Shown here piece by piece: positions 1 to 64,000 of a stretch of 64,000 nt of DNA (positions are counted from its first letter, which is position 1; each line of letters opens with the position of its first letter). The translations under genes and the position numbers were made by a program. Below the pieces are notes generated by a model that was not told the DNA's origin, did not search any database, and saw nothing but the letters and a program-made list of their open reading frames with translations. Origin of the DNA: Nitratireductor soli (GTDB lineage: Bacteria > Pseudomonadota > Alphaproteobacteria > Rhizobiales > Rhizobiaceae); contig NZ_LFVY01000010.1 of the NCBI RefSeq assembly GCF_001050155.1, positions 124,001 through 188,000 of the forward strand, written 5' to 3'.

Positions 1-457
1 CAAACTGGTGATACGCCTCACCGTTCTTCCCGAAGCCCGGGATGACCGCTTCCGGCGACAACCCAACCATCTGGATCCAGCGATGCGCGTCGTCGTGCCC
101 CGCAATCGAGATCGCCTCGATACGGTGAACGCCGGCGGCACGGTAGCGCGGAAACAGCCGGTTCTTGGTGAACTTGGCGATGCCGAGCGCCAACGACGGG
201 AACTTGTCGGTGGCGAAGAACAGCAGCGTCGTGACGTTCGGCCTTCCTTCGATCAATGCGCCGACGCCGACCGGCTCTTCCTCGTCGAAGAAGCAGAAGA
301 CGCTGTCGTGCTGGCCATAGCGCTCGACAAGGATTTCGGCCAATTCCTCGCGCGTCTCGGCGAACGACACCGCCAGGAACTCACGAACGTCGCCGTCACG
401 CATATGCTTCGCGACGTGGCGCACCGTGTCTTCTGTCGGGGCGTCAATCTTCAGCAT
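1..457 (-). CDS. T7 gp13-like internal virion protein / DUF2833-type (3' end off window)
   Basis: Reading the minus strand from the ATG at 457 gives a protein starting MLKIDAPTEDTVRHVAKHM that stays open to the window edge (about 152 residues). It has a GNAT-like layout, with a block around GVGALIEGRP and another around HRIEAISIAGHDDAHRWI. Phage proteins of this type (DUF2833, T7 gp13 family) lie after the tail nozzle gene, as here. The ATG overlaps the end of the upstream nozzle gene by 14 bases, suggesting coupling. Family assignment is from memory of the family pattern and is moderately sure. Confidence 0.6.
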   Translation of the reverse strand, partial: MLKIDAPTEDTVRHVAKHMRDGDVREFLAVSFAETREELAEILVERYGQHDSVFCFFDEEEPVGVGALIEGRPNVTTLLFFATDKFPSLALGIAKFTKNRLFPRYRAAGVHRIEAISIAGHDDAHRWIQMVGLSPEAVIPGFGKNGEAYHQF

Positions 458-2516
458 CGTCAAGATCGTGATGGATGACCACCGCGCCCAATTTGTGAGG
501 GCCAACGCCCTGCGACCTGAACATCAAGCTTATGTGCGTCGATGACCCGATCACTGGCAGCGTGCCTTCTGAGTTGTAGGTCGTGCCGGCCACGATGCCG
601 AGCTTGTCGCGTGCGTCCTGGTTCTCCGGCGCCAGATAGGCGTACACTTTCCATTCGCCGCGCGCGGCCGCGTCGTACCCTTTGAAGTGTTTCTTCTGCG
701 TCGGCTGATCAGCGTCGAGGAAAGGCAACTGCGCGATGGCTTCCGTGGCGTCGTATGTGAGTTCTTCGCCAAGCCCGCCGTAAACGTAGATCGAATTGCC
801 GGAGCGCAGATAGACGCGCTTGCCAAAAACCATCGCTCTGTCGGTAACGAAACCTGGCTTGTAGATCGTCCACGCGCTCACCTTTGCGCCGCTGAAGAAT
901 GATAAGACGAAAATCTGGTCCGCCATGACCAGCCAAAAGCGGCCTTGCTGCGGCTCAATTAAACCGAAGATACTGTCTCGCCCCGTCGCGCCGACGCCCG
1001 TCAACACATCGATGATAAGCGTATCGACCGGGCTGCCGATATCCGTAGTGGACGCAGCATTCGAAGCGTCACGCGCCCGCAATGAGCGAAGTCCGCTTTC
1101 GTTCAGGTAGAACAGATCGCTGTCGCCGAACTGCGTCACAGAATGGGGACTGACCGTACCCGTGTTATTGAGTATCTGCACCTGTCGGTTGAGCGCCGGA
1201 TCGGGGTCCGTGAACCATATCTGGATGTTCGTCTCGGCGAAAATCGCAGTGAAATTCTGGTACTGCGCCAATGCAATCACTTCTTCCGAACCGGAAGAAT
1301 AAGTTGACAAGTCGACGAAGCCCGCGCCTGTGTTGTCCGTGGTCCAGCCGGTCGGTTTCTGGATGCCCGAGAAATGCCAATTCGGGCCTGACAAAGCGTT
1401 CATCTTCGCCCCGTTCGTCTTGACGAACAGCCCCGGCGGAAACGTGTCGTCGGCCTCCGCTCCACCGGCCATGAGCAGACCGGACGATGGCGTAATCTGG
1501 AAGCCATTGGCGACCGTGACGACCACGGGCTTGCCGTTTTCGGCTTCACCGCTGTCTTCGGCCAGGATGACGACGTTATCGTCGATCGTGATCGCCGAGT
1601 AATCCGGTGTCGAAACGGCCGAATTGATGGAAGCCGCGATCGCCTCGGCGGCGGTCGTGTTGTTCGTCGACCAATCAACCGTGCCGGCAAGCGCTTCGAC
1701 ACCCGCGACCTGGATGGACGTCACCATCGAAGTCGCGTCATCGGCGCCGCCCGCCATGTTGACGATGTCATTGATTTCCACGTCACCGCCTGGCGTCGGC
1801 AGCACAACGTAGCCATTCGCCGCCGCACCTGCATCCGCCGCGATGATCGTCACCGTGTTAGTGGTGGCGCTGGCTGTGTAATTCGGAGTGGACGTGTGGG
1901 CGTTGATGTTCGCCGCGATGGCCGCTGCCGTCGTGTCATTGTCACCCGTGTGCGCCACGGCGGCCGACATGATCTCGACGCTGTTGACCGTGACGCTGCT
2001 GACTTCGTTGCCGCCAGCGAGCGTGCCGGCGGTGATGGCGAACGAACCTTCCGCCGACAGCGCCGCGCTTTCGACACCGCCAACAACACGAAAACCGACA
2101 CGGGCGCGGCCGTCGAACCAATCTTCGACCCTAACGCCGTCGTAAAAATGGTGGCGACTACCGTCGGAAAACACCGCGACGGCGTAAATCTTTCCGGCGT
2201 AAAGATCGAAGCTCGGGACGTCGATCAGCTCGAGCATCGTATCCGTCGGGTGCTCAAGTCTCTGATAGGTCACGCCAGACGGCACACCGGGGTCGGTGAT
2301 GTTGCCGAAAACAACCACGCCGGCGCGGGTATTCGCCATGCCGACGGTGCCTTCAGGAAGCACATATTCTTCGACGAACGCGGCGCGACTTTCGAACTCG
2401 CCACCGCGCGTGATGTGGCCGTCGACAGCCTGGATCAGCACTCCACCCGATGTCGTTTCAGGCAAGCGCCGGCTGTCGAGACCGCCCGTGAACTCTCTGA
2501 CCCAAATCTGGCCCAT
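444..2516 (-). CDS. Tail nozzle protein (T7 gp12-like tubular protein B)
   Basis: A 690-residue virion protein. The N-terminus (GLDSRRLPETTSGGVLIQ) and C-terminal part resemble podoviral tail nozzle subunits, which form the lower tail tube below the adaptor ring. Its position directly after the adaptor gene and before the internal virion protein matches the T7 order. Residues about 155-345 hold two consecutive related blocks, each with a valine-rich strand pattern, an AIAA(N/S)IN motif and a closing MAGGA(D/E)A motif. They look like duplicated beta-rich inserted domains. Length is a little below T7 gp12 (794). Function is inferred from order and overall pattern. Confidence 0.7.
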   Translation of the reverse strand: MGQIWVREFTGGLDSRRLPETTSGGVLIQAVDGHITRGGEFESRAAFVEEYVLPEGTVGMANTRAGVVVFGNITDPGVPSGVTYQRLEHPTDTMLELIDVPSFDLYAGKIYAVAVFSDGSRHHFYDGVRVEDWFDGRARVGFRVVGGVESAALSAEGSFAITAGTLAGGNEVSSVTVNSVEIMSAAVAHTGDNDTTAAAIAANINAHTSTPNYTASATTNTVTIIAADAGAAANGYVVLPTPGGDVEINDIVNMAGGADDATSMVTSIQVAGVEALAGTVDWSTNNTTAAEAIAASINSAVSTPDYSAITIDDNVVILAEDSGEAENGKPVVVTVANGFQITPSSGLLMAGGAEADDTFPPGLFVKTNGAKMNALSGPNWHFSGIQKPTGWTTDNTGAGFVDLSTYSSGSEEVIALAQYQNFTAIFAETNIQIWFTDPDPALNRQVQILNNTGTVSPHSVTQFGDSDLFYLNESGLRSLRARDASNAASTTDIGSPVDTLIIDVLTGVGATGRDSIFGLIEPQQGRFWLVMADQIFVLSFFSGAKVSAWTIYKPGFVTDRAMVFGKRVYLRSGNSIYVYGGLGEELTYDATEAIAQLPFLDADQPTQKKHFKGYDAAARGEWKVYAYLAPENQDARDKLGIVAGTTYNSEGTLPVIGSSTHISLMFRSQGVGPHKLGAVVIHHDLDDAED

Positions 2517-2517
2517 G

Positions 2518-3231
2518 TCAGTTACTCGGCGGGCGGTATTGCGAAATCAGAATGCGCTGCGGGATTTTCGGCTCTCCAATGCCAAACATGCGAACCTGGC
2601 GCCGGGGCTTGAGGTTGGACGTCAGCCGCGTCAGCCGCGCCTGCGCCTTGTCCAGCTTGAGTTGCGCGTCTTTCGCGCCCGACGCGGCAAGCATGCCGCC
2701 CGCGACGAAAAGCACCAGCACGAGATCATCCAGATCGGCTCTGTCGTCGTCCGCCACAAGCGGGCGCAGGTTACGAATGCCGGTGAACTTCAGATAGCCT
2801 TCCCGCGTCGCCGGGTCGCCATTCACGTCGGAGATCGGCCATACTTCGACCGTTCCGTCTTCGTGGATCTTCCAGCGCCGCGGAGGCCAGGACCGCTCGT
2901 CGAGATCGCTGTTCCAGGCCGTGTAATGCTCGGCGTCGATGCCGGGGCGCATTTCGAACCAGCCGCCGTCACGGAAAATCTCGATCTTCTCGATCCGGTC
3001 GATGGTGAGATCGTCTGGCGGCGCATAGTAGCGCTCGCCCGCCTGGACCGGTACTTGCCGGGTCACGCGCAATTGCGGCCAATCGTGCTCTTCCCAAAGG
3101 CGCTCTTGCTCACGCTGGAGCGCCTTGACCTGCACGGCGCGGTTCTGAGTGTTGTGAGCCGGGTTGAGAGAGACGCGCGCTTCGGCCCGCAGATCATCCA
3201 GCAGCTTCACGAGCGTGGTGTTGCGGGCCAT
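2518..3231 (-). CDS. Tail adaptor / tubular protein A (T7 gp11-like)
   Basis: A 237-residue protein starting MARNTTLVKLLDDLRAEARV. It is rich in helical segments at the N-terminus and has a central block around YYAPPDDLTIDRIEKIEIF typical of phage adaptor proteins that sit under the portal and receive the nozzle. The ATG at 3231 has a GAGGA ribosome binding site seven bases upstream. The stop lies two bases before the nozzle ATG. The order capsid, unknowns, adaptor, nozzle supports the call. Confidence 0.75.
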   Translation of the reverse strand: MARNTTLVKLLDDLRAEARVSLNPAHNTQNRAVQVKALQREQERLWEEHDWPQLRVTRQVPVQAGERYYAPPDDLTIDRIEKIEIFRDGGWFEMRPGIDAEHYTAWNSDLDERSWPPRRWKIHEDGTVEVWPISDVNGDPATREGYLKFTGIRNLRPLVADDDRADLDDLVLVLFVAGGMLAASGAKDAQLKLDKAQARLTRLTSNLKPRRQVRMFGIGEPKIPQRILISQYRPPSN

Positions 3232-3243
3232 GCGCTGGTCCTC

Positions 3244-3801
3244 TTAACCGAAGATGTCTTCGTCGACGGGCTCGGTCGTGTCGGCGTCAACTGCGCCGAG
3301 ATCGCCGCCTTCTTCTGCCGCTTTGATCGCAGCCAGAATGACGGCTTTCTTCGCGCTTGCATCGATCTCGATATCTTTTGCCTCCGCGTAGTCGACAAGC
3401 TCACCTTTCGTCATCTCATCGACAGTTTTCTCGGATGGCGGGCTCGCCTTCGACTTCTGCGTCGGCTTGACGCGTTTCTCGGCCTTGTAGAACTCTTCCG
3501 GGATGTCGAGCTCTTCGAGCGTCGTGAAAGTCCGCGCCGCGGCGCCGGGGAACAACTGTTTCACGACTGGAATTTTCTCGCCGTTTTCGTCCTCGATACG
3601 GGCGCGGCCATAGCGCTCCGTGAGCCGGGCGATCTCGTCGCGATGGGCGCGTTCGATTTCGCTCGTCGGCTCGATATCCTTCACCGCATCGGCGCCGTGG
3701 ATCAGCCGTAGAACGGCGATCTCTGACGGCGTGACGCCGTATTTCGGAACTGTGGTGCCGTCGTCGCCCCCGAGGGAAAGCATGATGTTTGCAAGCTGCA
3801 T
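3244..3801 (-). CDS. Conserved phage protein between capsid and adaptor genes, HeH/SAP-like C-terminus
   Basis: Encodes about 185 residues. I chose the second ATG (3801) because GGAG lies seven bases before it, whereas it abuts the first ATG at 3807. The N-terminus (QLANIMLSLGGDDGTTVPKY) is typical of proteins in this position in podoviruses. Residues about 125-165 (VDEMTKGELVDYAEAKDIEI) form a short helix-extension-helix motif like Rho-N/HeH domains. The C-terminus is acidic and ends DEDIFG. Function unknown; probably a head completion or virion-associated protein. Confidence 0.6.
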   Translation of the reverse strand: MQLANIMLSLGGDDGTTVPKYGVTPSEIAVLRLIHGADAVKDIEPTSEIERAHRDEIARLTERYGRARIEDENGEKIPVVKQLFPGAAARTFTTLEELDIPEEFYKAEKRVKPTQKSKASPPSEKTVDEMTKGELVDYAEAKDIEIDASAKKAVILAAIKAAEEGGDLGAVDADTTEPVDEDIFG

Positions 3802-3823
3802 GGTCATCTCCGTTGAAAAAGTG

Positions 3824-3841
3824 GCGGGGCCGAAGCCCCGC
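3824..3841 (-). terminator. Rho-independent terminator after the decoration-like gene
   Basis: GCGGGGC and GCCCCGC pair around a four-base loop. On the minus strand the hairpin is followed by CACTTTTTC. It lies between the genes ending at 3849 and starting at 3801, so it may trim capsid-region transcripts. Confidence 0.75.
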
Positions 3842-3848
3842 GCAGTGG

Positions 3849-4493
3849 TTACGAAAGCGCGACGGCTCCGGTGTTCTGGAGGATCGTCCCGTTGCCTTCG
3901 TTGTCGAAGTACACGGCCAGCATTTCAGCCGGCGCGTTCAGCGTCGCGACGTTGTTGGTGCCGTCGAAGGTGCCCGCCGTGAGGGTGAGCGTGTGCGCAG
4001 CGGTGCCGGAGGCGCTGGTGTCCTTCACAATGAAGATGCCCGCGTGATCTGCTGCGTCCGCGATGGTCGCCGCGACGACAACCGTTGCGTGGTTCAATTC
4101 GACGATATGCGTGCCGGCGGGAACCGCGCCGCTGGCCACCAGTTCAAGCGGGGCGCCGGGGTTCGACGCCGCCTGGTTCTGCGCGGGACCCGTCGTCATG
4201 TTGTAAGACCCGACACGCGGCTCCGAGCCGAAGCTGACGATGATCTCCGCGCCGGCCGGCCACGTCATGCCCGATCGGTTGGTGACGGTGATCGTGCTTG
4301 CGCCGTAGCTGAATTCGGCGCCGGAAGCGCCTTCATCCCACGAGCCGTAAGCTCCATCACTGACGACGACGGACCCGCCGGTGCTGCCTGCCAGAGTGGC
4401 GGCTGTCGTGCCGGTCGGATACGCGATTGCGACAGTGCCGTCGTCGGCGACTGCCGTTGCGAGAGTGTGTTCGGTAATTCCAAGAGCGCTCAT
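3849..4493 (-). CDS. Putative head decoration / virion surface protein
   Basis: Encodes 214 residues, strongly rich in Ala, Gly, Thr and Val with almost no predicted helix. It looks beta-structured, like head fibre or capsid decoration proteins. The first half has repeated turns (TVAIAYPTGTTAATLAGSTG), and the second half (VVVAATIADAADHAGIFIVKD) resembles a separate small beta domain. It lies immediately downstream of the major capsid gene. GGAG stands nine bases before the ATG. No enzymatic motif is visible. Decoration role is inferred from position and composition. Confidence 0.5.
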   Translation of the reverse strand: MSALGITEHTLATAVADDGTVAIAYPTGTTAATLAGSTGGSVVVSDGAYGSWDEGASGAEFSYGASTITVTNRSGMTWPAGAEIIVSFGSEPRVGSYNMTTGPAQNQAASNPGAPLELVASGAVPAGTHIVELNHATVVVAATIADAADHAGIFIVKDTSASGTAAHTLTLTAGTFDGTNNVATLNAPAEMLAVYFDNEGNGTILQNTGAVALS

Positions 4494-4525
4494 TGTTCAA
4501 GCTCCAAAAAGGGTTGCGGAAGACT

Positions 4526-4547
4526 GGCGGACGCTCAGGCGTCCGCC
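4526..4547 (-). terminator. Strong hairpin after the major capsid gene (partial terminator/attenuator)
   Basis: GGCGGACGC pairs perfectly with GCGTCCGCC across a TCAG loop. The minus-strand sequence after it lacks an immediate U tract; a run of five T comes about 17 bases later. This may be a leaky terminator or mRNA 3' stabiliser that raises capsid message over downstream genes. Confidence 0.5.
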
Positions 4548-4563
4548 GTGTCAGCCGATGGCG

Positions 4564-5646
4564 TTACGCGATATCGTACACGCCGGACGTGTTGAGCTGG
4601 CGGGCCACCATGACACCGGTCATGGAGATGCCGTTGTACATGACCATGCGGTCATACGGACGGGCCGGGTTGTGCTTCTTGTACTTCTGGCCGTCCATGT
4701 ACATCAGCTTCAGGCCGCGAGCGCCCATGTCGATCGCGTAGCAACGCTTTGCCAGCCCGAGATCGTCCATGGTCGGATCCCAGGTCAGCGGCAAGCCGCC
4801 GTGGTTCGGATCGTCCATGGAGCCGTCGGGCTTCTGGCCAGTCCAGCCGGTCTGCGTGTAGTACCCGTTGGCGCGCATTTCCAACTTGTAGCCGTCGAGG
4901 AAATCCGAGCCGCAGAAGTACATGACCTTCGTCTGGCCGTTGGCGAACTTGGAGCGCCGACGCTTGGCCTTGTCCATGAACTCGATCAGCGCGCCGCCAT
5001 TCGCAGTAGCCACGGTAATCGGGCCCTGACCACCCGCGCCCGCGTAAGCGGTCGTGGCGGCGTCATTCCTCCACCACGTATTGGCGACACGGCTGATCGC
5101 GCCGGTGACGCCGGCGCCGGGGTTGTCGAGGATGAACGCTCCGATGCCGGCGAGCGCCTTCACGTCGGAACTGCCGTCATCGTGGATAAGTCGATCGAGC
5201 GAGAAATTGTAGTCGGCGCCGAGCTTCTCCATCTTCTCGTCGAAGATGTTGGCGAGAGCCTGGGCTTCACGACCCGACATTTCGCGCGTGCGCTGATCGG
5301 AACCACTCTCGACGACATCCACGCCGTCGTACTTCAATTCCGTCTGTGTCACGACCATGCCGAGATAGTGCTCTTTCCAGGGCATGCGGAACCGGGCCGA
5401 ACCCGTCGGGTTGTAGTGCGACAGCTGGTCGTCGCCGGTGAAACCCTGAAGCGTTCCGCCGCCGTAGCCGGAGCCGACCAGGAACGAAACATTTTCCTTG
5501 CCGCCGGGGAAGGAACCCGTGCGCGCCTGAAACGCGGCCAGCATGGGCTTGTTGGCGATGTCCTGCTTGAAAACCTTCCCCTTGTTGAGGTAGGTCTCCA
5601 GAGCCATGTTGTTGATGTCTGCGAGTTCGTCAGCGGTAAAAGGCAT
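4564..5646 (-). CDS. Major capsid protein
   Basis: A 360-residue protein starting MPFTADELADINNMALETYL. It follows the scaffold gene and portal, and has the HK97-like profile seen in podoviral capsids: an N-arm, a glycine-rich E-loop region around SGYGGGTLQGFTGDD, and a long domain with conserved aromatic clusters (FCGSDFLDGYKLEM). Pro-, Tyr- and Asn-rich segments near the C-terminus fit the A-domain. AAGG stands about nine bases before the ATG. The gene is flanked by a strong hairpin, consistent with high expression. Confidence 0.85.
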   Translation of the reverse strand: MPFTADELADINNMALETYLNKGKVFKQDIANKPMLAAFQARTGSFPGGKENVSFLVGSGYGGGTLQGFTGDDQLSHYNPTGSARFRMPWKEHYLGMVVTQTELKYDGVDVVESGSDQRTREMSGREAQALANIFDEKMEKLGADYNFSLDRLIHDDGSSDVKALAGIGAFILDNPGAGVTGAISRVANTWWRNDAATTAYAGAGGQGPITVATANGGALIEFMDKAKRRRSKFANGQTKVMYFCGSDFLDGYKLEMRANGYYTQTGWTGQKPDGSMDDPNHGGLPLTWDPTMDDLGLAKRCYAIDMGARGLKLMYMDGQKYKKHNPARPYDRMVMYNGISMTGVMVARQLNTSGVYDIA

Positions 5647-5661
5647 TGTGCTTGACCTTGG

Positions 5662-6672
5662 TTAACCCGCCCGCCTGGCCAGGACTGCGTTCACCGCGTC
5701 GAGGCTCGTGTTGATTTCGGGGCGCGTATTTCCATTCACCTGCCCGCCTGTGACCGGACGTATCGCTGGCTTCTTCTGCGCTGGAGCCGAGGACGTGAAC
5801 TTGGCCGAAACCGCGTCATACGCCTTCTGGAGCTGAGCCTTGACGCCTTCCGGCGTGTTCGGCCTGCCTTCCTTCGTCTGAAGCCAAACGATCTCCTTTT
5901 CCAGATCGGGCTTTTTCGCTTCGAAGTTGGGGTCTCGCGTGCGGCGATCGGCTTCCCACGAATTGACGGCTCCGAGCACGGCGCTGCGCGTATCCGACTG
6001 CTGGCGGACTGTCGTCCGCTGCGTTTCGAACTCGCGTCGCGCCTCGGCGGACTGCACAAGCGCCCGGTTCCTGGAAACTTCCAGCGCAGCGTCGCGGCTC
6101 ATTTCGCCGGCCTGCACCTTCGTCTTCAAGTCCTCTGGGAGTACTTCGCCCGCCGCCAGGAGCACCTTCTGCACGATCGGCTGGATGAGCGGCCACGCTG
6201 CGACAGGGTCCGTCTTGATCAGGCCACCGATGCGCAGAAGTTCAGCGGCTTCGTCGCCGTTCAAACCCTGCTCTTCGATGTAGGCCTCGACGTTCTTGTA
6301 GCGTGTCGCGTCCGTTTCGGCCGTCTTCAGTTTCCCGAGGACTTCCTGAAACCGAGGGTGCTTGTGGAACGGAACATCCGAGTAGGTCTCGTTGTCCGGT
6401 TCCTTCGCGGTCTTCCCTTCGTCAGCTTCCTGACCCTGTTCTTCTCCACTGGCTGACGAGGCCGCTGCCGGCGTTTCCTCTTTCCGCTCGCCCACGACAT
6501 CGCGGACCAGGGAAAGCGTATCTTCGCCTTCAGTTTCGTTTGCGTCGGCTGCGTCGGACGACTTCGCAGTTGCGGATTGTTCGGCCTCTTTCGAGGCATC
6601 CGCTTCGTCCACTACCGGATCGACGGTTTCGATCTCCGTCTCTTCGATAATTTCTTCATGCTCTTGCGGCAT
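5662..6672 (-). CDS. Capsid scaffold protein
   Basis: A 336-residue acidic, low-complexity protein. The first 95 residues are almost entirely Glu, Asp, Ala, Ser and Thr. The centre is helical (HPRFQEVLGKLKTAETD) and the C-terminus becomes basic and flexible. This charge layout and the place between portal and capsid genes are typical of internal scaffolding proteins that direct procapsid assembly and are then lost. GGAGAC precedes the ATG. Scaffolds diverge quickly, so the call rests on position and composition. Confidence 0.75.
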   Translation of the reverse strand: MPQEHEEIIEETEIETVDPVVDEADASKEAEQSATAKSSDAADANETEGEDTLSLVRDVVGERKEETPAAASSASGEEQGQEADEGKTAKEPDNETYSDVPFHKHPRFQEVLGKLKTAETDATRYKNVEAYIEEQGLNGDEAAELLRIGGLIKTDPVAAWPLIQPIVQKVLLAAGEVLPEDLKTKVQAGEMSRDAALEVSRNRALVQSAEARREFETQRTTVRQQSDTRSAVLGAVNSWEADRRTRDPNFEAKKPDLEKEIVWLQTKEGRPNTPEGVKAQLQKAYDAVSAKFTSSAPAQKKPAIRPVTGGQVNGNTRPEINTSLDAVNAVLARRAG

Positions 6673-6717
6673 GGGGTCTCCATTCGAATTTCGGTGCCAA
6701 ATTACACTTTGTCCGTT

Positions 6718-6741
6718 TCATAAGCAAGCGTCAGTCGCCAT
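6718..6741 (-). other. Mini-ORF leader element (MATDACL), copy 1
   Basis: A seven-codon ORF starting at the ATG within CCGTAATGGCGACTGAC lies between the portal and scaffold genes. The same sequence recurs at other gene junctions of the prophage (24503-24550, 26817-26843, 30714-30743, and a variant at 19798-19818). TGTCCGT and ACGGACA flank it as an inverted repeat. It may act as a translational leader or an operator; see findings. Confidence 0.4.
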
Positions 6742-6751
6742 TACGGACAGT

Positions 6752-8932
6752 TCAGACCTGATTTGAGCCGAATGCGGGCTCACTGCCCCTCTGCGCCTCG
6801 GTTTGCGTCGGCGCGTTCTGCCCACCAGTGGCGCCCTGTGCGTTCGGGTCGGACGCCGCGTCTCCGGTCGAAAGCTGCGACATGGCGTTCTGCGCCATGA
6901 TCGAAGGCGCCCCGGAAGCAAATGCCTCGGTCGTGTCCATACGATCGTCGAGCCGCCGCAGTGTCTCTTTCAGCAGCCAATGCTGATCGACGCCGGGCAT
7001 CTGGAGCACGAACGGCAGAAGCTTCTGCCAGTTGTCAATCTCCACGGCCTGGTTAGGCTTGCCCGTCGAGCCGGCCTCGACTTCCAGATACAGCTCATTC
7101 GCGATTTCAGACAAGGACAGGTGCGGCCAGACAGCGCCGACGCCGACCACCTGCATGACCTGCTTTTCCGACATCTCGCGCAGGAGGATCTGGCCGGAGG
7201 CGCGGGAAATGACCGTCAGGAAACCGTCCAGATCGTCGATCGACGAATTGTCGGACGAAGACGAAGAATTGGCCGCGATGGCGCTCTCCGTCGCGGTGGC
7301 CTTCGACACGCCGCCAAACTGCGCTTCGCTGGACCCAACGACAAGCTGCACGTCGGTGAACAACTGGCCCGTCTCATACAGGTTCGGATCAACGCCAGGC
7401 ACTGGCATGACATCGAGGATGTCGGACAGCTTCTGACCAGGGGGCGTGTTTATCCCGGTGGCCGTGAATGGCTCTGCCTGGCTGATATTTACGACATCTT
7501 GCTCTTCGATTTTGCCGTTCTGGTACGTCCAGCGCGGCCGCGCGGCCTTGCGGTGTTCACGCATGCCCTGGCGCGAACGATTATATTCCAGTTGCTGGTC
7601 CAGCATGAGGTAGACGTCGGACGGCGGGAACAGGCTTTCTTCGCTCTCGACCGCATTGAACGTCAGCGCATAGACGGGCCAAAAGTCCTCGACGAAGACG
7701 TCGGGTGACGCCGGCTCACGCAGAAACTTGTCGTAGCCGTCGGCGACGTAATAGACGAGCCCCGAAGGCTTGTCGTAATACTTCCACACGCAGACGAGGC
7801 CGGCCCCCTTCTCGCCAGTCGGCGTGTAAAGCTTGTCGCTGTCGTCTTCGACGTTTGTGTCGATCTCAACCGGCATCTTGCCGTCAGGCGCGTACCCTTT
7901 GTAACCCATGCCAAGATCGACGCCGAAGATTTCCTGCACTTCGTCGCAGGTGTACATGTACTCCAGCGTGATATGGCGCGCGCCGATAAAGCCGACCAGC
8001 GATCGGCACAACTTGTCCGGTATGACTTTCGTCGATTGCGGGAAATCGATGATCAGCCCTTCGCGCAAAATGACTTCCGGTTCCGCCTGAAGCGCGGCAA
8101 TCGACTTTTCCAGTTCCGCGATCTCTGGATCGTCAGGATCGATCGGATTTTCCGTGTCCGTGACGCGCTTCGTCAGTGCCTTCATATGATCGAGCCGCGC
8201 GCGGAAATCGGCCATCTTCTCGGTCATGTCGGGCCGCGGGCCTTTTTCGCGCTGAAAACCGAGCTCCACATAGCCGACGCCGGTCGTGCAGGTACGGCGC
8301 ACCAACTGCTTCATGCCTGTCTTGAAATCCACCGGCTTCTGCTCGCGCAGCGCCTGGGCATAGAGAATTTCGAGCGTCTTCCCGACCTTGTTGATCAGGG
8401 TTTGCCGCTCCATGCCTTGCTGATAGTCGGCGACGATCTCTTGCGATTTTTCGAACGCCTGCATGGCCTGCTGGATGAGCGGGTCGGCTTCGTCGATGGT
8501 CGGTTGACCTGTCACCGGATCGACCGGCAACCCCCCAAGCATTTGCTGCATCTGTATGAGCGTCTGCATTGCAAGCTGAAGAGACTGCGGATTTTCGTCC
8601 CATGTCTTGAAATCCATCGTCTCGCGGCGCACCGCAGTTGCCTTCGGGTTTTTGGCGTAAAGCGCCGCCGTCTTCTGCTTGACGTGCCGGCCGCACAGAT
8701 TGGCCTTGTAATGCCCCGCCGGATAATCCTTCGGCGCGCCGTGCCGCGCGACGTACATGTCGGATCGCATCTGCTCGAAGGCCGGTTTGTGGTGCGCCTT
8801 GTCCTGCGCGATCGTCTTCTGGATCGACTTGACAAGCTGCATTTCGGACGGTGACACGCCAGCGGTGTCGCCCGAGGGGGTTACGCTCAGGTCCGCCGCT
8901 TCGGCTTCTGTATCGTAGCTGTCATTCGCCAT
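6752..8932 (-). CDS. Portal protein
   Basis: About 726 residues from the ATG at 8932; a TTG three codons upstream is possible but has no better ribosome site. The protein has the podoviral portal pattern: an N-terminal helix-rich region, KTAALYAKNP (typical of the entry region), a long acidic and helical middle, and a Ser-rich loop (SSSSSDNSSIDDLDGF). The C-terminus is Gln/Ala-rich and flexible. It lies between large terminase and scaffold. It forms the twelve-subunit ring through which DNA enters the head. Confidence 0.85.
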   Translation of the reverse strand: MANDSYDTEAEAADLSVTPSGDTAGVSPSEMQLVKSIQKTIAQDKAHHKPAFEQMRSDMYVARHGAPKDYPAGHYKANLCGRHVKQKTAALYAKNPKATAVRRETMDFKTWDENPQSLQLAMQTLIQMQQMLGGLPVDPVTGQPTIDEADPLIQQAMQAFEKSQEIVADYQQGMERQTLINKVGKTLEILYAQALREQKPVDFKTGMKQLVRRTCTTGVGYVELGFQREKGPRPDMTEKMADFRARLDHMKALTKRVTDTENPIDPDDPEIAELEKSIAALQAEPEVILREGLIIDFPQSTKVIPDKLCRSLVGFIGARHITLEYMYTCDEVQEIFGVDLGMGYKGYAPDGKMPVEIDTNVEDDSDKLYTPTGEKGAGLVCVWKYYDKPSGLVYYVADGYDKFLREPASPDVFVEDFWPVYALTFNAVESEESLFPPSDVYLMLDQQLEYNRSRQGMREHRKAARPRWTYQNGKIEEQDVVNISQAEPFTATGINTPPGQKLSDILDVMPVPGVDPNLYETGQLFTDVQLVVGSSEAQFGGVSKATATESAIAANSSSSSDNSSIDDLDGFLTVISRASGQILLREMSEKQVMQVVGVGAVWPHLSLSEIANELYLEVEAGSTGKPNQAVEIDNWQKLLPFVLQMPGVDQHWLLKETLRRLDDRMDTTEAFASGAPSIMAQNAMSQLSTGDAASDPNAQGATGGQNAPTQTEAQRGSEPAFGSNQV

Positions 8933-8937
8933 TACGT

Positions 8938-10584
8938 TCAAAATCCGCCAAGCGCCGCAGCGCGTTTCTTTGCCTCAACCCACGCATCGTTTTTCTTGAG
9001 CCAGCCGAACGTGCCTTCTTTGGGCGCGGCTTTTTTGGGCGCTTGCGCTGAAGGCCCGAATTGGCTCTCCAGCCCAAGCCCAATATAGGCTAAGCTGTCG
9101 ACGAAGTCATCCCGCGTCCCATTCGGGAACGCCAGCATCTCATTCACGGCCTTTTCCGTCCACCACGACACTTTGGGGAAATAGACCTTGCCCATGGCGA
9201 CACGAGCCGCGATCGACTGCGCGCGCTGTTCCTTGTCAACCGCCGGCGTGACTTCGACGATGTTGATGTACGTGCCCGTCTCCAGCATCCGTTTGTTGAG
9301 GAACGGGCCGATCGACTTCGAAATGTGGCCGCGTTCCGCCCACCACAGGAGGGGCCGCATATTTCCGCCGGCCATCGCCAGCATCGCCTCGACCGCCGCG
9401 TCCGTCGCCATCCGCCGCCAAATCACATCCAGGATGTAGATGTTGTTCTGCCGATCGACGCCGACTTTCAGAAAGCAGGAGGGGTCGTTGCGCTGCTTCG
9501 TGCCGACAGCGTGATCGCTCGCGCAGTAGAAGCGCATTTCGTCGGGTAGCTGATCCGGCGTGTAATACTGTATCGTTTCGCGGCGAAACAGAATGCCATC
9601 GGCCACGGTCGGCCGTTGTTGCGTCAGCGCGGCAAAGCCGAGCGGGTCACGCCGCTGGTTCGCCAAATGATACTCAACATCGAAGGCGGACCCATCCCGA
9701 CGAACTTCCGGCCATAGCGCCTCGCCGGGCTTACGCCCAAGTGGATCGTCGTCTTCCGCCAAACCCGGCAGCCGAATGATCTTCCACGACTGCGCTTCTT
9801 TTTCGTTGTAGTTTGGGTTCTCCGGATCCGTCAAACGTCCAATTACGTCGTCGGAATGCCACCGCGTCATCGTGATGATCGTAAGGCGCTTGCCCATACG
9901 GCGATACAGAGCGACTTTCGTCAGCCACTCCCACGTCTTATCTCGAATGGTTGGCGACCGCGCTTCGTCCGCGTCCTTGTAAAGATCGTCGACCAGAAGC
10001 AGATGAGCGCCGCGGCCATTGATCTGGCCGCCTCGGCCTGCAAAAATCAGCCGCCCACCCTTGTCAGTGACGATGTTGTCTTTCGCAGTGCCGCCTCGCC
10101 GCAAACGATGCCCTGGGAACACCTGCTTGTACTGCGGCGTTTGCATGATGTTGCGAACATCAGCGCCAAAATCATGAGCTAGATCGTCGCCGGCGGCCGC
10201 TACAATGATATCCTGTTCCGGGTGCCGACCGCTATACCAAGCGGCTAGACGCTTCGTCGCCAATTCCGATTTTCCGTGTCTCGGGGGCATGCAGAAGATG
10301 AGTTGCGTAATCTCGCCGCGCTCAACTTGCTGGAGAGCCTTGGCGATTTCCTCGTGAAACTTCGCCGCTTCGTACCTGGTGCGGTTCACATCGTTCATCG
10401 CTTCTGGGTCCGGCATCGTGAACTTGGTGAATTCCAGCAAATCCTCTCGACACTGGAGCGCTTTTTCCTGCCGTTTCAACGCGTCGATATGCCGTTTCGT
10501 CGCCTCCAGCTCGAGCTTGGGGTCGACGAAATTGAACCGTTTTCCGGTGCGCGGGTTGATGCGGCTGGACTGCGAATTGGTCAT
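8938..10584 (-). CDS. Terminase large subunit
   Basis: A 548-residue packaging motor. Walker A is PRHGKSE at residues 101-107 and Walker B is LLLVDD at 195-200, followed by the coupling motif TMTRWH. The C-terminal nuclease domain has acidic residues in YCASDHAVGTK, NIYILDVIW and the final block DDFVDSLAYI. It cuts concatemeric DNA and drives it through the portal. The stop overlaps the upstream part of the portal leader. It is the best-supported phage gene in the window. Confidence 0.95.
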   Translation of the reverse strand: MTNSQSSRINPRTGKRFNFVDPKLELEATKRHIDALKRQEKALQCREDLLEFTKFTMPDPEAMNDVNRTRYEAAKFHEEIAKALQQVERGEITQLIFCMPPRHGKSELATKRLAAWYSGRHPEQDIIVAAAGDDLAHDFGADVRNIMQTPQYKQVFPGHRLRRGGTAKDNIVTDKGGRLIFAGRGGQINGRGAHLLLVDDLYKDADEARSPTIRDKTWEWLTKVALYRRMGKRLTIITMTRWHSDDVIGRLTDPENPNYNEKEAQSWKIIRLPGLAEDDDPLGRKPGEALWPEVRRDGSAFDVEYHLANQRRDPLGFAALTQQRPTVADGILFRRETIQYYTPDQLPDEMRFYCASDHAVGTKQRNDPSCFLKVGVDRQNNIYILDVIWRRMATDAAVEAMLAMAGGNMRPLLWWAERGHISKSIGPFLNKRMLETGTYINIVEVTPAVDKEQRAQSIAARVAMGKVYFPKVSWWTEKAVNEMLAFPNGTRDDFVDSLAYIGLGLESQFGPSAQAPKKAAPKEGTFGWLKKNDAWVEAKKRAAALGGF

Positions 10585-10587
10585 CGC

Positions 10588-10953
10588 TTAGCCGCCCTGG
10601 CCCCTGGTTGCCTGCGCTTGCTCGATGCGCTGAACAATCTCGCGGGTCACACGAATATCGGAAGCCAGCGAGTTAATCGCGGCCTCTACCGTCCGCATAG
10701 CGTCAGCGGCTTCAGTGGCGCGGCGCTCTACATTGGCGATCCTCAGTTCGTGATTATCGAGCTGGCGGGATATCATCTCAACCGAAGTCATCCGCGTATC
10801 AAGGCGTTCGATCTTGATGGAATTTTCCTTCTGGCCCGTGTTAACCCGCTCCCACGTGGCGCCCCATGCGGCGAGCCCCGTGGCGAAGCCGAACAAAATC
10901 ACCAGCGTGTTGAGGTTCCATGTCCACTGCCACTGAGGCGTTTTCATCTGCAT
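10588..10953 (-). CDS. Small membrane protein with a coiled coil (lysis-region protein)
   Basis: Encodes 121 residues from the ATG at 10953, where GAGG lies eight bases upstream; an in-frame ATG at 10998 has no ribosome site. A single transmembrane helix (LNTLVILFGFATGLAAW) is followed by a long heptad-like helix (IKIERLDTRMTSVEMISRQL onward). Such N-in proteins with periplasmic coiled coils occur next to terminase genes and may be inner-membrane spanin-like. No catalytic motif. Function not established. Confidence 0.55.
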   Translation of the reverse strand: MQMKTPQWQWTWNLNTLVILFGFATGLAAWGATWERVNTGQKENSIKIERLDTRMTSVEMISRQLDNHELRIANVERRATEAADAMRTVEAAINSLASDIRVTREIVQRIEQAQATRGQGG

Positions 10954-11109
10954 CTGCTTGTCCTCGGTAGGCCCCGGCATTACACCCCGCTCCATCATGC
11001 GTTAAGGTTTTGGAGAGACGCCCATGGGTATCGTTGTGCCCACCCGCGCGACTTCCAGAAAGTCGTGTGGTAGGGCTGCCGCTTCTGTTACCGCAGAGTG
11101 GCAGCCCGT

Positions 11110-11319
11110 CTACGCTCCGCAGCGGTATTTCTGATACCGCCCACGATGCTGTGCGATAGCGACGGCAGTCGGCCGATCGTTCGCCACCAGATAAGAACTC
11201 GTTGCCTGGGCTGGGTCGATCCGCACCAGCACGTCGCAGGGCTCAGTCAGCGCCGTTGTCTGGCAGGCAGCCGCCAAGGAGGCCGCAAAGAGTATCGGTA
11301 TCAGCGCCAAGAACTTCAT
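11110..11319 (-). CDS. Small lipoprotein, candidate outer-membrane spanin (Rz1-like)
   Basis: Encodes 69 residues. The N-terminus is a signal peptide ending in a lipobox-like LAAAC, giving an acylated Cys at about residue 19, then a short polar tail (YQKYRCGA end). The start overlaps the upstream small membrane gene by 77 bases in another frame, an arrangement typical of Rz/Rz1 spanin pairs. It is not Pro-rich as many Rz1 proteins are. The role in outer-membrane disruption is inferred from overlap and lipobox. Confidence 0.5.
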   Translation of the reverse strand: MKFLALIPILFAASLAAACQTTALTEPCDVLVRIDPAQATSSYLVANDRPTAVAIAQHRGRYQKYRCGA

Positions 11320-11497
11320 CGTCGATCGCCTTTCCATCCTTCAGGACCGTGATACGGTCATCCTTGAGCCTGTCGAGCACGGCTTGCTTGCCGGCGCCGT
11401 AGACCGTGAGGTGCGACCATGCGAGGCCGGCCAGCACGACAGCAACCGCGCCGGCCTTCGTCCATGAGCCTATGCCGAAGCCGAGCAGGCTACCCAT
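11243..11497 (-). CDS. Small single-span membrane protein, candidate inner-membrane spanin partner
   Basis: An 84-residue protein with one N-terminal transmembrane helix (WTKAGAVAVVLAGLAWSHL), then a polar region with KDDRITVLKDGKAIDDEVL and a Cys-containing end (LCGLLGGC). The ATG at 11497 has an AGGTG ribosome site. It overlaps the end of the holin-like gene upstream and contains the start of the lipoprotein gene. Shorter than usual Rz proteins. I recall similar proteins beside endolysins in alphaproteobacterial prophages. Confidence 0.5.
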   Translation of the reverse strand: MGSLLGFGIGSWTKAGAVAVVLAGLAWSHLTVYGAGKQAVLDRLKDDRITVLKDGKAIDDEVLGADTDTLCGLLGGCLPDNGAD

Positions 11498-11654
11498 CGT
11501 TGGACACCTGGTAGACACCGGCAGTGGTCAGCGCTGAAACGACAAGTTCAAGCACGATACTGTCGACCCCCATCACCTCGACATCGAAGCGACGCATGGC
11601 AAACAGAACTGCCACCCCAACGAGCGCGGCGATAAATTTCCGGTACTTGGCCAT
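11490..11654 (-). CDS. Small two-segment membrane protein, possible holin
   Basis: Encodes 54 residues with two hydrophobic stretches (FIAALVGVAVLFAM and IVLELVVSALTTAGVYQV) separated by a short charged loop. Its ATG overlaps the endolysin stop by one base (TAATG). A small membrane protein coupled directly to an endolysin is a likely holin or pinholin, but nothing in the sequence proves it. Confidence 0.5.
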   Translation of the reverse strand: MAKYRKFIAALVGVAVLFAMRRFDVEVMGVDSIVLELVVSALTTAGVYQVSNDG

Positions 11655-12417
11655 TAGAAAAGGCTCCCTACCCACGTGGTGAAACGATCCCAGAAACCAG
11701 CAAGCGCGGCGGCAACGAGAAACAGAACAGCTGCCAAGCCGCCTGTTCTTTTCGTGTTGGACGCCGGTGAAGAAGCAGGCCGCGGCGCCAATTCGTCCCG
11801 CTGATCGTCTGACGGCCAAGGCGTATCGCGGATTTTCCGCCACTTGGCGTAAGCCGCCGCCATTTTCGTGTCGTAGGCGTTCTGCTTGTAGCCGGCGCCG
11901 TTGTAGCCGCGCGCCACGCCGGCCCAATCATGAGCCCTCAGCTTCGCAGCCAGTTTCTTCGAAATCAGAAAACTGACGACTGCATCGAGATGATGCTCTT
12001 CGTCGGCCATGAACGCCGTCACCATGGCTTGCGGCGTGGCGTAACCGACGGCCTTGTGGTTTTCGCCCAGGATCTGCCCAAGGCCCCACGAAGCGGCGCG
12101 CAAGGCCGCTGTTTCGTCGATTTTCATCGCCGCCAGAAGACGCGGGTAGCTGTCCTTCGGATAATTCCGCTTCCATTTGGCGTAGGCGAGCCCGGCCTTG
12201 ACGGCGCGATCGCGTTTCGCGCCAGACAGGTTTCGGTAGAAGACATGCGGCTCAAAGAGCATTTTCGGTCGGCCCTGATTATCAAAACCAGAACCAGTTG
12301 CTTCAACATCCATGAAAGCGTGGAGCTCATCTTCGCCAACCCCGATGCGCGCGCCAATGCGTGGCAGATCGATGTCGTCAAGCCGTTTTGCCGCGCCGCG
12401 GAATGAAGTGTCCATGC
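11654..12417 (-). CDS. Endolysin, N-acetylmuramidase (DUF3380-type) with C-terminal membrane anchor
   Basis: Encodes 253 residues from the ATG at 12417, preceded by GAGGA at five bases; an in-frame TTG at 12427 is less likely. The core contains FEPHVFYRNL, an AALRAASWGLGQILGENH block and ARGYNGAGY, the pattern of N-acetylmuramidase endolysins that cleave peptidoglycan. After a Pro/Ser-rich linker, the C-terminus is a hydrophobic helix (GLAAVLFLVAAALAGFW) ending WVGSLF. A C-terminal membrane segment in a lysozyme-type enzyme is less common than an N-terminal signal-arrest-release helix. Confidence 0.8.
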
Positions 12418-12423
12418 CGGTCC

Positions 12424-13566
12424 TCAAGTCTTGATGATGTAGTTGACGATCAGCGTCGGCTGCACGTTGTTGTGCGCCTGACCGGAGCCTTGCGACGCAA
12501 TCGAATGAGTGTGCGTCGAAGTAGCATCGACGCTGAGCGTGCCAGAACGCGGCGTGCCCCCCGTTCGGATGGTAGACCCGAACGACTCGCCGCCCGATGA
12601 AAGCGGCAACTCAGTTTCGCCGGAAAGCCCAATAAACGAGAGCGTATGAGCATGCGCGCCGTCGGCCCCTGATGCCCCGCCGTGATTGTGCACCGGAAGC
12701 TGCGCCACTGACAGGGCCTGTGTTTCCGCGCCGCCGGCCGCGCCGAGCACATCGCCGTCAACGCCGTTCGTCTGATCGGTCAATCGATTGGCGCTGGAAC
12801 CGCCCATGTCGTCCTGGCCAGCCGGGACGCGACCGCGCATGTCAGGCAGGTTGAAAGTCGTCGAGCCGTCACCCGTCCCGTATACCGTGCCGATCGCGGT
12901 GAAAAGATCGGCGTATGTCGTACGCGAAACCGCCTGGCCGTAGCAAAGCAGCCAGCCTGTCGGCGCCGATGCGCCGGAATATGGGAGCGGCCCAAGGCCA
13001 GCGGGCAAATACGGCGAGGCGGTCGCGCCGGCCTCGACACCGGCCAGTTTCGTTTGCTCGGCGCCGGTGTAGACCTTGTTCGTCGTCCCGCTGACGTGGT
13101 TGTCGACGTCGAACACGTCGGCGACGCGGCCATTCGGGTCGTAGTCTGACTGCAACATGTTGCCGACGGCGGTCGAGATCGCGAACAGGCTGAGCCAGGT
13201 CGCCGTGTCGTTGCCGCCGACCGGTTCCGTCGTCGTGGCCGACGTGTGCTGAACGCGCGCCGCGAAGAAATACCCCTCGTGGACAACGCTGTCGCCGGCG
13301 TTGTAATCCACGTCTTCGGCCCACTGCCCGCGTGGCTTGAAACCGACCGTCAGGCCGGCGCCAAGGCTATCGGGTCCGACGATGCCGTTTTGCAGCGATC
13401 CGTCAGCACGGCGAATATCCTTGATGGCGTCGACAGCCTCGCCGATCGACGTGGCGATGTTGGCGTACTCGTTGTCGACGCTGGCGCCCGGCAGCGGCGC
13501 CGACGGATTGGTCGCCTGGTAGCCGCTGAAGTCGTAGGATACGGTGTATTTCGTCGGGTCGGCCAT
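12424..13566 (-). CDS. Tail fibre with phage tail collar domain
   Basis: A 380-residue receptor-binding protein. The first 110 residues (MADPTKYTVSYDFSGYQ; IKDIRRADGSLQNGIV) match the start of the spike gene at 16108-18384 and are probably the virion anchor. The middle has a carbohydrate-module-like segment (WAEDVDYNAGDSVVHEGYFF). The C-terminal half is a phage tail collar domain (GWLLCYGQAVSRTTYADLF; FNLPDMRGRVPAGQDDMGG) with a His-rich tip (HNHGGASGADGAHAHT). I chose the ATG at 13566 because the two anchored proteins share this exact N-terminus. Confidence 0.85.
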   Translation of the reverse strand: MADPTKYTVSYDFSGYQATNPSAPLPGASVDNEYANIATSIGEAVDAIKDIRRADGSLQNGIVGPDSLGAGLTVGFKPRGQWAEDVDYNAGDSVVHEGYFFAARVQHTSATTTEPVGGNDTATWLSLFAISTAVGNMLQSDYDPNGRVADVFDVDNHVSGTTNKVYTGAEQTKLAGVEAGATASPYLPAGLGPLPYSGASAPTGWLLCYGQAVSRTTYADLFTAIGTVYGTGDGSTTFNLPDMRGRVPAGQDDMGGSSANRLTDQTNGVDGDVLGAAGGAETQALSVAQLPVHNHGGASGADGAHAHTLSFIGLSGETELPLSSGGESFGSTIRTGGTPRSGTLSVDATSTHTHSIASQGSGQAHNNVQPTLIVNYIIKT

Positions 13567-13706
13567 TTGTCCGCCATAGTTGGCTGAAGTCAGTCGCGAG
13601 AACATACACGACGGACGCTGAAACGTCTACACGGTGCTGATCCTGTTCAAAGCCATTGAAGCGGTAGCGAGTAGGGAGCGCATGGGAACTCCAGATCGGG
13701 GCATAG

Positions 13707-13735
13707 AAAAAGCGCCGCGCTGTGAAGCACGACGC
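13707..13735 (-). terminator. Rho-independent terminator after the glycosyltransferase gene
   Basis: On the minus strand a ten-pair stem, including G-U pairs, with a four-base loop is followed by TTTTTC. It lies 24 bases after the stop of the TPR-glycosyltransferase gene and separates that gene from the tail fibre gene, suggesting the glycosyltransferase is an independent unit. Confidence 0.8.
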
Positions 13736-13758
13736 CTATTGCGTTGATGTGGGACTGG

Positions 13759-15705
13759 TTACTCGGCAGCCAGCTCGGCCGGCGCTGGTTGTTTCAATGT
13801 TAGCCGCAACTCACTTACGATTGCCTCAACAGTGGCGGCTCGATTCCCAAGGGGTTCGCCAAAGGCATTCCGAACGGACGGGTGCCAGATATCCTGACCG
13901 CTCTCCCGAGCGCGCCAACGTGATCCGCGCGTACGGCCAAACATGATCGTCGGAACGCCAAGAGCGCCGGCCAGCTCAGCAGTTGTATTACACGGAGCAA
14001 TGACGCAATCCATGTTGGCGAGAAAGGCAGCCATTCCTTCAAAATCATCCTTCAGATCGAGGGGGTCGGCCAATCTCACATTCGGCAGCAGTCGCTTCAG
14101 ATCGGCCACTTCTTCATCCTCTACCCCTGTTTGGAATAGCCAATACACAGCATCAAGAGATTTCAGAGGCGCCAAATCATCAACGGCAAGGTAGTGCATA
14201 TCGCGGCGCACGTGACGCAACATGCTGCGCCAAGATAGAGCGATGTTCGGAAGTTCAGAGACGCCTTGCAAACGAACTTTCTTGGCCCATTCCTCTCGCA
14301 AATCGGGCCGCGCCATTAGATACGATTGCGTTTTGCCGAACGCTGAATAGTCTGGCCGAAGATCGGCTAAGACGTCACAAACAGAGCAAAATGCGTCAGA
14401 AGTTTCCGCGATAACCGCCGCTTCCTTGCTCAATGTGTAGATCAGCTTTTCGTCACCGATGCCTCGCCTCGTTGCATAGTCTGAAGGCACCATTTCTTTC
14501 CGCCAACGAGCAGTAGGAACAAATCGGATGCTCGGAAAGTTCCTCTGCAAAATCGACCACAGTCGCGGTTCGCATGTTATGGTCAACCTGCTGAACCGGG
14601 AAGAAAGCTCAGGATACATCGTCGCGAATCGCAGCTCATCGCCGGGTCCGCCTTCCGCGATCATGAATACACTCTGATCGCGTGGAATTTCGTCCAAGTG
14701 CTGAACGTATTTGTTCCCGAAGTTTCTGGCCAAAGCTCGCGAAAAATCCCGGTTCCGATATTCTTCCCACGACTCCCGCATGCGTCCGCCAGTGAACCGC
14801 AGCAGAAAATAGAACAGGTTGAACGCGCGCGGGAACACGCCATCCGAATATGCGTCCTCGATCATGCGCAACGCATCATCTGCGCGGCCAACCTCAAACA
14901 AGCATTCCCCCAGGTGCAGGCGAGCCGACTTGCCAAATCTCTCGTCATCTAGGTGCCGTTCTAGATGGACGATCGCCTCATCAAACCGTCGCAACAGAAG
15001 GAGACCAAAGCCTATCCAGAAATCCGCTTCCTCCGCATTGAACGCGGGGTCCGTCGTGTTGGCGCAATAATCTGAAACGAGATCAATGCCGCGTTGCGGA
15101 CGATTGAACTCAAACATGGTTCGCACGGCCGATATCGCAGCGGCGCGGATCCATCCACGAGCGGCGACCTCGTTGGGAAACTGGTCGAGTATTAATTCGA
15201 CGGTCTCCTTGTCGCTGAGCTTGGCGAACAGTTGGAGCGACTTGACGTCAAGCCAGTTCAGTTCAAGGGCCCTCTCTGCGTCCTCCCGCGCCGCTTCCGG
15301 ATCACCCATCATGATGCGGATATTCGCTCTGAGCCGGTATGGTCCTGGATGCGTTCGAAGTGTTGACGCGCTGCGATCCGCGCAGGCAAGTGCTGCCGTT
15401 AAATCCCACTTTGCATAGTGAGCCTCAGCGCATTTCAGAAACAGCCGACCGCGTGTCCTGCGGTCAGCAACGCGGGGAATTAGCCGGGCCGCTGCTGACG
15501 GATTTGCTGGAAGCAGGGAATGAACCGTTTCGGGATCGACGTGGTTTGCCACTGCCGATCCTGCTCGTTTCGAGGATTTGGGATTTCCTCCGAACGCAAT
15601 TCTATAACCAACACCGACGCCGTGTCGAAGCGCTCTTGACGTCTCCCGCAAATCGCCGCGCTTCAGAGATGAAAAAGCCCACCGAAGCGTTCTACCTTTT
15701 GCCAA
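13759..15705 (-). CDS. TPR protein with GT41/GT9-like glycosyltransferase domain (phage moron)
   Basis: About 648 residues from a TTG at 15705 with GAGGGG six bases upstream; the frame stays open to a TTG at 15741. Residues about 90-330 are TPR-like helices (AHYAKWDLTAALACADRSAS; ADFWIGFGLLLLRRFDEAI). The C-terminal half has the two-Rossmann layout of O-GlcNAc transferase-like enzymes, with PNIALSWRS, DLAPLKSLDAVYWLFQTG and a donor-site-like MDCVIAPCNTTAELAGALG followed by PTIMFGRTRGSRWRARE. It is flanked by tail genes but has its own terminator. It probably glycosylates a tail or surface protein, or host polysaccharide; substrate unknown. Confidence 0.7.
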   Translation of the reverse strand: MAKGRTLRWAFSSLKRGDLRETSRALRHGVGVGYRIAFGGNPKSSKRAGSAVANHVDPETVHSLLPANPSAAARLIPRVADRRTRGRLFLKCAEAHYAKWDLTAALACADRSASTLRTHPGPYRLRANIRIMMGDPEAAREDAERALELNWLDVKSLQLFAKLSDKETVELILDQFPNEVAARGWIRAAAISAVRTMFEFNRPQRGIDLVSDYCANTTDPAFNAEEADFWIGFGLLLLRRFDEAIVHLERHLDDERFGKSARLHLGECLFEVGRADDALRMIEDAYSDGVFPRAFNLFYFLLRFTGGRMRESWEEYRNRDFSRALARNFGNKYVQHLDEIPRDQSVFMIAEGGPGDELRFATMYPELSSRFSRLTITCEPRLWSILQRNFPSIRFVPTARWRKEMVPSDYATRRGIGDEKLIYTLSKEAAVIAETSDAFCSVCDVLADLRPDYSAFGKTQSYLMARPDLREEWAKKVRLQGVSELPNIALSWRSMLRHVRRDMHYLAVDDLAPLKSLDAVYWLFQTGVEDEEVADLKRLLPNVRLADPLDLKDDFEGMAAFLANMDCVIAPCNTTAELAGALGVPTIMFGRTRGSRWRARESGQDIWHPSVRNAFGEPLGNRAATVEAIVSELRLTLKQPAPAELAAE

Positions 15706-15854
15706 CTTGGTCCCCTCAGAAAGCTCGACTCTACTAAGCAAGCCCGGCGTGATTGCCTCCGCTCAGAAGTTTGTTACATTGGTCCGCGTGCATCGCCAAG
15801 TCGTAAAATCGGGCGTTTTGCAAAGTAACGAATTGTTTCAGATGGGAGCGCGCC

Positions 15855-16100
15855 GTGGAAGACGATGACTTGGGAGTATTGGACCACCCAGGCTCTACGC
15901 GTCAAAATTTCCTGCGCAGCCTGTTCATGGATTGGCAGGAAGATTTCAAATTGGACGACAAAACGCTTGAAACAATCGTCGGCCACCCCGTCTCGTTTGA
16001 GCCAGATGAGGACAGCGAAGGGGCTGATCGTGATGACCTGGCGAGCGACATACTGTCACCAGATCATCACGATCAAACCGATGAATGGATGAATGGGTGA
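15855..16100 (+). CDS. Small acidic protein of unknown function, opposite to the tail operon
   Basis: Encodes 81 residues from a GTG with GGGAG seven bases upstream. About 25 residues are Asp or Glu, especially at both ends (EDDDLGVLDH; FEPDEDSEGADRDDLASD), with a central helix (FLRSLFMDWQEDF). It lies between two minus-strand genes, the pattern expected of a moron. Small acidic phage proteins can mimic DNA or bind host enzymes, but no family is recognised. The alternative is a chance ORF. Confidence 0.4.
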   Translation: MEDDDLGVLDHPGSTRQNFLRSLFMDWQEDFKLDDKTLETIVGHPVSFEPDEDSEGADRDDLASDILSPDHHDQTDEWMNG

Positions 16101-16107
16101 CCACCAC

Positions 16108-18384
16108 CTAGTCGTCGGTGAAATACGAGAACACCATCTCGATCACGAAATCATCGTCAACATGTATTGCCGAGATGGTCGCGGGCCCGACCGTCGATGT
16201 ACCAGAGCCGCCGTTGTACGTCCGCCACAGGTCAATCGTGGACGATCCGCCCGGCATAAATGGCATTGGCACGCTGTAGTCAGGCAGCGAGACATTGTCG
16301 AAGAACGTCACCGTCGCCCCGGAACGGTAGCGATTTCCGGTCTTGTTTGTGTATGGGAGGCCAAGCTTTAGTTGCCCGACCATCCCTCCCTTGCTCGTCA
16401 GGGCGATGCGGAGGTTACCTGAGACAAGCCCGTTTGCATCCTTGCTGATTGTTCCTGTGTTGACGCCAGTTGGCGAGCCGGGCGTAGAGGCGCCAACAAT
16501 CGTCGGCGTGAACGAGAACTCATGCCCATCAACCCATGCGCCAGGGTTCGCCCAAACGAGCCGAACATCCGAGCCTGCGGGGTCTGAAATCCCGCCGCCT
16601 CCGTAAACGTACTCTTCAAACTCAACAAAGAGCATCTGCCCGTTCGGGTAGATGTATGGGACTTGATATCCCGACGCCTCGATCATGTCGGCGGCGGACG
16701 TGACTGCGGCAAGCTTTCCCATCGCCTCGGCGTTTGTCATCAAACTGGACGCCTTGGCCCAGCGCCACTTGGTTTGGTCCGTGCTGCGGTCGCAGTACCC
16801 CAAAAGCAGGAACGGGACGCCACGGCTGAAAATGATGTCCAGCGAAGGCGCGATGTCCAGTGTTGTGCCCCACGTGACGACAGTCGGGGCCGTCCAGGAT
16901 GCGCCCGCGTTTGTCGTCACCGCCCAATGCAGCCTGCCGCCATTCTTGCGCATCGCGGCGAACCAGACCTTGGCGTTGAGGCACGCAATGCTGGTTTCGC
17001 TCAGGGTCAGGTCCGCACCCTCGTATATCGGCGTGGCAAGATCGGCGAAAACCTCGCCGTTGTCCGTGCTCTCGAATATACCAATGCGCCTGTTGGTGCC
17101 CCCGGCGTCGCGGCCATACCAAGGTTGGAGAATGCGCCAGCGCTCGCCCGCCACGTCGGAAGGGACGATGCGCGGCTGCCCGTACGTTCGCGACAGGTCA
17201 TCAGTGTAAAATGTTGTCGGCGAAGACCACGAGCCGCAATTGTCATCCGAGTACATGCTGCGCAAATCGACTGAATTGCCCGCGCTCGGCATCTGCACGT
17301 CGCAGAAGGTCAGCACAATCCGGCCGGAGGGTGTCACAACGGCCATTGGAGAGTGAAGATCACGATCTGTACCGTGGGCCAATATCACGGTCTCGGCGGA
17401 TCGCTCATTGCCATCGTGATCGATTGAGACGTGGCAGAGGTCACCTTCGAAGTATGTCGCGTGACCAAGTGCGCGGCGGTAGAAAACGTGAAGGACGCCC
17501 GTGTGGTCGCGAATGATCGACCCGAAGTGCCGGTGGTAGACGGGCGAGCCGCCGTTCTCTGTCGATCCGTTTATTAAAACGCGCGTTTCCGAGATTGACG
17601 AGGTGGGCGTATACTGCGGCGTCTTGGGCAGAGCATCTGGCGCGCGGTCAATCCCGAGCTTAAGAAGAATGCTGCTCAGACCTTCGGACTCGTCGGCTAT
17701 CTTCACACCCGTAATCGCGTCATCCGGGACGGCGATTTCAAATGCTTCGGCCCCCGTCTCCGCTTCCAGCAGCGCAAGGCCGGTGGCCCCCGCTCCTGCC
17801 AATACCGCTTCCGCCGCCGCCGCGCTAACCGCCGCTGCATCCGCATCGGCACTTGCCTCGGCCGCTTTCGTCGTAGCAATACCGGCCTGCGTCGTGGCCG
17901 TTGCCGCGCTGGTCGTCGCACTGGAAGCGCTTCCGGCGGCGTTCGTCTCCGACACCGCCGCAGCCGCGGCGCTGGCCGCTGCCGCATCCGTCAGCGCCGA
18001 GAAATCGACGATCTTCTCCCACTTTCCGTTCGCCAGATCCGTCGCGAAACTGGCGCCGCTCAGATGCGAGACCGTGGCCCGGTAGATCGCGTCGCCTTCA
18101 TAAACCGTGCTGTTGATGTTGTAGGCCGTCGACGGCGCCCAATCGGTCGGCGCCTCGATGCCGATCAGCAAATCCGGTGAGAGGCTGTCATTGGTGACGA
18201 TGCCGTTCTTCAGCGCACCGTCGGCCCGTCTCACGTCCTTCAGTGCATCGATCGTCTGGTCGACCGAATTGACCAGGTTCGCCAGATCGTTGTCCAGTTG
18301 CGTACCGGGAAATGGGAACTCTTGCTGTTCCTGCTGGAAACCCGTGTAGGAGTAGTCGATCGTCGGCTTCGTTGGGTCGGCCAT
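16108..18384 (-). CDS. Receptor-binding tail spike with sialidase/BNR-like propeller
   Basis: A 758-residue protein. Residues 1-110 are the virion anchor shared with the collar-domain fibre. Residues about 125-225 are an Ala/Ser/Thr coiled-coil stalk. From about 270 a beta-propeller-like region carries Asp-box motifs (SDDNCGSW; STDNGEVF; TTNAGASW) as in sialidases and BNR-repeat glycosidases. The C-terminus is a beta-rich domain with TFFDNVSLPDYSVPMPFMPG. It probably binds and may cleave a host surface glycan. Sialidase catalytic residues cannot be confirmed by eye. Confidence 0.8.
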   Translation of the reverse strand: MADPTKPTIDYSYTGFQQEQQEFPFPGTQLDNDLANLVNSVDQTIDALKDVRRADGALKNGIVTNDSLSPDLLIGIEAPTDWAPSTAYNINSTVYEGDAIYRATVSHLSGASFATDLANGKWEKIVDFSALTDAAAASAAAAAVSETNAAGSASSATTSAATATTQAGIATTKAAEASADADAAAVSAAAAEAVLAGAGATGLALLEAETGAEAFEIAVPDDAITGVKIADESEGLSSILLKLGIDRAPDALPKTPQYTPTSSISETRVLINGSTENGGSPVYHRHFGSIIRDHTGVLHVFYRRALGHATYFEGDLCHVSIDHDGNERSAETVILAHGTDRDLHSPMAVVTPSGRIVLTFCDVQMPSAGNSVDLRSMYSDDNCGSWSSPTTFYTDDLSRTYGQPRIVPSDVAGERWRILQPWYGRDAGGTNRRIGIFESTDNGEVFADLATPIYEGADLTLSETSIACLNAKVWFAAMRKNGGRLHWAVTTNAGASWTAPTVVTWGTTLDIAPSLDIIFSRGVPFLLLGYCDRSTDQTKWRWAKASSLMTNAEAMGKLAAVTSAADMIEASGYQVPYIYPNGQMLFVEFEEYVYGGGGISDPAGSDVRLVWANPGAWVDGHEFSFTPTIVGASTPGSPTGVNTGTISKDANGLVSGNLRIALTSKGGMVGQLKLGLPYTNKTGNRYRSGATVTFFDNVSLPDYSVPMPFMPGGSSTIDLWRTYNGGSGTSTVGPATISAIHVDDDFVIEMVFSYFTDD

Positions 18385-18443
18385 CTTCTGTCCGTTCGTC
18401 CGGTTGTGTCAGCCGACAAATACCAGTCATTCCGTACCGATGC

Positions 18444-18487
18444 AAAAGAAAACCGCCGCAGCGAGGGAGGATGTTTCGCTGCGGCGG
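18444..18487 (-). terminator. Rho-independent terminator downstream of the small terminase gene
   Basis: Perfect 12-base arms CCGCCGCAGCGA (18453-18464) and TCGCTGCGGCGG (18476-18487). On the minus strand the stem is followed by TTTTCTTTT. It would stop transcripts from 18879-19373 before the tail spike gene. Confidence 0.85.
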
Positions 18488-18878
18488 CAACAGATGACGA
18501 CCAATCATCCAGGCCCAGAGGGAACGGGCGTCCGCACAGTACGTCGATTGTCAGTCCGGCGTCAAGACGGAAAGACTGACCTTCGGCCGATGCGCGGACG
18601 CGCCCGATACGGGCGCTATGGCCGTTGACCCAGTTGCGGCCTTGGCGGCCTCATCGGCCGTTGCGGACACGAAGTCCGAGTTCGATTTTCGGGTGCAAAT
18701 TTGTTGCGGCGTCCGGCGACCGGCGGCGGAGCCGCGGCGGACTGACGGCAGGGGCCGGGCGCGCGTCCAGGGGCCTCGATACCGCCCCTGCGCCGCGTCC
18801 TCTACGTTATCAACGTAGTTTGCTTCTCTTGTGGCGTAAGGCTTTGCGCCTCGCCGATGGTAGCAGGATGGTAGCAAA
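18488..18878. other. Non-coding gap between small terminase and tail spike
   Basis: I see no convincing gene. It contains a dyad CTACGTT-ATC-AACGTAG (18802-18818) and a tandem GATGGTAGCA repeat just before the terminase stop. It may hold the late promoter for the spike or a packaging site, but neither is demonstrated. Confidence 0.4.
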
Positions 18879-19373
18879 TCAATCGAAAACGCCGGATCCG
18901 GAGCTATCGTCCGGCTCTACCTCGTCGAGCGTCGAGCCCTCGAGCACGGGCCGCGCCTGGTCGGCCAAGGCGCGTTTCATGGCGTCCTGCTGGCGCTCCA
19001 TCTTGGCGATGTGCGCGCGCAGTTCGTCGCCTGTCATCTCGTGCGGTTCCTTGCCGCCGGCGTTATCGTCGCCAGCCATGCCGGACCATTTCCCAATGAT
19101 TTCAGAGGCTTTGACGCGCGCGCCGGTGGGCTGTTTCTCGTCGAGCATGATCGAGGCCAGGTTATAGACGGCCGCCGGACCAGCTTTCTCGTCGAGGAAT
19201 TTGCGCGCTTCAGAGCGGATCGCGTTGGCGATCAGCTCATTTTTCATGAGTTTATACCCGTCGACAAGCGGTGTTTTGTAGCCGGCTTTCTCTGCGGAAT
19301 AAATCTTGTCACCCGTGCGTAACATGTTCTTCGCAAACTCCTGCTGCATAGGGCTCAACACGCGGCGCGCCAT
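18879..19373 (-). CDS. Terminase small subunit (predicted)
   Basis: Encodes 164 residues. The N-terminus MARRVLSPMQQEFAKNML followed by GDKIYSAEKAGYKTP is the helix-turn-helix pattern of small terminases that recognise packaging sites. The middle is helical (ARVKASEIIGKWSG), the oligomerisation region, and the end is acidic (EVEPDDSSGSGVFD). It is about 8 kb from the large subunit, separated by tail and lysis genes, and has its own terminator. The call rests on the HTH pattern. Confidence 0.65.
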   Translation of the reverse strand: MARRVLSPMQQEFAKNMLRTGDKIYSAEKAGYKTPLVDGYKLMKNELIANAIRSEARKFLDEKAGPAAVYNLASIMLDEKQPTGARVKASEIIGKWSGMAGDDNAGGKEPHEMTGDELRAHIAKMERQQDAMKRALADQARPVLEGSTLDEVEPDDSSGSGVFD

Positions 19374-19485
19374 ATAGCTCTAGCCTCTCGTCTAATTCCG
19401 ATATTCCTTGCAACCAGTTGCAGTTTGCAACCTCAGCCAATTTCGACACGTTACGCCGCCTTGCGCATTTCGTCAATTTTGTCCG

Positions 19486-19514
19486 TTGACACGGACGGAC
19501 AAACGACATACATT
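19486..19514 (+). promoter_or_regulatory. Sigma70-type promoter of the plus-strand operon, with operator-like core
   Basis: TTGACA at 19486-19491, a 17-base spacer, and TACATT at 19509-19514. The spacer and -10 contain ACGGACGGACAAACGACATAC-type sequence that recurs almost identically at 27971-27999 on the minus strand. A second AAACGACATAC copy lies at 19531-19541. The shared core probably binds a phage regulator. Confidence 0.75.
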
Positions 19515-19555
19515 TCAGACAGACCAGACGAAACGACATACAAGGATCAACGGCC

Positions 19556-19786
19556 ATGAAGACCATAACCCTAACTGCCCCGAGCCATTGGGCGTCTGCA
19601 ATCATCAATGGCGACTATTCCGGGCTTGATGAGGAAGACGTTTCCGCACTGAACTCCTTTCTGGCGCTACAGGGCGTTTCATTCTCGGACGCCCTGACAT
19701 GCGAAGACGCGGGCTTCCGTTGGAGGCATGACGCTTCGCCGGCTGTCGGCGGCGCCGACTGCCAAGAATACACTTTTCGCGCCTAA
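19556..19786 (+). CDS. Conserved small phage/plasmid-type protein, function unknown
   Basis: Encodes 76 residues starting MKTITLTAPSHWASAIINGD, with an AAGGAT site before the ATG. The central segment (LDEEDVSALNSFLALQG) is helical and acidic, and the protein ends with two Cys-containing stretches. Proteins starting with this ITLTAPSHWASALINGD pattern occur beside DUF3560 genes on plasmids and phages as I recall. It is first in a plus-strand operon opposite to the rest of the prophage. No function is known to me. Confidence 0.65.
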   Translation: MKTITLTAPSHWASAIINGDYSGLDEEDVSALNSFLALQGVSFSDALTCEDAGFRWRHDASPAVGGADCQEYTFRA

Positions 19787-19797
19787 AATCGTCCACA

Positions 19798-19818
19798 ATG
19801 ACGACTGACAAGGATTGA
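19798..19818 (+). other. Mini-ORF leader (MTTDKD) before the DUF3560 gene
   Basis: ATG-ACG-ACT-GAC-AAG-GAT-TGA ends six bases before the ATG at 19824. Its AAGGA is also the ribosome site of that gene. It resembles the MATD/MTTD leaders elsewhere in the prophage. Confidence 0.4.
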
Positions 19819-19823
19819 CGACC

Positions 19824-21161
19824 ATGACCACATTCACCGCTACGTACAGCCCGGAGGATAACAAACTCAGGCTCTACGCCTCTTCGCGTTTAGACGCCGA
19901 AACATTCGCCCGCGTGAAAGCGGCGGGATTCGTATGGGCTCCAAAGCAAGAGCTTTTTGTTGCGCCGAAGTGGTCGCCGCGCCGTGAAGATTTGTTGATT
20001 GAACTCGCGGGCGAAATCGAGCCGGAAGAAATGACCATTGCCGAGCGCGCGCAGGCAAAGGCCGAACGTCTCGACGACCTGGCACACAAGCGCCACCGGG
20101 AAGCGAACGCATTCAACCGCGCCGCGCAGCAACTATCGGAAGCCTTTTCGCATGGTCAGCCGATTCTTGTCGGACACCATTCCGAGCGCAAAGCCATGAA
20201 GACAAAAGAGCGGATGGACTCCGCGCAGGCTAAAGCAAACAAGGCCGCGAAGCTCGCCGACTATTGGCTTTACCGCGCCGAAGGAGTCGAGCGTCACGCG
20301 AACCGCAAGAGCGATCCGAAGGTGAGAGCGCGACGGATCAAAACACTACTCGCCGAACTTCGCGACCTGCAAGGCAACCTGAATAATTGCCACGCGGCGC
20401 TTGCGTTTTGGGACCGCGTGACAGACGACGAAACAATCGTGAAGGCCGCGAACTACGGCAAGTTTACGAAATTCGGCGACTACGGCGCTTTGCAGAGTGG
20501 CGAAAAGACGCCACAAGGACTCCGTGCCGAGCGTATCGAAGCCTATCAAAAGGCGCTCGATTCCGGTTATTGGGAGCGCTGGATCTCGCACACGCTCAAC
20601 CGGCTTTCCTATGAAAGGGAATTGCTCGGCACGGTCGCGCGCCACGAAGGCGAGTTGCGAGAGACTGCAATTCAGATGTTCGCTCGCGAGCACGGCGCAC
20701 ACAAGCCGAAGGCGACGGCAACGGATATGGGCTTTGTGCTCGAGTCTTCTGTGCCGCTTCCCGCCCATATCGCCAGCGGCAAAACGCTAGAGCTTTCGCC
20801 CGACGAATGGCGCGACCTGATGCGGGATTGCGGCTATTCGATTCCCGACGTGAAGCGGAACGAAAAGCCGTCAGTCGTCAACGTCAAGGCGGCCGGAATC
20901 ATGGTGAACCGTTTCGGCAAGCGGCAAGTGCTGCCCGTCGTCGAGATGACGAAAGCCGAATACGGCAAAATCTATTCTGAGCAACGCGGCACGTTTTTCA
21001 GCGCTGACGGAACGTTCCGCGTCAAGGTTTGCCCGAACCCGCGCACAGATGTTCCGCGCTATACGGCCGGATGGTGCGCGGTTTTCCTGACTGACTCAAA
21101 GGTTCATCCGAAGCCGGATAGCGAATGCATCCTAGACGCCATACCTGAGGCGGCAGAATGA
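19824..21161 (+). CDS. DUF3560 domain protein
   Basis: Encodes 445 residues. The N-terminus (FTATYSPEDNKLRLYASSRL) and the coiled-coil region with ERAQAKAERLDDLAHKRH, HSERKAMKTKERMDSAQAKA and ADYWLYRAEGVERHA are characteristic of DUF3560. The C-terminus (from about 310) is a mixed domain that differs between homologues. DUF3560 proteins accompany methyltransferase or anti-restriction genes on mobile elements; the molecular role is unknown. Overlap of four bases with the methyltransferase gene that follows suggests one operon. Confidence 0.75.
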   Translation: MTTFTATYSPEDNKLRLYASSRLDAETFARVKAAGFVWAPKQELFVAPKWSPRREDLLIELAGEIEPEEMTIAERAQAKAERLDDLAHKRHREANAFNRAAQQLSEAFSHGQPILVGHHSERKAMKTKERMDSAQAKANKAAKLADYWLYRAEGVERHANRKSDPKVRARRIKTLLAELRDLQGNLNNCHAALAFWDRVTDDETIVKAANYGKFTKFGDYGALQSGEKTPQGLRAERIEAYQKALDSGYWERWISHTLNRLSYERELLGTVARHEGELRETAIQMFAREHGAHKPKATATDMGFVLESSVPLPAHIASGKTLELSPDEWRDLMRDCGYSIPDVKRNEKPSVVNVKAAGIMVNRFGKRQVLPVVEMTKAEYGKIYSEQRGTFFSADGTFRVKVCPNPRTDVPRYTAGWCAVFLTDSKVHPKPDSECILDAIPEAAE

Positions 21162-21760
21162 AACGCGCGGTGTATCGTCGACCCAATAAGCCCATGGTGC
21201 TTGCGGTCCAGCGGCGGGAACATTTCGGCGATCTAGAAAAAGTCGAGCTTGCCGAGCCTGTCATGGTCGATCGTGCAACGGAATGCCACGTCACGCCTGA
21301 CGACGTGGCCGCGCGGATGGTCGACTATCTAGGGCCGCAAGGCGATTGGCTAACATTGGAGCCGAGCGCCGGAACCGGTCAGCTTTCTAAAGCGCTTCTA
21401 GATGCCGGGCATAGTCGTTTCGAGCTTGTCCAGGTTGAGAAACATATTCAACTCGCCGCTGGCCTCGACAAATTCGGCTCAGTTGTGAACCGCTGCTTTC
21501 TGGAATGGTCAAGCGAGGTCGCCGGAAAGGTACAGTTTCCGCGCGTCATCATGAACCCGCCTTTCAGTGACGTTCGCAAACACATCGCCGCCGCGCTCTC
21601 ACTGCTAAACCGCGGCGGACATTCCGAGCCGGCCACCCTAGTGGCCTTAGTTCCGATCACTTTCGAACACCCCGACACCGAGACGCTGGAGGTTCTACCT
21701 CCTGACACATTCTCAACAGCGAAGGTGCACACCAAAATCATAAGGATAGTGGAGCCATGA
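21158..21760 (+). CDS. DNA N6-adenine-type methyltransferase-like protein
   Basis: A 200-residue class I SAM methyltransferase fold. The SAM motif LEPSAGTGQLSKALLDAG (residues about 67-84) and the catalytic NPPF (about 133-136) are clear, the latter marking exocyclic amino methylation of DNA. The start has an extra segment with TPDDVAARMVDYLGPQG, typical of small phage/plasmid methyltransferases without a separate target recognition domain. It may protect phage DNA from restriction. Overlaps DUF3560 upstream (ATGA) and a tiny membrane gene downstream. Confidence 0.75.
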   Translation: MKRAVYRRPNKPMVLAVQRREHFGDLEKVELAEPVMVDRATECHVTPDDVAARMVDYLGPQGDWLTLEPSAGTGQLSKALLDAGHSRFELVQVEKHIQLAAGLDKFGSVVNRCFLEWSSEVAGKVQFPRVIMNPPFSDVRKHIAAALSLLNRGGHSEPATLVALVPITFEHPDTETLEVLPPDTFSTAKVHTKIIRIVEP

Positions 21761-21888
21761 AACCCGATATCCTCGATACGGCAATCAACCTGCTCGATCT
21801 GATAATCGCCGTCATCTTTTGCGCCACCATGGGTTTTTGGCTTCTCGTCATCGTCGCCGGCCTTGCGAGCTCCGGGGGCGGCGCATGA
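21757..21888 (+). CDS. Small membrane peptide (43 aa)
   Basis: Translates as MKPDILDTAINLLDL then a hydrophobic stretch (IIAVIFCATMGFWLLVIVAG) and a Gly-rich end. The ATG overlaps the methyltransferase stop (ATGA), with GGAG just upstream. One transmembrane helix. Coupled expression with the methyltransferase argues that it is real. Function unknown. Confidence 0.55.
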   Translation: MKPDILDTAINLLDLIIAVIFCATMGFWLLVIVAGLASSGGGA

Positions 21889-21956
21889 TCCACCTTGCTG
21901 CCTTCATCCTGAAAGCCTGGTGCGTCGCCTTCGTCTTGACCGCAATCCTCGCTTAA
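21885..21956 (+). CDS. Tiny membrane peptide (23 aa)
   Basis: Starts within an ATGA overlap and encodes MIHLAAFILKAWCVAFVLTA plus ILA, a single hydrophobic helix. It is last in the operon before a terminator. Coupling and composition support it, but it is near the limit of what can be called. Confidence 0.4.
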   Translation: MIHLAAFILKAWCVAFVLTAILA

Positions 21957-21980
21957 CCCTTCTACCCGAAACGTAATACA

Positions 21981-22010
21981 AACCCCGTTGGCCGCGACGG
22001 GGTTTTTCTT
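21981..22010 (+). terminator. Rho-independent terminator of the plus-strand operon
   Basis: AACCCCGT (21981-21988) pairs with ACGGGGTT (21997-22004), followed by TTTTTCTTTT on the plus strand. It closes the operon that starts at 19486. Confidence 0.9.
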
Positions 22011-22060
22011 TTCCTTAATTTCGGCCTCGTTCTTTCGCGTCCAGCCGCGGCCTACCGACC

Positions 22061-22185
22061 GTGGGTCCGCAGCCGAAGGGTAGTGGGCTCTCCCCCTTTA
22101 GGGGGAGCCCTTACCTACGGACCTACGGAGGCCGCAGCGCCGTAGGCTCCGTAGGTACGAAAATTACCTACGTACGGACCTACGG
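22061..22185. repeat. Cluster of CCTACGG iterons in a convergent intergenic region
   Basis: CCTACGG occurs at 22114-22120, 22122-22128 and 22179-22185. Its reverse complement is at 22140-22146 and 22149-22155, and a CCTACGT variant at 22167-22173. A CTCCCCC-TTTA-GGGGGAG hairpin lies just to the left. This iteron-like cluster lies beside the primase-helicase gene and may be a replication origin or protein-binding locus. Confidence 0.6.
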
Positions 22186-22213
22186 TAATGGCTGATTTTA
22201 CGGACATTCTGTC

Positions 22214-24457
22214 TTATTCAAACACGTTTTTGGACAATTCGTCCTGATCGTCAGGCACGATATACGAGACTTTATTCTTGTTTCTGTCCGTCTTGTGTTC
22301 AACCTTGACTGCTCTTTCCCGCTTCAGTCCTTTAAGAATGTCTCGGATTGCCACCTTATCGTCGACCGCATCCAGCCCCATGACTTCCGCTACGGCGCAT
22401 CCCGCCCATGCGCTGGCTCGTTCGCTCTCACGCCAGCCACCTGCCGCCAACATGCCCATGAGCTTTTCTTTCTGCTCGTCATCCAGCGCGCTTCTGTCCG
22501 GGTCTATGGTCCGCAGCGTGGCCACGCCTACGTGATCGCCGCTCAACATCTGGTCGACTGGCGTGGAGCCCTCGCCGTTGCCGATCGCCACGGATTGCAT
22601 TTCGAACCACTCGGTTGAGTTGACAGCGGAAAGGGCCATGTTCACGCTGGCGTCGGCCACGCGAAAGAACCGTTTGCGACTGGTATCCTCGACGCCGAAT
22701 TTCTTCGCCTCCTGCCCCGACATCTGCGCCAGGACACGCTTGGACCGGGCCGCCGCAACGAGCGCGCCACCGCCGCGCGTGTCCTCGATAGTGATTTCCC
22801 CGCCGTTCAGCTTGCGCACATGGTGAACCAGTTCCACGGATGCGTTGCAGGCTCCCGCTATGGCGCCCCATTTCTTCGCCACCAGGTCGAACATCTCGTT
22901 TGTCTCGGTACCGTGGTAGGTCGAAATGAACGGGTCGACGATAGCGACATCGATCTGGCGCCGCTGCAACCCCTCCGCAACGGCTTCGACGACAGGAACC
23001 TGAAGCGTTGCGCCGTTGCGTGTCTGCTTCGCCATGACGATTTCCATTGTGCGTCCGCTGTTGAGAAACAGCCGGTCGCCAAGATCCTCTTGCGTTAAGC
23101 CGTAATGCATGCGCGCGGCGGCTATGCGCAGTTCCAGTTCTTCATGCGGGTCTTCGCCGTTCCAAATCCAAACGCGAAACGTGCCCCGCGGCTCGATGCC
23201 CAACAGCGGCTTGCCGGATGCCATGGCCAGCGCTTCCACCATCGTCATTGACGACTTGCCTACAGCGGTCGGAGCCGACGTGGTGCTGACATATTTGCGG
23301 ATGTAGTGATTGCCGTACAGCCATTGCCGACGCGGGAGCGTCTTCGGATCGGCGAAGCGGTAGGGTGTTGGGTCTATGACACACTTCGGTTCGGCCGGCT
23401 CTTCCCGAAACAGCGGTTCGCGCGGTGGCTCGAACCAAGCTAAGGCCACAGCCTCGCCGGCATCGAACGCGCCGGGCTCGCCATGTTGCGCCGCCAATTC
23501 GTACAGCCAGGATGCGCCGCGCCGGAACGGCGGTTTCATGCGGGCCCAATCGGCGGCGACGATATCGGGCTCGTTTTCGCCCTCGGCCCATCGGGCGCAC
23601 CAATCGGCGAAAAGGTCGAACGCCTCGGCCTCATGGCCGGGACCGGCAGCGGCCTTGATGGCATAGCCGTAATCCCGATAGGCCTCGCGCGTCGGGAAGG
23701 CGGCGGACGTGTTCGGCGTGGCGGCAACGGCCTTGGCGATCAGCGCCATATCGCCGCGCAGACTGTCCTGGTCCACTTCGGTCGGTGCGCCCTCGCGAAC
23801 AATGGCCGACGCCGCGGGCAGAAGGGGCCGCAGGGCATCGAGGATAGCCAGCAGCGTGTCACCGGCCACGAACGGCACGTCCGCGTATGCAGGCACGCCC
23901 TGGGGCCAGCGATACGGCTTCTGTGTGCCGGGATGCGTGCCGCTGGCGACGAATTGGCGGCCCTCGGCCAATATCTCGACGCGTTCTTGCAAGCGGCCCT
24001 TGTCATCGCGCTCGCCGAACTCGATGCGTGTGTATTGGAAATCATCGTCAGTGCGGACCAGATAACCGGCTTTCGGGTATTTGCCGATGCGCACGGGTAG
24101 TGGCCCGGCGAGGCTTTCGATCGTGGATTTGATGATCTTGGCGCGGCCCTCGTGCAGCGTGTCGGCGTCGATTAGCACCAGTCCGCGACCCGTCTTGACG
24201 CCGACGCCGGCACCCATGGCGTTCCATCGGACCAGATCGTCTTCGGTGCTTTCATGCGCGACGAAATCGAAACCGGACCACGACCCGTCGCGCCATTGTA
24301 CGCCGGGGGCCTTGCCGCGCGCGTCGTCGCCAGCGGCAATGCGGCGGGCGATCGATGACCGTTCTGAGATAGGGCAGCCGGGTGGAAGGATCGGACACAG
24401 GCGGTTGTAGCCAAGCACCCACAATCGCGCGAAGTGGTTGGCGGATTGGTCGTTCAC
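22214..24457 (-). CDS. Bifunctional primase-polymerase with RepA-type helicase domain
   Basis: A 747-residue protein starting at GTG (24457) with AGGAG nine bases upstream. The N-terminal third is a prim-pol domain: GVGVKTGRGLVLIDADT supplies catalytic acidic residues, followed by GERDDKGRLQERVEIL and an RWPQ block. The C-terminal part is a RecA/RepA-like ATPase with Walker A APTAVGKSSM and Walker B VAIVDPF, then VELVHHVRK. The protein should prime and unwind at the phage origin. It follows the iteron cluster and ends SKNVFE. Confidence 0.85.
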   Translation of the reverse strand: MNDQSANHFARLWVLGYNRLCPILPPGCPISERSSIARRIAAGDDARGKAPGVQWRDGSWSGFDFVAHESTEDDLVRWNAMGAGVGVKTGRGLVLIDADTLHEGRAKIIKSTIESLAGPLPVRIGKYPKAGYLVRTDDDFQYTRIEFGERDDKGRLQERVEILAEGRQFVASGTHPGTQKPYRWPQGVPAYADVPFVAGDTLLAILDALRPLLPAASAIVREGAPTEVDQDSLRGDMALIAKAVAATPNTSAAFPTREAYRDYGYAIKAAAGPGHEAEAFDLFADWCARWAEGENEPDIVAADWARMKPPFRRGASWLYELAAQHGEPGAFDAGEAVALAWFEPPREPLFREEPAEPKCVIDPTPYRFADPKTLPRRQWLYGNHYIRKYVSTTSAPTAVGKSSMTMVEALAMASGKPLLGIEPRGTFRVWIWNGEDPHEELELRIAAARMHYGLTQEDLGDRLFLNSGRTMEIVMAKQTRNGATLQVPVVEAVAEGLQRRQIDVAIVDPFISTYHGTETNEMFDLVAKKWGAIAGACNASVELVHHVRKLNGGEITIEDTRGGGALVAAARSKRVLAQMSGQEAKKFGVEDTSRKRFFRVADASVNMALSAVNSTEWFEMQSVAIGNGEGSTPVDQMLSGDHVGVATLRTIDPDRSALDDEQKEKLMGMLAAGGWRESERASAWAGCAVAEVMGLDAVDDKVAIRDILKGLKRERAVKVEHKTDRNKNKVSYIVPDDQDELSKNVFE

Positions 24458-24502
24458 GATAGCGGGCTCCTGGGTTGGCTGGTCGTCGGGTCGAGCGGAA
24501 CC

Positions 24503-24550
24503 CTCATCTTTGCGCGTTTCGTCCGCCGCTGTCCAGAGTGTCAGTCGCCA
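24503..24550 (-). other. Mini-ORF leader element (MATDTL...), copy 2
   Basis: Begins at the ATG in CCGTGATGGCGACTGAC, overlaps the end of the HTH gene, and runs 15 codons before the primase start. Same 5' sequence as the leaders at 6741 and 30743. Confidence 0.4.
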
Positions 24551-24795
24551 TCACGGACGATCGGCACGAGAACGAGCTCATACCCCAGGATCTGCGCCAT
24601 GGCCTCGACGTTGGTTATCGTCGGGTCGCTGCGGCCGCTTTTCCAGTATTGCAGACAGGTTCGGGTGCGGTGCATCTCGGCCGCCATGTCGGAGATGTAG
24701 ATACGGCGGGCGCGCATGTCGTTGAACATGGCGCGGACGACGGTCGATGCGGTGCGCGGGTCTTTGCGTTGGGGCTGAAACAGTGGGGCGCTCAT
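24541..24795 (-). CDS. Small helix-turn-helix protein
   Basis: Encodes 84 residues. After a short leader the sequence ARRIYISDMAAEMHRTRTCL followed by QYWKSGRSDPTITNVEAMAQ is an XRE-type helix-turn-helix, with the recognition helix around RTRTCLQYWKSG. The end (GYELVLVPIVRDGD) is a beta tail. It is ATGA-coupled to the upstream gene and precedes the primase gene. It may regulate replication or an early promoter; target unknown. Confidence 0.65.
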   Translation of the reverse strand: MSAPLFQPQRKDPRTASTVVRAMFNDMRARRIYISDMAAEMHRTRTCLQYWKSGRSDPTITNVEAMAQILGYELVLVPIVRDGD

Positions 24796-25607
24796 GTCTT
24801 TGGCCTCCGCTTACCTTTGACGGCGCGTCGGGCTTCTTCTTGAACGTTATCGTAGGCGTATTCAAGAGCCTCCAACCCACTGTCGAGTCCCCAATCGTCC
24901 CAACTCTTTTTCAGGAGCCGTTCAGATGTTTGGTAGACGGCGATGCGTTTGAGCGCGTCGAAGTAGCGCTGCTCGTTGGACGGCTTGCGATACACACGTA
25001 TCGTTTTGCCGCCGTCATCATACTCAACGGTGGTTTGGGTAGCGGATAGTGCGGATAGGACACCTGCCCGCATGAGTGACCATGCGCCGGCTCCGCACTC
25101 CTGTTCGACACGTGGTGGAACCGCAGCAAGACCATGCTGCATTTGCAAGCGTTTCCCTTCTGACAGGAACTCGTCTTGCATATGCACGTTCGATAAGACC
25201 GATGCGATTTCCGGCGGGGCAATTTCTGGGAGGTCTGAAAGAGCCTTTCTGAATGCTGCTCGCAGTTTCGATTTTACGTTCCGCTCAATTTCGCGTGTCT
25301 CCCGCTCCACCTGTTCATCGCTTATTGCGATGGGTGGGGAGGGGCGGGTGTAGAGGGGCTCAATCTCAACTTCGGCATCGTCAATTAGATTGACCCCGTA
25401 TTCCGGTTTCGTATTCCACACGACCCATACTGCTCCGTCTAACGGTCTCCAGCGCCAAGCTACCGCCTCCGCTTCTCCCTCTATGGAGAGAGCGGCAAGA
25501 GCAATTGGACGGATGTCCGCAAGCTTCTCGTCTTGTCTGCCGAAATTACGCTTATGGATATCGATAATACGGAGCAACGCCGCCTCAAGCTTTTGTTCTC
25601 TGGTCAT
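24792..25607 (-). CDS. Hypothetical phage protein
   Basis: Encodes 271 residues with no recognised catalytic motif. The N-terminus (EQKLEAALLRIIDIHKRN) is helical. A segment AVAWRWRPLDGAVWVVWNTK resembles short tryptophan-rich domains seen in small phage accessory proteins. A helical middle and a C-terminal helix (LEALEYAYDNVQEEARRAV) with a basic end follow. It is coupled to genes on both sides by four-base overlaps, so it is expressed with the replication cluster. Confidence 0.6.
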   Translation of the reverse strand: MTREQKLEAALLRIIDIHKRNFGRQDEKLADIRPIALAALSIEGEAEAVAWRWRPLDGAVWVVWNTKPEYGVNLIDDAEVEIEPLYTRPSPPIAISDEQVERETREIERNVKSKLRAAFRKALSDLPEIAPPEIASVLSNVHMQDEFLSEGKRLQMQHGLAAVPPRVEQECGAGAWSLMRAGVLSALSATQTTVEYDDGGKTIRVYRKPSNEQRYFDALKRIAVYQTSERLLKKSWDDWGLDSGLEALEYAYDNVQEEARRAVKGKRRPKT

Positions 25608-25945
25608 GACCGATCCTCCGCAATTGTCTGTGCTGGCCCGGACCTAAGAGCTTCAACCGTCCCGTTGGACTGCGGGTCTTTCAGGGGCACTCGTTTGTCC
25701 GGAACTACTAGAGCCCCTTGTTCGCTTGTCCAGCGCAGATGATTGCGGGCATAGACGACCCACAGTGCGATGTTCATCGGAATGAGACCCCATGCTCCTG
25801 TTGTGACGATCCAGACCAGCCAAAGAGCCTGATTGCCGAGACCAAACAGCCATGCGTGGCGGGCCTTGTTGCCAGCAAGGACGGTCATGTAGATCGTGAT
25901 TGCGGAAAGGAGCCAGGGGAGATAGATCGCGATTGCTTCTGTCAT
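25604..25945 (-). CDS. Small multispan membrane protein
   Basis: Encodes 113 residues with about three hydrophobic helices (IYLPWLLSAITIYMTVLAGN; LFGLGNQALWLVWIVTTGAW; GLIPMNIALWVVYARN) and a cytosolic tail of about 40 residues. The GNQALWLVWIV and NIALWVVYARN pattern resembles small phage proteins related to PnuC-type folds, as I recall, but that is weak. Start and stop overlap neighbours by four bases. Confidence 0.6.
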   Translation of the reverse strand: MTEAIAIYLPWLLSAITIYMTVLAGNKARHAWLFGLGNQALWLVWIVTTGAWGLIPMNIALWVVYARNHLRWTSEQGALVVPDKRVPLKDPQSNGTVEALRSGPAQTIAEDRS

Positions 25946-26403
25946 CGGCTCTGCTCCATGAATTTGCGGGCGGCGCGGAGGTAGGCATCTGCTATCTCTT
26001 GATTGCTCATGAGACTGTCTATGTGCTGACGCTTGCCCGCAATAATTTCGATAACGCCTTCAGCTTCGGCTAACCGACCTTCCGCTACTTCGGCCAGCTT
26101 GGCGCGCAGGCGAGAGACTTCAGCCTTGATCGGTTCCGCACCGTTCCAGCTGCCAGGTTCTCCCCTGCCACCCGACACCGCTTGATAAGCTTCGCGCAGG
26201 GAGGCGTTTGCCGCTCGCGCTTCCCCGGAGTGCAATTGAGCCTCCATGCGCAACTGGTCAGTTAGGTTGGTCAGTCGTTCAATCTCCGCATCTCGCGGGT
26301 CGCTCTCGCCCGGCCCGATAACGATCCAGCCGGCCTTGCGCAGTTCCTCGATTGTGAGAACGCAGCGGGGTCCGGCGACGGGGTTGTTGATGGCTTTGGT
26401 CAT
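25942..26403 (-). CDS. Hypothetical phage coiled-coil protein
   Basis: Encodes 153 residues from the ATG at 26403, preceded by CAGGAG; the open frame extends farther upstream but lacks a start with a ribosome site. Residues 45-80 and 95-125 are predicted coiled coils (DAEIERLTNLTDQLRMEAQL; EVSRLRAKLAEVAEGRLAEA). No enzymatic motif. Co-transcribed with neighbours by overlap. Confidence 0.55.
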   Translation of the reverse strand: MTKAINNPVAGPRCVLTIEELRKAGWIVIGPGESDPRDAEIERLTNLTDQLRMEAQLHSGEARAANASLREAYQAVSGGRGEPGSWNGAEPIKAEVSRLRAKLAEVAEGRLAEAEGVIEIIAGKRQHIDSLMSNQEIADAYLRAARKFMEQSR

Positions 26404-26404
26404 G

Positions 26405-26743
26405 TCAAAAACTCCTGGGCGGGACGAACAGGCAGATCGTCCGGCTGGTCTCATCACCGAAGATCGAGCACCAGTGGAAAACGCCATCGGGCGAGTTGCG
26501 CACACGCTTATCGGCGTAGGCCAGCGTCTCGCCCGTGGCGGCGATCGTGTAGCCCTCCGGTCCTTCGCGGACGTCGGCATCGGCCACTTGGCGGCAGTCC
26601 TGGTCGGAGCAACACGCGTAGGGATAGCGCCACCCGGTCGGCGCTTCGTGCGCGTCGGCGTCGAAGGCCCACAGCATGGCGACGATGCCGAGCGCCGACA
26701 TGACGGAAGTGGCGGCCAACAGCCGCTTGTCTTCGGAAGTCAT
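26405..26743 (-). CDS. Small exported Cys-containing protein
   Basis: Encodes 112 residues from the ATG at 26743. The N-terminus is a signal peptide (LAATSVMSALGIVAMLWAF) cleaved near ADAHEAP. The mature part has HEAPTGWRYPYACCSDQDCR and another Cys pair (HWCSIFG and TICLFVP), suggesting disulphides. The HxAPxGWxYPxxCCSxxDCR pattern is common in small periplasmic proteins of alphaproteobacteria, as I recall, so this may be captured host DNA. Role unknown. Confidence 0.6.
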   Translation of the reverse strand: MTSEDKRLLAATSVMSALGIVAMLWAFDADAHEAPTGWRYPYACCSDQDCRQVADADVREGPEGYTIAATGETLAYADKRVRNSPDGVFHWCSIFGDETSRTICLFVPPRSF

Positions 26744-26820
26744 AGCGGCACCGCTTCGAACCAGCCGACCCACAGGAAGGCGAACCCAAGCATGCAATAA
26801 ACGCGCGTTTCGATCGTCAT
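26740..26820 (-). CDS. Tiny membrane peptide (26 aa)
   Basis: Reads MTIETRVYCMLGFAFLWVGW then FEAVPL, one hydrophobic helix. Its ATG overlaps the stop of the mini-ORF at 26817-26843 and its TGA overlaps the ATG at 26743. This chain of couplings supports translation. Confidence 0.45.
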   Translation of the reverse strand: MTIETRVYCMLGFAFLWVGWFEAVPL

Positions 26821-26843
26821 GTCTGCTCTCCATCAGTCGTCAT
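26817..26843 (-). other. Mini-ORF leader element (MTTDGEQT), copy 3
   Basis: Eight codons from the ATG in GTCCGTAATGACGACTGAT, ending in an ATGA overlap with the next peptide gene. It follows the stop of the VFD-ending gene at 26854 by ten bases. Confidence 0.45.
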
Positions 26844-26853
26844 TACGGACGGT

Positions 26854-27066
26854 TCAGTCGAAAACATTCTCTGCCGGTTCGGCCGGTGGCGTCTCGGGCT
26901 CGGGCGGGAACGCCAGATCCAGCGCCGCCTGGGCGGTCGCGCCGCGGAAGCTGAAGACCTGTCCGTCGGGCGAATAGACTTCCAGCGTCACCGCCTGCCC
27001 CGGCTCCATGCCGTAAAGGCCAAGGCCGAGTGACGGGAACTTTTCGCGCGCTTCATCGAAGGTCAT
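26854..27066 (-). CDS. Small hypothetical protein ending in VFD
   Basis: Encodes 70 residues from the ATG at 27066, in a four-base overlap with the upstream gene. A KxxxSLG(L/I)GLYGMEPGQ segment and a beta stretch (AVTLEVYSPDGQVFSFRG) suggest a small beta fold. The C-terminus is Pro/Glu-rich and ends AENVFD, one of several VFD/VFG ends in this prophage. Confidence 0.55.
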   Translation of the reverse strand: MTFDEAREKFPSLGLGLYGMEPGQAVTLEVYSPDGQVFSFRGATAQAALDLAFPPEPETPPAEPAENVFD

Positions 27067-27347
27067 GCCAGCTCCGTTTCGAGTGGCGCATCGACGCTTG
27101 TGAAATCCTCGATCGACAACTTGCGCAGCGGACGGAACCGGCTGGCCTTTAGCCAACCTTCAAATTCAACGCCGTTTTCGATATAGGTTCGCGGGTATTC
27201 TTCAAGTTGCACCGCGAGAACTCTAAATTTGGACGTCACGTCAGCTAGAGTGTAAACCCGACCGCGCTCCAGTTGCGGTAGCTTCCGCGCCGACATGAGC
27301 AGTCCGGGACTGTCGTCGATGCACACAACATGCTGTCCAATTCGCAT
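27063..27347 (-). CDS. Small hypothetical protein with KOW/SH3-like pattern
   Basis: Encodes 94 residues. MRIGQHVVCIDDSPGLLMSA followed by LPQLERGRVYTLADV resembles small beta-barrel proteins common in alphaproteobacterial phages. No catalytic residues seen. A GGAGGACGACC ribosome site overlaps the stop of the preceding RHH gene, tying their translation. Confidence 0.55.
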   Translation of the reverse strand: MRIGQHVVCIDDSPGLLMSARKLPQLERGRVYTLADVTSKFRVLAVQLEEYPRTYIENGVEFEGWLKASRFRPLRKLSIEDFTSVDAPLETELA

Positions 27348-27358
27348 TGGTCGTCCTC

Positions 27359-27586
27359 CTAGTCGAACACATCGCCCGGCGCTGTCGTCAGCGCCTCGGC
27401 CATGGTCTTTTCCGTTTCAGCCGTCAGCCCCGCTTCCAGCAACTCGACGACCTTGCGTGATTTCGGTATGCCGTCGCGCTTGGCTTGGCCTTTCACCAGC
27501 TTATGCAGGTCGGCCGGTACGCGCACGGCCATCATCTCGGTCGGTTTGCCGTACTGCTTCAGCGGACGTCGGATTTTGCGGGGCAT
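27359..27586 (-). CDS. Ribbon-helix-helix DNA-binding protein
   Basis: Encodes 75 residues. MMAVRVPADLHKLVKGQA followed by KSRKVVELLEAGL is a ribbon-helix-helix motif: a beta strand then two helices, as in CopG/Arc-type regulators. The N-terminus is basic. It is transcribed from the nearby 27971-27999 promoter together with the next genes, so it may be an early regulator. The C-terminus ends GDVFD, overlapping the ribosome site of the next gene. Confidence 0.65.
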   Translation of the reverse strand: MPRKIRRPLKQYGKPTEMMAVRVPADLHKLVKGQAKRDGIPKSRKVVELLEAGLTAETEKTMAEALTTAPGDVFD

Positions 27587-27599
27587 GTGGTCTCCGGAA

Positions 27600-27824
27600 T
27601 TATTCGTCGTTGGTAATAAAAGCGAAACGCACAGTGTTGGCTGCGGTATTCATCGCCTGTGCGACATCTTCTACATCGTCAATGTCAATCCAAATTTCGT
27701 TTGTATTTTCGCCCTCACCTTGGCGGATAACGATGCGTTTCTTGTCGGGGCGAATTTCGATCTGGATATCGGGTTTGTATTTCATCTCGATTAGATGAAA
27801 GAGTGTCGATTTTTCAATTCTCAT
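27600..27824 (-). CDS. Small hypothetical protein, first full gene after the early promoter
   Basis: Encodes 74 residues from the ATG at 27824 with AGGAGACGACCG upstream. Starts MRIEKSTLFHLIEMKYKPDI; two beta stretches (IEIRPDKKRIVIRQG; EIWIDIDDVEDV) and a C-terminal helix. It follows a long leader with a hairpin and a start-stop codon pair. Function unknown. Confidence 0.5.
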   Translation of the reverse strand: MRIEKSTLFHLIEMKYKPDIQIEIRPDKKRIVIRQGEGENTNEIWIDIDDVEDVAQAMNTAANTVRFAFITNDE

Positions 27825-27845
27825 CGGTCGTCTCCTGTTGAGGCA

Positions 27846-27882
27846 CCGGTCCAGCACATCGGGGAGGGGTTGGCTGGACCGG
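27846..27882 (-). promoter_or_regulatory. Leader hairpin upstream of the gene at 27824
   Basis: Ten-base arms CCGGTCCAGC and GCTGGACCGG enclose 17 bases. There is no following U tract, so it is more likely a leader structure near the ribosome site than a terminator. Confidence 0.5.
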
Positions 27883-27919
27883 CTGAGAGGGGAATGTCGA
27901 GCGCGCAACGCGCTGCGGT

Positions 27920-27925
27920 CTACAT
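27920..27925 (-). promoter_or_regulatory. Start-stop codon pair (ATG TAG) with a strong ribosome site
   Basis: On the minus strand CAGGAGGACACC is followed directly by ATGTAG. It lies between the promoter at 27971-27999 and the first gene. It could trap ribosomes and control leader translation, or be what remains of a deleted gene. Confidence 0.45.
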
Positions 27926-27970
27926 GGTGTCCTCCTGCGTCGGTTGGCCGTCTTTCTCGTCTACAAGCAA

Positions 27971-27999
27971 AACGTATGTCGTTTGTCCGTCCGTGTCAA
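27971..27999 (-). promoter_or_regulatory. Early minus-strand promoter with shared operator
   Basis: TTGACA (27994-27999), 17-base spacer, TACGTT (27971-27976). The spacer and -10 repeat the sequence of the plus-strand promoter at 19486. It drives the small-gene cluster from 27824 towards 22214. Confidence 0.75.
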
Positions 28000-28018
28000 C
28001 GTACAAAATTACTTATCT

Positions 28019-30250
28019 TCAGTCTTTCCGATATCGTTTGCCGCGGAAGCCGCCGGCAGTCAGCGGCATGCCCTCGCCCCACGGCGGCAATTCGCAGATC
28101 AGCTTCTCGAAAAACGCCAAATCACCCCACCCGCGCGGCACTTCGGCGATCAGCTCGTCATAGACATGTCCGATCAGCGGATAGCTCGCGGCTTCGGCCT
28201 TGCGCATGCCGTTGACCAGGAAATCCCGCGCGACGGCCTGCGTGTCGTTCTCAGCGATCAACCCGCCATACAGGCCGAAGCGCCGCCACTTCTTGGTCAC
28301 GCTGTCGACGCCGAGCGCGGAGATGCGCGGCGACGTGGCGCCCTCGATCTTCACTTCGCCCTTCAGCGCCAGCTTCTCGGCGATCAGCCGGTCCATGACC
28401 TCGCTGTCGAGCCACTCGCCATCGACGTTGCGCTTCGCCCAAACCTGGTCCGTCAGCCGCGGCGCGCCGTAAGCCAGGCACCGCCCGGACGGTAGCCGCG
28501 CCCACAGATAGCCATGCGCCACGATGTATTCGAATTTCAGTGTTCGCGTCACCGTGCCGGGGTTCTGGATCGCCTCGCGCATGGCCTGCTCGCGCAGCTT
28601 CCAGCCGGAGGCGATGGCCGGATTGGAGGCACGCCAGCCGACCTTGATCAGCTCGCACGCCAGCCACGCCTCGCGCGACAGGACATCGGCCTTGCTGTCG
28701 CCACGCTTCAGGCAGCTTTCGTAGCGCTTGACCGCCTTCTCGCGGCGTTCTTCGGTTGCTGTTTTCCACACCGGTTCGAACAGTGGATCCAGCTTGACAC
28801 CGTAGCCCTGCGACATCGAATAAAACGCCGAGACGCCACCGCCGAAACCGAGGGCCAATTCCGAGACCTTGCCGACGGACTGGCGCAACGGGTGTTTCTT
28901 GGTGATTTCGTCGGTCGTCGTGTTCATGATCGACGCTGCCGTGCGCCGGTAAAGGTCCGGTTTCGATGGGTCGGCGGCGATCTCGTGCAGTGCCTTGACC
29001 TTCCAGTCTTCGCCCGACGACCAGGCGATCACCGCGCCCTCGATGCCGGAATAATCGGCCTGGACCAGATCATGGTCCGGTGCGGCCAGGATGAAACCCC
29101 GGATGGCGTCGGAGATGAGATGCAGCGGCCGCCCGAGGTTCGGCCCGTACAGCAGCGGCAGCAGTTCAGGGTCTTCCGCGCGGAAGGCATCGAACAGCGG
29201 CTCCAGCGCCACGCCTTCGAACTCTTTGCGCGGGCGCGGCATGTTGTTTTTGTTGATGCCGACCGACTGCCAGCGTCCGGTTGAGGCCGCGTGGTAGATA
29301 TCCGTCCCGCGCACACGGCCGTCGGCGCTTGCTCGGTCCAGCATGGCTTGCAGCTTCGACACGGATGTCTTGGCCGCTTCCTGGCGCAGCTCGATCGCGC
29401 GGCGAACATTGGCGGGCAAATCGTCAAGCTCCAGCAGCGCGTCGACCTCGGCCTTGGCCGCCGATCCCATGGCGACGCCCTGGCTGTTCACCCATTCGAC
29501 CAGCTTGCCCGGTTCGGTACATTTCTTCACATAGCCGCCGGTCGCCAGACGCATGTCGCGGTCGAGAATGGCTTTCGCCTTCGCTGCCAGCACCAGCGCG
29601 GCGCGGGCCGACCGTCGATCGATACGAATGCCGCGATCGTTGATGATTTCCGACACAACGTAGACGGATTGCTCGTCGGCCGACAGCGGCACCATGCGCG
29701 TGTCGGCTTCAGCCTCGGTCATCACGTCCACGTCGCAATAATCGTGGAACCGCTCGAAATCTTCCGGGTGGTCTTCCGGTTCGTTCCAATAGAGCCCGGC
29801 GGGGTCTTCGCCCTTGCGCGGGCGGCGCGGAATGGAGAATTTGCGGATCAGCCGCGTGCCTTCCTTGTCCTTGCGGACGGTCAGGCCAAGCGCGTCACCC
29901 AGGCGGTCCAGGGAGCGCGGGAGCGCCATGGCGGCAGCGGTGGCCGCCGTGCATCGGAACTGCTCCACGCGGGCCACCGGCCAGCCGTAGCGCGGCGTCA
30001 GGACCATCTGCCATAACAAGCGTTCGAACGCGGCATTGTGGGCTGAGACCATGCCGCCGGCCTCGATATGGGCGACGATCTCGGGCGGGCATGGCTGGCC
30101 GGGGCGCCAGCGACGGACGGGACCGCCGTTCAGCTTGTAGGACGCCATGAGCGGTTGCGTGTTCGGTGACGCCATGTAGTTGTAGACGCCGCGCTTCTTC
30201 AGGTCGATGTCGCTTCTTGTTTCGAAATCAAAGGTTAAATCGCTATACAT
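28019..30250 (-). CDS. Family A DNA polymerase with 3'-5' exonuclease
   Basis: Encodes 743 residues from the ATG at 30250. Residues 1-190 are a DnaQ/PolA-type proofreading domain: TFDFETRSDIDLKKRG (ExoI DxE) and FERFHDYCDVDVMTE (ExoIII). Polymerase motif A is VQADYSGIEGAVIAW, motif B is LRQSVGKVSELALGFGG, and motif C is GHVYDELIAEVP. The last has Tyr where family A normally has His before Asp-Glu. No 5'-3' exonuclease domain. It is the phage replicase, preceded by an HNH gene that overlaps it by eight bases. Confidence 0.9.
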   Translation of the reverse strand: MYSDLTFDFETRSDIDLKKRGVYNYMASPNTQPLMASYKLNGGPVRRWRPGQPCPPEIVAHIEAGGMVSAHNAAFERLLWQMVLTPRYGWPVARVEQFRCTAATAAAMALPRSLDRLGDALGLTVRKDKEGTRLIRKFSIPRRPRKGEDPAGLYWNEPEDHPEDFERFHDYCDVDVMTEAEADTRMVPLSADEQSVYVVSEIINDRGIRIDRRSARAALVLAAKAKAILDRDMRLATGGYVKKCTEPGKLVEWVNSQGVAMGSAAKAEVDALLELDDLPANVRRAIELRQEAAKTSVSKLQAMLDRASADGRVRGTDIYHAASTGRWQSVGINKNNMPRPRKEFEGVALEPLFDAFRAEDPELLPLLYGPNLGRPLHLISDAIRGFILAAPDHDLVQADYSGIEGAVIAWSSGEDWKVKALHEIAADPSKPDLYRRTAASIMNTTTDEITKKHPLRQSVGKVSELALGFGGGVSAFYSMSQGYGVKLDPLFEPVWKTATEERREKAVKRYESCLKRGDSKADVLSREAWLACELIKVGWRASNPAIASGWKLREQAMREAIQNPGTVTRTLKFEYIVAHGYLWARLPSGRCLAYGAPRLTDQVWAKRNVDGEWLDSEVMDRLIAEKLALKGEVKIEGATSPRISALGVDSVTKKWRRFGLYGGLIAENDTQAVARDFLVNGMRKAEAASYPLIGHVYDELIAEVPRGWGDLAFFEKLICELPPWGEGMPLTAGGFRGKRYRKD

Positions 30251-30659
30251 CAATGTGAATCTTTCCGGTGCGAATGCAGGAAATATTACTTTCCGTTACA
30301 CCAAATATAATTCCTAGTTTTCTGCCGCTTATTGTCCCGAGTAAAGCTTTTATAGCAATTATGTCTTCGGGGCGTAACTTGTAGCGCGAGCAGACACGAT
30401 GCCATTTCTTATCGCGGCCGTTGTTCCCTCGCGTGTCCCACCTAAGATTGAAAAGCCGGTTGTTTGCTTCGTCGCCGTCTAGGTGGCGGCACTCGTGGCC
30501 GGGCGGGCACGGGCCGACGAAGGCGAGAAGCACCAGTTCATGAACGCAATGGCTGTTGGCTTTACCGAGTGCTACCGACAGATGGCCTTCTGTCATACGG
30601 CCCGGATGAAGGATTTTGCCGCGCTTTCGGTATTCATAAGCGGTGCCGTGTCTGGACAT
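30243..30659 (-). CDS. HNH homing-type endonuclease, probably N-terminally shortened
   Basis: Encodes 138 residues. VHELVLLAFVGPCPPGHECR followed by HLDGDEANNRLFNLRWDT is the HNH_3 metal-binding core. The C-terminus has a helix-turn-helix-like segment (SGRKLGIIFGVTESNISCIR). Upstream of the ATG the same frame reads RSLDRTWTQ, which resembles the usual start of this family, yet no start codon is in frame before a stop. It looks truncated or frameshifted. It lies between methyltransferase and polymerase genes, a common HNH insertion place. Confidence 0.75.
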   Translation of the reverse strand: MSRHGTAYEYRKRGKILHPGRMTEGHLSVALGKANSHCVHELVLLAFVGPCPPGHECRHLDGDEANNRLFNLRWDTRGNNGRDKKWHRVCSRYKLRPEDIIAIKALLGTISGRKLGIIFGVTESNISCIRTGKIHIDV

Positions 30660-30713
30660 CTGTGTCCACGTTCGGTCGAGCGACCTAAAAGGCGTGGTCG
30701 GTGATCAGTATCG

Positions 30714-32333
30714 TCATCCAAACACTCCTGGGTCAGTCGCCATTACGGAATGCTCGGTCAATCGAAGACGTTCGGCTTCGGTTTCGAGGTAGGCTTGGAT
30801 GAAGTGCTTCGTGGCTTGCGCGTCGACCGCATTGCCGTATCCTCTGAGGCGACCGACCCTAGCCCTTGCACCGTGCTCCAGAGGGAATCCAGTCGCGGCA
30901 TAGGCTGCGTGGGCTTCACGCCAAGCCTCCGATGCGTGGCGTGCCAGAATTGATGACAAAACACGCAGAGCGTCTGGACGTTCTTCGGTTCGTTGTTCGT
31001 CCAATCCTCGTCCACGTGGTGCGCGTGCAGTCGCTCCACCGTCCCGCAGCACTCGCATGCGGCCTTCAGCAACTTCCGCGCTCTCGCTTGATAGGCGTTC
31101 CGAGAAAGCCCACCCTTGCTCCTGGAGTTGGCGCAGGAAAGCGAGCAAAATCGGCGCTTCATGTATGTCTGGTAGTCTTCCAGCCGTCCATTCTCGTTGC
31201 GCTCGCGCTGAAAGCGACAACCGCAAATCATACAACGCTTCTCCGGCGTCGGTTTCGTATCGGATCGCCCACTCTGCGATTTCGAGTTCGATTTCGGCAA
31301 CGTGTCCGGCGCGCACTCGTCCCAGGCTGCGGGTAGACCCATCAACCATCGGCTGTGGCCGGGGCTCAACTGGCCGCCACTTTCCATCCCGGCAGAAGAG
31401 CCAGTCAGCATCTCGCCAGAAACCGTTAGTCGGGCCGGTCCCTCCACTGTCAGACAGGCCACAGCCGCCAAATCCGGCCCTTTCGATCGCAGCGCCTCGA
31501 TTATGCCGCCCGCTGTGGTGCGCACCCCCTTGTCGGCTAGCGCCGCCGTCGGCGTTGGCCAGCCCGACAATTGTCCCGCCATGTTCAGCGTCATGTTCGG
31601 CGCGAACGGGTCGTATTTCTCGCCCCTCTTGGCGTCCGTTACCGTGGCTGTCGGCCAACCCGCTTGTAGCGCTTGAAAACAGAGCTGCACTTGATCCTCG
31701 CCGTTTCGGTTCCCGAGCTTCGCATCGACTGTGTTCGGACTGCGCCAGCCTTTTAGCGACAAATCGGAGCCGTTGCCGGATGTGCGGTGCGCCACTGCCC
31801 GCAGAGCAGGTATCGGCGGCCCCGACGGCATTTCCCACTCTTTCCAGGACAGCGCGTAGAGTGTAGAGCCACAGCCGTCCGTCACGGCTCGCAACCTGTT
31901 CGCCAAACGTGACTGAAGGTCGGCGCTCGCCGATGAGGCGGATGAACTCAGGGAGTAGGTGGCGATCGTCGCCTCGCCATTCGTCGCCGCAATCGAGACA
32001 TACCCATCCGGCTGTGACGACAGGATGCGAGAGACAACTTTTTCCGCCGCAGCTAGGACATTCACTGCCTTTGCCCGCGGCCGAGAACGGCGGGCACGGG
32101 CAGCTTCCGGTCCAGACGGGCCGGTCGTCGGGCCATCCGGCGAGCCGGAGGCTGTACGACCAGACGCCGATCCCAGCGAAGAAGTGGCATTGGGTGTATC
32201 CGGCCAGATCAGAAGCTTTGACATCCTCGATGCTTCTTTCGTCAACGTCGCCAGGCGCGATGTGTCCGGCGGAAATCAGGTTGCGCAACCACTGCGCGGC
32301 GTAGGGGTCGATCTCGTTGTAGTATGCCGACAT
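30714..32333 (-). CDS. C5-cytosine DNA methyltransferase
   Basis: A 539-residue enzyme. Motif I is [18 protein letters not shown], motif IV is [12 protein letters not shown] with the catalytic Cys, motif VI-like FGEQVAS, motif [13 protein letters not shown] and motif [18 protein letters not shown] near the end. A CPSCGG/CLDC zinc knuckle lies after motif IV. A central Gly/Arg/His-rich stretch with [20 protein letters not shown] is typical of phage members. It methylates cytosine in phage DNA, probably against restriction. Its DNA also encodes a second protein in another frame (30758-32224). It ends MATDPGVFG, overlapping the next ATG. Confidence 0.85.
30758..32224 (-). CDS. Overlapping-frame protein: GWPTP-type phage protein with zinc/HNH domain
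   Basis: An open frame, shifted relative to the methyltransferase, of 488 residues from an ATG at 32224 (a TTG at 32245 extends it). It contains [33 protein letters not shown], repeated GWPT(P/A) motifs and [20 protein letters not shown], all reminiscent of a phage protein family I recall. Residues about 331-433 hold a zinc-ribbon and HNH-like domain ([47 protein letters not shown]). The HNH part is too well formed to be a shadow. Whether the whole frame is translated is unproven. Confidence 0.5.
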
Positions 32334-32503
32334 CAGTCGTTCTCGTCGAAGAGGAAATTCAACGCTGACACGATCTTTTCGGCGTCGTCTCGGCTTTTAC
32401 AGCGCGCTATTTCGGCGCCGTCGGCGGCACTGCGGCGCCGATCGAAAACACAGAACCAGTCTGTATGGGCGGGATGCCCGGGTTCGTAGAAATAGCGTTT
32501 CAT
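32333..32503 (-). CDS. Small hypothetical protein (56 aa)
   Basis: Reads MKRYFYEPGHPAHTDWFCVF then DRRRSAADGAEIARCKSRDD and a helical end. It starts at the ATGA that overlaps the GVFG end of the upstream gene and stops in an overlap with the methyltransferase ATG. Tight coupling on both sides supports it. Function unknown. Confidence 0.55.
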   Translation of the reverse strand: MKRYFYEPGHPAHTDWFCVFDRRRSAADGAEIARCKSRDDAEKIVSALNFLFDEND

Positions 32504-32748
32504 CCGAATACCCCTTCCGTCGTTTCGGGTTCATCGTCGATCACCAGCTCATTCGGCAGCACGCGCAAGGCTTTGCGGATCGCGTCGACTGGATCGGCGT
32601 CTATACCGATCAGCATGCGCGGGTCACTTGCCATGCCGGCGGTCGCTTTCCACACGAGACGCTTCTTGCTGTCATGAAAGGGCCGCAGATTGAGTTCCAG
32701 AAGACCATCCTTGTCGGAGGCTTCGCGCAGTTCCTGGTCGAAGGTCAA
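32500..32748 (-). CDS. Small hypothetical protein ending in EGVFG
   Basis: Encodes 82 residues from a TTG at 32748 that overlaps the previous stop (TTGA), with GAGG seven bases before. The body (LLELNLRPFHDSKKRLVWKA; DADPVDAIRKALRVLP) is alpha-beta. The C-terminus EGVFG is encoded by GAAGGGGTATTCGGATGA, which doubles as ribosome site and start of the next gene. Confidence 0.5.
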   Translation of the reverse strand: MTFDQELREASDKDGLLELNLRPFHDSKKRLVWKATAGMASDPRMLIGIDADPVDAIRKALRVLPNELVIDDEPETTEGVFG

Positions 32749-32942
32749 AGCAAACCCTCCTGCTCGAGCCACCAGTCGGCAACGATCAGATCGGTGTCGC
32801 CGACATCCAGCGTATCGCCTTCCAGGCACACGCTGCGGGGTATCCAGATTTCCTGGTCGTCGAGATCGACCAGGACGGCCGCGTCGGTCGCCCTGGTGAT
32901 TTCGGCCTCGATTGTCGTCTGTCCGAAGCCGTTGCGTTTCAT
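32745..32942 (-). CDS. Small hypothetical protein (65 aa)
   Basis: Begins [20 protein letters not shown] and continues [20 protein letters not shown], a beta-rich sequence with an acidic tryptophan-containing end. Its ATG lies inside the GCFG-ATGA junction of the GapR-like gene. The pattern is similar to small phage proteins of unknown role. Confidence 0.5.
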
Positions 32943-33223
32943 CCGAAGCACCCCATGCCCAGGGCAGTGCCGTAAAGCTCCAGCATCGCCATTTCTTCCT
33001 GAAGCTCGGCGGTGTCCTTCTTGCGCATGCGGACGATGGTCCGAACGGCCTTGGTATCGAAGCCAGTGCCCTTCATTTCGGCGTAGATTTCCTTGATGTC
33101 CAAGGCGATCGTCGCCTTCTCGTCTTCCAGGCGTTCGATGCGCTCGATGAAGGCGCGGAGCTGGCCAGCGGCCACTGTCTGGGCGTTGTCGCCGCCCTTG
33201 ATATCTGCCTTGTCGTCAGACAT
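32939..33223 (-). CDS. GapR-like DUF2312 nucleoid protein
   Basis: Encodes 94 residues with the DUF2312 pattern: [20 protein letters not shown], then [20 protein letters not shown] and [20 protein letters not shown]. GapR proteins are alphaproteobacterial DNA-binding factors that clamp overtwisted DNA ahead of replication and transcription. A phage copy next to ssDNA-binding and replication genes may support phage replication or compete with host GapR. Coupled to neighbours by short overlaps. Confidence 0.85.
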
Positions 33224-33560
33224 TGAAATCGCGCTCCAACCGCTCTAGAGCTTCGCTGATACGCGCCAACGTGCGGTATTGATCTGCCGCGCGGGATCGC
33301 ATCTGGTCGAGGAAGCCATCTGGCGCGCGTGGATCGCTGTCGGCGCTTCCGGAGCTCTCCGGCACAGAGCCGGTCAGTGCGTCGGCGACGCGCTCGATGC
33401 GAGCCGCAATCTGGACAGCGAACTCGGCGTTCTCGACAGTTGCCTTGTGCAGCAAGTCGCCGTGCGGTGTTTTCTGCGCGGTGCTGCAAGCAGACGCAGT
33501 ACGGAGAGCACCGCTGGTCAGGCTCATGCCGCCTGGTGAATAATCTTTCTCCACGATCAT
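33216..33560 (-). CDS. Hypothetical helical protein
   Basis: Encodes 114 residues from the ATG at 33560 (AGGA five bases before); the frame is open to a TTG at 33623 that begins with the TTDET leader-type sequence. The C-terminal half is helical ([38 protein letters not shown]). Function unknown. Ends in a short overlap with the GapR-like gene. Confidence 0.5.
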
Positions 33561-33633
33561 TTCCTTCCTGGGGTTGAGGACGATGACCGATAGCCGGTCA
33601 TCGTCCGTTTCGTCAGTCGTCAAAACTTACAGT

Positions 33634-34269
33634 TCAGCCAAAAAGACCGCCAGCGCCGGCGCCGGATTTCGTTTCCGAAGGCGCCTCGCCTTCGTCTTCG
33701 ATCTTCTCGTGCCACTTCTCCGGGTCGATACCGCCAGAGCCGCCGAGGCGTTCGCCTTCGCCCTTTTTCTGGAAATACTCGATGCCGAAGGAGACTCCGT
33801 TGCCGTTCTTCGGGTTGTACCAGGAGAAGGCGTTGATGACCGCGAAGCCGCGGCAGCCCGAATAGACCTCTTCCTCGGTCGCCGGGATATTCGGATCCTT
33901 GTAGCGGACGACCGGCGCCTTGTTCGACGTGACACGGATGAAGAACTTGCCTTCGCCCATGCCGGGGTGCAGTTCGCCCGTTTCCTTGTTGCGGGCTTCC
34001 TTGCCCGTTCCCGACAGGAGCGGCGACTTGATCAGGCCGTCCTTGGCCATCTGGATGCCCTTTTCGCCCCACTCGGCGGTGATGACCTGGGCGATCTCCT
34101 TCTCCAGAACGAGCCTTGCCGCCTCGTCGAAAATCAAGGTGCAATCCCAACTCTCGCGTTTGCTGCCGTCGTCGCTCTCACGGGTGCGCGACTTGAACAG
34201 CCCGAAGGCGAAGGACACGGTGCAGTCCGGTGTTCTGAAGGGCTCACCACGAGCCATTTTCTTAGCCAT
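33634..34269 (-). CDS. Enc34-type single-stranded DNA-binding protein (DUF2815)
   Basis: Encodes 211 residues with GGAG eight bases before the ATG. It has the DUF2815/Enc34 features: GKFFIRVTSNKAPVVRYKD, CRGFAVINAFSWYNPKNGNG and a conserved aromatic core (VSFGIEYFQKKGEGERLGG). The C-terminus is flexible and acidic (EKIEDEGEAPSETKSG) and ends GGLFG, like the acidic tails through which SSBs recruit partners. It lies beside a RecB-like nuclease, as usual for this family. Confidence 0.85.
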   Translation of the reverse strand: MAKKMARGEPFRTPDCTVSFAFGLFKSRTRESDDGSKRESWDCTLIFDEAARLVLEKEIAQVITAEWGEKGIQMAKDGLIKSPLLSGTGKEARNKETGELHPGMGEGKFFIRVTSNKAPVVRYKDPNIPATEEEVYSGCRGFAVINAFSWYNPKNGNGVSFGIEYFQKKGEGERLGGSGGIDPEKWHEKIEDEGEAPSETKSGAGAGGLFG

Positions 34270-34286
34270 CTCTCAGTTTCTCCGTT

Positions 34287-35537
34287 TCACTGTTGAGGTT
34301 CGAAGTGTTTCTGCGCGACCGTCTTTGCCGGCGGCCGCGAAGTCTTGTCGACGGACACCAGATTGGTTCCGGTGATCGGTCGTTCGACGAAAGGAACGAT
34401 CATGTCCTTCCGTTTTGCTCCGAGCAGCTTGTCCATCTGCGCAGGCGATTTCAGTTTTGGGTCTGCGTAGATGGCGCTTTCGTCCAGTCCAAGCTCAGCC
34501 ATAAGACGCGCGGCGAGGGCTGGATCGTCCACCCACTTCCGGTTTCCGATCTTCTCGGAAAGCTGGTAGCCGGGGATTTCAACACCGGTCTCGGCCTGGG
34601 CGTGAGCATAGGCGCGGCGGGCCTTGATCCAGTCCTCCAGCATCGGGATCATGTCGAGATCACGGGCCAGAGCCTCGGGCGACGTGTCCAGCGCCGAATT
34701 GCCGATACGGGGCTGGTCCAGATCGTCGAACCAGACAGCGGCTACGTCCATAGCGCCCTTTCGGAGCGCCGGGCATGTGCCTTCGGCAGGGCAGAACGTG
34801 CATTTGCCGGGGGTCAGCCATTTCTCGGCCCACGCGTCCAGCTTGACGCTGTTGCCGCCCGCCGCTTCGTATTCGTCCATGGCCTGCTTCGACCGTTTCA
34901 TGGATTTCAGCAAATCGGCGGTCCAGGCCACCAGATCGGCGACATGGAAGGTCTCGGAACGGATACGGCCGTCCTTGTGCGGCGCGCGGGGCTGGACGAT
35001 CGTGACCTTGACGGTCTCCACGTCCAGATCCTGGTGGTGCAGGAGCGCGCCGAGCCCATAGGTGCGGAGCTGCGGATTGTCCTTCACGTCGACGACGCCC
35101 ATACCATTTTTCAGGTCAACGATTTCGAGGGTCTGGGTTGCTTCGTCATACGTCACGAAATCGCCCGTGCCGCCCGCGTCGAATGGCGGGTTCAGGTCGC
35201 CGAGCGAGAAACGCTCTTCGATCCAATACCAGACGGGCGGGTGCATGAATTGCCGGCAGTAGTCGACATATTCCTGCGCCGAGTTGACCAGTTCTTCATC
35301 GATCGTGATCTCGTGCGCCTTGGTCTTCTCGACGGTATCGAGAAAGGCCGAGGCGTCGACACCTTCGGTCAGGCACTTCTCGGCAATCTGGTGACAGGCC
35401 GTGCCGCGCGCGGCGTGGATGCTTTCCTTGTCGGGCGGGGCGAACTGCGCCAGTGTCAGCGCGCCGGCGCAATGGACGTTGCGGGCGGTCGAAGACGCCG
35501 ACCAGGTGGCGTGTTCCCGGATGCCGTGGTCAACCAT
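34287..35537 (-). CDS. DUF2800 RecB-family exonuclease
   Basis: Encodes 416 residues from the ATG at 35537. The N-terminus AGALTLAQFAPPDKESIHAA leads into a HxxxE region (ARGTACHQIAEKCL). The nuclease core is FDAGGTGDFVTYDEATQTLE followed by IVDLKNG, a PD-(D/E)XK arrangement with D, D and K. The Cys cluster (GKCTFCPAEGTCPAL) may bind an iron-sulphur cluster as in AddB/RecB-like nucleases. It probably works with the Enc34 protein in recombination or end processing. Confidence 0.8.
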   Translation of the reverse strand: MVDHGIREHATWSASSTARNVHCAGALTLAQFAPPDKESIHAARGTACHQIAEKCLTEGVDASAFLDTVEKTKAHEITIDEELVNSAQEYVDYCRQFMHPPVWYWIEERFSLGDLNPPFDAGGTGDFVTYDEATQTLEIVDLKNGMGVVDVKDNPQLRTYGLGALLHHQDLDVETVKVTIVQPRAPHKDGRIRSETFHVADLVAWTADLLKSMKRSKQAMDEYEAAGGNSVKLDAWAEKWLTPGKCTFCPAEGTCPALRKGAMDVAAVWFDDLDQPRIGNSALDTSPEALARDLDMIPMLEDWIKARRAYAHAQAETGVEIPGYQLSEKIGNRKWVDDPALAARLMAELGLDESAIYADPKLKSPAQMDKLLGAKRKDMIVPFVERPITGTNLVSVDKTSRPPAKTVAQKHFEPQQ

Positions 35538-35739
35538 CGGTTTTTGCCTTTGATTTCTGCAAGTTCGCAGCAACATGCGCGCCATGGATGGCGTGCGCAC
35601 AGTGCGCGAGGATATACCAGTCTTCACGAATGAATTTGCGAAGGTCATCCGCCGTCACGTCTACGCTGAAACGCGAGTTGATGAGATGCTGCATAATTTC
35701 AACGGCTCGCTTTTCGGGTATTTCGCCGATAACGCCCAT
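35530..35739 (-). CDS. Small hypothetical protein (69 aa)
   Basis: Reads MGVIGEIPEKRAVEIMQHLI and DDLRKFIREDWYILAHCAHA, mainly helical with a basic end. It overlaps the nuclease start by eight bases. No family is recognised. Confidence 0.5.
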   Translation of the reverse strand: MGVIGEIPEKRAVEIMQHLINSRFSVDVTADDLRKFIREDWYILAHCAHAIHGAHVAANLQKSKAKTDG

Positions 35740-35748
35740 GGTCGTCTC

Positions 35749-36828
35749 CTAGCGCTTGAATGGATTTTTGGCGATGGCTTCGTCAATGCCGGCAACGGCC
35801 TTGGCGTAGCCGTCTTCTGGCACCTGCGACAGCTTAGCCACATCCTTGCCGAACAGCAGCGCGAAGACCTTCGGGCAATCCTCCATCGTGAACGGCATGG
35901 CGTTCATGTCGGTGTCCTGGCCGTCGAACCTCTTGGCGTAGCGCAGCATCGCCTTCTGCACGTCGGCCTTCGCTGCCGTCGGCTCGGGGTCGGCCTTCTT
36001 CTCGCGGCGATCGAGCGAAGCCGGGATGTCGCCAAGCTCATCGACTTTGGCTTCCGTCGCCGCGCGAACGCGTTTCACCATTTCGGGGATGTTGTCTTCC
36101 TCGACTTCGTGGATGCCGCAGCCGATCAGACCGTCTTCGGCGCAGAGCGCGACAGCCGCCGCCATGCCGTGCTTCTTCTGGTAGGCGCCCACGGCGCGGC
36201 GTAGTTCGTCGATTGGCGCCAGCCCACCATTGGCTTCCGTCTCGGCCGCTTCGTCGGCGGTGTCTTGCGCGATCGTCTCTGCGTCGTCCTCGGGGCCGAC
36301 ACGCTCTTCGCCGGTCGAGATGGAAGGCTTGTCGCCGGAGTCGGGCATCTCCTTGAGTGACGCTTCGGCGGCTGCGCGTCCGTGTTCGGAGATGACTGCG
36401 TTCAGCTTCTCAAGCGAGACGCCTTTTTCAGCGGCGAAGGCTTCCCATGCATCATCGTCGGTCTTCTCGGCGCTGTTGCGGCGCTTGTTGCCTTCGGAGG
36501 GAGCGCCAATCGGACGCGTATCGAGTTCAGCGATTTCAGTGACATTTACGCTGCCATCGTCTGCCTTTTCCACCTTCGCTATGACGGTGCGGTCACTGCC
36601 TGGCTCGGCGAAGTCAACGCCCACAGCTCGTGGGTCAACGCGGGCGCCATACTGTTCGGTTCTCCACGTCTCGTTGGGTTCGCGGCTAATGCCATCCGGC
36701 CCGCGCGCCCTAATCTCTTCCGCCTCTTCGGGACTGATCGTCGCCACGCGCGGAGCGCCGAGAAGCTGGCGCATCTTGCCCAACACTTCTTCGCCGGTCT
36801 CGCCGTGAATTTTGATTTCGATGCTCAT
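35749..36828 (-). CDS. Hypothetical acidic phage protein
   Basis: Encodes 359 residues. The N-terminal region has EIKIHGETGEEVLGKMRQLL, a frequent start in phage proteins of this genomic position. The centre (about 110-200) is acidic and disordered. The C-terminal 150 residues are helical (DELRRAVGAYQKKHGMAAAV; KADVQKAMLRYAKRFDGQD) and end with IDEAIAKNPFKR. It may be a recombination-associated factor, since homologues sit beside Enc34 and DUF2800 genes; this is inference. Confidence 0.55.
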   Translation of the reverse strand: MSIEIKIHGETGEEVLGKMRQLLGAPRVATISPEEAEEIRARGPDGISREPNETWRTEQYGARVDPRAVGVDFAEPGSDRTVIAKVEKADDGSVNVTEIAELDTRPIGAPSEGNKRRNSAEKTDDDAWEAFAAEKGVSLEKLNAVISEHGRAAAEASLKEMPDSGDKPSISTGEERVGPEDDAETIAQDTADEAAETEANGGLAPIDELRRAVGAYQKKHGMAAAVALCAEDGLIGCGIHEVEEDNIPEMVKRVRAATEAKVDELGDIPASLDRREKKADPEPTAAKADVQKAMLRYAKRFDGQDTDMNAMPFTMEDCPKVFALLFGKDVAKLSQVPEDGYAKAVAGIDEAIAKNPFKR

Positions 36829-36842
36829 TAAGTCTCTCCTTG

Positions 36843-37361
36843 TTATCTTAGGTGTGGCCAGCGTTTCCGCGTTCTGATCGAACAGGCGGTGGAAACGGCT
36901 ATCGCGTAGTCGTCCGCGATTTCTTGGAGAGCCCGCGTGTCGGCGCGGATCGCGCGCACTTCGGGCTCGGTGAGCCTTGCTTGATTGTTGGCGGATCCCT
37001 GCTGGTCAGCCGATACTTTTCGGCCTTTGCTCAGCATGTCCTGCATGTTCGCCGTGTCGTCACCGAGAAACAGGTGGCGCGGGTTGGCACACGGCCTGTT
37101 GTCGCAGTGGTGGAGCACGAGAGGACCGCTTTTGCGAGCGCGCCCTAGATCGACGCCGTAGTGGATTTCGAAGGCCACGCGGTGCACATAGTCACACCGG
37201 CCCCCTTGCGCCCTGGACCGGGTAATTTGGCCATAGCCGTTGTCTACACAGTAGCCCGTCCACACCCAGCAATCGCCGTTTGGGCCGTGACCGGGTGTTT
37301 TATCGACCTTAGCCCACAGCCGCTTTTCTAGCGGGGGGTAGGTTCTGCCGCGACCGCTCAT
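36843..37361 (-). CDS. HNH endonuclease
   Basis: Encodes 172 residues from the ATG at 37361, in an ATGA overlap with the helicase gene. A CWVWTGYCVDNGYGQITRSR start, DYVHRVAFEIHYGVDL and GPLVLHHCDNRPCANPRHLF give a HNH/zinc core of the homing type, followed by ADQQGSANNQARLTEPEVRA, a DNA-binding repeat. Probably a selfish nuclease inserted downstream of the helicase gene. Confidence 0.8.
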   Translation of the reverse strand: MSGRGRTYPPLEKRLWAKVDKTPGHGPNGDCWVWTGYCVDNGYGQITRSRAQGGRCDYVHRVAFEIHYGVDLGRARKSGPLVLHHCDNRPCANPRHLFLGDDTANMQDMLSKGRKVSADQQGSANNQARLTEPEVRAIRADTRALQEIADDYAIAVSTACSIRTRKRWPHLR

Positions 37362-38722
37362 TTTAAAACCTCGCGGATAGCTGACCATTTGCGGAGCAGG
37401 ATGTTTTGCAGTGCGTCGTCGATGGAGCCGTCTAAAGTCGCCACCCTGACGAGAGGCTTTTTCGTTTGCGCGTGATTGCAAATTCGCAAAGCCATCTGCT
37501 TCATTTGAGCAGGCGTGAATGAGCTTTCGACGAAGATCAGGTTGGCCGACGCGGACAGGTCGATCGCCTCGCCGGCGGCTTGGATCTGCGCCAGAAACAC
37601 GCGCGTCTTCGGATCGCGCCGAAACCGCTCTTCGTTCTCCGTCCGTTTGTCAGCCGATGTCGCACCGTCAATACCGACAACACCGTACTTGGAAAGGCCG
37701 TCGAGCAGGAGCGCGCCCACGTCCTTGTGCCAGTACGCCAGCACGATCTTGTCGAGCGCGCCGTCCAGTTCTTCTTTCACCGCGTCGACCACAAGCCCGG
37801 CTTTGATCTCGCCGGTCAGGCGGCGCAGCGGACCCATATGCATCTCGAGCGCAGCGCGGTCGCCGCTCTTCGCCGCTTCCAGGATCGCGCCGGCTTTCTT
37901 CTGGTCGACGATTTCCGCCGGCAACGTCTTCGGTGCGATCAGCGGCATCGTTTCGTAATCCGGCTCCATGATGCCGACGTCGGCCTGGGTCCGTTGCAAA
38001 AAGATACCGGCGACGCGGGCATTGAGTTCTTCCAGGTTCCGGCCTTCAACGAACACGTCGATGTAGCGGGCGAAATAGCCATGGCCGATTTTCATGGGCC
38101 GCATCTTGCAATAGCGTGCGATGAAGTCGCTCTGCCGGGTCACGTCCGTCGGGCCAAAAGCCGTCGTCAGGCGCTCACGGAACAAGGCCCGCAGCATCGG
38201 GTAGGCGTCAGCCGGGGAGTTGGGCAGCGGCGTGCCGGTTAGGCACCACATGCGGCCTGTTGTGTTCGTCATGGCGCTGGTCTTGTTGAGCGTCAGACCG
38301 TCGTCGATCAGCGTGCCGTACAGGGCCTGCGTGCGCTTCGCCGTGAAGGATTTTGCGTTGTGGGCCTCGTCGGGGATGATCAAGTCCCATTTGCGCTTCA
38401 GCAATTCGACGCGCAGCTTCGGCTGCGAGAGACCGGCCCACCCGATGATCGCGCAGGGCGTCTTCGGGTCCAGCTTCTTGCCGCCGAGCATGACCTGGAC
38501 GCCACGATCGAAAGCCGACCAGTTCTGCATGCCGGTTTTCCAAACACCGCGGCCCGATGCCGTCGTGACGATCAGGATCGTCTCGGCCATGAGATAATCA
38601 GCCGCCATGATCGACGAGCCGGTTTTCCCAACGCGCGGGAGATCGGCCAGAAGCGCATAGTCTCTGGATGCGAGGAATTTGGCGCCGCTCAACTGCGTCG
38701 GCTTTGGAAGCATGGTCGTCAT
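37358..38722 (-). CDS. SNF2-type superfamily 2 helicase
   Basis: Encodes 454 residues. Walker A-like ADLPRVGKTGSS, DEAH box IIPDEAHNAKSF, motif III CLTGTPLPNSPADAYP, and the C-terminal helicase motifs around IVLAYWHKDVGALLLDGL and IFVESSFTPAQMKQMALRIC. Phage SNF2-like proteins take part in replication restart or recombination. AAAGG precedes the ATG by six bases, and a promoter lies just upstream. It is followed by the overlapping HNH gene. Confidence 0.85.
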   Translation of the reverse strand: MTTMLPKPTQLSGAKFLASRDYALLADLPRVGKTGSSIMAADYLMAETILIVTTASGRGVWKTGMQNWSAFDRGVQVMLGGKKLDPKTPCAIIGWAGLSQPKLRVELLKRKWDLIIPDEAHNAKSFTAKRTQALYGTLIDDGLTLNKTSAMTNTTGRMWCLTGTPLPNSPADAYPMLRALFRERLTTAFGPTDVTRQSDFIARYCKMRPMKIGHGYFARYIDVFVEGRNLEELNARVAGIFLQRTQADVGIMEPDYETMPLIAPKTLPAEIVDQKKAGAILEAAKSGDRAALEMHMGPLRRLTGEIKAGLVVDAVKEELDGALDKIVLAYWHKDVGALLLDGLSKYGVVGIDGATSADKRTENEERFRRDPKTRVFLAQIQAAGEAIDLSASANLIFVESSFTPAQMKQMALRICNHAQTKKPLVRVATLDGSIDDALQNILLRKWSAIREVLK

Positions 38723-38772
38723 GGGTGGCCTTTCCAGCCCGGTAGTCCGTAGCGTCCGTTTCGTCAGTCGTA

Positions 38773-38801
38773 ACTATGGACGCGACTTACAAAATGGTCA
38801 A
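38773..38801 (-). promoter_or_regulatory. Candidate promoter of the helicase gene
   Basis: TTGACC (38796-38801), 17-base spacer, CATAGT (38773-38778), within the end of the preceding gene. Just downstream is ACGACTGACGAAACGGACG, which also occurs before the gene at 33216, flanked by GCGTCC/GGACGC arms. Confidence 0.5.
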
Positions 38802-39034
38802 GCGAGAGATTTTGCCAGGTACGAAATGAAGGACGCGGCGGTCTCCCGGTGCATCAAAAAGTGTTGCGTTCGACCGTTGACGACCAGCGACACTTTGACG
38901 TTTTCGCCAGACACGGCTTTTGCCGTGGCCAGATCAACAATCGGAGGCGTGGGCTGCATTACGCCTTCGGTCTCCCGCGCCCTCGCCGCGATACGCGCCG
39001 CATGGTCTTCAAAAGGATCGTGAAGTCTGGTCAT
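38798..39034 (-). CDS. Small hypothetical protein (78 aa)
   Basis: Starts MTRLHDPFEDHAARIAARAR and has a beta segment (NVKVSLVVNGRTQHFLMHRE) with a final helix. The ATG is in the GVFG-ATGA junction of the RusA gene. No recognised function. Confidence 0.5.
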   Translation of the reverse strand: MTRLHDPFEDHAARIAARARETEGVMQPTPPIVDLATAKAVSGENVKVSLVVNGRTQHFLMHRETAASFISYLAKSLA

Positions 39035-39456
39035 CCGAATACTCCTTCCGTTTCTATCTCCGTGACCCTCGCGATGAAGGCCGGCGCGTCGTGGTAAATC
39101 TTTCGCACATGGCCGTCGACGATTTGGCTGTCATCCGTCCAAACGATCAGGTTGAGCGCGTCGAGCATCTTCGCGAAATTATCCCAATCGGGTTTCTTCG
39201 TCGGGCGTTCTCTGCCAGCCCGGGCCGCCGCTTGCCACTTCTTCGGCTTCGATACCGGAATTGGCATGCGTATCTCGATGTAGACTGCCAGCGGCCCTTC
39301 AAGCAGTGGCCGACCAGCCATGGCCGTCTGGGCCGCAAGTGACAGTCGATCCTCAAAACGTACGGTTCGCTCCGGGGTGTACGCTCGGCCGGTCTCTTTG
39401 ACGAAACGCGGCCTGCCCTTTCCGACCGGCGCCCCTGCCAGGACGATCTCGATCAT
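39031..39456 (-). CDS. rusA: RusA-type Holliday junction resolvase
   Basis: Encodes 141 residues from the ATG at 39456. MIEIVLAGAPVGKGRPRF is the typical RusA start (PVGKGRPR). KKPDWDNFAKMLDALNLIVW followed by TDDSQIVDGHVRK carries the catalytic acidic residues (D in PDxDN, DD in WTDDSQI). It cuts branched replication and recombination intermediates. Ends EGVFG, whose codons double as the ribosome site of the next gene. Confidence 0.9.
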   Translation of the reverse strand: MIEIVLAGAPVGKGRPRFVKETGRAYTPERTVRFEDRLSLAAQTAMAGRPLLEGPLAVYIEIRMPIPVSKPKKWQAAARAGRERPTKKPDWDNFAKMLDALNLIVWTDDSQIVDGHVRKIYHDAPAFIARVTEIETEGVFG

Positions 39457-39680
39457 TTGACAGGCGCTATCCCGCCGACGGCGCTGCACCGTATCTGGTG
39501 TTTGTCGATCAACGCCCGGCATCGCTTGCGCAGCCCATCGTGATCGGTGTACAGCGCCACCACGTCGAGCTCTTCCAGCAGATCCGCGGTGGCGTCGTCA
39601 TCGCCGTTTCGCACGGCCTGGTGAAGCTCGTGTGCGGCGGCCCAATACATTCGACATTCTGCGTCAGCTTTGTTGCTCAT
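39453..39680 (-). CDS. Small hypothetical helical protein
   Basis: Encodes 75 residues from the ATG at 39680, overlapping the end of the Cro-like gene by 17 bases. Highly helical and acidic (MYWAAAHELHQAVRNGDDDA; ATADLLEELDVVALYTDHDG). No family recognised. It is second in the early operon. Confidence 0.5.
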   Translation of the reverse strand: MSNKADAECRMYWAAAHELHQAVRNGDDDATADLLEELDVVALYTDHDGLRKRCRALIDKHQIRCSAVGGIAPVK

Positions 39681-39912
39681 TTTCACCCGCCTCGAAGTTT
39701 GAAAATTCGATGATGCTCACTGGCCTGCCCCGTTCGATCTCGACGATCGCAAGAAGCGAGGGCAGGTAGTCACTCGGGATGCTGTTGCGTTGGAACCACT
39801 TGTCGACAGCGGCCAGGCGTGGAGCCGGCATCCCGTAGGCTTGCAACCGTGTGACGACGTTCTGCGACGTTTGGAAATTCTTAACCAAAAAACGTTTTGC
39901 CGAGAAAGTCAT
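39664..39912 (-). CDS. Cro/CII-like small regulator (predicted)
   Basis: Encodes 82 residues from the ATG at 39912. MTFSAKRFLVKNFQTSQNVV, TRLQAYGMPAPRLAAVDKWF and RNSIPSDYLPSLLAIVEIER fit a helix-turn-helix like small phage Cro-type proteins. It is the first gene rightward of the divergent promoters, opposite the XRE repressor, the classical Cro position. Ends NEQQS. Role inferred from position and HTH-like pattern. Confidence 0.6.
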   Translation of the reverse strand: MTFSAKRFLVKNFQTSQNVVTRLQAYGMPAPRLAAVDKWFQRNSIPSDYLPSLLAIVEIERGRPVSIIEFSNFEAGENEQQS

Positions 39913-39946
39913 AGGTTGGTTTGTCCGCTGTCCGTCTGTTTCGGTT

Positions 39947-39975
39947 AACCTAAATCGACAAATCGTCCGCGTCAA
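39947..39975 (-). promoter_or_regulatory. Early promoter (Cro side) in the immunity region
   Basis: TTGACG (39970-39975), 17-base spacer, TAGGTT (39947-39952), reading into the Cro-like gene. The start of the spacer (CGGACG) is shared with the promoters at 19486 and 27994. A GACAATTTGTC palindrome lies just upstream at 39987-39997. Confidence 0.65.
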
Positions 39976-39997
39976 TGCCAAAGTTGGACAATTTGTC

Positions 39998-40026
39998 TTG
40001 CGGCCTTCATAAATGAACGCTACATT
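39998..40026 (+). promoter_or_regulatory. Repressor promoter in the immunity region
   Basis: TTGCGG (39998-40003), 17-base spacer, TACATT (40021-40026). An AACGACATAC operator-like copy lies in the leader at 40043-40052, suggesting autoregulation. Confidence 0.55.
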
Positions 40027-40085
40027 CAACATACAGACGACGAACGACATACGTCTGAGAGACGGATCATAAACAGGAGAGCCGG

Positions 40086-40520
40086 ATGGCTAGGAAAGAC
40101 CGAACCCATATCGTTAACGACGCAGTGAAGAACGGTGACAGCAAGACGGTCAAATACCTCACCAAGGAGGAATTTGGTCGGCGAATTTACAATATGATGC
40201 TGGAAAAGGGGTGGCGGCAATCGGACCTCGCTCGCCGTTCCGGACTAACCAAGGACAGCGTTTCGACATACGTTCGCGGCAAGGCGTTTCCTACGCCAGC
40301 CAGTGTCGCCAAGCTCGCGTCCGCGTTCGGTGCTCCGGCCGAAGAGATTTTCCCCAATCACGTCCACAACGCGATCGTGGAAGACACGCCTGATTTCGAG
40401 CTGAAGGTCAGTCCCGGCGACACCACCAAGGCTTGGCTGCGGATCAACCGCCAGGTCAGGTTCGACACCGCGGCGAAGATCGCAGAAATGTTGGCTGAAG
40501 ATGCTGCTAACCGAGATTGA
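40086..40520 (+). CDS. XRE-family repressor (CI-like)
   Basis: Encodes 144 residues with CAGGAG before the ATG. Residues about 30-85 form an XRE helix-turn-helix: YNMMLEKGWRQSDLARRSG then LTKDSVSTYVRGKAFPTPAS. The C-terminal part has FELKVSPGDTTKAWLRINRQ and ends in a helix, possibly the oligomerisation region, without an LexA-type protease. Divergent from the Cro-like gene. Likely lysogeny repressor acting on the ACGACATAC family. Confidence 0.8.
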   Translation: MARKDRTHIVNDAVKNGDSKTVKYLTKEEFGRRIYNMMLEKGWRQSDLARRSGLTKDSVSTYVRGKAFPTPASVAKLASAFGAPAEEIFPNHVHNAIVEDTPDFELKVSPGDTTKAWLRINRQVRFDTAAKIAEMLAEDAANRD

Positions 40521-40797
40521 GGCTGCCGAGCGCCTGCGCTGCTCCACGGAAAAGGTGAAGCGGCTGCGGCTGTCGGGGCGGCTCGCCTACCACAAAGGTC
40601 GGCCCGTGCTCATCGACGAAAGCGATTTGCTGGAATATCTGGAGACGACCAAATGTCAGGCTCAACCCCGTATCTCAAGAAATCAAAAACCGGAACCTAT
40701 TACGTCCACTGGACGGAAGCCAGGGTCGGAAAGCGCGTCTCGACGCGCACGACAGATTTGGCTGACGCGAAAACTTTCCTCGGGACGTGGCTCCTGA
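40501..40797 (+). CDS. Excisionase-like HTH protein
   Basis: Encodes 98 residues starting MLLTEIEAAERLRCSTEKVK then LRLSGRLAYHKGRPVLIDES, a MerR/Xis-type winged helix (helix-turn-helix_17 pattern). The start overlaps the repressor by 20 bases, and the gene runs 145 bases into the integrase gene in another frame. It probably helps excision. The C-terminal 50 residues have an unusual basic composition and may be poorly constrained. Confidence 0.7.
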   Translation: MLLTEIEAAERLRCSTEKVKRLRLSGRLAYHKGRPVLIDESDLLEYLETTKCQAQPRISRNQKPEPITSTGRKPGSESASRRARQIWLTRKLSSGRGS

Positions 40798-41780
40798 TGG
40801 AACACACGGCGCCGCAGGACGGCCTGCTCGGCGCCAACCTGACCCTCGCTGACGTGTGGACCGTCTATGAGCGGAAGCACGTCCAGACGAAGCTGGCAGG
40901 CCGCTACAACGCCGAATTAGCGTGGAGGCAGATGGAGCCGCATTTCGGCTCTCTGCTCGCATCCGGCCTATCGCAAATGGCGACCGACGACTATGTGTCG
41001 AAACGGACCAGCGGACGGCTCGGGCGCAAAGTGAAGCCGCAGACAGCGGCCAAGGAATTATCCTATCTCGTGGCAGCGGTGCGCTTTTGCGCCGACCCGA
41101 AACGGAAGCTCATCGATCCGTCATTCGTGCAGAAACTCGATCTGCCCGAGCCTGGCGAGCCCCGCGACCGGTGGCTGAAGACCGAAGAGATACAGAAGCT
41201 GCTGGACGCGGCCCGGCGCCTGCGTCGCGGCGATCGTCTATCGCGCGGCGAGCGGTTCTTGTGGCTGGCGCTGGAAACGGCAGCCCGCAAGCAAGCCCTG
41301 CTTGATCTGACCTGGGATCGCGTCGACTTCGAGACGAACGTCATTGTGCTCGACGTGCCGGGGCGCAAGAAGACAAAGAAGGTTCGCGCCACCGTTCCGA
41401 TCTCGAAGGCTCTGCGTCCGATCCTGGAACGCGCGTTCGAAGAGCGGCTGGACAAGAAGCGTGACGACGGCCTTGTGCTCGATAACCAGGGCGCGGTGTG
41501 GGCGACGATCCAGCGCATCGTCATAGAGGCGGGTTTGGGCGGCAAACAGAAGAAGCCGGCGTCGGGCGCGAAGCCGAAGGCTACGGGCATCTCCCCGCAC
41601 GTCCTGCGGCACACGGCGGCTACTCACATGGCGCGGAAAGGCGTATCCTTGTGGATCATCGCCAAGGTGCTCGGAAACTCAATTCGCATGGTCGAGAAGG
41701 TCTATGCGAAACACCAGCCGGAAGATTTGCGCGACGCCGTCGACGCGATCTCTGGCGGCTTTTTGGAGGCAGCAGAATGA
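40653..41780 (+). CDS. int: Tyrosine integrase
   Basis: A 375-residue recombinase. Catalytic Arg R212 in TAARKQALLDLTW, HxxR at 316-319 (SPHVLRHTAATH), and nucleophile Y351 in VEKVYAKHQP. The usual second His in the LGH motif is Asn (KVLGNS). The N-terminal region (KTGTYYVHWTEARVGKRVST) is an arm-binding domain followed by a core-binding domain. It should recombine attP with the tRNA-Val site at 42367-42412. Starts inside the excisionase-like gene. Confidence 0.95.
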   Translation: MSGSTPYLKKSKTGTYYVHWTEARVGKRVSTRTTDLADAKTFLGTWLLMEHTAPQDGLLGANLTLADVWTVYERKHVQTKLAGRYNAELAWRQMEPHFGSLLASGLSQMATDDYVSKRTSGRLGRKVKPQTAAKELSYLVAAVRFCADPKRKLIDPSFVQKLDLPEPGEPRDRWLKTEEIQKLLDAARRLRRGDRLSRGERFLWLALETAARKQALLDLTWDRVDFETNVIVLDVPGRKKTKKVRATVPISKALRPILERAFEERLDKKRDDGLVLDNQGAVWATIQRIVIEAGLGGKQKKPASGAKPKATGISPHVLRHTAATHMARKGVSLWIIAKVLGNSIRMVEKVYAKHQPEDLRDAVDAISGGFLEAAE

Positions 41781-41974
41781 TACAGTTCCCTAAGGTGACT
41801 TTCGAGATTTTTAGACGCGGAGAAGACGACCCTGAACCGTACCGCGCGCACATACTATGCGCGCGCTCCGATCATCATGGCATCGGCGCTACTCCGGATG
41901 AAGCTCTTTTTCGCGCGGCTCAACACTGGCATGCGTATGAGACTGCTAACCGGCCATCGGAGGCAGTAGAATGA
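41777..41974 (+). CDS. Small HicB-like/unknown protein
   Basis: Encodes 65 residues starting MIQFPKVTFEIFRRGEDDPE and containing HGIGATPDEALFRAAQHWHA, a GxTPxEAL pattern as in small HicB-like domains. It overlaps the integrase stop and the next gene start (ATGA). No HicA partner is nearby, so an antitoxin role is not claimed. Confidence 0.5.
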   Translation: MIQFPKVTFEIFRRGEDDPEPYRAHILCARSDHHGIGATPDEALFRAAQHWHAYETANRPSEAVE

Positions 41975-42219
41975 ACTCCGATCGTGAAAAACTCATCCGC
42001 GACCATTGGCCTATTGCCGCGCGTTACGGCTTCAAAAACGGGCCGCGTGTTCGCGTTCCGCTACACTTTCGCGTTCGGCCGCCAAGCGTCGAAACCGACG
42101 AGATGCCGGACTTCAAGATTAACACTTTGGAGTACGAATTGCAGCACGGCCAAATGGGCGATCGCCCTTGGACTCGTGTCGTTTGCGAGGGTGTTGTCGT
42201 GTCTCAAGGGCCAGCCTAG
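41971..42219 (+). CDS. Small hypothetical protein next to attachment site
   Basis: Encodes 82 residues starting MNSDREKLIRDHWPIAARYG, beta-rich (VRVPLHFRVRPPSVETDEMP; WTRVVCEGVVVS). Coupled to the preceding gene. It is the last phage gene before the attachment site. Function unknown. Confidence 0.55.
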   Translation: MNSDREKLIRDHWPIAARYGFKNGPRVRVPLHFRVRPPSVETDEMPDFKINTLEYELQHGQMGDRPWTRVVCEGVVVSQGPA

Positions 42220-42366
42220 TGGTGGTAGCAACCATGGTAGCGCTTAGCTATTTGGTAGTCGATTTGTCCGTCCGCCGGCATTTTCTGACTGACAAAAACC
42301 TTCTCGAAGCCGTGCATTTCCTGCAATCCGTTGAAACTGACGACTTACGAAATAACGGACAACCGT

Positions 42367-42412
42367 GTTGACATCGTAGGGGTCACAGGTTCAATCCCTG
42401 TCACGCCCACCA
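42367..42412 (+). other. Attachment site: 3' half of tRNA-Val(GAC)
   Basis: Anticodon loop TTGACAT (42368-42374) gives anticodon GAC. Anticodon stem 3' side is CGTAG, the T arm is ACAGG-TTCAATC-CCTGT (42385-42401), acceptor strand CACGCCC (42402-42408), then A and CCA. The 5' half (acceptor, D arm) is absent, so this is the phage-end copy and the complete tRNA should be left of the window. Confidence 0.85.
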
Positions 42413-42501
42413 TCCAGATCCTTAAATCAGCAGCATTCACGGCTGGCCCGCTCCGGACCACTCGCCCTGCCGCGTCGGCGCCTTATAGCATTTATACGGA
42501 T

Positions 42502-42589
42502 GTCAGGTGGCATCACCTGACGTCCGCATGAATGCGGTAAAACAAGAAATTGGAGCAATTCATCGTTTCCGTGAAACGATGAATTGCTC
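42502..42589. repeat. Three-hairpin intergenic repeat, copy 1 (terminator of the permease gene)
   Basis: Hairpin GTCAGGTG/CACCTGAC (42502-42521), hairpin CCGCAT-GA-ATGCGG (42524-42537), and a 17-pair hairpin (42553-42569 with 42573-42589) that ends at the permease stop. A second copy is at 61847-61931. Confidence 0.7.
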
Positions 42590-43263
42590 TAACGGCCAAC
42601 CGGGCGAAACCGCTCCTCCAGATACGAGACCAGCCGCACCAGCGGCCACAGGACGATCAGGTACATCACGGCGGCGGCGATCAGCGGCGTCGGATTGGCG
42701 GTCAGGGCCTGCGCGTCGGTTGCCTGCTTCAACAGGTCGGGCATGGCGACAACCGAGGCCAGCGACGTGTCCTTGGCGATCGCCACGGAATTGCTCGTGT
42801 GCGGCGGAATGGCAACGCGAAAGGCCTGCGGCAGGATGATCTTGTAGATGATCGCCCAGAAGGGCATGCCGAGCGCCTTGGCCGCCTCCGTCTGCCCCTC
42901 AGGAATCGACTGGATGCCGGCGCGGAAAACCTCCGCCGTGAAGGCCGAGAAGACGAGCCCCAGCGCCAGCACCGCCGAGGTGAAGGCATTCAGCCTGATG
43001 CCGACGAAGGGCAGCGCGTAATAGATCAGCACGAGCACGACGAGGATCGGCAGGGCGCGGAACATATCCACATGCAGCACCGCCAGCAACCGCACCGCGC
43101 GCGGCCCGTACAGGCGGGCAAGGCAGATGAGAACGCCCGCCAAACCGCCGAGAACGATGGTTGTCAGCGCCAGCAGGATCGTGTTGCCCACGCCCTTCAG
43201 GAGCATCGGAAAAATGCGGACGAACACGTCCGCGTTCAAGAATGTTTCGACGAAACCCGGCAT
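42589..43263 (-). CDS. Polar amino-acid ABC transporter permease
   Basis: Encodes 224 residues from the ATG at 43263. MPGFVETFLNADVFVRIFPM leads into a HisM/GlnP-type permease with EAAKALGMPFWAIIYKIILP, the EAA loop that contacts the ATPase, and four to five membrane helices. Its usual partners (binding protein, ATPase, second permease) are absent in the window. It may import tryptophan-related amino acids for the adjacent kynureninase; that is inference. Confidence 0.8.
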   Translation of the reverse strand: MPGFVETFLNADVFVRIFPMLLKGVGNTILLALTTIVLGGLAGVLICLARLYGPRAVRLLAVLHVDMFRALPILVVLVLIYYALPFVGIRLNAFTSAVLALGLVFSAFTAEVFRAGIQSIPEGQTEAAKALGMPFWAIIYKIILPQAFRVAIPPHTSNSVAIAKDTSLASVVAMPDLLKQATDAQALTANPTPLIAAAVMYLIVLWPLVRLVSYLEERFRPVGR

Positions 43264-43363
43264 CGTGCTGCCATCCTCCAATGATTGCCGGCCGTGCATT
43301 GATGCATGGCGGCAGAAAGTGTTGCTGGGAACGGCAGGCGTGCCTGCCGCCATCCACACGTTT

Positions 43364-44131
43364 CTACGGAATCCCCTTTTTCGCGCGGCCGTCCGGCGCG
43401 CCGGCCACGGAGCGGTAGACCGTCAGCGTGAACTGCACATGGGCACGCATCAAATGCCGCGCCCGCGCCGTGTCGCGGGCCAGCGCCGCCTCCATCAACT
43501 GGGTGTGATGCTCGAGCGCCAGCGCCCGGGAAAGCAGTTTCCGGGTCTCCCGGTCGTGCCCGCCCTGCCGGGCGGGCTTGCCCAGGTCGGGATGGAACAG
43601 CAGCGCCTGGTGATGCCGCCGCAGTTGCTCGCTCACCTGCCGTTGAAACGATTTCAGCCATGCGGATTGGGCGGCCGCCACCAATGCCTGGTGGAAGGCG
43701 TCATGCGCCTCCATCCAGTCCGGCACACCGGCGGAGGATTCCTGCAAGCCGCGCGCGGCGCGCGACAGCCGATGATGCGCCGCCACGATGCCTGCCTCCC
43801 AGGCGAGATCCCCATGGGCGATCGCCGCCTCCAGAAGCGCTGTTTCCACCACCGTGCGCGCCTGTTCGAGATCCTCCAGCTCCTCCAGGGAAACCGGAGC
43901 CACGCGATAGCCGCGATTGGGGCTGAGCACCGCCAGGCCCGCCGACTCCAGCCGCGACAGCGCCTCGCGCAGCGGCGTGTAGCCGACGCCGTAGAGCGTC
44001 GACAGTGCCATCAGCCGCAACGGTGCATCAGGCGCCAGCCGCCCGCTCAGAATATCGCGCTTCAGCGCCGCGAAAGCGCCTTCCACCTTCGGTGAACCAT
44101 CTTCCGGCGTTGAGTTGACCGATGATTTCAT
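43364..44131 (-). CDS. GntR-family regulator (FCD type)
   Basis: Encodes 255 residues from the ATG at 44131. Winged HTH: AFAALKRDILSGRLAPDAPL then LSTLYGVGYTPLREALSRLE and VLSPNRGYRVAPVS. The C-terminal FCD domain (QARTVVETALLEAAIAHGDL; FHQALVAAAQSAWLKSFQRQ) senses a small acid. Divergent from kynureninase with an AT-rich operator between, so it probably regulates both. Confidence 0.85.
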   Translation of the reverse strand: MKSSVNSTPEDGSPKVEGAFAALKRDILSGRLAPDAPLRLMALSTLYGVGYTPLREALSRLESAGLAVLSPNRGYRVAPVSLEELEDLEQARTVVETALLEAAIAHGDLAWEAGIVAAHHRLSRAARGLQESSAGVPDWMEAHDAFHQALVAAAQSAWLKSFQRQVSEQLRRHHQALLFHPDLGKPARQGGHDRETRKLLSRALALEHHTQLMEAALARDTARARHLMRAHVQFTLTVYRSVAGAPDGRAKKGIP

Positions 44132-44143
44132 ATAATCCACATT

Positions 44144-44155
44144 ATTATATATAAT
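44144..44155. promoter_or_regulatory. AT-rich palindrome between gntR and kynU
   Basis: ATTATATATAAT, a 12-base perfect palindrome in the divergent intergenic region, 13 bases before the GntR start. It could be part of a regulator site or overlapping -10 elements. Confidence 0.45.
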
Positions 44156-44211
44156 CATTCGGTCCAACCGGATTTTTTGATCAAACTCGCTGAAAGAGAG
44201 GAAAGCCGGGC

Positions 44212-45441
44212 ATGCTCGATGGGACAAGCGCGCTGGAGAAAGACCGCCAGGACCCGCTGAAAGCGTTTCGCGACCGGTTCGTCCTGCCCGAAGGCGTGAT
44301 CTATCTCGACGGCAACAGCCTCGGCGCCATGCCCGCCGGGCTTGGCCAGCGCATCCGCGACGTGGTCGAGCGCCAATGGGGCGAGCGTCTCGTGCGCGGC
44401 TGGAACGAAGCCGGCTGGATCGACCTGCCGGCGCGCGTCGCCGCCAAGATCGCCCGCCTGGTCGGCGCCGGCGACGGCACGATCGCTGTTGGCGATTCCA
44501 CCTCGGTCAACGTGTTCAAGACCCTCAGCGCGGCGCTCGCGCTGCGCCCACAGCGGCGCGTCATCCTCTCCGACAGCAACAATTTCCCCACCGATCTCTA
44601 CATCGCCGACGGCTTGGCGCGCCTGCTCGGCCAGGGCTACGAACTGCGCACGGCCGCAGCCGCGGAGATGCACGAGGCCATCGACGAAACGGTCGCCGCC
44701 GTCCTCCTGACCGAAGTGGATTACCGCACCGGCTGGCGCTACGACATGGCGCAGACCACGGACCGCATCCACGCGGCGGGCGCCCTGGCGATCTGGGACC
44801 TGTGTCACAGCGCCGGCGCCTTCCCCGTTCATCTCGATGCCGCGAACGCCGATTTCGCCATTGGCTGCGGCTACAAGTACCTCAATGGCGGTCCCGGCGC
44901 GCCGGCCTTTCTCTATGTCGCGCCGCGCCATCTGGAGAGCATCAGGCCGGCGCTGTCGGGCTGGATGGGGCATCAGGCGCCCTTCGCCTTCACCCACGAT
45001 TACACGCCCGCCAGCGGCATTGCCCGCATGACGGTCGGAACGCCGCCGATCCTCTCAATGTCGGCGCTGGAAGCCGCGCTCGACGCCTTCGACGGTGTCG
45101 ATATGAATCTCGTGCGCGAGAAATCCCAGGATTTGTGCGACCTGTTCATCGCCGAGATCGAGCGGCGCTGTCCGATGCTGGAACTGGTCACGCCCAGGGA
45201 CCGCAAGCAACGCGGCAGCCAGGTTTCTTTCCGCCATCGGCAAGGCTATGCCATCATGCAGGCGCTGATCGCCGAGGGCGTCATCGGCGATTTCCGCGCC
45301 CCCGACATTCTGCGCTTCGGCATGACACCGCTCTATCTCAGCCATGCGGACATCGTGCGGGCCGCCGAAATCCTTGAGCGCGTGATGGCCGAAAGCCTGT
45401 GGGACCGGGCAGAATTCCGCATCCGCGCCAAGGTGACGTGA
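44212..45441 (+). CDS. kynU: Kynureninase
   Basis: A 409-residue PLP enzyme that splits kynurenine to anthranilate and alanine. IYLDGNSLGAMPAGL is the conserved N-terminal motif, IWDLCHSAGAFPVHL and CGYKYLNGGPGAPAF carry the PLP region, with Lys about residue 222. The end FGMTPLYLSHADIVRAA is standard. It is divergently transcribed from the GntR gene. No other tryptophan degradation gene lies nearby. Confidence 0.92.
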   Translation: MLDGTSALEKDRQDPLKAFRDRFVLPEGVIYLDGNSLGAMPAGLGQRIRDVVERQWGERLVRGWNEAGWIDLPARVAAKIARLVGAGDGTIAVGDSTSVNVFKTLSAALALRPQRRVILSDSNNFPTDLYIADGLARLLGQGYELRTAAAAEMHEAIDETVAAVLLTEVDYRTGWRYDMAQTTDRIHAAGALAIWDLCHSAGAFPVHLDAANADFAIGCGYKYLNGGPGAPAFLYVAPRHLESIRPALSGWMGHQAPFAFTHDYTPASGIARMTVGTPPILSMSALEAALDAFDGVDMNLVREKSQDLCDLFIAEIERRCPMLELVTPRDRKQRGSQVSFRHRQGYAIMQALIAEGVIGDFRAPDILRFGMTPLYLSHADIVRAAEILERVMAESLWDRAEFRIRAKVT

Positions 45442-45617
45442 GGTGGGCTTGGGATGCTGTTCAAGGCTCCGTTTCTGGCTCATAGCCTTACGATAATTTA
45501 ATACTAGAACAGATGAAAACCGCCCGTGAAGCTGTCATAAAGACAGTGGTCGAACATGACCGGTACGCCGGTTCGTGAATGCCGCCCAACGCCAATGATG
45601 AAATAGCCGGAGCGTGC

Positions 45618-46793
45618 ATGTCTTTTTGGAAACAGGCGGTTGTCAGCCTTATTGTCTTGCTTGCCGCGGGCCTTGCCTGGTTCTGGTATTTTCCCGGCGC
45701 CGAGGGCGTCCTGGCACGCGCCGGCCTGATCAAGGACCAGGCGGCGGCCACACGGGAAGCGCCGGCGGGCGAGCAGCGGCAGGGCCGCCGCGGCGGCGGT
45801 GACGCCGGTGGCCCGGTTGTCACCGCGCCGATTGCCTTCGCCACGATCAACGATCACCTGTCGGCCATCGGCACGGGCCGCGCCCTGCGCTCCGTAGTGG
45901 TCAATCCGCTGACCTCGGGAACCCTGCGCGAGGTGCTGACGGCCTCCGGCGCCACCGTCGAGGCCGGCGACCTGATCGCCCGTCTGGATTCGGAATCCGA
46001 AGCGATCGCCCTCGACCGGGCCGGCGTGGCGCTCGACGACGCCAAGGTCAAGCTCGAGCGCGTCATGGCGCTACGTTCGTCCAACACGGTCTCCGTCGTT
46101 CAGCAGAACGAAGCCGAGCTGGCCCTGCGCAACGCGGAACTGGCCCTGCGCGAAGCGGAACTGGCGCTGGAGCGACGCTCCATCACCGCGCCGATCGGCG
46201 GCACGGTCGGCATCCTGCCCATCTCGGCCGGCAGCTATGTCACGAACAGCACCGAGATCGCCACGATCGACGATCGCTCGCGCATCCTGGTCGATTTCTG
46301 GATCCCCGAACGCTATGCGAGCCTGGTCGACATCGGTTCGCCGCTGACGGCAACTTCCGTCGCGCGCGCCGCCTCCATGCATGAGGGCGCGATCAGCGCC
46401 GTCGACAACCGCATCGACCCCGAAAGCCGCACATTGCGCGTCGAAGGACAGATCGAAAACCCCGACGACCGGTTGCGCGCCGGCATGGCATTCAGCATAT
46501 CCATGCGCTTCCCCGGGGAAACCTACCCGGCAGTCGACCCGCTGGCGATCCAGTGGAGCGCCGATGGTCCCTATGTCTGGTCCGTCGAAAACGGCATGGC
46601 GCGCCAGAAATCGGTGCGCATCATCCAGCGCAATGCCGACAGCGTTCTCGTCGATGCCGATTTCACCGAAGGCGGCGTGGTGGTGACGCAGGGCATCCAC
46701 AATGTGCGCGAAGGCGCCCCGGTCGAAGCCGCCCGCGCGCCATCGACCTCGACCGACGCACAAATCGTCAAGGCGGAAAGGACCCCGTCTTGA
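45618..46793 (+). CDS. RND efflux periplasmic adaptor (membrane fusion protein)
   Basis: Encodes 391 residues from the ATG at 45618, with GGAG about six bases before. N-terminal membrane anchor (VVSLIVLLAAGLAWFWYF), a basic Arg/Gly linker, lipoyl halves (VVNPLTSGTLREVLTASGAT; PIGGTVGILPISAGSYV), a helical hairpin (QQNEAELALRNAELALREAE) and a beta-barrel. It bridges the RND pump to an outer membrane factor not encoded here. TTGA overlap with the pump gene shows an operon. Confidence 0.9.
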   Translation: MSFWKQAVVSLIVLLAAGLAWFWYFPGAEGVLARAGLIKDQAAATREAPAGEQRQGRRGGGDAGGPVVTAPIAFATINDHLSAIGTGRALRSVVVNPLTSGTLREVLTASGATVEAGDLIARLDSESEAIALDRAGVALDDAKVKLERVMALRSSNTVSVVQQNEAELALRNAELALREAELALERRSITAPIGGTVGILPISAGSYVTNSTEIATIDDRSRILVDFWIPERYASLVDIGSPLTATSVARAASMHEGAISAVDNRIDPESRTLRVEGQIENPDDRLRAGMAFSISMRFPGETYPAVDPLAIQWSADGPYVWSVENGMARQKSVRIIQRNADSVLVDADFTEGGVVVTQGIHNVREGAPVEAARAPSTSTDAQIVKAERTPS

Positions 46794-49700
46794 AGGACAC
46801 GATCCACGATGCGCAGACCGGCCTGACGGCGCTTTTCGTCCGCCGGCCGGTCCTCGCCTTCGTCTTCAACACGCTGATCGCCGTCGCCGGCCTGGCCGCC
46901 CTGTTCGGCATCGAGGTGCGCGAGCTTCCCGATGTCGATCGTCCGGTCATCACCGTCTCGACGGATTTCTCCGGCGCCGCCGCCGAAACCATGGACCGCG
47001 AGGTGACCGCCATCGTCGAAGGCGCCGTGGCGCGCGTCTCCGGTGTCGCCGCCATCTCCTCACGCTCGTCCTTCGGCCGCAGCCGGGTGACGGTCGAATT
47101 CGCCGACAGCGTCGATCTGGACGCCGCCGCCTCCGATCTGCGCGATGCGGTCAGCCGCATCCAGAACAGCCTTCCCGATGACGCCGACACGCCGCGCATC
47201 GTCAAGGCCGACGGCGACGCCCAGGCAGTGATGCGCCTCGCCCTGACCTCGGAAGACATGTCGATCCAGGACATGACCGTTCTTGTCGAGGAGGAGATCG
47301 TCGACGCCTTCGCCGCGGTTCCAGGCGTCGCCGACGTGCAGGTCTATGGCGACCGGGCGAAGATATTCCGTATCGACATCGACCAGACGAAGCTGGCGAG
47401 CCTCGGCCTGACCGTCGCCGACGTTTCCAAGGCGCTGACCTCCATCGCCTTCGACACGCCGGCCGGTTCCCTGACCAGCACGACGCAGGACCTGACCGTG
47501 CGCGCAACCGCCGCCGTATCGACGCCGGCGGAATTCGAGGCGCTCTACCTCAAGGACCGCGTCCGGCTCGGCGATGTGGCCACCGTGACGCTGGGTGCCG
47601 ACATCGGCGAGAGCCAGTTGCGCTCCAACGGGCGTACCGGCATCGGCCTCGGCATCGTTCGCCAGGCGCAATCGAACACGCTCGACATTTCGACAGGCGT
47701 GCGCAAGGCGGTCGAGGATGTGCGCAACACGTTGCCCGCCGGCATGACGATCGCGGTGACCAGCGACGACGCGACATTCATCAACGGCGCCATTCACGAG
47801 GTGGAGATCGCCCTTGGCATCTCGGTCACCGTGGTGCTTCTGGTCATCTTCCTGTTCCTGCGCGATTTCCGCGCCACGCTGATACCGGGGCTGGCCATTC
47901 CGGTCGCCTTGATCGGCACGCTTGCCGCCATCTACCTGACCGGGTTCTCGATCAACATCCTGACGCTGCTGGCGCTGGTGCTGGCCACCGGCCTTGTCGT
48001 CGACGACGCCATCGTCGTCCTGGAGAACATCGTGCGCCGCCGCAACGAGGGCATGGGCGCGCGCGCCGCCGCCGTGCTCGGCACGCAGGAAGTCTTCTTC
48101 GCCGTCATCGCCACCACCGCGACGCTGATCGCCGTTTTCGTGCCGATCTCCTTCCTGCCCGGCCAGGCCGGAGGCCTGTTCCGCGAATTCGGCTTCGTGC
48201 TGGCCATCGCCGTTTTCCTGTCGTCGCTGGTCGCCTTGTCGCTTTGCCCGATGCTTGCCTCGCGCATGCTCTCGGCCCATCCGCAGAACGAAAAGCGACA
48301 AGAAAGCGGCCCGGTGGCACGGCTCGGACAAGCGCTGTCGGGCGTTTACCGGCGTACGCTGCATGCCTGCCTCGACGCGCCGTTCGTCGTCATCCTTGTC
48401 TCGGTGCTGTTCGCCGCCACCGCCTATGGTTTGTTCGGCACCATCAAATCCGAGGTCACGCCGACCGAGGACCGCTCGGTCGCCTTCATGCGCGTTTCGG
48501 CGCCGCAGGGCGTCAGCCTCGATTACTTCGCCGAGCAGATGCGCCGCATCGAGGCGCTGATCCAGCCCATGCGCGCCAGCGGCGAGGTGTTGAGCACGTT
48601 TTCGATCGCCGGCCAGGGTTCCGGCAACAGCGGCTTTCTCGTCCTGATGCTTGCCCCCTGGGACGAGCGCACGCGCAGCCAGCAGGCGATCGTCGCCGAA
48701 TTGTCCGAGCGCACCAGTTCCGTACCGGGCGTGCGCGCCTTCGTCTTCCAGCCCAACAGCCTGGGCATTCGCGGCTCCGGCAGCGGGCTGCAATTCGCCG
48801 TCGCCGGCAACAATTTCGCAACGCTGAACGGCATCGCCGCCAGCATCGTCGCTGAAATGGAGAAGGACCCGCGCTTCCGCCAGGCGCGCCTGTCCAACGA
48901 TACCACGCAGCCACAGCTGGCCATCGCCATCGACCGCGAGCGCGCCTTCGACATGGGCATCGAGATCGACGGCCTCGGCAACACGATCCAGGCGATGCTC
49001 GACGGCCGCAAGATCGGCTCGGTTTTCATCGACGACCGCAGCGTCGACGTGAAGCTGGTCTCGACCACCAGTCCCGTCAACGACCCGACCGACCTGGAGA
49101 ACATCTTCATCAGGGCAGGCGACGGCCGCTTCGTCCCGCTATCCACCATCGCCACGCTGAAGGAGCAGCCGGTGCCGCCCTCCCTGTCGCGCGAGGGACA
49201 ATTGCGCGCCGTCGGCGTCAGCGCCGCACTGGCGCCGGGCGTGGCGCTGAGTGAGGCCTATGCGCGCGCCCAGGAGATCGCCGCCCCGCTCATCAAGCCG
49301 GGCACACGCATCATCCCGCTTGCCGAAACCGCGACGCTGGGCGAGACGGCCGGCTCCATGGGGACGATCTTCGGCTTCGCCCTGGTCATCATCCTTCTCG
49401 TTCTGGCCGCCCAGTTCGAAAGTTTCGTCAGCGCCCTGATCATCATGGCGACTGTGCCGCTCGGCCTCGCCTGCGCCGTCTTCGCCATGGTCGCCACCGG
49501 CACCAGTCTCAACGTCTACAGCCAGATCGGCCTGGTGCTCATGGTCGGCATCATGGCCAAGAACGGCATCCTGATCGTCGAGTTCGCCAACCAGCTGCGC
49601 GATCGCGGCTTGAGCGTACGCGAAGCGATCGAGCAGGCATCTCTGATCCGCCTGCGCCCCGTGGCCATGACCATGATCTGCACCGTTGTCGGCGGCGTAC

Positions 49701-49915
49701 CGCTGGTGCTGGCCAGCGGCGCCGGCGCGGAAGCCCGCATCGCGCTCGGCTGGGTCATCGTCGGCGGCCTGGGTCTTGCCACCCTGTCGACCCTGTTCCT
49801 GACCCCCGTCGCCTATCTGCTCCTCGGCCGTTTCGTGACGCCCAAGGCTGAAGAGGAAGCGCGGCTGGAGCGTGAGTTGGACCATGCAGCCGGCCTCGAC
49901 GCCAAGTCCCGCTAG
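46790..49915 (+). CDS. RND efflux pump inner-membrane transporter
   Basis: A 1041-residue proton-driven pump from a TTG that overlaps the adaptor stop, with AAAGGA upstream. FVRRPVLAFVFNTLIAVAGL is helix 1. Proton relay Asp pair in GLVVDDAIVVLENI. Large periplasmic loops contain MRLALTSEDMSIQDM and the second repeat FVLAIAVFLSSLVALSLCPM. Length is normal for AcrB/MexF-like proteins. Earlier open frame upstream of 46790 has no homology. Substrate unknown. Confidence 0.92.
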   Translation: MKDTIHDAQTGLTALFVRRPVLAFVFNTLIAVAGLAALFGIEVRELPDVDRPVITVSTDFSGAAAETMDREVTAIVEGAVARVSGVAAISSRSSFGRSRVTVEFADSVDLDAAASDLRDAVSRIQNSLPDDADTPRIVKADGDAQAVMRLALTSEDMSIQDMTVLVEEEIVDAFAAVPGVADVQVYGDRAKIFRIDIDQTKLASLGLTVADVSKALTSIAFDTPAGSLTSTTQDLTVRATAAVSTPAEFEALYLKDRVRLGDVATVTLGADIGESQLRSNGRTGIGLGIVRQAQSNTLDISTGVRKAVEDVRNTLPAGMTIAVTSDDATFINGAIHEVEIALGISVTVVLLVIFLFLRDFRATLIPGLAIPVALIGTLAAIYLTGFSINILTLLALVLATGLVVDDAIVVLENIVRRRNEGMGARAAAVLGTQEVFFAVIATTATLIAVFVPISFLPGQAGGLFREFGFVLAIAVFLSSLVALSLCPMLASRMLSAHPQNEKRQESGPVARLGQALSGVYRRTLHACLDAPFVVILVSVLFAATAYGLFGTIKSEVTPTEDRSVAFMRVSAPQGVSLDYFAEQMRRIEALIQPMRASGEVLSTFSIAGQGSGNSGFLVLMLAPWDERTRSQQAIVAELSERTSSVPGVRAFVFQPNSLGIRGSGSGLQFAVAGNNFATLNGIAASIVAEMEKDPRFRQARLSNDTTQPQLAIAIDRERAFDMGIEIDGLGNTIQAMLDGRKIGSVFIDDRSVDVKLVSTTSPVNDPTDLENIFIRAGDGRFVPLSTIATLKEQPVPPSLSREGQLRAVGVSAALAPGVALSEAYARAQEIAAPLIKPGTRIIPLAETATLGETAGSMGTIFGFALVIILLVLAAQFESFVSALIIMATVPLGLACAVFAMVATGTSLNVYSQIGLVLMVGIMAKNGILIVEFANQLRDRGLSVREAIEQASLIRLRPVAMTMICTVVGGVPLVLASGAGAEARIALGWVIVGGLGLATLSTLFLTPVAYLLLGRFVTPKAEEEARLERELDHAAGLDAKSR

Positions 49916-50057
49916 CTTTTTTGCCAATCCCGTTCGCTGTGGGGCGCGTAACGGGTGACAATCCGGACGCAAGACTGTATCTGTGCCCGTCGCGCAAACG
50001 GGCGGGCTTGCGCAGCCCGTCCCTGCGAAGCAGCATTTCAGAAACGGAGTACGCCTG

Positions 50058-50540
50058 TTGAGCGTCGGGACGATTAGCGTTGAGAGGGCCCAGGAACTCG
50101 TTGGTCAGGAAGTCGGACTTTCGGGATGGCGTGTCGTATCGCAGGAAATGATCGACCAGTTCGCCGCGGCGACCGACGATCATCAGTTCATTCACACGGA
50201 CCCCGAAAGGGCTGCCCGCGAAACCCCCTTTGGCGGTACGATCGCCCACGGGTTCCTGTCGCTTTCGCTCTTGTCGACCATGGTGTTCGAAGCCGTTCCT
50301 CTGCTCGAAAGCGCGGGCATGGGCGTCAATTTCGGCTTTGAGCGCATCCGCTTCCTGGCCCCGGTGCGCAGCGGTGCCCGCATCCGCGCCCGCTTCGTGC
50401 TGGCCAATCTGAATGTGCGGCCGTCCGGCATCGTCGAGATCAATTACGATGTGACGGTCGAGATCGAGAACTCGATGAAACCCGCCCTCACCGCGCAATG
50501 GCTGACGCTGGCCATGCCGGATCGTTCGCGCGACGATTGA
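50058..50540 (+). CDS. MaoC-like (R)-hydratase
   Basis: Encodes 160 residues from a TTG at 50058 with GGAG eight bases before; the frame is open further upstream. Hot-dog fold with the hydratase motif IDQFAAATDDHQFIHTDPER (catalytic Asp and His) and FGGTIAHGFLSLSLLS. Typically hydrates enoyl-CoA esters. It stands alone here. The start choice is uncertain. Confidence 0.85.
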   Translation: MSVGTISVERAQELVGQEVGLSGWRVVSQEMIDQFAAATDDHQFIHTDPERAARETPFGGTIAHGFLSLSLLSTMVFEAVPLLESAGMGVNFGFERIRFLAPVRSGARIRARFVLANLNVRPSGIVEINYDVTVEIENSMKPALTAQWLTLAMPDRSRDD

Positions 50541-50544
50541 ACCT

Positions 50545-50591
50545 CTGCATAATTCCTTGAATCAGAATCGATTTGAGGAAAAATTATGCAG
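50545..50591. repeat. Rhizobial palindromic repeat between convergent genes
   Basis: CTGCATAATT (50545-50554) and AATTATGCAG (50582-50591) flank an inner imperfect palindrome with CCTTGAATC and GATTTGAGG. It lies between the MaoC gene and the convergent DUF2156 gene and probably acts as a bidirectional terminator. Confidence 0.6.
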
Positions 50592-50604
50592 CATTTCAAA
50601 GTGC

Positions 50605-51639
50605 TCACACCACGCCGCAGGCGCGAACGAGCTTCAACAGCCTCGGCAGCGAGGGCTGCGTGTTCATCGCGCACCATGTCTCGCGCTGTTCCCCGCCATA
50701 GCTTTCCTTGTGCCTGGCAAGCGATTGGGTCGGGTAGACGAACCGTTGGGCGAGCGAGTTGGTGTAGATGAACCGGAAGGCCCGCCGCGTCAGCCAATCC
50801 TTCTCGAACTCGCGGTCCTCGATGCGGTGGAATGGCATCAGGCCGAAATAGAGCCGCGCCACGCCCTCTGCCTGAAACGTTTCGATGGCCCTGCGCACCA
50901 GGAAATAGGCGGCCAGCGGATCGGCGTCCGGCAGCCAGCGGCGCGTCGCCGAAAGATAGCCGATCAGCTTGCCGTCTTCGTAAAGCGGGTCGAAGAAGGC
51001 AAAGGCGATCGGCTGCCCGTCGGCATCGACAATGAAGAATTTGCGGACGCCGGGTTCATCACGGAGTTGGACCGGCCGGACGAGAAAGGAAAGTTCGCGC
51101 CGCTTGGTGGTGCGGGTGCGCCGCCATCCCAGCGATATTGCCTCGATACGCTGCGGATCCAGTGCCGTCAGCGGCAGTTCCGCGACGGTATGGCCGCTGC
51201 GCGCGAAACGATTGCTCGCCGTTCGAAAACTGCGCCGCATCGGCCCGGCGAAATCATACCCGGCCAGATCGATGAAGCTCTCGACGCCAAGAGCGTTTAC
51301 CCGGAACCCCTTTGCGGCAAGCAGTTCGGCCATCGGCCGCGACACCTGCCAGAAGGTGACATCCTTCTTCTCATCGACGAAGGCATCGACGAGTTCGTCC
51401 CAATGGGCATGCGGCGCCAGCGGATCTGCCAGCGCATAGGCCGTCCGGCCGACCATCCGATAGGCGATGAAACCGCGCGCGTCTCCGAAATGGCGCAGGC
51501 CCGGCTGGTGCGCCACCGAATAGGCAAGAACGAAGTTGCCGTGATTCTCCAGGAGAGCACGGCGAACCGGCTCGGCAAGGAAACCGCTGTCGCTGAAGGA
51601 CATGTCGGCAGGCACGCGCGCTGGATAGTTCACGGGCAA
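50605..51639 (-). CDS. DUF2156 protein (phosphatidylglycerol lysyltransferase C-terminal-like)
   Basis: Encodes up to 344 residues; starts at TTG 51639, GTG shortly after, or ATG 51603 are all possible. GNAT-like double domain: YRMVGRTAYALADPLAPH, TASNRFARSGHTVAEL and FFIVDADGQPIAFAFFDPLY, with FGLMPFHRIEDREFEKDWLT. Family members transfer aminoacyl groups to lipids when fused to a membrane half; the membrane half is missing here, so it is a soluble stand-alone version. Substrate not known. Confidence 0.75.
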   Translation of the reverse strand: MPVNYPARVPADMSFSDSGFLAEPVRRALLENHGNFVLAYSVAHQPGLRHFGDARGFIAYRMVGRTAYALADPLAPHAHWDELVDAFVDEKKDVTFWQVSRPMAELLAAKGFRVNALGVESFIDLAGYDFAGPMRRSFRTASNRFARSGHTVAELPLTALDPQRIEAISLGWRRTRTTKRRELSFLVRPVQLRDEPGVRKFFIVDADGQPIAFAFFDPLYEDGKLIGYLSATRRWLPDADPLAAYFLVRRAIETFQAEGVARLYFGLMPFHRIEDREFEKDWLTRRAFRFIYTNSLAQRFVYPTQSLARHKESYGGEQRETWCAMNTQPSLPRLLKLVRACGVV

Positions 51640-51711
51640 CGACTCACGCTATGTACCCCCCGCAGGCAGAGGAATTGCACGCGCCGAGATTGCTGGCAAG
51701 ATCGGAATTGA

Positions 51712-51741
51712 CAATTAAAAAACAATTTGGTTATTTAATTG
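51712..51741. promoter_or_regulatory. Candidate operator of the cysteine-containing regulator
   Basis: CAATTAAA (51712-51719) and TTTAATTG (51734-51741) form a perfect dyad with 14 bases between, 18 bases before the ATG at 51760. It fits a dimeric winged-helix autoregulator. Confidence 0.6.
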
Positions 51742-51759
51742 TGATTGGAGATTCCCGCG

Positions 51760-52437
51760 ATGCTGCCAGTTGCCACCCCGCCCGAGACGATGCGCATCGA
51801 CGCGCCTGACACGGCGGATCAGCGCGTCCTGTTCGGCCTCAAGACCAAGGGGGCGATGACCGCGCAGCGCCTGGCGCATCTGCTCGGCATTTCGGTGGTC
51901 GCCGTGCGCAAGCAACTGGCCCGGCTCGAAACGGCCCGGCTCGTCCGTTTCGAGGAAGAGGTGCGCGGCCCGGGGCGGCCCGAGCGCGTCTGGCGGCTTT
52001 CCGCCGAGGGTCATGCGCGGTTTCCCGACAGCCATTCGGCGTTGACGCTGGACCTGATCACGTCGATCCGCCGCATTTTCGGCGAAGAGGGGCTGGATCG
52101 GCTGATCGGCCAGCGCGAACAGACGATGGAAAGCAGCTATCGCGACGCGATAGCGGGCGAGCAGAGCCTTGAGACGCGCATCGCCTCGCTTGCCCGCCTG
52201 CGCGCCGGCGAAGGTTACATGGCCGAAATCGAAAAACTGGACGATGGCGCCTTCCTGCTCATCGAGAACCATTGCCCGATCTGTGCCGCCGCCCGCGCCT
52301 GCCAGGGCTTCTGCCGTTCCGAGCTGAACGTTTTCCGCATGGTTCTGGGACCGCGGACGCGCGTCACGCGAACCGATCACATCCTGGCCGGCGCACGACG
52401 TTGCGCCTATCGCATTGAACCGATTTCGCCGGACTGA
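51760..52437 (+). CDS. Winged-helix regulator with C-terminal Cys cluster (SufR-like)
   Basis: Encodes 225 residues from the ATG at 51760 with GGAG. Winged helix: VLFGLKTKGAMTAQRLAHLL then ISVVAVRKQLARLETARLVR and the wing GPGRPERVWRL. The C-terminus carries CPICAAARACQGFCRSEL, a Cys cluster (CxxC...C...C) that could hold an iron-sulphur cluster as in SufR-type repressors. A dyad lies upstream. It is followed by an MFS gene 14 bases later, which it probably controls. Confidence 0.8.
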   Translation: MLPVATPPETMRIDAPDTADQRVLFGLKTKGAMTAQRLAHLLGISVVAVRKQLARLETARLVRFEEEVRGPGRPERVWRLSAEGHARFPDSHSALTLDLITSIRRIFGEEGLDRLIGQREQTMESSYRDAIAGEQSLETRIASLARLRAGEGYMAEIEKLDDGAFLLIENHCPICAAARACQGFCRSELNVFRMVLGPRTRVTRTDHILAGARRCAYRIEPISPD

Positions 52438-52451
52438 GCCACGAGGACACC

Positions 52452-53909
52452 ATGACTGACCACGAAACCGGGGCTCCGCTCGGCAATGCCGGCTGGGCGG
52501 CGATCATCAAGACCGGGCAATTAGGGCAGTTCGCCCTGCTGTGCCTGGGCATCTGGCTGCATGCCGCCGACACGATGCTCGTCGCCACCGCCATGCCGGC
52601 GGCCGTGGCCGAGATCGGCGGCGACCGGCTGGTGAGCTGGACCCTGTCGCTCTACCTGCTGGGTTCGATCCTTTCGGGATCGGCGGCCGCCTTGACTGCC
52701 TCGGCGCTCGGCCTGCGGCGCGCCTTCGTGCTTGCCGCCCTCACCTACACGGCGGGTTGCGTGGTCAGCGCGCTGGCGCCGGACATGATCGTCATGCTGG
52801 CCGGCCGGTTTGCACAGGGCGTCGGCGGCGGTCTTCTGGTCGCACTTGCCTATGTCGCCATCCAGCGGCTTTTCCCGAAGGATATGTGGCCGCGCCTGAT
52901 CGCCCTGATGTCGGCCATCTGGGGGGCGTCGGCCTTTTGCGGGCCCTTGATCGGCGGTTTCTTCGCCGATCTCGGCCTGTGGCGCTGGGGTTTCTGGGTG
53001 TTCGCCGGCCAGGCCCTGCTGCTGGCCGTCATGGTTCCCGCCTTCATGCGGCCGAGCAGGGGGGTCGCCGCGCCCGGCCAGCGTTTCCCGGTCATCCGCC
53101 TTGCGCTGTTGTCGCTGGCGGTTCTGTCCGTCGCCACGGCCGGCATCTACGTGACCCCGGCGGTTTCCCTGCCCCTGGTCGCGGCCGGCGGTCTGTTCTT
53201 CTATCTGTTCCTGCGCCGCGACGGCAGCCGCACGACCAACAAGATGTTTCCCACCCGCGCCTTCGACATCCGCACCGTGCTCGGTGCCGGCTTCATCGCC
53301 AATCTGGCGCTCGGCACCGCCGCCATGTCATTCACCGTCTATGGCCCCTTCCTGCTCAACCGCATCCATGGCATTTCGGCGCTCGAAGCCGGCTACATCA
53401 TCGCCGCCGAATCGGTCGCCTGGAGCACCACCGCCATCGCCTTTGCCGGTGTCGGCGCGGCCGGCGAGCGGCTGGTCATGCGCAGCGGCGCTCTGTTGAT
53501 CGTGCTGGCCATCGCCATGCTCGGCCCGGTGATGGCCGAGGGGCCGGTCTGGGCAATCCTCATCATGTCCATTGCCCAGGGCGCAGGCTTCGGCCTGTTG
53601 TGGGGATTTCTGATCCGCCGGGTGGTGGCGACGGCGCCCGTACCCGAACGTGACAGCGCTTCCGCCGCCATGCCGACCACGCAGCAGATCGCCTTCGCAC
53701 TGGGCGCCGCACTTGCCGGCATCATCGCCAACACAACGGGCTTCGCCGACAGCGGCAATCGCGCGACCATGCAGAATGTCGCCATGTGGGTGTTCGTCGC
53801 GTTCGTCCCACTGGCAGCCCTCGGCGCCGCCGCCGCCTGGCGCGTGGCCGGTCCGAAGCGTGCCGCCGAAGGAGAGGGACAGCCGCTCGCCGGGCAAGCC
53901 GCTCCCTGA
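52452..53909 (+). CDS. MFS transporter (DHA2-like drug exporter)
   Basis: Encodes 485 residues with about 14 hydrophobic helices. The conserved early block LVSWTLSLYLLGSILSGSAA, GRFAQGVGGGLLVALAYVAI (motif C region) and ALMSAIWGASAFCGPLIGGF fit DHA2/EmrB-type exporters. A basic cytosolic loop lies mid-protein. In an apparent operon with the regulator upstream. Substrate unknown. Confidence 0.88.
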   Translation: MTDHETGAPLGNAGWAAIIKTGQLGQFALLCLGIWLHAADTMLVATAMPAAVAEIGGDRLVSWTLSLYLLGSILSGSAAALTASALGLRRAFVLAALTYTAGCVVSALAPDMIVMLAGRFAQGVGGGLLVALAYVAIQRLFPKDMWPRLIALMSAIWGASAFCGPLIGGFFADLGLWRWGFWVFAGQALLLAVMVPAFMRPSRGVAAPGQRFPVIRLALLSLAVLSVATAGIYVTPAVSLPLVAAGGLFFYLFLRRDGSRTTNKMFPTRAFDIRTVLGAGFIANLALGTAAMSFTVYGPFLLNRIHGISALEAGYIIAAESVAWSTTAIAFAGVGAAGERLVMRSGALLIVLAIAMLGPVMAEGPVWAILIMSIAQGAGFGLLWGFLIRRVVATAPVPERDSASAAMPTTQQIAFALGAALAGIIANTTGFADSGNRATMQNVAMWVFVAFVPLAALGAAAAWRVAGPKRAAEGEGQPLAGQAAP

Positions 53910-53969
53910 AGAATGCCCTCAGGGGCTGTTGGCAGGGGGCGGTTGGCAAGAAACTGTTGGAAGCGCCTG

Positions 53970-54323
53970 CTACCTGTCCTGCCGCTTCTTGTCTTTGCGG
54001 CCGGGCGCGCCGGCATGCGTCGAGGCCGTTGCCGAAATCGGATCGCTGGCCGGGAAGGTGCCCTCAAGTCCTTCCTGCAGTTCGTCGTCGTCGTGGGCAT
54101 GGTCGGCATCTGATTTTGCATCGGGTTTCGCAGCGGGTTTCGCAGCGGGTTTCTTCGTCGCGAATTCATCCGGCGCCCCGGTCCGCGTCGCGCGTGTCAC
54201 CGAAACGGGATCGCTGGCCGGAAACGTCTCTTCCAGCCCCTCGTTCAGGGCGTCGTCCTGGGCGTCGTGAAGCGCCTGCTCGGAGGTCTTGTCGCTGGTT
54301 TTCGATTTGGCGCCGGGCTGCAT
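53970..54323 (-). CDS. Small repeat protein with two ETFPASDP motifs
   Basis: Encodes 117 residues from the ATG at 54323. Two units of about 26 residues, LNEGLEETFPASDPVSVTRA and LQEGLEGTFPASDPISATAS, are separated by a Lys/Ala-rich linker (KKPAAKPAAKPDAKSD). The E(E/G)TFPASDP(V/I)S motif is seen in small uncharacterised proteobacterial proteins, usually once. Strongly charged and likely disordered. Function unknown. Confidence 0.7.
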   Translation of the reverse strand: MQPGAKSKTSDKTSEQALHDAQDDALNEGLEETFPASDPVSVTRATRTGAPDEFATKKPAAKPAAKPDAKSDADHAHDDDELQEGLEGTFPASDPISATASTHAGAPGRKDKKRQDR

Positions 54324-54375
54324 GGCAAAATTCCTTTTCCTGCAGAACGCGCGTGAGCGCGGCAGGTTCCAAACC

Positions 54376-54918
54376 TCACGCGTCGCGTGCCGCCGCCTCA
54401 AAGAGCATGAAAACGTAGTCGCTGAAGGAGCGCCAGCACTCGACGCGAAACGCCTCCTCGCCGGTCCGCCACAAGACAATCTCCACCTTGCCGAAAACCG
54501 TTCGCGAAGCGGCACCGACCGGGAACGCACCGCGCGAAAGGTCCTGTGGGCAGCCGGCGCTGAGCACATCGGCTGCACGCCGGCCCGACACCAGGAGCGC
54601 CGTGTTGCGATGCGACACGTCAACCGCCGAATGGAACGCTGTGACGGTGCCGCACGCGGCCATCAGGTCGCCGCCCTCCTCATCGATCACCAGCCATTCG
54701 TCCGGACCGAGCCACAAGGCCGCGCGTGCGCCATGCACGGCGGAAGCTTTGGGTCGTTGCGACAGGTCTATGCCCAGCGCCTTCGACAAGGCGGCGCGCG
54801 CCGCCGAAGGCGCGCGCAGGGCAAGCCGCACCGCCGGCACGGCCGGTTCGACAAGGATACCCTCATCCTGAAACAGGCGGCCATCAAGAGGTGAAATGCG
54901 CGCGGCGGCGTCAACCAT
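54376..54918 (-). CDS. soxG: Sarcosine oxidase subunit gamma
   Basis: Encodes 180 residues from the ATG at 54918. VRLALRAPSAARAALSKALG, ALWLGPDEWLVIDEEGGD and DVSHRNTALLVSGRRAADVL, PVGAASRTVFGKVEIVLWR are typical of the gamma subunit. Fourth gene of soxBDAG, overlapping soxA by eight bases. The heterotetramer oxidises sarcosine to glycine, with H2O2 and methylene-tetrahydrofolate. Confidence 0.92.
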   Translation of the reverse strand: MVDAAARISPLDGRLFQDEGILVEPAVPAVRLALRAPSAARAALSKALGIDLSQRPKASAVHGARAALWLGPDEWLVIDEEGGDLMAACGTVTAFHSAVDVSHRNTALLVSGRRAADVLSAGCPQDLSRGAFPVGAASRTVFGKVEIVLWRTGEEAFRVECWRSFSDYVFMLFEAAARDA

Positions 54919-57886
54919 TGGCCCGCTCCCCCTTCTCGTCGAAAAAGACCGTCGAGGCGACCTCGACGGCGATCGCCCCGCCGGGCATCGGCACATACAG
55001 CGTTTCGCCCATGCGGTCATGACCGCCGGCGACCAGCGCCAGCGCGATGGAATGGCCGCAATTCTCCGACCAATAGGACGAGGTGACGTGACCGAGCATG
55101 GTCATCGGCACCGCCTGATGCGGATCGGCGACGATCTGCGCCCCCTCGTCAAGCACGGTGTTCGGGTCCTTCGTCCTCAATCCGACCAATTGCTTGCGCC
55201 CGGGCGCCACCAGATCGGCGCGCCTGAGGCCGCGCATGCCGACGAAATCCGCCTTGTTCTTGCCGATGGCCCAGATCAGCCCGGCATCCTGCGGGGTCAC
55301 CGTGCCGTCCGTCTCCTGGCCGACGATGATGAAGCCTTTCTCGGCGCGCAGCACGTGCATGGTCTCCGTTCCATAGGCGCAGGCCCCGCGCTTCTCGCCT
55401 TCCGCCCACACCGCTTCCCATACGGTGCGGCCGTAATCGGCCGGCACGTTGATCTCGAAGCCGCGCTCACCGGTGAACGACATGCGAAACAGCCGGGCCG
55501 GCACGCCGCAAACCGTCCCCTCGCGCACGGACATGTGCGGCATGGCCGCGTCGGACAGGTCGATGCCGTCGACCAGCGGGGCGATGATATCGCGGCTGCG
55601 CGGCCCCTGCACGGCGATCACCGCCCATTGCTCCGATGTCGAGGTGAGAAAGACCCGCAAATCGGGAAACTCGGTCTGCAGATAATCCTCCATGTGGTTC
55701 AGCACGCGCGGCGCGCCGCCCGTGGTGGTGGTGACATGGAACCGGTCCTCGGCAATGCGCCCGACGACACCATCATCGTAGATGAACCCGTCCTCGCGCA
55801 GCATGACGCCGTAGCGGCAACGGCCGACGCCGAGCTTGGCCCAGGGATTGGTGTACATCAACTCCATGAAGCGCGCCGCATCCGGCCCGACCACCTCGAT
55901 CTTGCCCAGCGTCGATGCGTCGAAAATGCCGGCACTCTCACGCACCGTGCGGCACTCGCGCGCCACCGCCGCATGCATGTCCTCGCCAGCCTCAGGAAAA
56001 TACCAGGCGCGTTTCCACTGGCCGACATCCTCGAACGCCGCACCCTTTTCCTGCGCCCAGGAATGGATCGGCGTGCGGCGCACCGGCTCGAACAAGGCTC
56101 CACGGCTGTGACCGGCCAGCGCACCGAACGTGACAGGCGTATAGGGCGCCCGGAACGTCGTCAGCCCCACTTCGGGGATCGGCTTGCCGAGCATTTCGGC
56201 GGCGATGGCCAGCCCGTGCATGTTCGAGGTCTTGCCTTGGTCGGTGGCCATGCCGGTGGTGGTAAATCGCTTGACATGCTCGATCGAGCGCATCCCCTCG
56301 CGCACCGCCTGGCGGATGTCCTTGGCCGTTACGTCGTTCTGGAAATCGACGAACGCCTTGACCCCGGTTCCGGTTTCCGCCGTGCCCAGCATGCCGCCCG
56401 ACCAGACCTCGCCGCGCACGTCCTTTACGATCGTTGCTCGGCGCCCCTGCGCCCCATCGGCCCTGGTGCCTGCTTCGAGCGCCTGCTCAATCGTCTGGGC
56501 AAGGTCTATCGAGCCGCCGCAGGCTCCCACGCAGTCGACATCCTGAGCGCTGGTGCCGGGCAGGAAACGCTGTGTTTCGGCCTCGAAAGCGAGTTTGCCG
56601 CGCGATTGCGAGAACAGATGCACCGCCGGCGTCCAGCCGGACGATGTGATCAGCGCATCGCAGGGAATGACACGCCCGGCGCCGCCGGCAAGCGGCCTGA
56701 CCTGGATCGAGGAAACCCGCAACCGCCCGGCCGTCGCCGTCACCGCATGGCCCTCCAGGCACTCGATGCCGAGCCGCCTCGCCTCCTCGACATGCGCTCC
56801 TCGAATCTCGCTGCGCGCATCGACGATGGCGGCAATGCCAACGCCTGCCCTTTTGAGGTCGAGCGCCGCGAGCCAAGCGCTGTCGTCCGCCGTGTACACC
56901 GCCACATTGCGGCCGACTGCGACGCCGAAATGGTTGAGATAGGTGCGCGCCGCCGAGGCCAGCATGATCCCCGGCCGGTCATTGCCGGCAAACACCATGT
57001 GCCGCTCGATGGCCCCGGTGGCGAGCACCACGCGCTTTGCCCTGACCTGCCACAACCGCTCGCGCGGCTGCTCTGGCGCCGGCTTCGCCAGATGGTCGGT
57101 CAGGCGTTCGACCAGTCCGACGATGTTCTGGGCGTAGTAGCCGAAGCCGGTGGTGCGGGTGAGAAGCCGTACATTGTCCCGCGCGGCGAGATCGGCGGTC
57201 ACCGCCTTTGCCCAGTCCCAGCCAGGCCGCCCGTCGATCGCAGCGCCGGTTTCAAAGCGCAGCGCGCCGCCCGTCTCCGCCTGCTCGTCGGCCAGGATGA
57301 CCCGCGCTCCGGTGTCGGCGGCGGCAAGTGCGGCGGCAAGGCCGGCAGCGCCCGCGCCGATGACCAGCACGTCGCAATGGGCAAAACGGTTGGCATAGAC
57401 ATCCGGGTCGGGCTGATCTGGCGCGACGCCGAGCCCGGCGGCACGGCGGATGAACGGCTCATACAGCCGCTCCCAGGCAGCCTTCGGCCACATGAAGGTC
57501 TTGTAGTAGAAGCCCGCCGAAAAGAAGGGCGATGCGGCATCGTTGAGCGCCCCGACATCGAAGGCGAGCGACGGCCAGCGATTTTGCGAAACGGCCTCGA
57601 GCCCCGCGTGAACCTCCTGCACCGTGGCCCGCACATTGGGGGTCTTGCGCGCCGCGTCACGATGGATACCGACCAGCGCATTCGGCTCCTCCGCGCCTGC
57701 CGAGACGATGCCGCGCGGGCGGTGATATTTGAACGAGCGCCCCACGAGATGAACGCCGTTCGCCAGCAGCGCCGAGGCGAGCGTATCGCCGGTGAGGCCG
57801 GTGAAGGGCTTGCCGTCGAAGGTGAAGTTGACGGGTGCGGCGGCACCGAGCCGTCCGACATCGGCGAGGCGGAAGGGTTGCTGCAT
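54911..57886 (-). CDS. soxA: Sarcosine oxidase subunit alpha
   Basis: A 991-residue subunit from the ATG at 57886. Ferredoxin-like N-terminus (FTFDGKPFTGLTGDTLASAL), a NAD-binding domain (VLVIGAGAAGLAAALAAADT), and a C-terminal aminomethyltransferase (GcvT-like) region with FRMSFTGERGFEINVPADYG, which uses tetrahydrofolate. Start overlaps the soxD stop. The normal length is about 990-1000. Confidence 0.95.
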   Translation of the reverse strand: MQQPFRLADVGRLGAAAPVNFTFDGKPFTGLTGDTLASALLANGVHLVGRSFKYHRPRGIVSAGAEEPNALVGIHRDAARKTPNVRATVQEVHAGLEAVSQNRWPSLAFDVGALNDAASPFFSAGFYYKTFMWPKAAWERLYEPFIRRAAGLGVAPDQPDPDVYANRFAHCDVLVIGAGAAGLAAALAAADTGARVILADEQAETGGALRFETGAAIDGRPGWDWAKAVTADLAARDNVRLLTRTTGFGYYAQNIVGLVERLTDHLAKPAPEQPRERLWQVRAKRVVLATGAIERHMVFAGNDRPGIMLASAARTYLNHFGVAVGRNVAVYTADDSAWLAALDLKRAGVGIAAIVDARSEIRGAHVEEARRLGIECLEGHAVTATAGRLRVSSIQVRPLAGGAGRVIPCDALITSSGWTPAVHLFSQSRGKLAFEAETQRFLPGTSAQDVDCVGACGGSIDLAQTIEQALEAGTRADGAQGRRATIVKDVRGEVWSGGMLGTAETGTGVKAFVDFQNDVTAKDIRQAVREGMRSIEHVKRFTTTGMATDQGKTSNMHGLAIAAEMLGKPIPEVGLTTFRAPYTPVTFGALAGHSRGALFEPVRRTPIHSWAQEKGAAFEDVGQWKRAWYFPEAGEDMHAAVARECRTVRESAGIFDASTLGKIEVVGPDAARFMELMYTNPWAKLGVGRCRYGVMLREDGFIYDDGVVGRIAEDRFHVTTTTGGAPRVLNHMEDYLQTEFPDLRVFLTSTSEQWAVIAVQGPRSRDIIAPLVDGIDLSDAAMPHMSVREGTVCGVPARLFRMSFTGERGFEINVPADYGRTVWEAVWAEGEKRGACAYGTETMHVLRAEKGFIIVGQETDGTVTPQDAGLIWAIGKNKADFVGMRGLRRADLVAPGRKQLVGLRTKDPNTVLDEGAQIVADPHQAVPMTMLGHVTSSYWSENCGHSIALALVAGGHDRMGETLYVPMPGGAIAVEVASTVFFDEKGERANG

Positions 57887-58179
57887 CACCGTCCCTCCCC
57901 GCCCAGATCGGGTTTCGGCTCGCCGGCCTTGTAGGTCTTGAGAAACCGATCCGACACCGTATCCCGCGCGGCGTTGAAAAAGCGCGCGCAGCCATGCATG
58001 TGCCGCCACCGCTCGAACACGACGCCCTTCGGGTTCGACCGGATGAAGAAGAAGCGCTCGAAATCCTCGTCGGAAAGCGCAGCCATGTCTGCCGGCCGCG
58101 CGATATGCGCCTCGCCGGCATGGCGGAATTCCAGCTCCGGCCGGTCCTCCTGGCAATAGGGGCAATGAATGAGAAGCAT
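57886..58179 (-). CDS. soxD: Sarcosine oxidase subunit delta
   Basis: Encodes 97 residues: MLLIHCPYCQEDRPELEFRH with the zinc CPYC motif, then NPKGVVFERWRHMHGCARFF and a polar tail. Position between soxB and soxA is standard. Confidence 0.95.
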   Translation of the reverse strand: MLLIHCPYCQEDRPELEFRHAGEAHIARPADMAALSDEDFERFFFIRSNPKGVVFERWRHMHGCARFFNAARDTVSDRFLKTYKAGEPKPDLGGEGR

Positions 58180-58191
58180 GTGTATCCTCGC

Positions 58192-59445
58192 CTAATGCGC
58201 CACGGCGGCAGCCGCCGCCTCATCGATCAGCCGCCCGCTGCGGAACCGCTCCAGCGTGAACGGCGCGTTGATCCGGTGCGGCTCGTCGCGGGCGATGGTG
58301 TGGGCGAAGACATGCGCCGATCCCGGCGTCGCCTTGAAGCCGCCCGTGCCCCAGCCGCAATTGACATACAGTCCCTTGACCGGCGTCTTCGCCATGATCG
58401 GCGAACGGTCGGGCGTCACATCGACAATGCCGCCCCAGCTCCGCAGCATCTTCATGCGGGTGAACATCGGGAACATCTCGACGATCGCGTCGAGCGTGTG
58501 CTGGATGATGTGCAGGCCGCCCGTCTGCGAGTAGGACGTGTACTGGTCGGTGCCGGCGCCGATGACCAGCTCGCCCTTGTCGGACTGCGAGATGTAGGCA
58601 TGCACCGTGTTCGACATCACGACGCAGGGAAAAACCGGCTTCACCGGTTCCGACACCAGCGCCTGCAGCGGGTAGGATTCGAGCGGCACCTGAACGCCGG
58701 CCATCTGCATCAGCACCGAGGAATGGCCGGCCGCCACGATGCCGATTTTCGCCGCGCCGATCGTCCCGCGCGTCGTCTCGACACCCGTCACCGCCCCGTC
58801 GGGCCCACGGTTGATGCCGATGACCTCGCAATTCTGGATGATGTCGACGCCGCGCGCCGAAGCCGCGCGCGCATAGCCCCAGGCGACCGCATCGTGCCTG
58901 GCCGTGCCGCCGCGCCGCTGCAGGGCCGCGCCCATGACGGGGTAGCGCGCATCCGGCGAAATGTTCAACGGCGGGCAATAGGCTTTCGCCTCTTCCGGCG
59001 TCAGCCACTCATTGTCGACGCCGTTCAGCCGGTTGGCATGGATGTGGCGCTTGAAGACCTGCACGTCATGGACGTTGTGCGCCAGCATCATGACGCCGCG
59101 CGGCGAGTACATGACGTTGTAGTTCAGGTCCTGGCTGAGACCGTCCCACAGCTTCACCGCATGATCGTAGATTCCGGCGCTCTCGTCATAGAGATAGTTG
59201 GACCGGATGATCGTCGTGTTGCGGCCGGTGTTGCCGCCGCCGAGCCAGCCTTTTTCGAGCACGGCTATATTCGTGATGCCATGCTCCCTGGCCAGATAAT
59301 AGGCCGTGCCCAGCCCGTGCCCGCCGGCACCGACGATGATCACGTCGTAGTGTTTCTTCGGCTCGGGCGAGGCCCATTGCTCGGGCCAGCCCCTGTGGCC
59401 GCGCATGGCCTCGCGGGCGATGGCGAAGACGGAATATTTGCGCAT
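58192..59445 (-). CDS. soxB: Sarcosine oxidase subunit beta
   Basis: A 417-residue FAD subunit from the ATG at 59445. [20 protein letters not shown] is the FAD-binding fingerprint, with [20 protein letters not shown] after it. [20 protein letters not shown] lies at the end. First gene of soxBDAG; upstream 235 bases carry no other gene on this strand. Normal family length. Confidence 0.95.
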
Positions 59446-59680
59446 GGGCCTCCCCGCAACAGACAAGCGCGCCACAGGCGGCGCATCGGATTGTCAGCGT
59501 AGCAGTAGCGAAAACCGTTGCAACGTCGTGCGCTGATTGCGACGGGCATTGCCGTTTTGCGTCAAGCCGTGGGCTCCTGAAGGCTTGTCGGCTTTCGGGT
59601 GGCCGCCGGCCCGCATGTCTGGAAGTTTCCCGTCACTTGAGATGCGCCGTGCATCCCGTAAACGAAAAGGAACAACCGGC

Positions 59681-60442
59681 ATGTTTTCATTGAACGACAA
59701 GGTCGCCATCGTCACCGGCGCGAGCTCCGGCATCGGGCGGGCGGCGGCAAAGCTGTTTGCCGCGCAGGGGGCGAAAGTGGTCGTCACCGCGCGAAGGCAG
59801 GCCGAACTCGATGCCCTGGTCGACGAGATCGCCAGCGAGGGTGGTGAAGCCGCAGCACTCGCCGGCGACGTACGCGATGCCAAGCACAACGAGGCGCTGG
59901 TGGACCTGGCCGAGAACCGCTTCGGCGGCCTCGACGTCGCCTTCAACAACGTCGGCACGGTCGGCCGGATGGCGCCGATCGAAGATCTGGAAAGAGCCGA
60001 ATGGGATGAAGTGATGGAAACCAATCTCGCATCCGCCTTCCTGGCCGCCAAACACCAGGTTCCGGCCATGCGCCGGCGCGGCGGCGGATCGCTGATCTTC
60101 ACCTCAAGCTTTGTCGGCTACCAGACGGCGGGGATGCCGGGCATGGCCGCCTACGCGGCGGCAAAGGCCGGGCTTGTCGGCCTGACCAAGGCCATGGCCG
60201 CCGATCTCGGCACACAAGGCATCCGCGTCAATGCGCTGCTGCCGGGCGGCACGGACACGGGCATGGCCACATTCGAGACGGACGAACAGCGCGCATTCGT
60301 CGAGGGACTTCACGCGTTGAAGCGCATCGCCAGGCCCGAGGAGATCGCCCAGGCCGCACTCTATCTCGCCTCCGACGCCTCCAGCTTCACCACCGGCACG
60401 GCGCTGCTTGCCGATGGCGGTGTGTCGATCAACAAGATCTGA
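59681..60442 (+). CDS. SDR-family oxidoreductase
   Basis: Encodes 253 residues from the ATG at 59681. NAD(P) motif VTGASSGIGRAAAKLFAAQG (TGxxxGIG), the active-site Tyr/Lys (MAAYAAAKAGLVGLT), and the tail GTALLADGGVSINKI. The Asn motif is NNVGTV. A short-chain dehydrogenase of unknown substrate; several classes end with this pattern. Confidence 0.9.
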   Translation: MFSLNDKVAIVTGASSGIGRAAAKLFAAQGAKVVVTARRQAELDALVDEIASEGGEAAALAGDVRDAKHNEALVDLAENRFGGLDVAFNNVGTVGRMAPIEDLERAEWDEVMETNLASAFLAAKHQVPAMRRRGGGSLIFTSSFVGYQTAGMPGMAAYAAAKAGLVGLTKAMAADLGTQGIRVNALLPGGTDTGMATFETDEQRAFVEGLHALKRIARPEEIAQAALYLASDASSFTTGTALLADGGVSINKI

Positions 60443-60611
60443 CGACTGCAAGAAGCGGCGGCCGGCAGGCGTTTCCTCTCGACAAGGATTTGCAATTCTG
60501 CTATGAGCCGCCGCTATTCGTGGCAGAATTGTGCCGCGGAGGCCTTTGCCCGTGGGCAATTGCGAGATGAATTCGACGTTTAGAAAATCAACGTTCTGAC
60601 AGGAAACCCAG

Positions 60612-60848
60612 GTGCAGGTACTCGTCCGCGACAACAATGTTGACCAGGCGCTTCGCGCGCTGAAGAAGAAGATGCAGCGCGAAGGCATTTTTCGCGAGAT
60701 GAAGATGCGCGGGCATTACGAAAAGCCCTCCGAGAAGCGTGCCCGCGAAAAGGCCGAGGCCGTGCGCCGCGCCCGCAAGCTGGCGCGCAAGCGCGCCCAG
60801 CGCGAAGGTTTGGTCGGCGGCGGTCGCGTTGCTGCGCCGCGTCCCTGA
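60612..60848 (+). CDS. rpsU: 30S ribosomal protein S21
   Basis: Encodes 78 residues from a GTG start. [20 protein letters not shown] and [20 protein letters not shown] are S21 hallmarks, with the basic C-terminal helix ([20 protein letters not shown]) extended as in alphaproteobacteria. AGGAAA precedes the start. A terminator follows. Confidence 0.97.
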
Positions 60849-60883
60849 CATCGCCCATCTTTCGACCATTTCTGCTTGTATCC

Positions 60884-60917
60884 AACGCGGTACGATCCAC
60901 TGATCGTACCGCGTTTT
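60884..60917 (+). terminator. Rho-independent terminator after rpsU
   Basis: Arms CGCGGTACGATC and GATCGTACCGCG pair perfectly around CACT, followed by TTTT. Confidence 0.9.
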
Positions 60918-60990
60918 GGTGTATCTGGGGATTTTCAGCACGGGGACCGCAATGGCTTGGTTTGGCGCAAGGGTTATGGCATTAGGAACA

Positions 60991-61836
60991 ATGACTTCAA
61001 TCCTGACGACGCCTTCGATCAAATTGCGCCACAGCTTCGCCGGCATTGCGCTCCTGACCCTCTTGCCTCTGGCGGCCTGCCAGTCGAGCGGTCCATCCAC
61101 GGATCTCAGCCGCATCGACACGGCGCAGGGCTCGGCCGAAAACATCGGTTCGCTGAGTTCGGTGATCGACCGCACGCCCAACGAGCCGGAAGCCTACAAC
61201 ATGCGCGGCGCAGCCTATGGGCGCGCCGGGCGCTACAACGACGCACTGAAGGACTTCGACAAGGCCATCGCGCTGAACCCGCGTTCGCACAATGCCTATG
61301 CCAACCGCGCGCTGATCTACCGCTATCTGGGACAGAACGACCGCGCGCTGGCCGACTACAACCAGGCCATCTCGCTCGATCCCAACTACGACACGGCCTA
61401 TATCGGCCGCGCTGAAATCTATCGCCTTTCCGGCCGCAGCACCGAAGCGCTGGCCGATCTCGAGCGCGCCATCAGCCTCGACACCACGGATCCGCGCGCC
61501 TTCTACCGGCGTGGCCTGCTCTATCAGGCAAGCGGCCAGCACCCTTATGCGATCGAGGATTTCGCCACAGCCATCTCGCTCTCCCCGGACGCGCCCTATG
61601 GCTACAATGGCCGCGGCCTGTCCTATCTGGCCCAGGGCGACGACGAAAACGCGTTCTCGGACTTCAACACCGCCATCCGGCTCGACGGCAAGATCGCCGA
61701 AAGCTGGGCCAACCAGGCGCTTGTCTACGAGAAGCGCGGCGACAATGCGAAGGCATCCAAATCCTACACCCGCGCGATACAGCTTGACCCCGAATATGCG
61801 CCCGCGCGCGACGGCCTGGCCCGCACGAACATCTAA
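60991..61836 (+). CDS. TPR-repeat lipoprotein
   Basis: Encodes 281 residues from the ATG at 60991. Signal peptide with lipobox LPLAAC (IALLTLLPLAACQSS), then about seven TPR units of the type AYNMRGAAYGRAGRYNDALK and AYANRALIYRYLGQNDRALA, each with the FDKAIALNP-like ending. Similar to NlpI-type periplasmic scaffold proteins. Probably binds a protein partner at the envelope. Partner unknown. Confidence 0.85.
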   Translation: MTSILTTPSIKLRHSFAGIALLTLLPLAACQSSGPSTDLSRIDTAQGSAENIGSLSSVIDRTPNEPEAYNMRGAAYGRAGRYNDALKDFDKAIALNPRSHNAYANRALIYRYLGQNDRALADYNQAISLDPNYDTAYIGRAEIYRLSGRSTEALADLERAISLDTTDPRAFYRRGLLYQASGQHPYAIEDFATAISLSPDAPYGYNGRGLSYLAQGDDENAFSDFNTAIRLDGKIAESWANQALVYEKRGDNAKASKSYTRAIQLDPEYAPARDGLARTNI

Positions 61837-61846
61837 CCCATTTGCA

Positions 61847-61931
61847 GTCAGGTGGCCGACCTGACGTCCGCATGAATGCGGAAAACAAGGAGATAGACCG
61901 GACAGCGTTTCCGTGAAACGACGAACCGGTC
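61847..61931. repeat. Three-hairpin intergenic repeat, copy 2
   Basis: GTCAGGT/ACCTGAC (61847-61865), CCGCAT-GA-ATGCGG (61868-61881) and an imperfect outer hairpin with GACCGG/CCGGTC and GCGTTTCCGTGAAACG. Same arrangement as 42502-42589, downstream of a gene. Confidence 0.65.
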
Positions 61932-62064
61932 TGCAAGCGGATCTTCAGAAATCTTCAACGCAACCAGACGGCATATGCTGTGCCGGCGATGCGGCGTGTC
62001 GTGAAAAATCTGGAACCTTGCCGGCGCTCACGGGTTGTGAGCCCGAACCCAGCAAGGAGTTTCA

Positions 62065-62547
62065 ATGATGAAAAAAGCAATCTTTCTCGCCACGGCCCTG
62101 GCTGCCTCGGCAGCGACGCCGGCCTTCGCGCAGGAGCGCGTCGAACTCGGCGTCCTGGATTGCGTCGTCGAGGGCGGCGCCGGCGTGGTGATCGCCTCCT
62201 CGAAGGATCTGGCATGCACCTTCAAACCGGTGGATGAGGCGCGGCCCGCCGAAAGCTATTTCGGCGTCGTCAACAAGTTCGGCCTCGATGTCGGCGTGAC
62301 CGATCCCGCCGTGCTGCAATGGGTCGTGGTGGCGCCGACCGCCGATGCCTATGCGCCCGGTGCATTGGCGGGCGATTTTGTCGGTGCAAGCGCCGAGATT
62401 TCCGCCGGCTTCGGCGCCGGCGCCAACATCCTGGTCAGCAAGAAGAGCGACAGCCTGATGCTGCAACCCCTCAGCCTGCAGGGACAGACGGGCATCAACG
62501 TCGCCCTCGGCGTCAGCGAATTCCAGCTGCGGACGGCTGACGAATAG
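62065..62547 (+). CDS. Secreted DUF992 protein
   Basis: Encodes 160 residues with a signal peptide (MMKKAIFLATALAASAATPA, cut after AFA). The mature part is DUF992: ELGVLDCVVEGGAGVVIASS, SYFGVVNKFGLDVGVTDPAV and LAGDFVGASAEISAGFGAGA. Family members are exported proteins of alphaproteobacteria, role unknown. A terminator lies downstream. Confidence 0.88.
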   Translation: MMKKAIFLATALAASAATPAFAQERVELGVLDCVVEGGAGVVIASSKDLACTFKPVDEARPAESYFGVVNKFGLDVGVTDPAVLQWVVVAPTADAYAPGALAGDFVGASAEISAGFGAGANILVSKKSDSLMLQPLSLQGQTGINVALGVSEFQLRTADE

Positions 62548-62587
62548 AGCCTTTATGCGCAAAGCAAAGAGATAGCGCCCGAACAAA

Positions 62588-62613
62588 AAAGCCCGGCATC
62601 ACTGCCGGGCTTT
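62588..62613 (-). terminator. Rho-independent terminator of pntB
   Basis: AAAGCCCGGCA and TGCCGGGCTTT pair around TCAC; on the minus strand TTTTTT follows. It also has a short T stretch on the plus strand and may serve the DUF992 gene. Confidence 0.9.
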
Positions 62614-62633
62614 GTCGTGTGAAGGCGTATGCC

Positions 62634-64000
62634 TCAGTGATCCATGGCCTTGACGATGTCGTCGGTCATCTTCTTTGCATCGCCGAGCAGCATCATCGTG
62701 CCGTCCTTGTAGAACAGCGTGTTGTCGATGCCGGCATAGCCGGAGCCGAGCGAGCGCTTGACGAACAGGCAGGTGCGCGCCTTGTCCACGTCGAGGATCG
62801 GCATGCCGTAGATCGGCGAGGATTTGTCGTCGCGTGCCGCCGGGTTGGTGACGTCGTTGGCGCCGATGACATAGGCGACGTCCGCCTGGGCGAACTCGGA
62901 GTTGATGTCCTCCAGCTCGAACACTTCGTCATAGGGCACCTGCGCCTCGGCGAGCAGCACGTTCATGTGGCCGGGCATGCGTCCCGCCACCGGGTGAATG
63001 GCGTATTTCACCTCGACGCCGGCCGCCTTCAGCTTGTCGGCCAGTTCGCGCACCGCGTGCTGCGCCTGCGCCACCGCCATGCCGTAGCCCGGCACGATGA
63101 TGACCTTCTGCGCATTGGCCATCAGATAGGCCGCGTCGTCGGCCGAACCCTGCTTGACGGTGCGGTCGATGCCGTCGTCGCTGGCCGCCGCCGTCTCGCC
63201 GCCGAAGCCGCCGAGAATGACCGAGATGAAGGAGCGGTTCATGCCCTTGCACATGATGTAGGACAGGATCGCGCCCGACGAGCCGACCAGCGCGCCGGTG
63301 ATGATCAGCGCCAGATTGCCGAGCGTGAAGCCGATGCCGGCAGCCGCCCACCCCGAATAGGAATTGAGCATCGAGACGACGACCGGCATGTCCGCGCCGC
63401 CGATCGGCACGATGATCAGCACGCCGAGCACCAGCGAGGCGGCGACGATCAGCCAGAAGATCGTCGTGCTCTGCGTCGTCACCAGAAGGATGATCAGCAC
63501 CACCAGGGCGATGGCCAGGCTGGCGTTGATGATGTGGCGCATCGGCAAGAGGATCGGCTTGCCCGACATGCGGCCGTCCAGCTTCAGGAAGGCGATGATC
63601 GAGCCGGTGAAGGTGACCGCGCCGATGGCGACGCCGAGCGACATCTCGACCAGCGCCTGGGCGTGGATCGCACCCAGCGTGCCGATGCCGAAGCTTTCCG
63701 GCGCATACATGGCGGCGGCCGCCACCATGACGGCGGCAAGACCGACAAGGCTGTGGAAGGCGGCGACGAGCTGCGGCATCGCCGTCATGGCGATGCGCTT
63801 GGCGATCACCGCGCCGATGCCGCCACCGATGGCGATGCCGGCGACGATGAGCACGAAACCGCCAAAGGACGGCGTGGCGTAAACCAGCGTCGTGACGATG
63901 GCGATACCCATGCCGACCATGCCGTAGAGATTGCCCTTTCGGCTGGTGGTCGGATGCGACAGGCCGCGCAGCGCCATGATGAACAGGACGCCGGAGACGA
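62634..64000 (-). CDS. pntB: NAD(P) transhydrogenase subunit beta (5' end off window)
   Basis: At least 455 residues; the frame continues past the window edge with SGVLFIMALRGLSHP, so the true start is outside. Multiple helices (GFVLIVAGIAIGGGIGAVIA; SFGIGTLGAIHAQALVEMSL) then the NADP-binding domain III (VIIVPGYGMAVAQAQHAVRE; GRMPGHMNVLLAEAQVPYDE). It couples proton movement to NADPH formation. Confidence 0.95.
   Translation of the reverse strand, partial: VSGVLFIMALRGLSHPTTSRKGNLYGMVGMGIAIVTTLVYATPSFGGFVLIVAGIAIGGGIGAVIAKRIAMTAMPQLVAAFHSLVGLAAVMVAAAAMYAPESFGIGTLGAIHAQALVEMSLGVAIGAVTFTGSIIAFLKLDGRMSGKPILLPMRHIINASLAIALVVLIILLVTTQSTTIFWLIVAASLVLGVLIIVPIGGADMPVVVSMLNSYSGWAAAGIGFTLGNLALIITGALVGSSGAILSYIMCKGMNRSFISVILGGFGGETAAASDDGIDRTVKQGSADDAAYLMANAQKVIIVPGYGMAVAQAQHAVRELADKLKAAGVEVKYAIHPVAGRMPGHMNVLLAEAQVPYDEVFELEDINSEFAQADVAYVIGANDVTNPAARDDKSSPIYGMPILDVDKARTCLFVKRSLGSGYAGIDNTLFYKDGTMMLLGDAKKMTDDIVKAMDH

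What the first reader, a model, noticed from the sequence alone, without database searches (positions are those of the whole stretch)
30714..32333. Cytosine methyltransferase gene whose other frame encodes a second convincing protein with a zinc/HNH domain
Frame 1 has complete C5-methyltransferase motifs from FAGIG to the terminal GYGNAV. Frame 2 of the same DNA stays open for about 490 codons and has its own family-like motifs ([15 protein letters not shown] repeats, [16 protein letters not shown]) and a well-formed CxxC/HNH domain at about 30926-31234. The overlap covers nearly the whole gene. The GWPTP motifs are recalled from annotated phage proteins, so they may be systematic shadow annotations, but the HNH part cannot be a shadow. 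Either an HNH module has been read in the alternative frame of a methyltransferase, or this is true dual coding.
Basis: partly seen in the sequence, partly recalled or inferred. Interest (0 to 1): 0.8.

Follow-up and report, generated by a model that had tools for sequence, protein, structure and literature searches.

The report
Endonuclease gene hidden inside methyltransferase gene
In this prophage one stretch of DNA is read in two frames: one frame gives most of a DNA-methylating enzyme, the other gives what looks like that enzyme's missing subunit joined to a DNA-cutting enzyme that probably spreads as a mobile gene without breaking its host gene.

Summary
On the minus strand a 539-codon C5-methyltransferase ORF (30714-32333) is overlapped in its +1 frame by 505 stop-free codons carrying an HNH domain (30902-31270). 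It is dual coding in two layers. (1) The 'GWPTP' part is not a mere shadow. It behaves as the small subunit (beta, motif IX) of a two-polypeptide methyltransferase of M.EcoHK31I layout: open beyond codon permutation in 89 of 109 genes, and the substitution phase flips towards it in the specificity region. (2) The HNH is a separate nested gene. In 115 of 147 distinct loci it sits out of frame in a long ORF (C5 motif IV located in 95), whose frame has 0 stops against 527 expected. HNH codons, not host codons, are under selection; near-identical HNHs sit beside divergent specificity regions, which favours homing over a restriction partner. Usually the HNH starts right after the beta stop; in the window that stop and start are lost, giving a beta-HNH fusion. 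Hidden out-of-frame HNHs in phage methylases were published in 2025 (ShiLan domain), so this is a new variant. Expression, methylation and homing are untested. In passing: three groups of terminase inteins carry their HNH out of frame.

The parts
30714..32333 (-). frame A: alpha ORF, C5-methyltransferase with motifs I, IV, VIII and X but no motif IX seen
   Evidence: motifs; phrog_363; family profile matches M.HhaI; Foldseek: C5-methyltransferases
32166..32180 (-). alpha motif I FAGIG
   Evidence: sequence
32082..32099 (-). alpha motif IV PCPPFS (PCQPFS in the family consensus)
   Evidence: sequence
31977..32066 (-). extra CxxC...CxxC zinc-ribbon-like insert in alpha, not in the family consensus
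   Evidence: weak Pfam match PF08274, E 0.26
30758..32245 (-). frame B ORF: beta-HNH fusion (alternative start ATG at 32224)
31322..31369 (-). beta motif IX-like [16 protein letters not shown]; the same DNA read in frame A ([16 protein letters not shown]) is the upstream copy of a repeated segment
30902..31270 (-). HNH endonuclease domain with N-terminal zinc fingers, frame B
30825..30884 (-). downstream copy of the repeated segment, [20 protein letters not shown], with alpha motif X, frame A
31308..31438 (-). stretch of window 20001-44000 with DNA-level similarity (80-90%) to 10 known phage records (8 listed, all at this place); lies in the alpha/beta overlap at motif IX

Best explanation
The locus encodes a split C5-cytosine methyltransferase plus a nested mobile endonuclease. 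Frame A gives the large subunit (alpha: motifs I, IV, VIII and X). Frame B gives the small subunit (beta: specificity region and motif IX), so the two polypeptides together hold all the motifs scored, as described for M.EcoHK31I. An HNH homing endonuclease gene was inserted just after the end of beta, in beta's frame. Because its coding sequence is kept free of stops in its -1 frame, the alpha ORF reads through it and reaches motif X, at the price of a roughly 140-residue shadow insert in alpha. The HNH probably cuts HNH-free alleles at the conserved motif IX/X segment and is copied in by repair. In most relatives of this layout the HNH has a start directly after the beta stop, so it can be translated by restart; in the window the stop and ATG are gone and it is made, if at all, as a beta-HNH fusion. 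Shown here: both frames selected, the HNH selected as a protein, the host frame kept open, the insertion anatomy. Inferred: subunit assembly, methylation, cutting, homing, fusion expression.
For: Beta frame: 89 of 109 distinct alpha genes, with and without HNH, have it open beyond codon permutation (p<0.05), +2 control 3 of 109; stops 444 seen against 816 expected, control 2005 against 1864. Substitutions at alpha codon positions 1/2/3 in 28 independent HNH-less pairs: 89/86/410 before beta starts, 374/282/812 in the core, 1190/771/1071 in the TRD region, where position 1 (= beta position 3) overtakes, 189/131/287 in the tail. HNH: 39 independent pairs, HNH positions 1/2/3 = 647/599/1384. Host frame over 115 nested HNHs: 0 stops, 527.5 expected; 32 other HNHs: 309 against 326.6. 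Free L171 pairs with nested L198 in the tree (starred fork): 5 stops against 0. Repeated segment, in the 39 window-type loci where both copies were located: upstream copy keeps beta (identity 0.72 against 0.37, 39 of 39), downstream copy keeps alpha (0.62 against 0.41, 33 of 39). Junction: 60 of 64 loci have the beta stop within 40 codons of the HNH zinc finger, 57 of these a start after it (56 ATG), 39 an SD-like motif (no chance control run for the motif). Homing rather than restriction partner: in six pairs HNHs 85-97% identical lie beside beta TRDs 33-67% identical. No Rfam match at gathering thresholds.
Against: The AlphaFold model of beta is poor (pLDDT 62.6, pTM 0.30) and matches no solved structure; the beta profile finds nothing in the PDB even at E 10. 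The conservation test on 60 distant pairs is weak: the +2 control frame also exceeds permutation (TRD mean z 3.1 against 6.0 for beta; core 4.6 against 5.8). 'Nested' was defined by an open host frame, so 0 stops is by construction; the force lies in the gap between the groups and in the expected number. L176 has the HNH in the other phase of its methyltransferase. In L102, L103, L126 and L207 the ORF in which motif IV was found ends hundreds of bases before the HNH. TRD pieces were cut out by a motif, differ in length, and cover 31 loci. Part of the HNH shadow in alpha is predicted as confident helices, so it may be more than a passive shadow. Homology to M.EcoHK31I itself was not tested. No expression data; in the window the HNH has no obvious start or Shine-Dalgarno of its own.
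Confidence: 0.75

Rival explanations
1. The HNH is the restriction partner of the methyltransferase: a compact restriction-modification system nested in one gene.
For: C5 motif IV was located by the HNH in 95 of 115 nested loci.
Against: Pairs with HNH 85-97% identical have beta TRDs only 33-67% identical (six pairs). No HNH was found in 75 of the 80 loci kept by the alpha query. Related HNHs are free-standing (L171); a more distant one sits in a terminase intein.
Confidence: 0.1
2. Only alpha and the HNH are real; the GWPTP frame is a by-product of alpha codon use.
For: Alpha carries the catalytic motifs; the beta model is poor and unmatched; the control frame also exceeds permutation.
Against: Open-frame excess in 89 of 109 genes, phase flip in the TRD region, upstream repeat copy keeping beta in 39 of 39 loci, motif IX found in frame B and not A in window-type loci.
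Confidence: 0.1
3. The insert is a group I intron or an intein that is spliced out.
For: Inserted in a conserved segment as homing introns and inteins are; a related HNH does occur inside inteins.
Against: No Rfam match at gathering thresholds in 30600-32500; no intein domain among Pfam matches of alpha up to E 1; in most window-type relatives the beta stop lies only about 11-15 codons before the first HNH zinc finger, too little room for an intron; host frame kept open over the HNH.
Confidence: 0.03
4. The window copy is decaying: HNH start lost, an odd zinc-ribbon insert in alpha, PCPPFS for PCQPFS.
For: The stop and ATG seen at the junction in relatives are missing; alpha oddities.
Against: The window HNH keeps the conserved residues; both frames are fully open; a second fused group (L008, L214, L215) shows HNH substitutions 24/15/47, 16/11/35 and 24/18/49 at positions 1/2/3 (not independent pairs), as under continued selection.
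Confidence: 0.15

Closest known systems
ShiLan domain, hidden out-of-frame HNH in actinobacteriophage methylases (Arsenault, Gosselin, Gogarten 2025, PMC11855218; seen: abstract, Introduction, first part of Results, section 3.6, Discussion, figure legends and tables, and a word search)
   Same: HNH gene out of frame inside a phage methylase gene; no stops in the host frame; start of the insert resembles the sequence after the site; no intron or intein found; homing proposed.
   Different: ShiLan gp65 reads as a DPPY-type (amino) methylase with the HNH in its +2 frame; here C5-methyltransferases, HNH in +1 of the read-through ORF in 115 loci and in +2 in one; an HNH that looks different by eye (no alignment made); a beta subunit in the same frame upstream, SD-like motifs and stop/start junctions (the paper reports no detectable RBS), and a fusion.
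M.EcoHK31I (two-polypeptide C5-methyltransferase; passage in PMC3404938; the original 1995 paper is not held)
   Same: Large subunit with motifs I-VIII and X, motif IX in the small one.
   Different: No HNH mentioned in the passage; that its genes overlap in different frames is recalled, not read; the passage puts the predicted TRD in the large subunit, whereas here selection on the TRD region points to beta; sequence relation not tested.
M.AquI (passage in PMC3404938)
   Same: In L218-type loci motifs IX and X are both in the second frame and the core's frame ends near the HNH, the M.AquI split.
   Different: Here the split goes with the HNH insert and its phase.

Membership tests
Two-subunit C5-methyltransferase of M.EcoHK31I layout | motifs I-VIII and X in one polypeptide, IX in another | tested here: met
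   By expressions for IV, IX and X: IV in A, IX in B, X in A in 41 of 115 nested loci, the window among them; 16 more with X not caught and 6 with IV not caught. I and VIII seen in the window's A; other motifs not scored.
Two-subunit C5-methyltransferase of M.EcoHK31I layout | second frame is selected as a protein | tested here: met
Two-subunit C5-methyltransferase of M.EcoHK31I layout | small subunit folds as a methyltransferase part | tested here: inconclusive
   low-confidence model, no structural or PDB profile match
Two-subunit C5-methyltransferase of M.EcoHK31I layout | both polypeptides needed for methylation | not testable with these tools
   bench test
Two-subunit C5-methyltransferase of M.EcoHK31I layout | sequence homology to M.EcoHK31I | not tested
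   no reference sequence at hand
Hidden out-of-frame HNH insertion (ShiLan kind) | HNH ORF out of frame in a methylase gene whose frame stays open | tested here: met
   window
Hidden out-of-frame HNH insertion (ShiLan kind) | HNH-free homologues without the insert | tested here: met
   alpha alignments of HNH-less relatives end near 342 and resume near 483
Hidden out-of-frame HNH insertion (ShiLan kind) | demonstrated homing | not testable with these tools
   in the parts of the paper seen, homing is inferred from distribution
Hidden out-of-frame HNH insertion (ShiLan kind) | same host methylase class and phase as ShiLan gp65 (feature of the type case, not of the kind) | tested here: not met
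   DPPY methylase, HNH in +2
Group I intron or intein | intron RNA or intein splicing domain | tested here: not met

The most novel reading that the evidence does not exclude
Out-of-frame HNH genes are a general class of homing element that persists in coding genes because natural selection keeps a second reading frame of the nuclease gene translatable. The same design serves several methyltransferase layouts and terminase inteins, where the endonuclease lies in another frame than the intein's own splicing domain. The methyltransferase cases differ only in that the shadow peptide is tolerated rather than spliced out.
Probability: 0.5. Interest if true: 0.8.

Novelty: new variant of a known kind. 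Interest (0 to 1): 0.66.

Why it matters
It turns a suspected annotation artefact into overlapping genes selected in different segments, and shows that hidden HNH genes recur in many IMG/VR contigs and can go unannotated (for example Staphylococcus phage CUB-EPI_14, where the place is annotated only as a methyltransferase). It bears on a question left open in the 2025 paper, how hidden HNHs are translated: here there is usually a start directly after the beta stop, often with a Shine-Dalgarno-like motif, or a fusion. It offers a natural experiment in which the insert seems to decide which methyltransferase polypeptide carries motif X. It also warns that phrog_363 and phrog_1008 match the same DNA in two frames here.

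Tried and rejected
Pfam and NCBIfam on the two window frames: nothing above cut-offs. PDB profile search with beta: no match. Structure of beta: low confidence, no match. Conservation against codon permutation on 60 distant pairs: both frames exceed, so of little weight. The first comparison of the repeated segment used a wrong offset for the downstream copy and was redone. In the window's phylum 3 of 398 genomes, the window's own among them, match the window-type HNH profile at E <= 1e-8, so prevalence was judged from viral contigs; those scans were capped at 80 loci each, so counts from them are not frequencies. HNH tree: few columns for 126 rows, bootstrap not settled; used only for the two places of the fused copies, the mixing of host types and the L171/L198 pair. 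Intron or intein, restriction partner and pure shadow were considered and rejected as stated under rivals. Paper searches: HNH with alternative frame, nested homing endonucleases, EcoHK31I, HNH with cytosine methyltransferase, YGGCCR, alternate-frame homing endonucleases, overlapping subunits, ShiLan, prophage overlapping genes, out-of-frame inteins; the library holds open-licence papers only.

Full report
Observation. The two ORFs are on the minus strand and real. Frame A is a C5-methyltransferase-like protein (phrog_363; the family profile matches M.HhaI in the PDB; the model matches C5-methyltransferases such as M.HhaI and M.HaeIII). Frame B, one base further on, is free of stops for 505 codons. 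Its first part matches phrog_31772 and phrog_1008 and its last part HNH families. The window is part of a prophage (an identical viral contig in IMG/VR; integrase, exonuclease and helicase families around).

Relatives. Protein searches with A and B found 227 and 193 phage records, and 80 (capped, 592 confirmed) and 6 viral contigs. In HNH-less relatives the alpha alignment ends near residue 342 and resumes near 483, so some 140 residues of the window's alpha are an insert. Relatives with the insert carry the HNH in the same frame as here (seven loci read, six with the insert). An HNH was found in 5 of the 80 alpha-query loci.

The HNH is a nested gene. Scans with HNH alignments together with earlier loci gave 183 loci with an HNH match, 147 after removal of near-copies. 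In 115 the HNH lies in the +1 frame of a longer ORF that runs through it; in the other 32 the piece of that frame at the middle of the HNH is at most 49 codons. C5 motif IV was located in 95 of the 115 (79 in the read-through frame A, 16 in frame C), but in L102, L103, L126 and L207 its ORF ends hundreds of bases before the HNH. One of the 115, L159, is a terminase with an intein, not a methyltransferase. In the 115 the host frame has 0 stops where codon permutation expects 527.5; in the 32 others 309 against 326.6; the remaining forward frame shows no depletion (426 against 380.7 and 114 against 105.9). Because nested was defined by the open frame, the weight is in the size of the deficit and the gap between the groups. 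One of the 32, L176, is nested in the other phase of a C5-methyltransferase. Substitutions in 39 independent pairs fall mostly on HNH codon position 3 (647/599/1384): the HNH is the selected protein, and the host's reading of it is selected mainly to stay open. In the alpha model the stretch opposite the beta TRD (211-308) is below pLDDT 50, while part of the HNH shadow (about 341-410) is predicted as helices with block means of 71-93, so it may be a compact tolerated insert or more.

The GWPTP frame is a second gene. In HNH-less alpha genes the B frame is open for 217 to 490 codons, typically to an end like [17 protein letters not shown] plus a basic tail (output partly cut). It exceeds codon permutation in 89 of 109 distinct genes with and without HNH, the control frame in 3. 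In 28 independent HNH-less pairs, alpha position 3 takes 70% of substitutions before beta starts, 55% in the core and 35% in the TRD region, where alpha position 1, which is beta position 3, takes 39%; in the tail position 3 takes 47%. So alpha is the more constrained in core and tail, beta in the specificity region. I found no motif IX in window-type alpha; beta ends in [16 protein letters not shown], which I read as motif IX. M.EcoHK31I is described as having motif IX alone in its small subunit and the rest, with the predicted TRD, in the large one (PMC3404938, passage). That the EcoHK31I genes overlap in different frames is recalled.

The insert and the repeated segment. In window-type loci a segment of about 20 codons occurs on both sides of the HNH; both copies were located in 39 loci. 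The upstream copy keeps the beta reading (mean identity to the HNH-less consensus 0.72, against 0.37 in alpha; 39 of 39), the downstream copy the alpha reading with motif X (0.62 against 0.41; 33 of 39). This is expected if both readings matter. The first residues of the ShiLan insert also resemble the sequence after its site (PMC11855218).

Layouts, by motif frames. Alpha in A, IX upstream in B, X downstream in A: 41 loci in full, 16 more without X caught and 6 without IV caught. In 15 loci (10+4+1) the core is in the third frame, its ORF ending between 290 bases before and 52 bases after the start of the HNH match, and the read-through frame is another: five loci of this look, L218, L254, L227, L151 and L117, were read in full, and there the GWPTP frame runs through the HNH to motif X (in L117 the core ends much earlier). 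Eight of ten host ORFs scanned match phrog_1008. This is the M.AquI distribution. In 13 loci a motif IX lies downstream of the HNH in the host frame (12 without L126, whose host matches phrog_1008). The other 24 were not resolved by the expressions. Motif X, where caught (72 loci), is in the HNH's -1 frame each time.

Translation of the HNH. In 64 loci with motif IX upstream in the HNH frame, 60 have a stop within 40 codons of the first zinc finger; of these 57 have a start after it, 56 an ATG, and 39 an SD-like motif, often with stop and ATG adjacent; no chance control was run for the motif. Four, the window among them, lack the stop and have a beta-HNH fusion; they fall in two places of the HNH tree. 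In the second group HNH substitutions still favour position 3 (24/15/47, 16/11/35, 24/18/49, overlapping pairs), which suggests expression through the beta frame.

Function. Homing is favoured over a restriction partner: in six pairs near-identical HNHs lie beside very different TRDs (TRD pieces cut out by a motif, of unequal length, 31 loci), most alpha-query loci lack the HNH, the HNH tree mixes host types, and relatives are free-standing (L171) or, more distantly, in inteins. No intron was found at Rfam's thresholds. No cutting or homing was shown.

Known or new. The general idea, an out-of-frame HNH homing insert in a phage methylase, is published (PMC11855218). Its type case differs in methylase class and phase, the paper reports no detectable RBS, and a word search of it found neither 'subunit' nor 'EcoHK'. 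I therefore rate this a new variant of a known kind. The searches named under Tried and rejected listed no paper that I recognised as describing the combination.

Beyond the finding. One HNH hit (L159) is a terminase gene with an intein whose HNH is in the +1 frame between the splicing blocks; L269 and L271-L273 show the same, with 0 stops in the intein frame against 7.9 to 18.7 expected. L275 has a shortened HNH in the same setting. One paper search with four terms found nothing, which is a narrow search.

Noticed in passing
L159 865-3768 (same contig as L268), L269 586-3069, L271 1351-3945, L272 and L273: Terminase genes with an intein (PF14890 in L159, L269, L271) whose HNH endonuclease is encoded out of frame (+1) between the splicing blocks; 0 stops in the intein frame against 7.9-18.7 expected over 275-334 codons (four loci). 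L275 looks like a stage with a shortened HNH.
   Followed up: partly
L263 1342-3147 (Staphylococcus phage CUB-EPI_14, ON325435.2): Nested HNH with an AGGAGG before its ATG inside a gene annotated only as DNA-cytosine methyltransferase; 0 host-frame stops against 10.1 expected.
   Followed up: partly
L176 1691-3472: Sphingomonas record: HNH nested in the other phase (+2) of a C5-methyltransferase, the phase seen in ShiLan gp65.
   Followed up: partly
L218, L220, L227, L228, L232, L234, L237, L241, L245, L247 and others: Methyltransferase core in a third frame ending near the HNH, with motif X reached by the GWPTP frame where read: an M.AquI-like split that goes with the insert.
   Followed up: partly
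31977-32066: Zinc-ribbon-like insert (CPSCGG...CLDCGDEW) in the window's alpha between motif IV and the following conserved block, not in the family consensus.
   Followed up: no
30243-30659: A second HNH gene (phrog_1492), a separate ORF between the methyltransferase and a DNA polymerase gene (28019-30253, phrog_17).
   Followed up: no
window 30758-32333; PHROGs phrog_363 and phrog_1008/phrog_31772: Families all annotated DNA methyltransferase that match the same DNA in different frames.
   Followed up: partly
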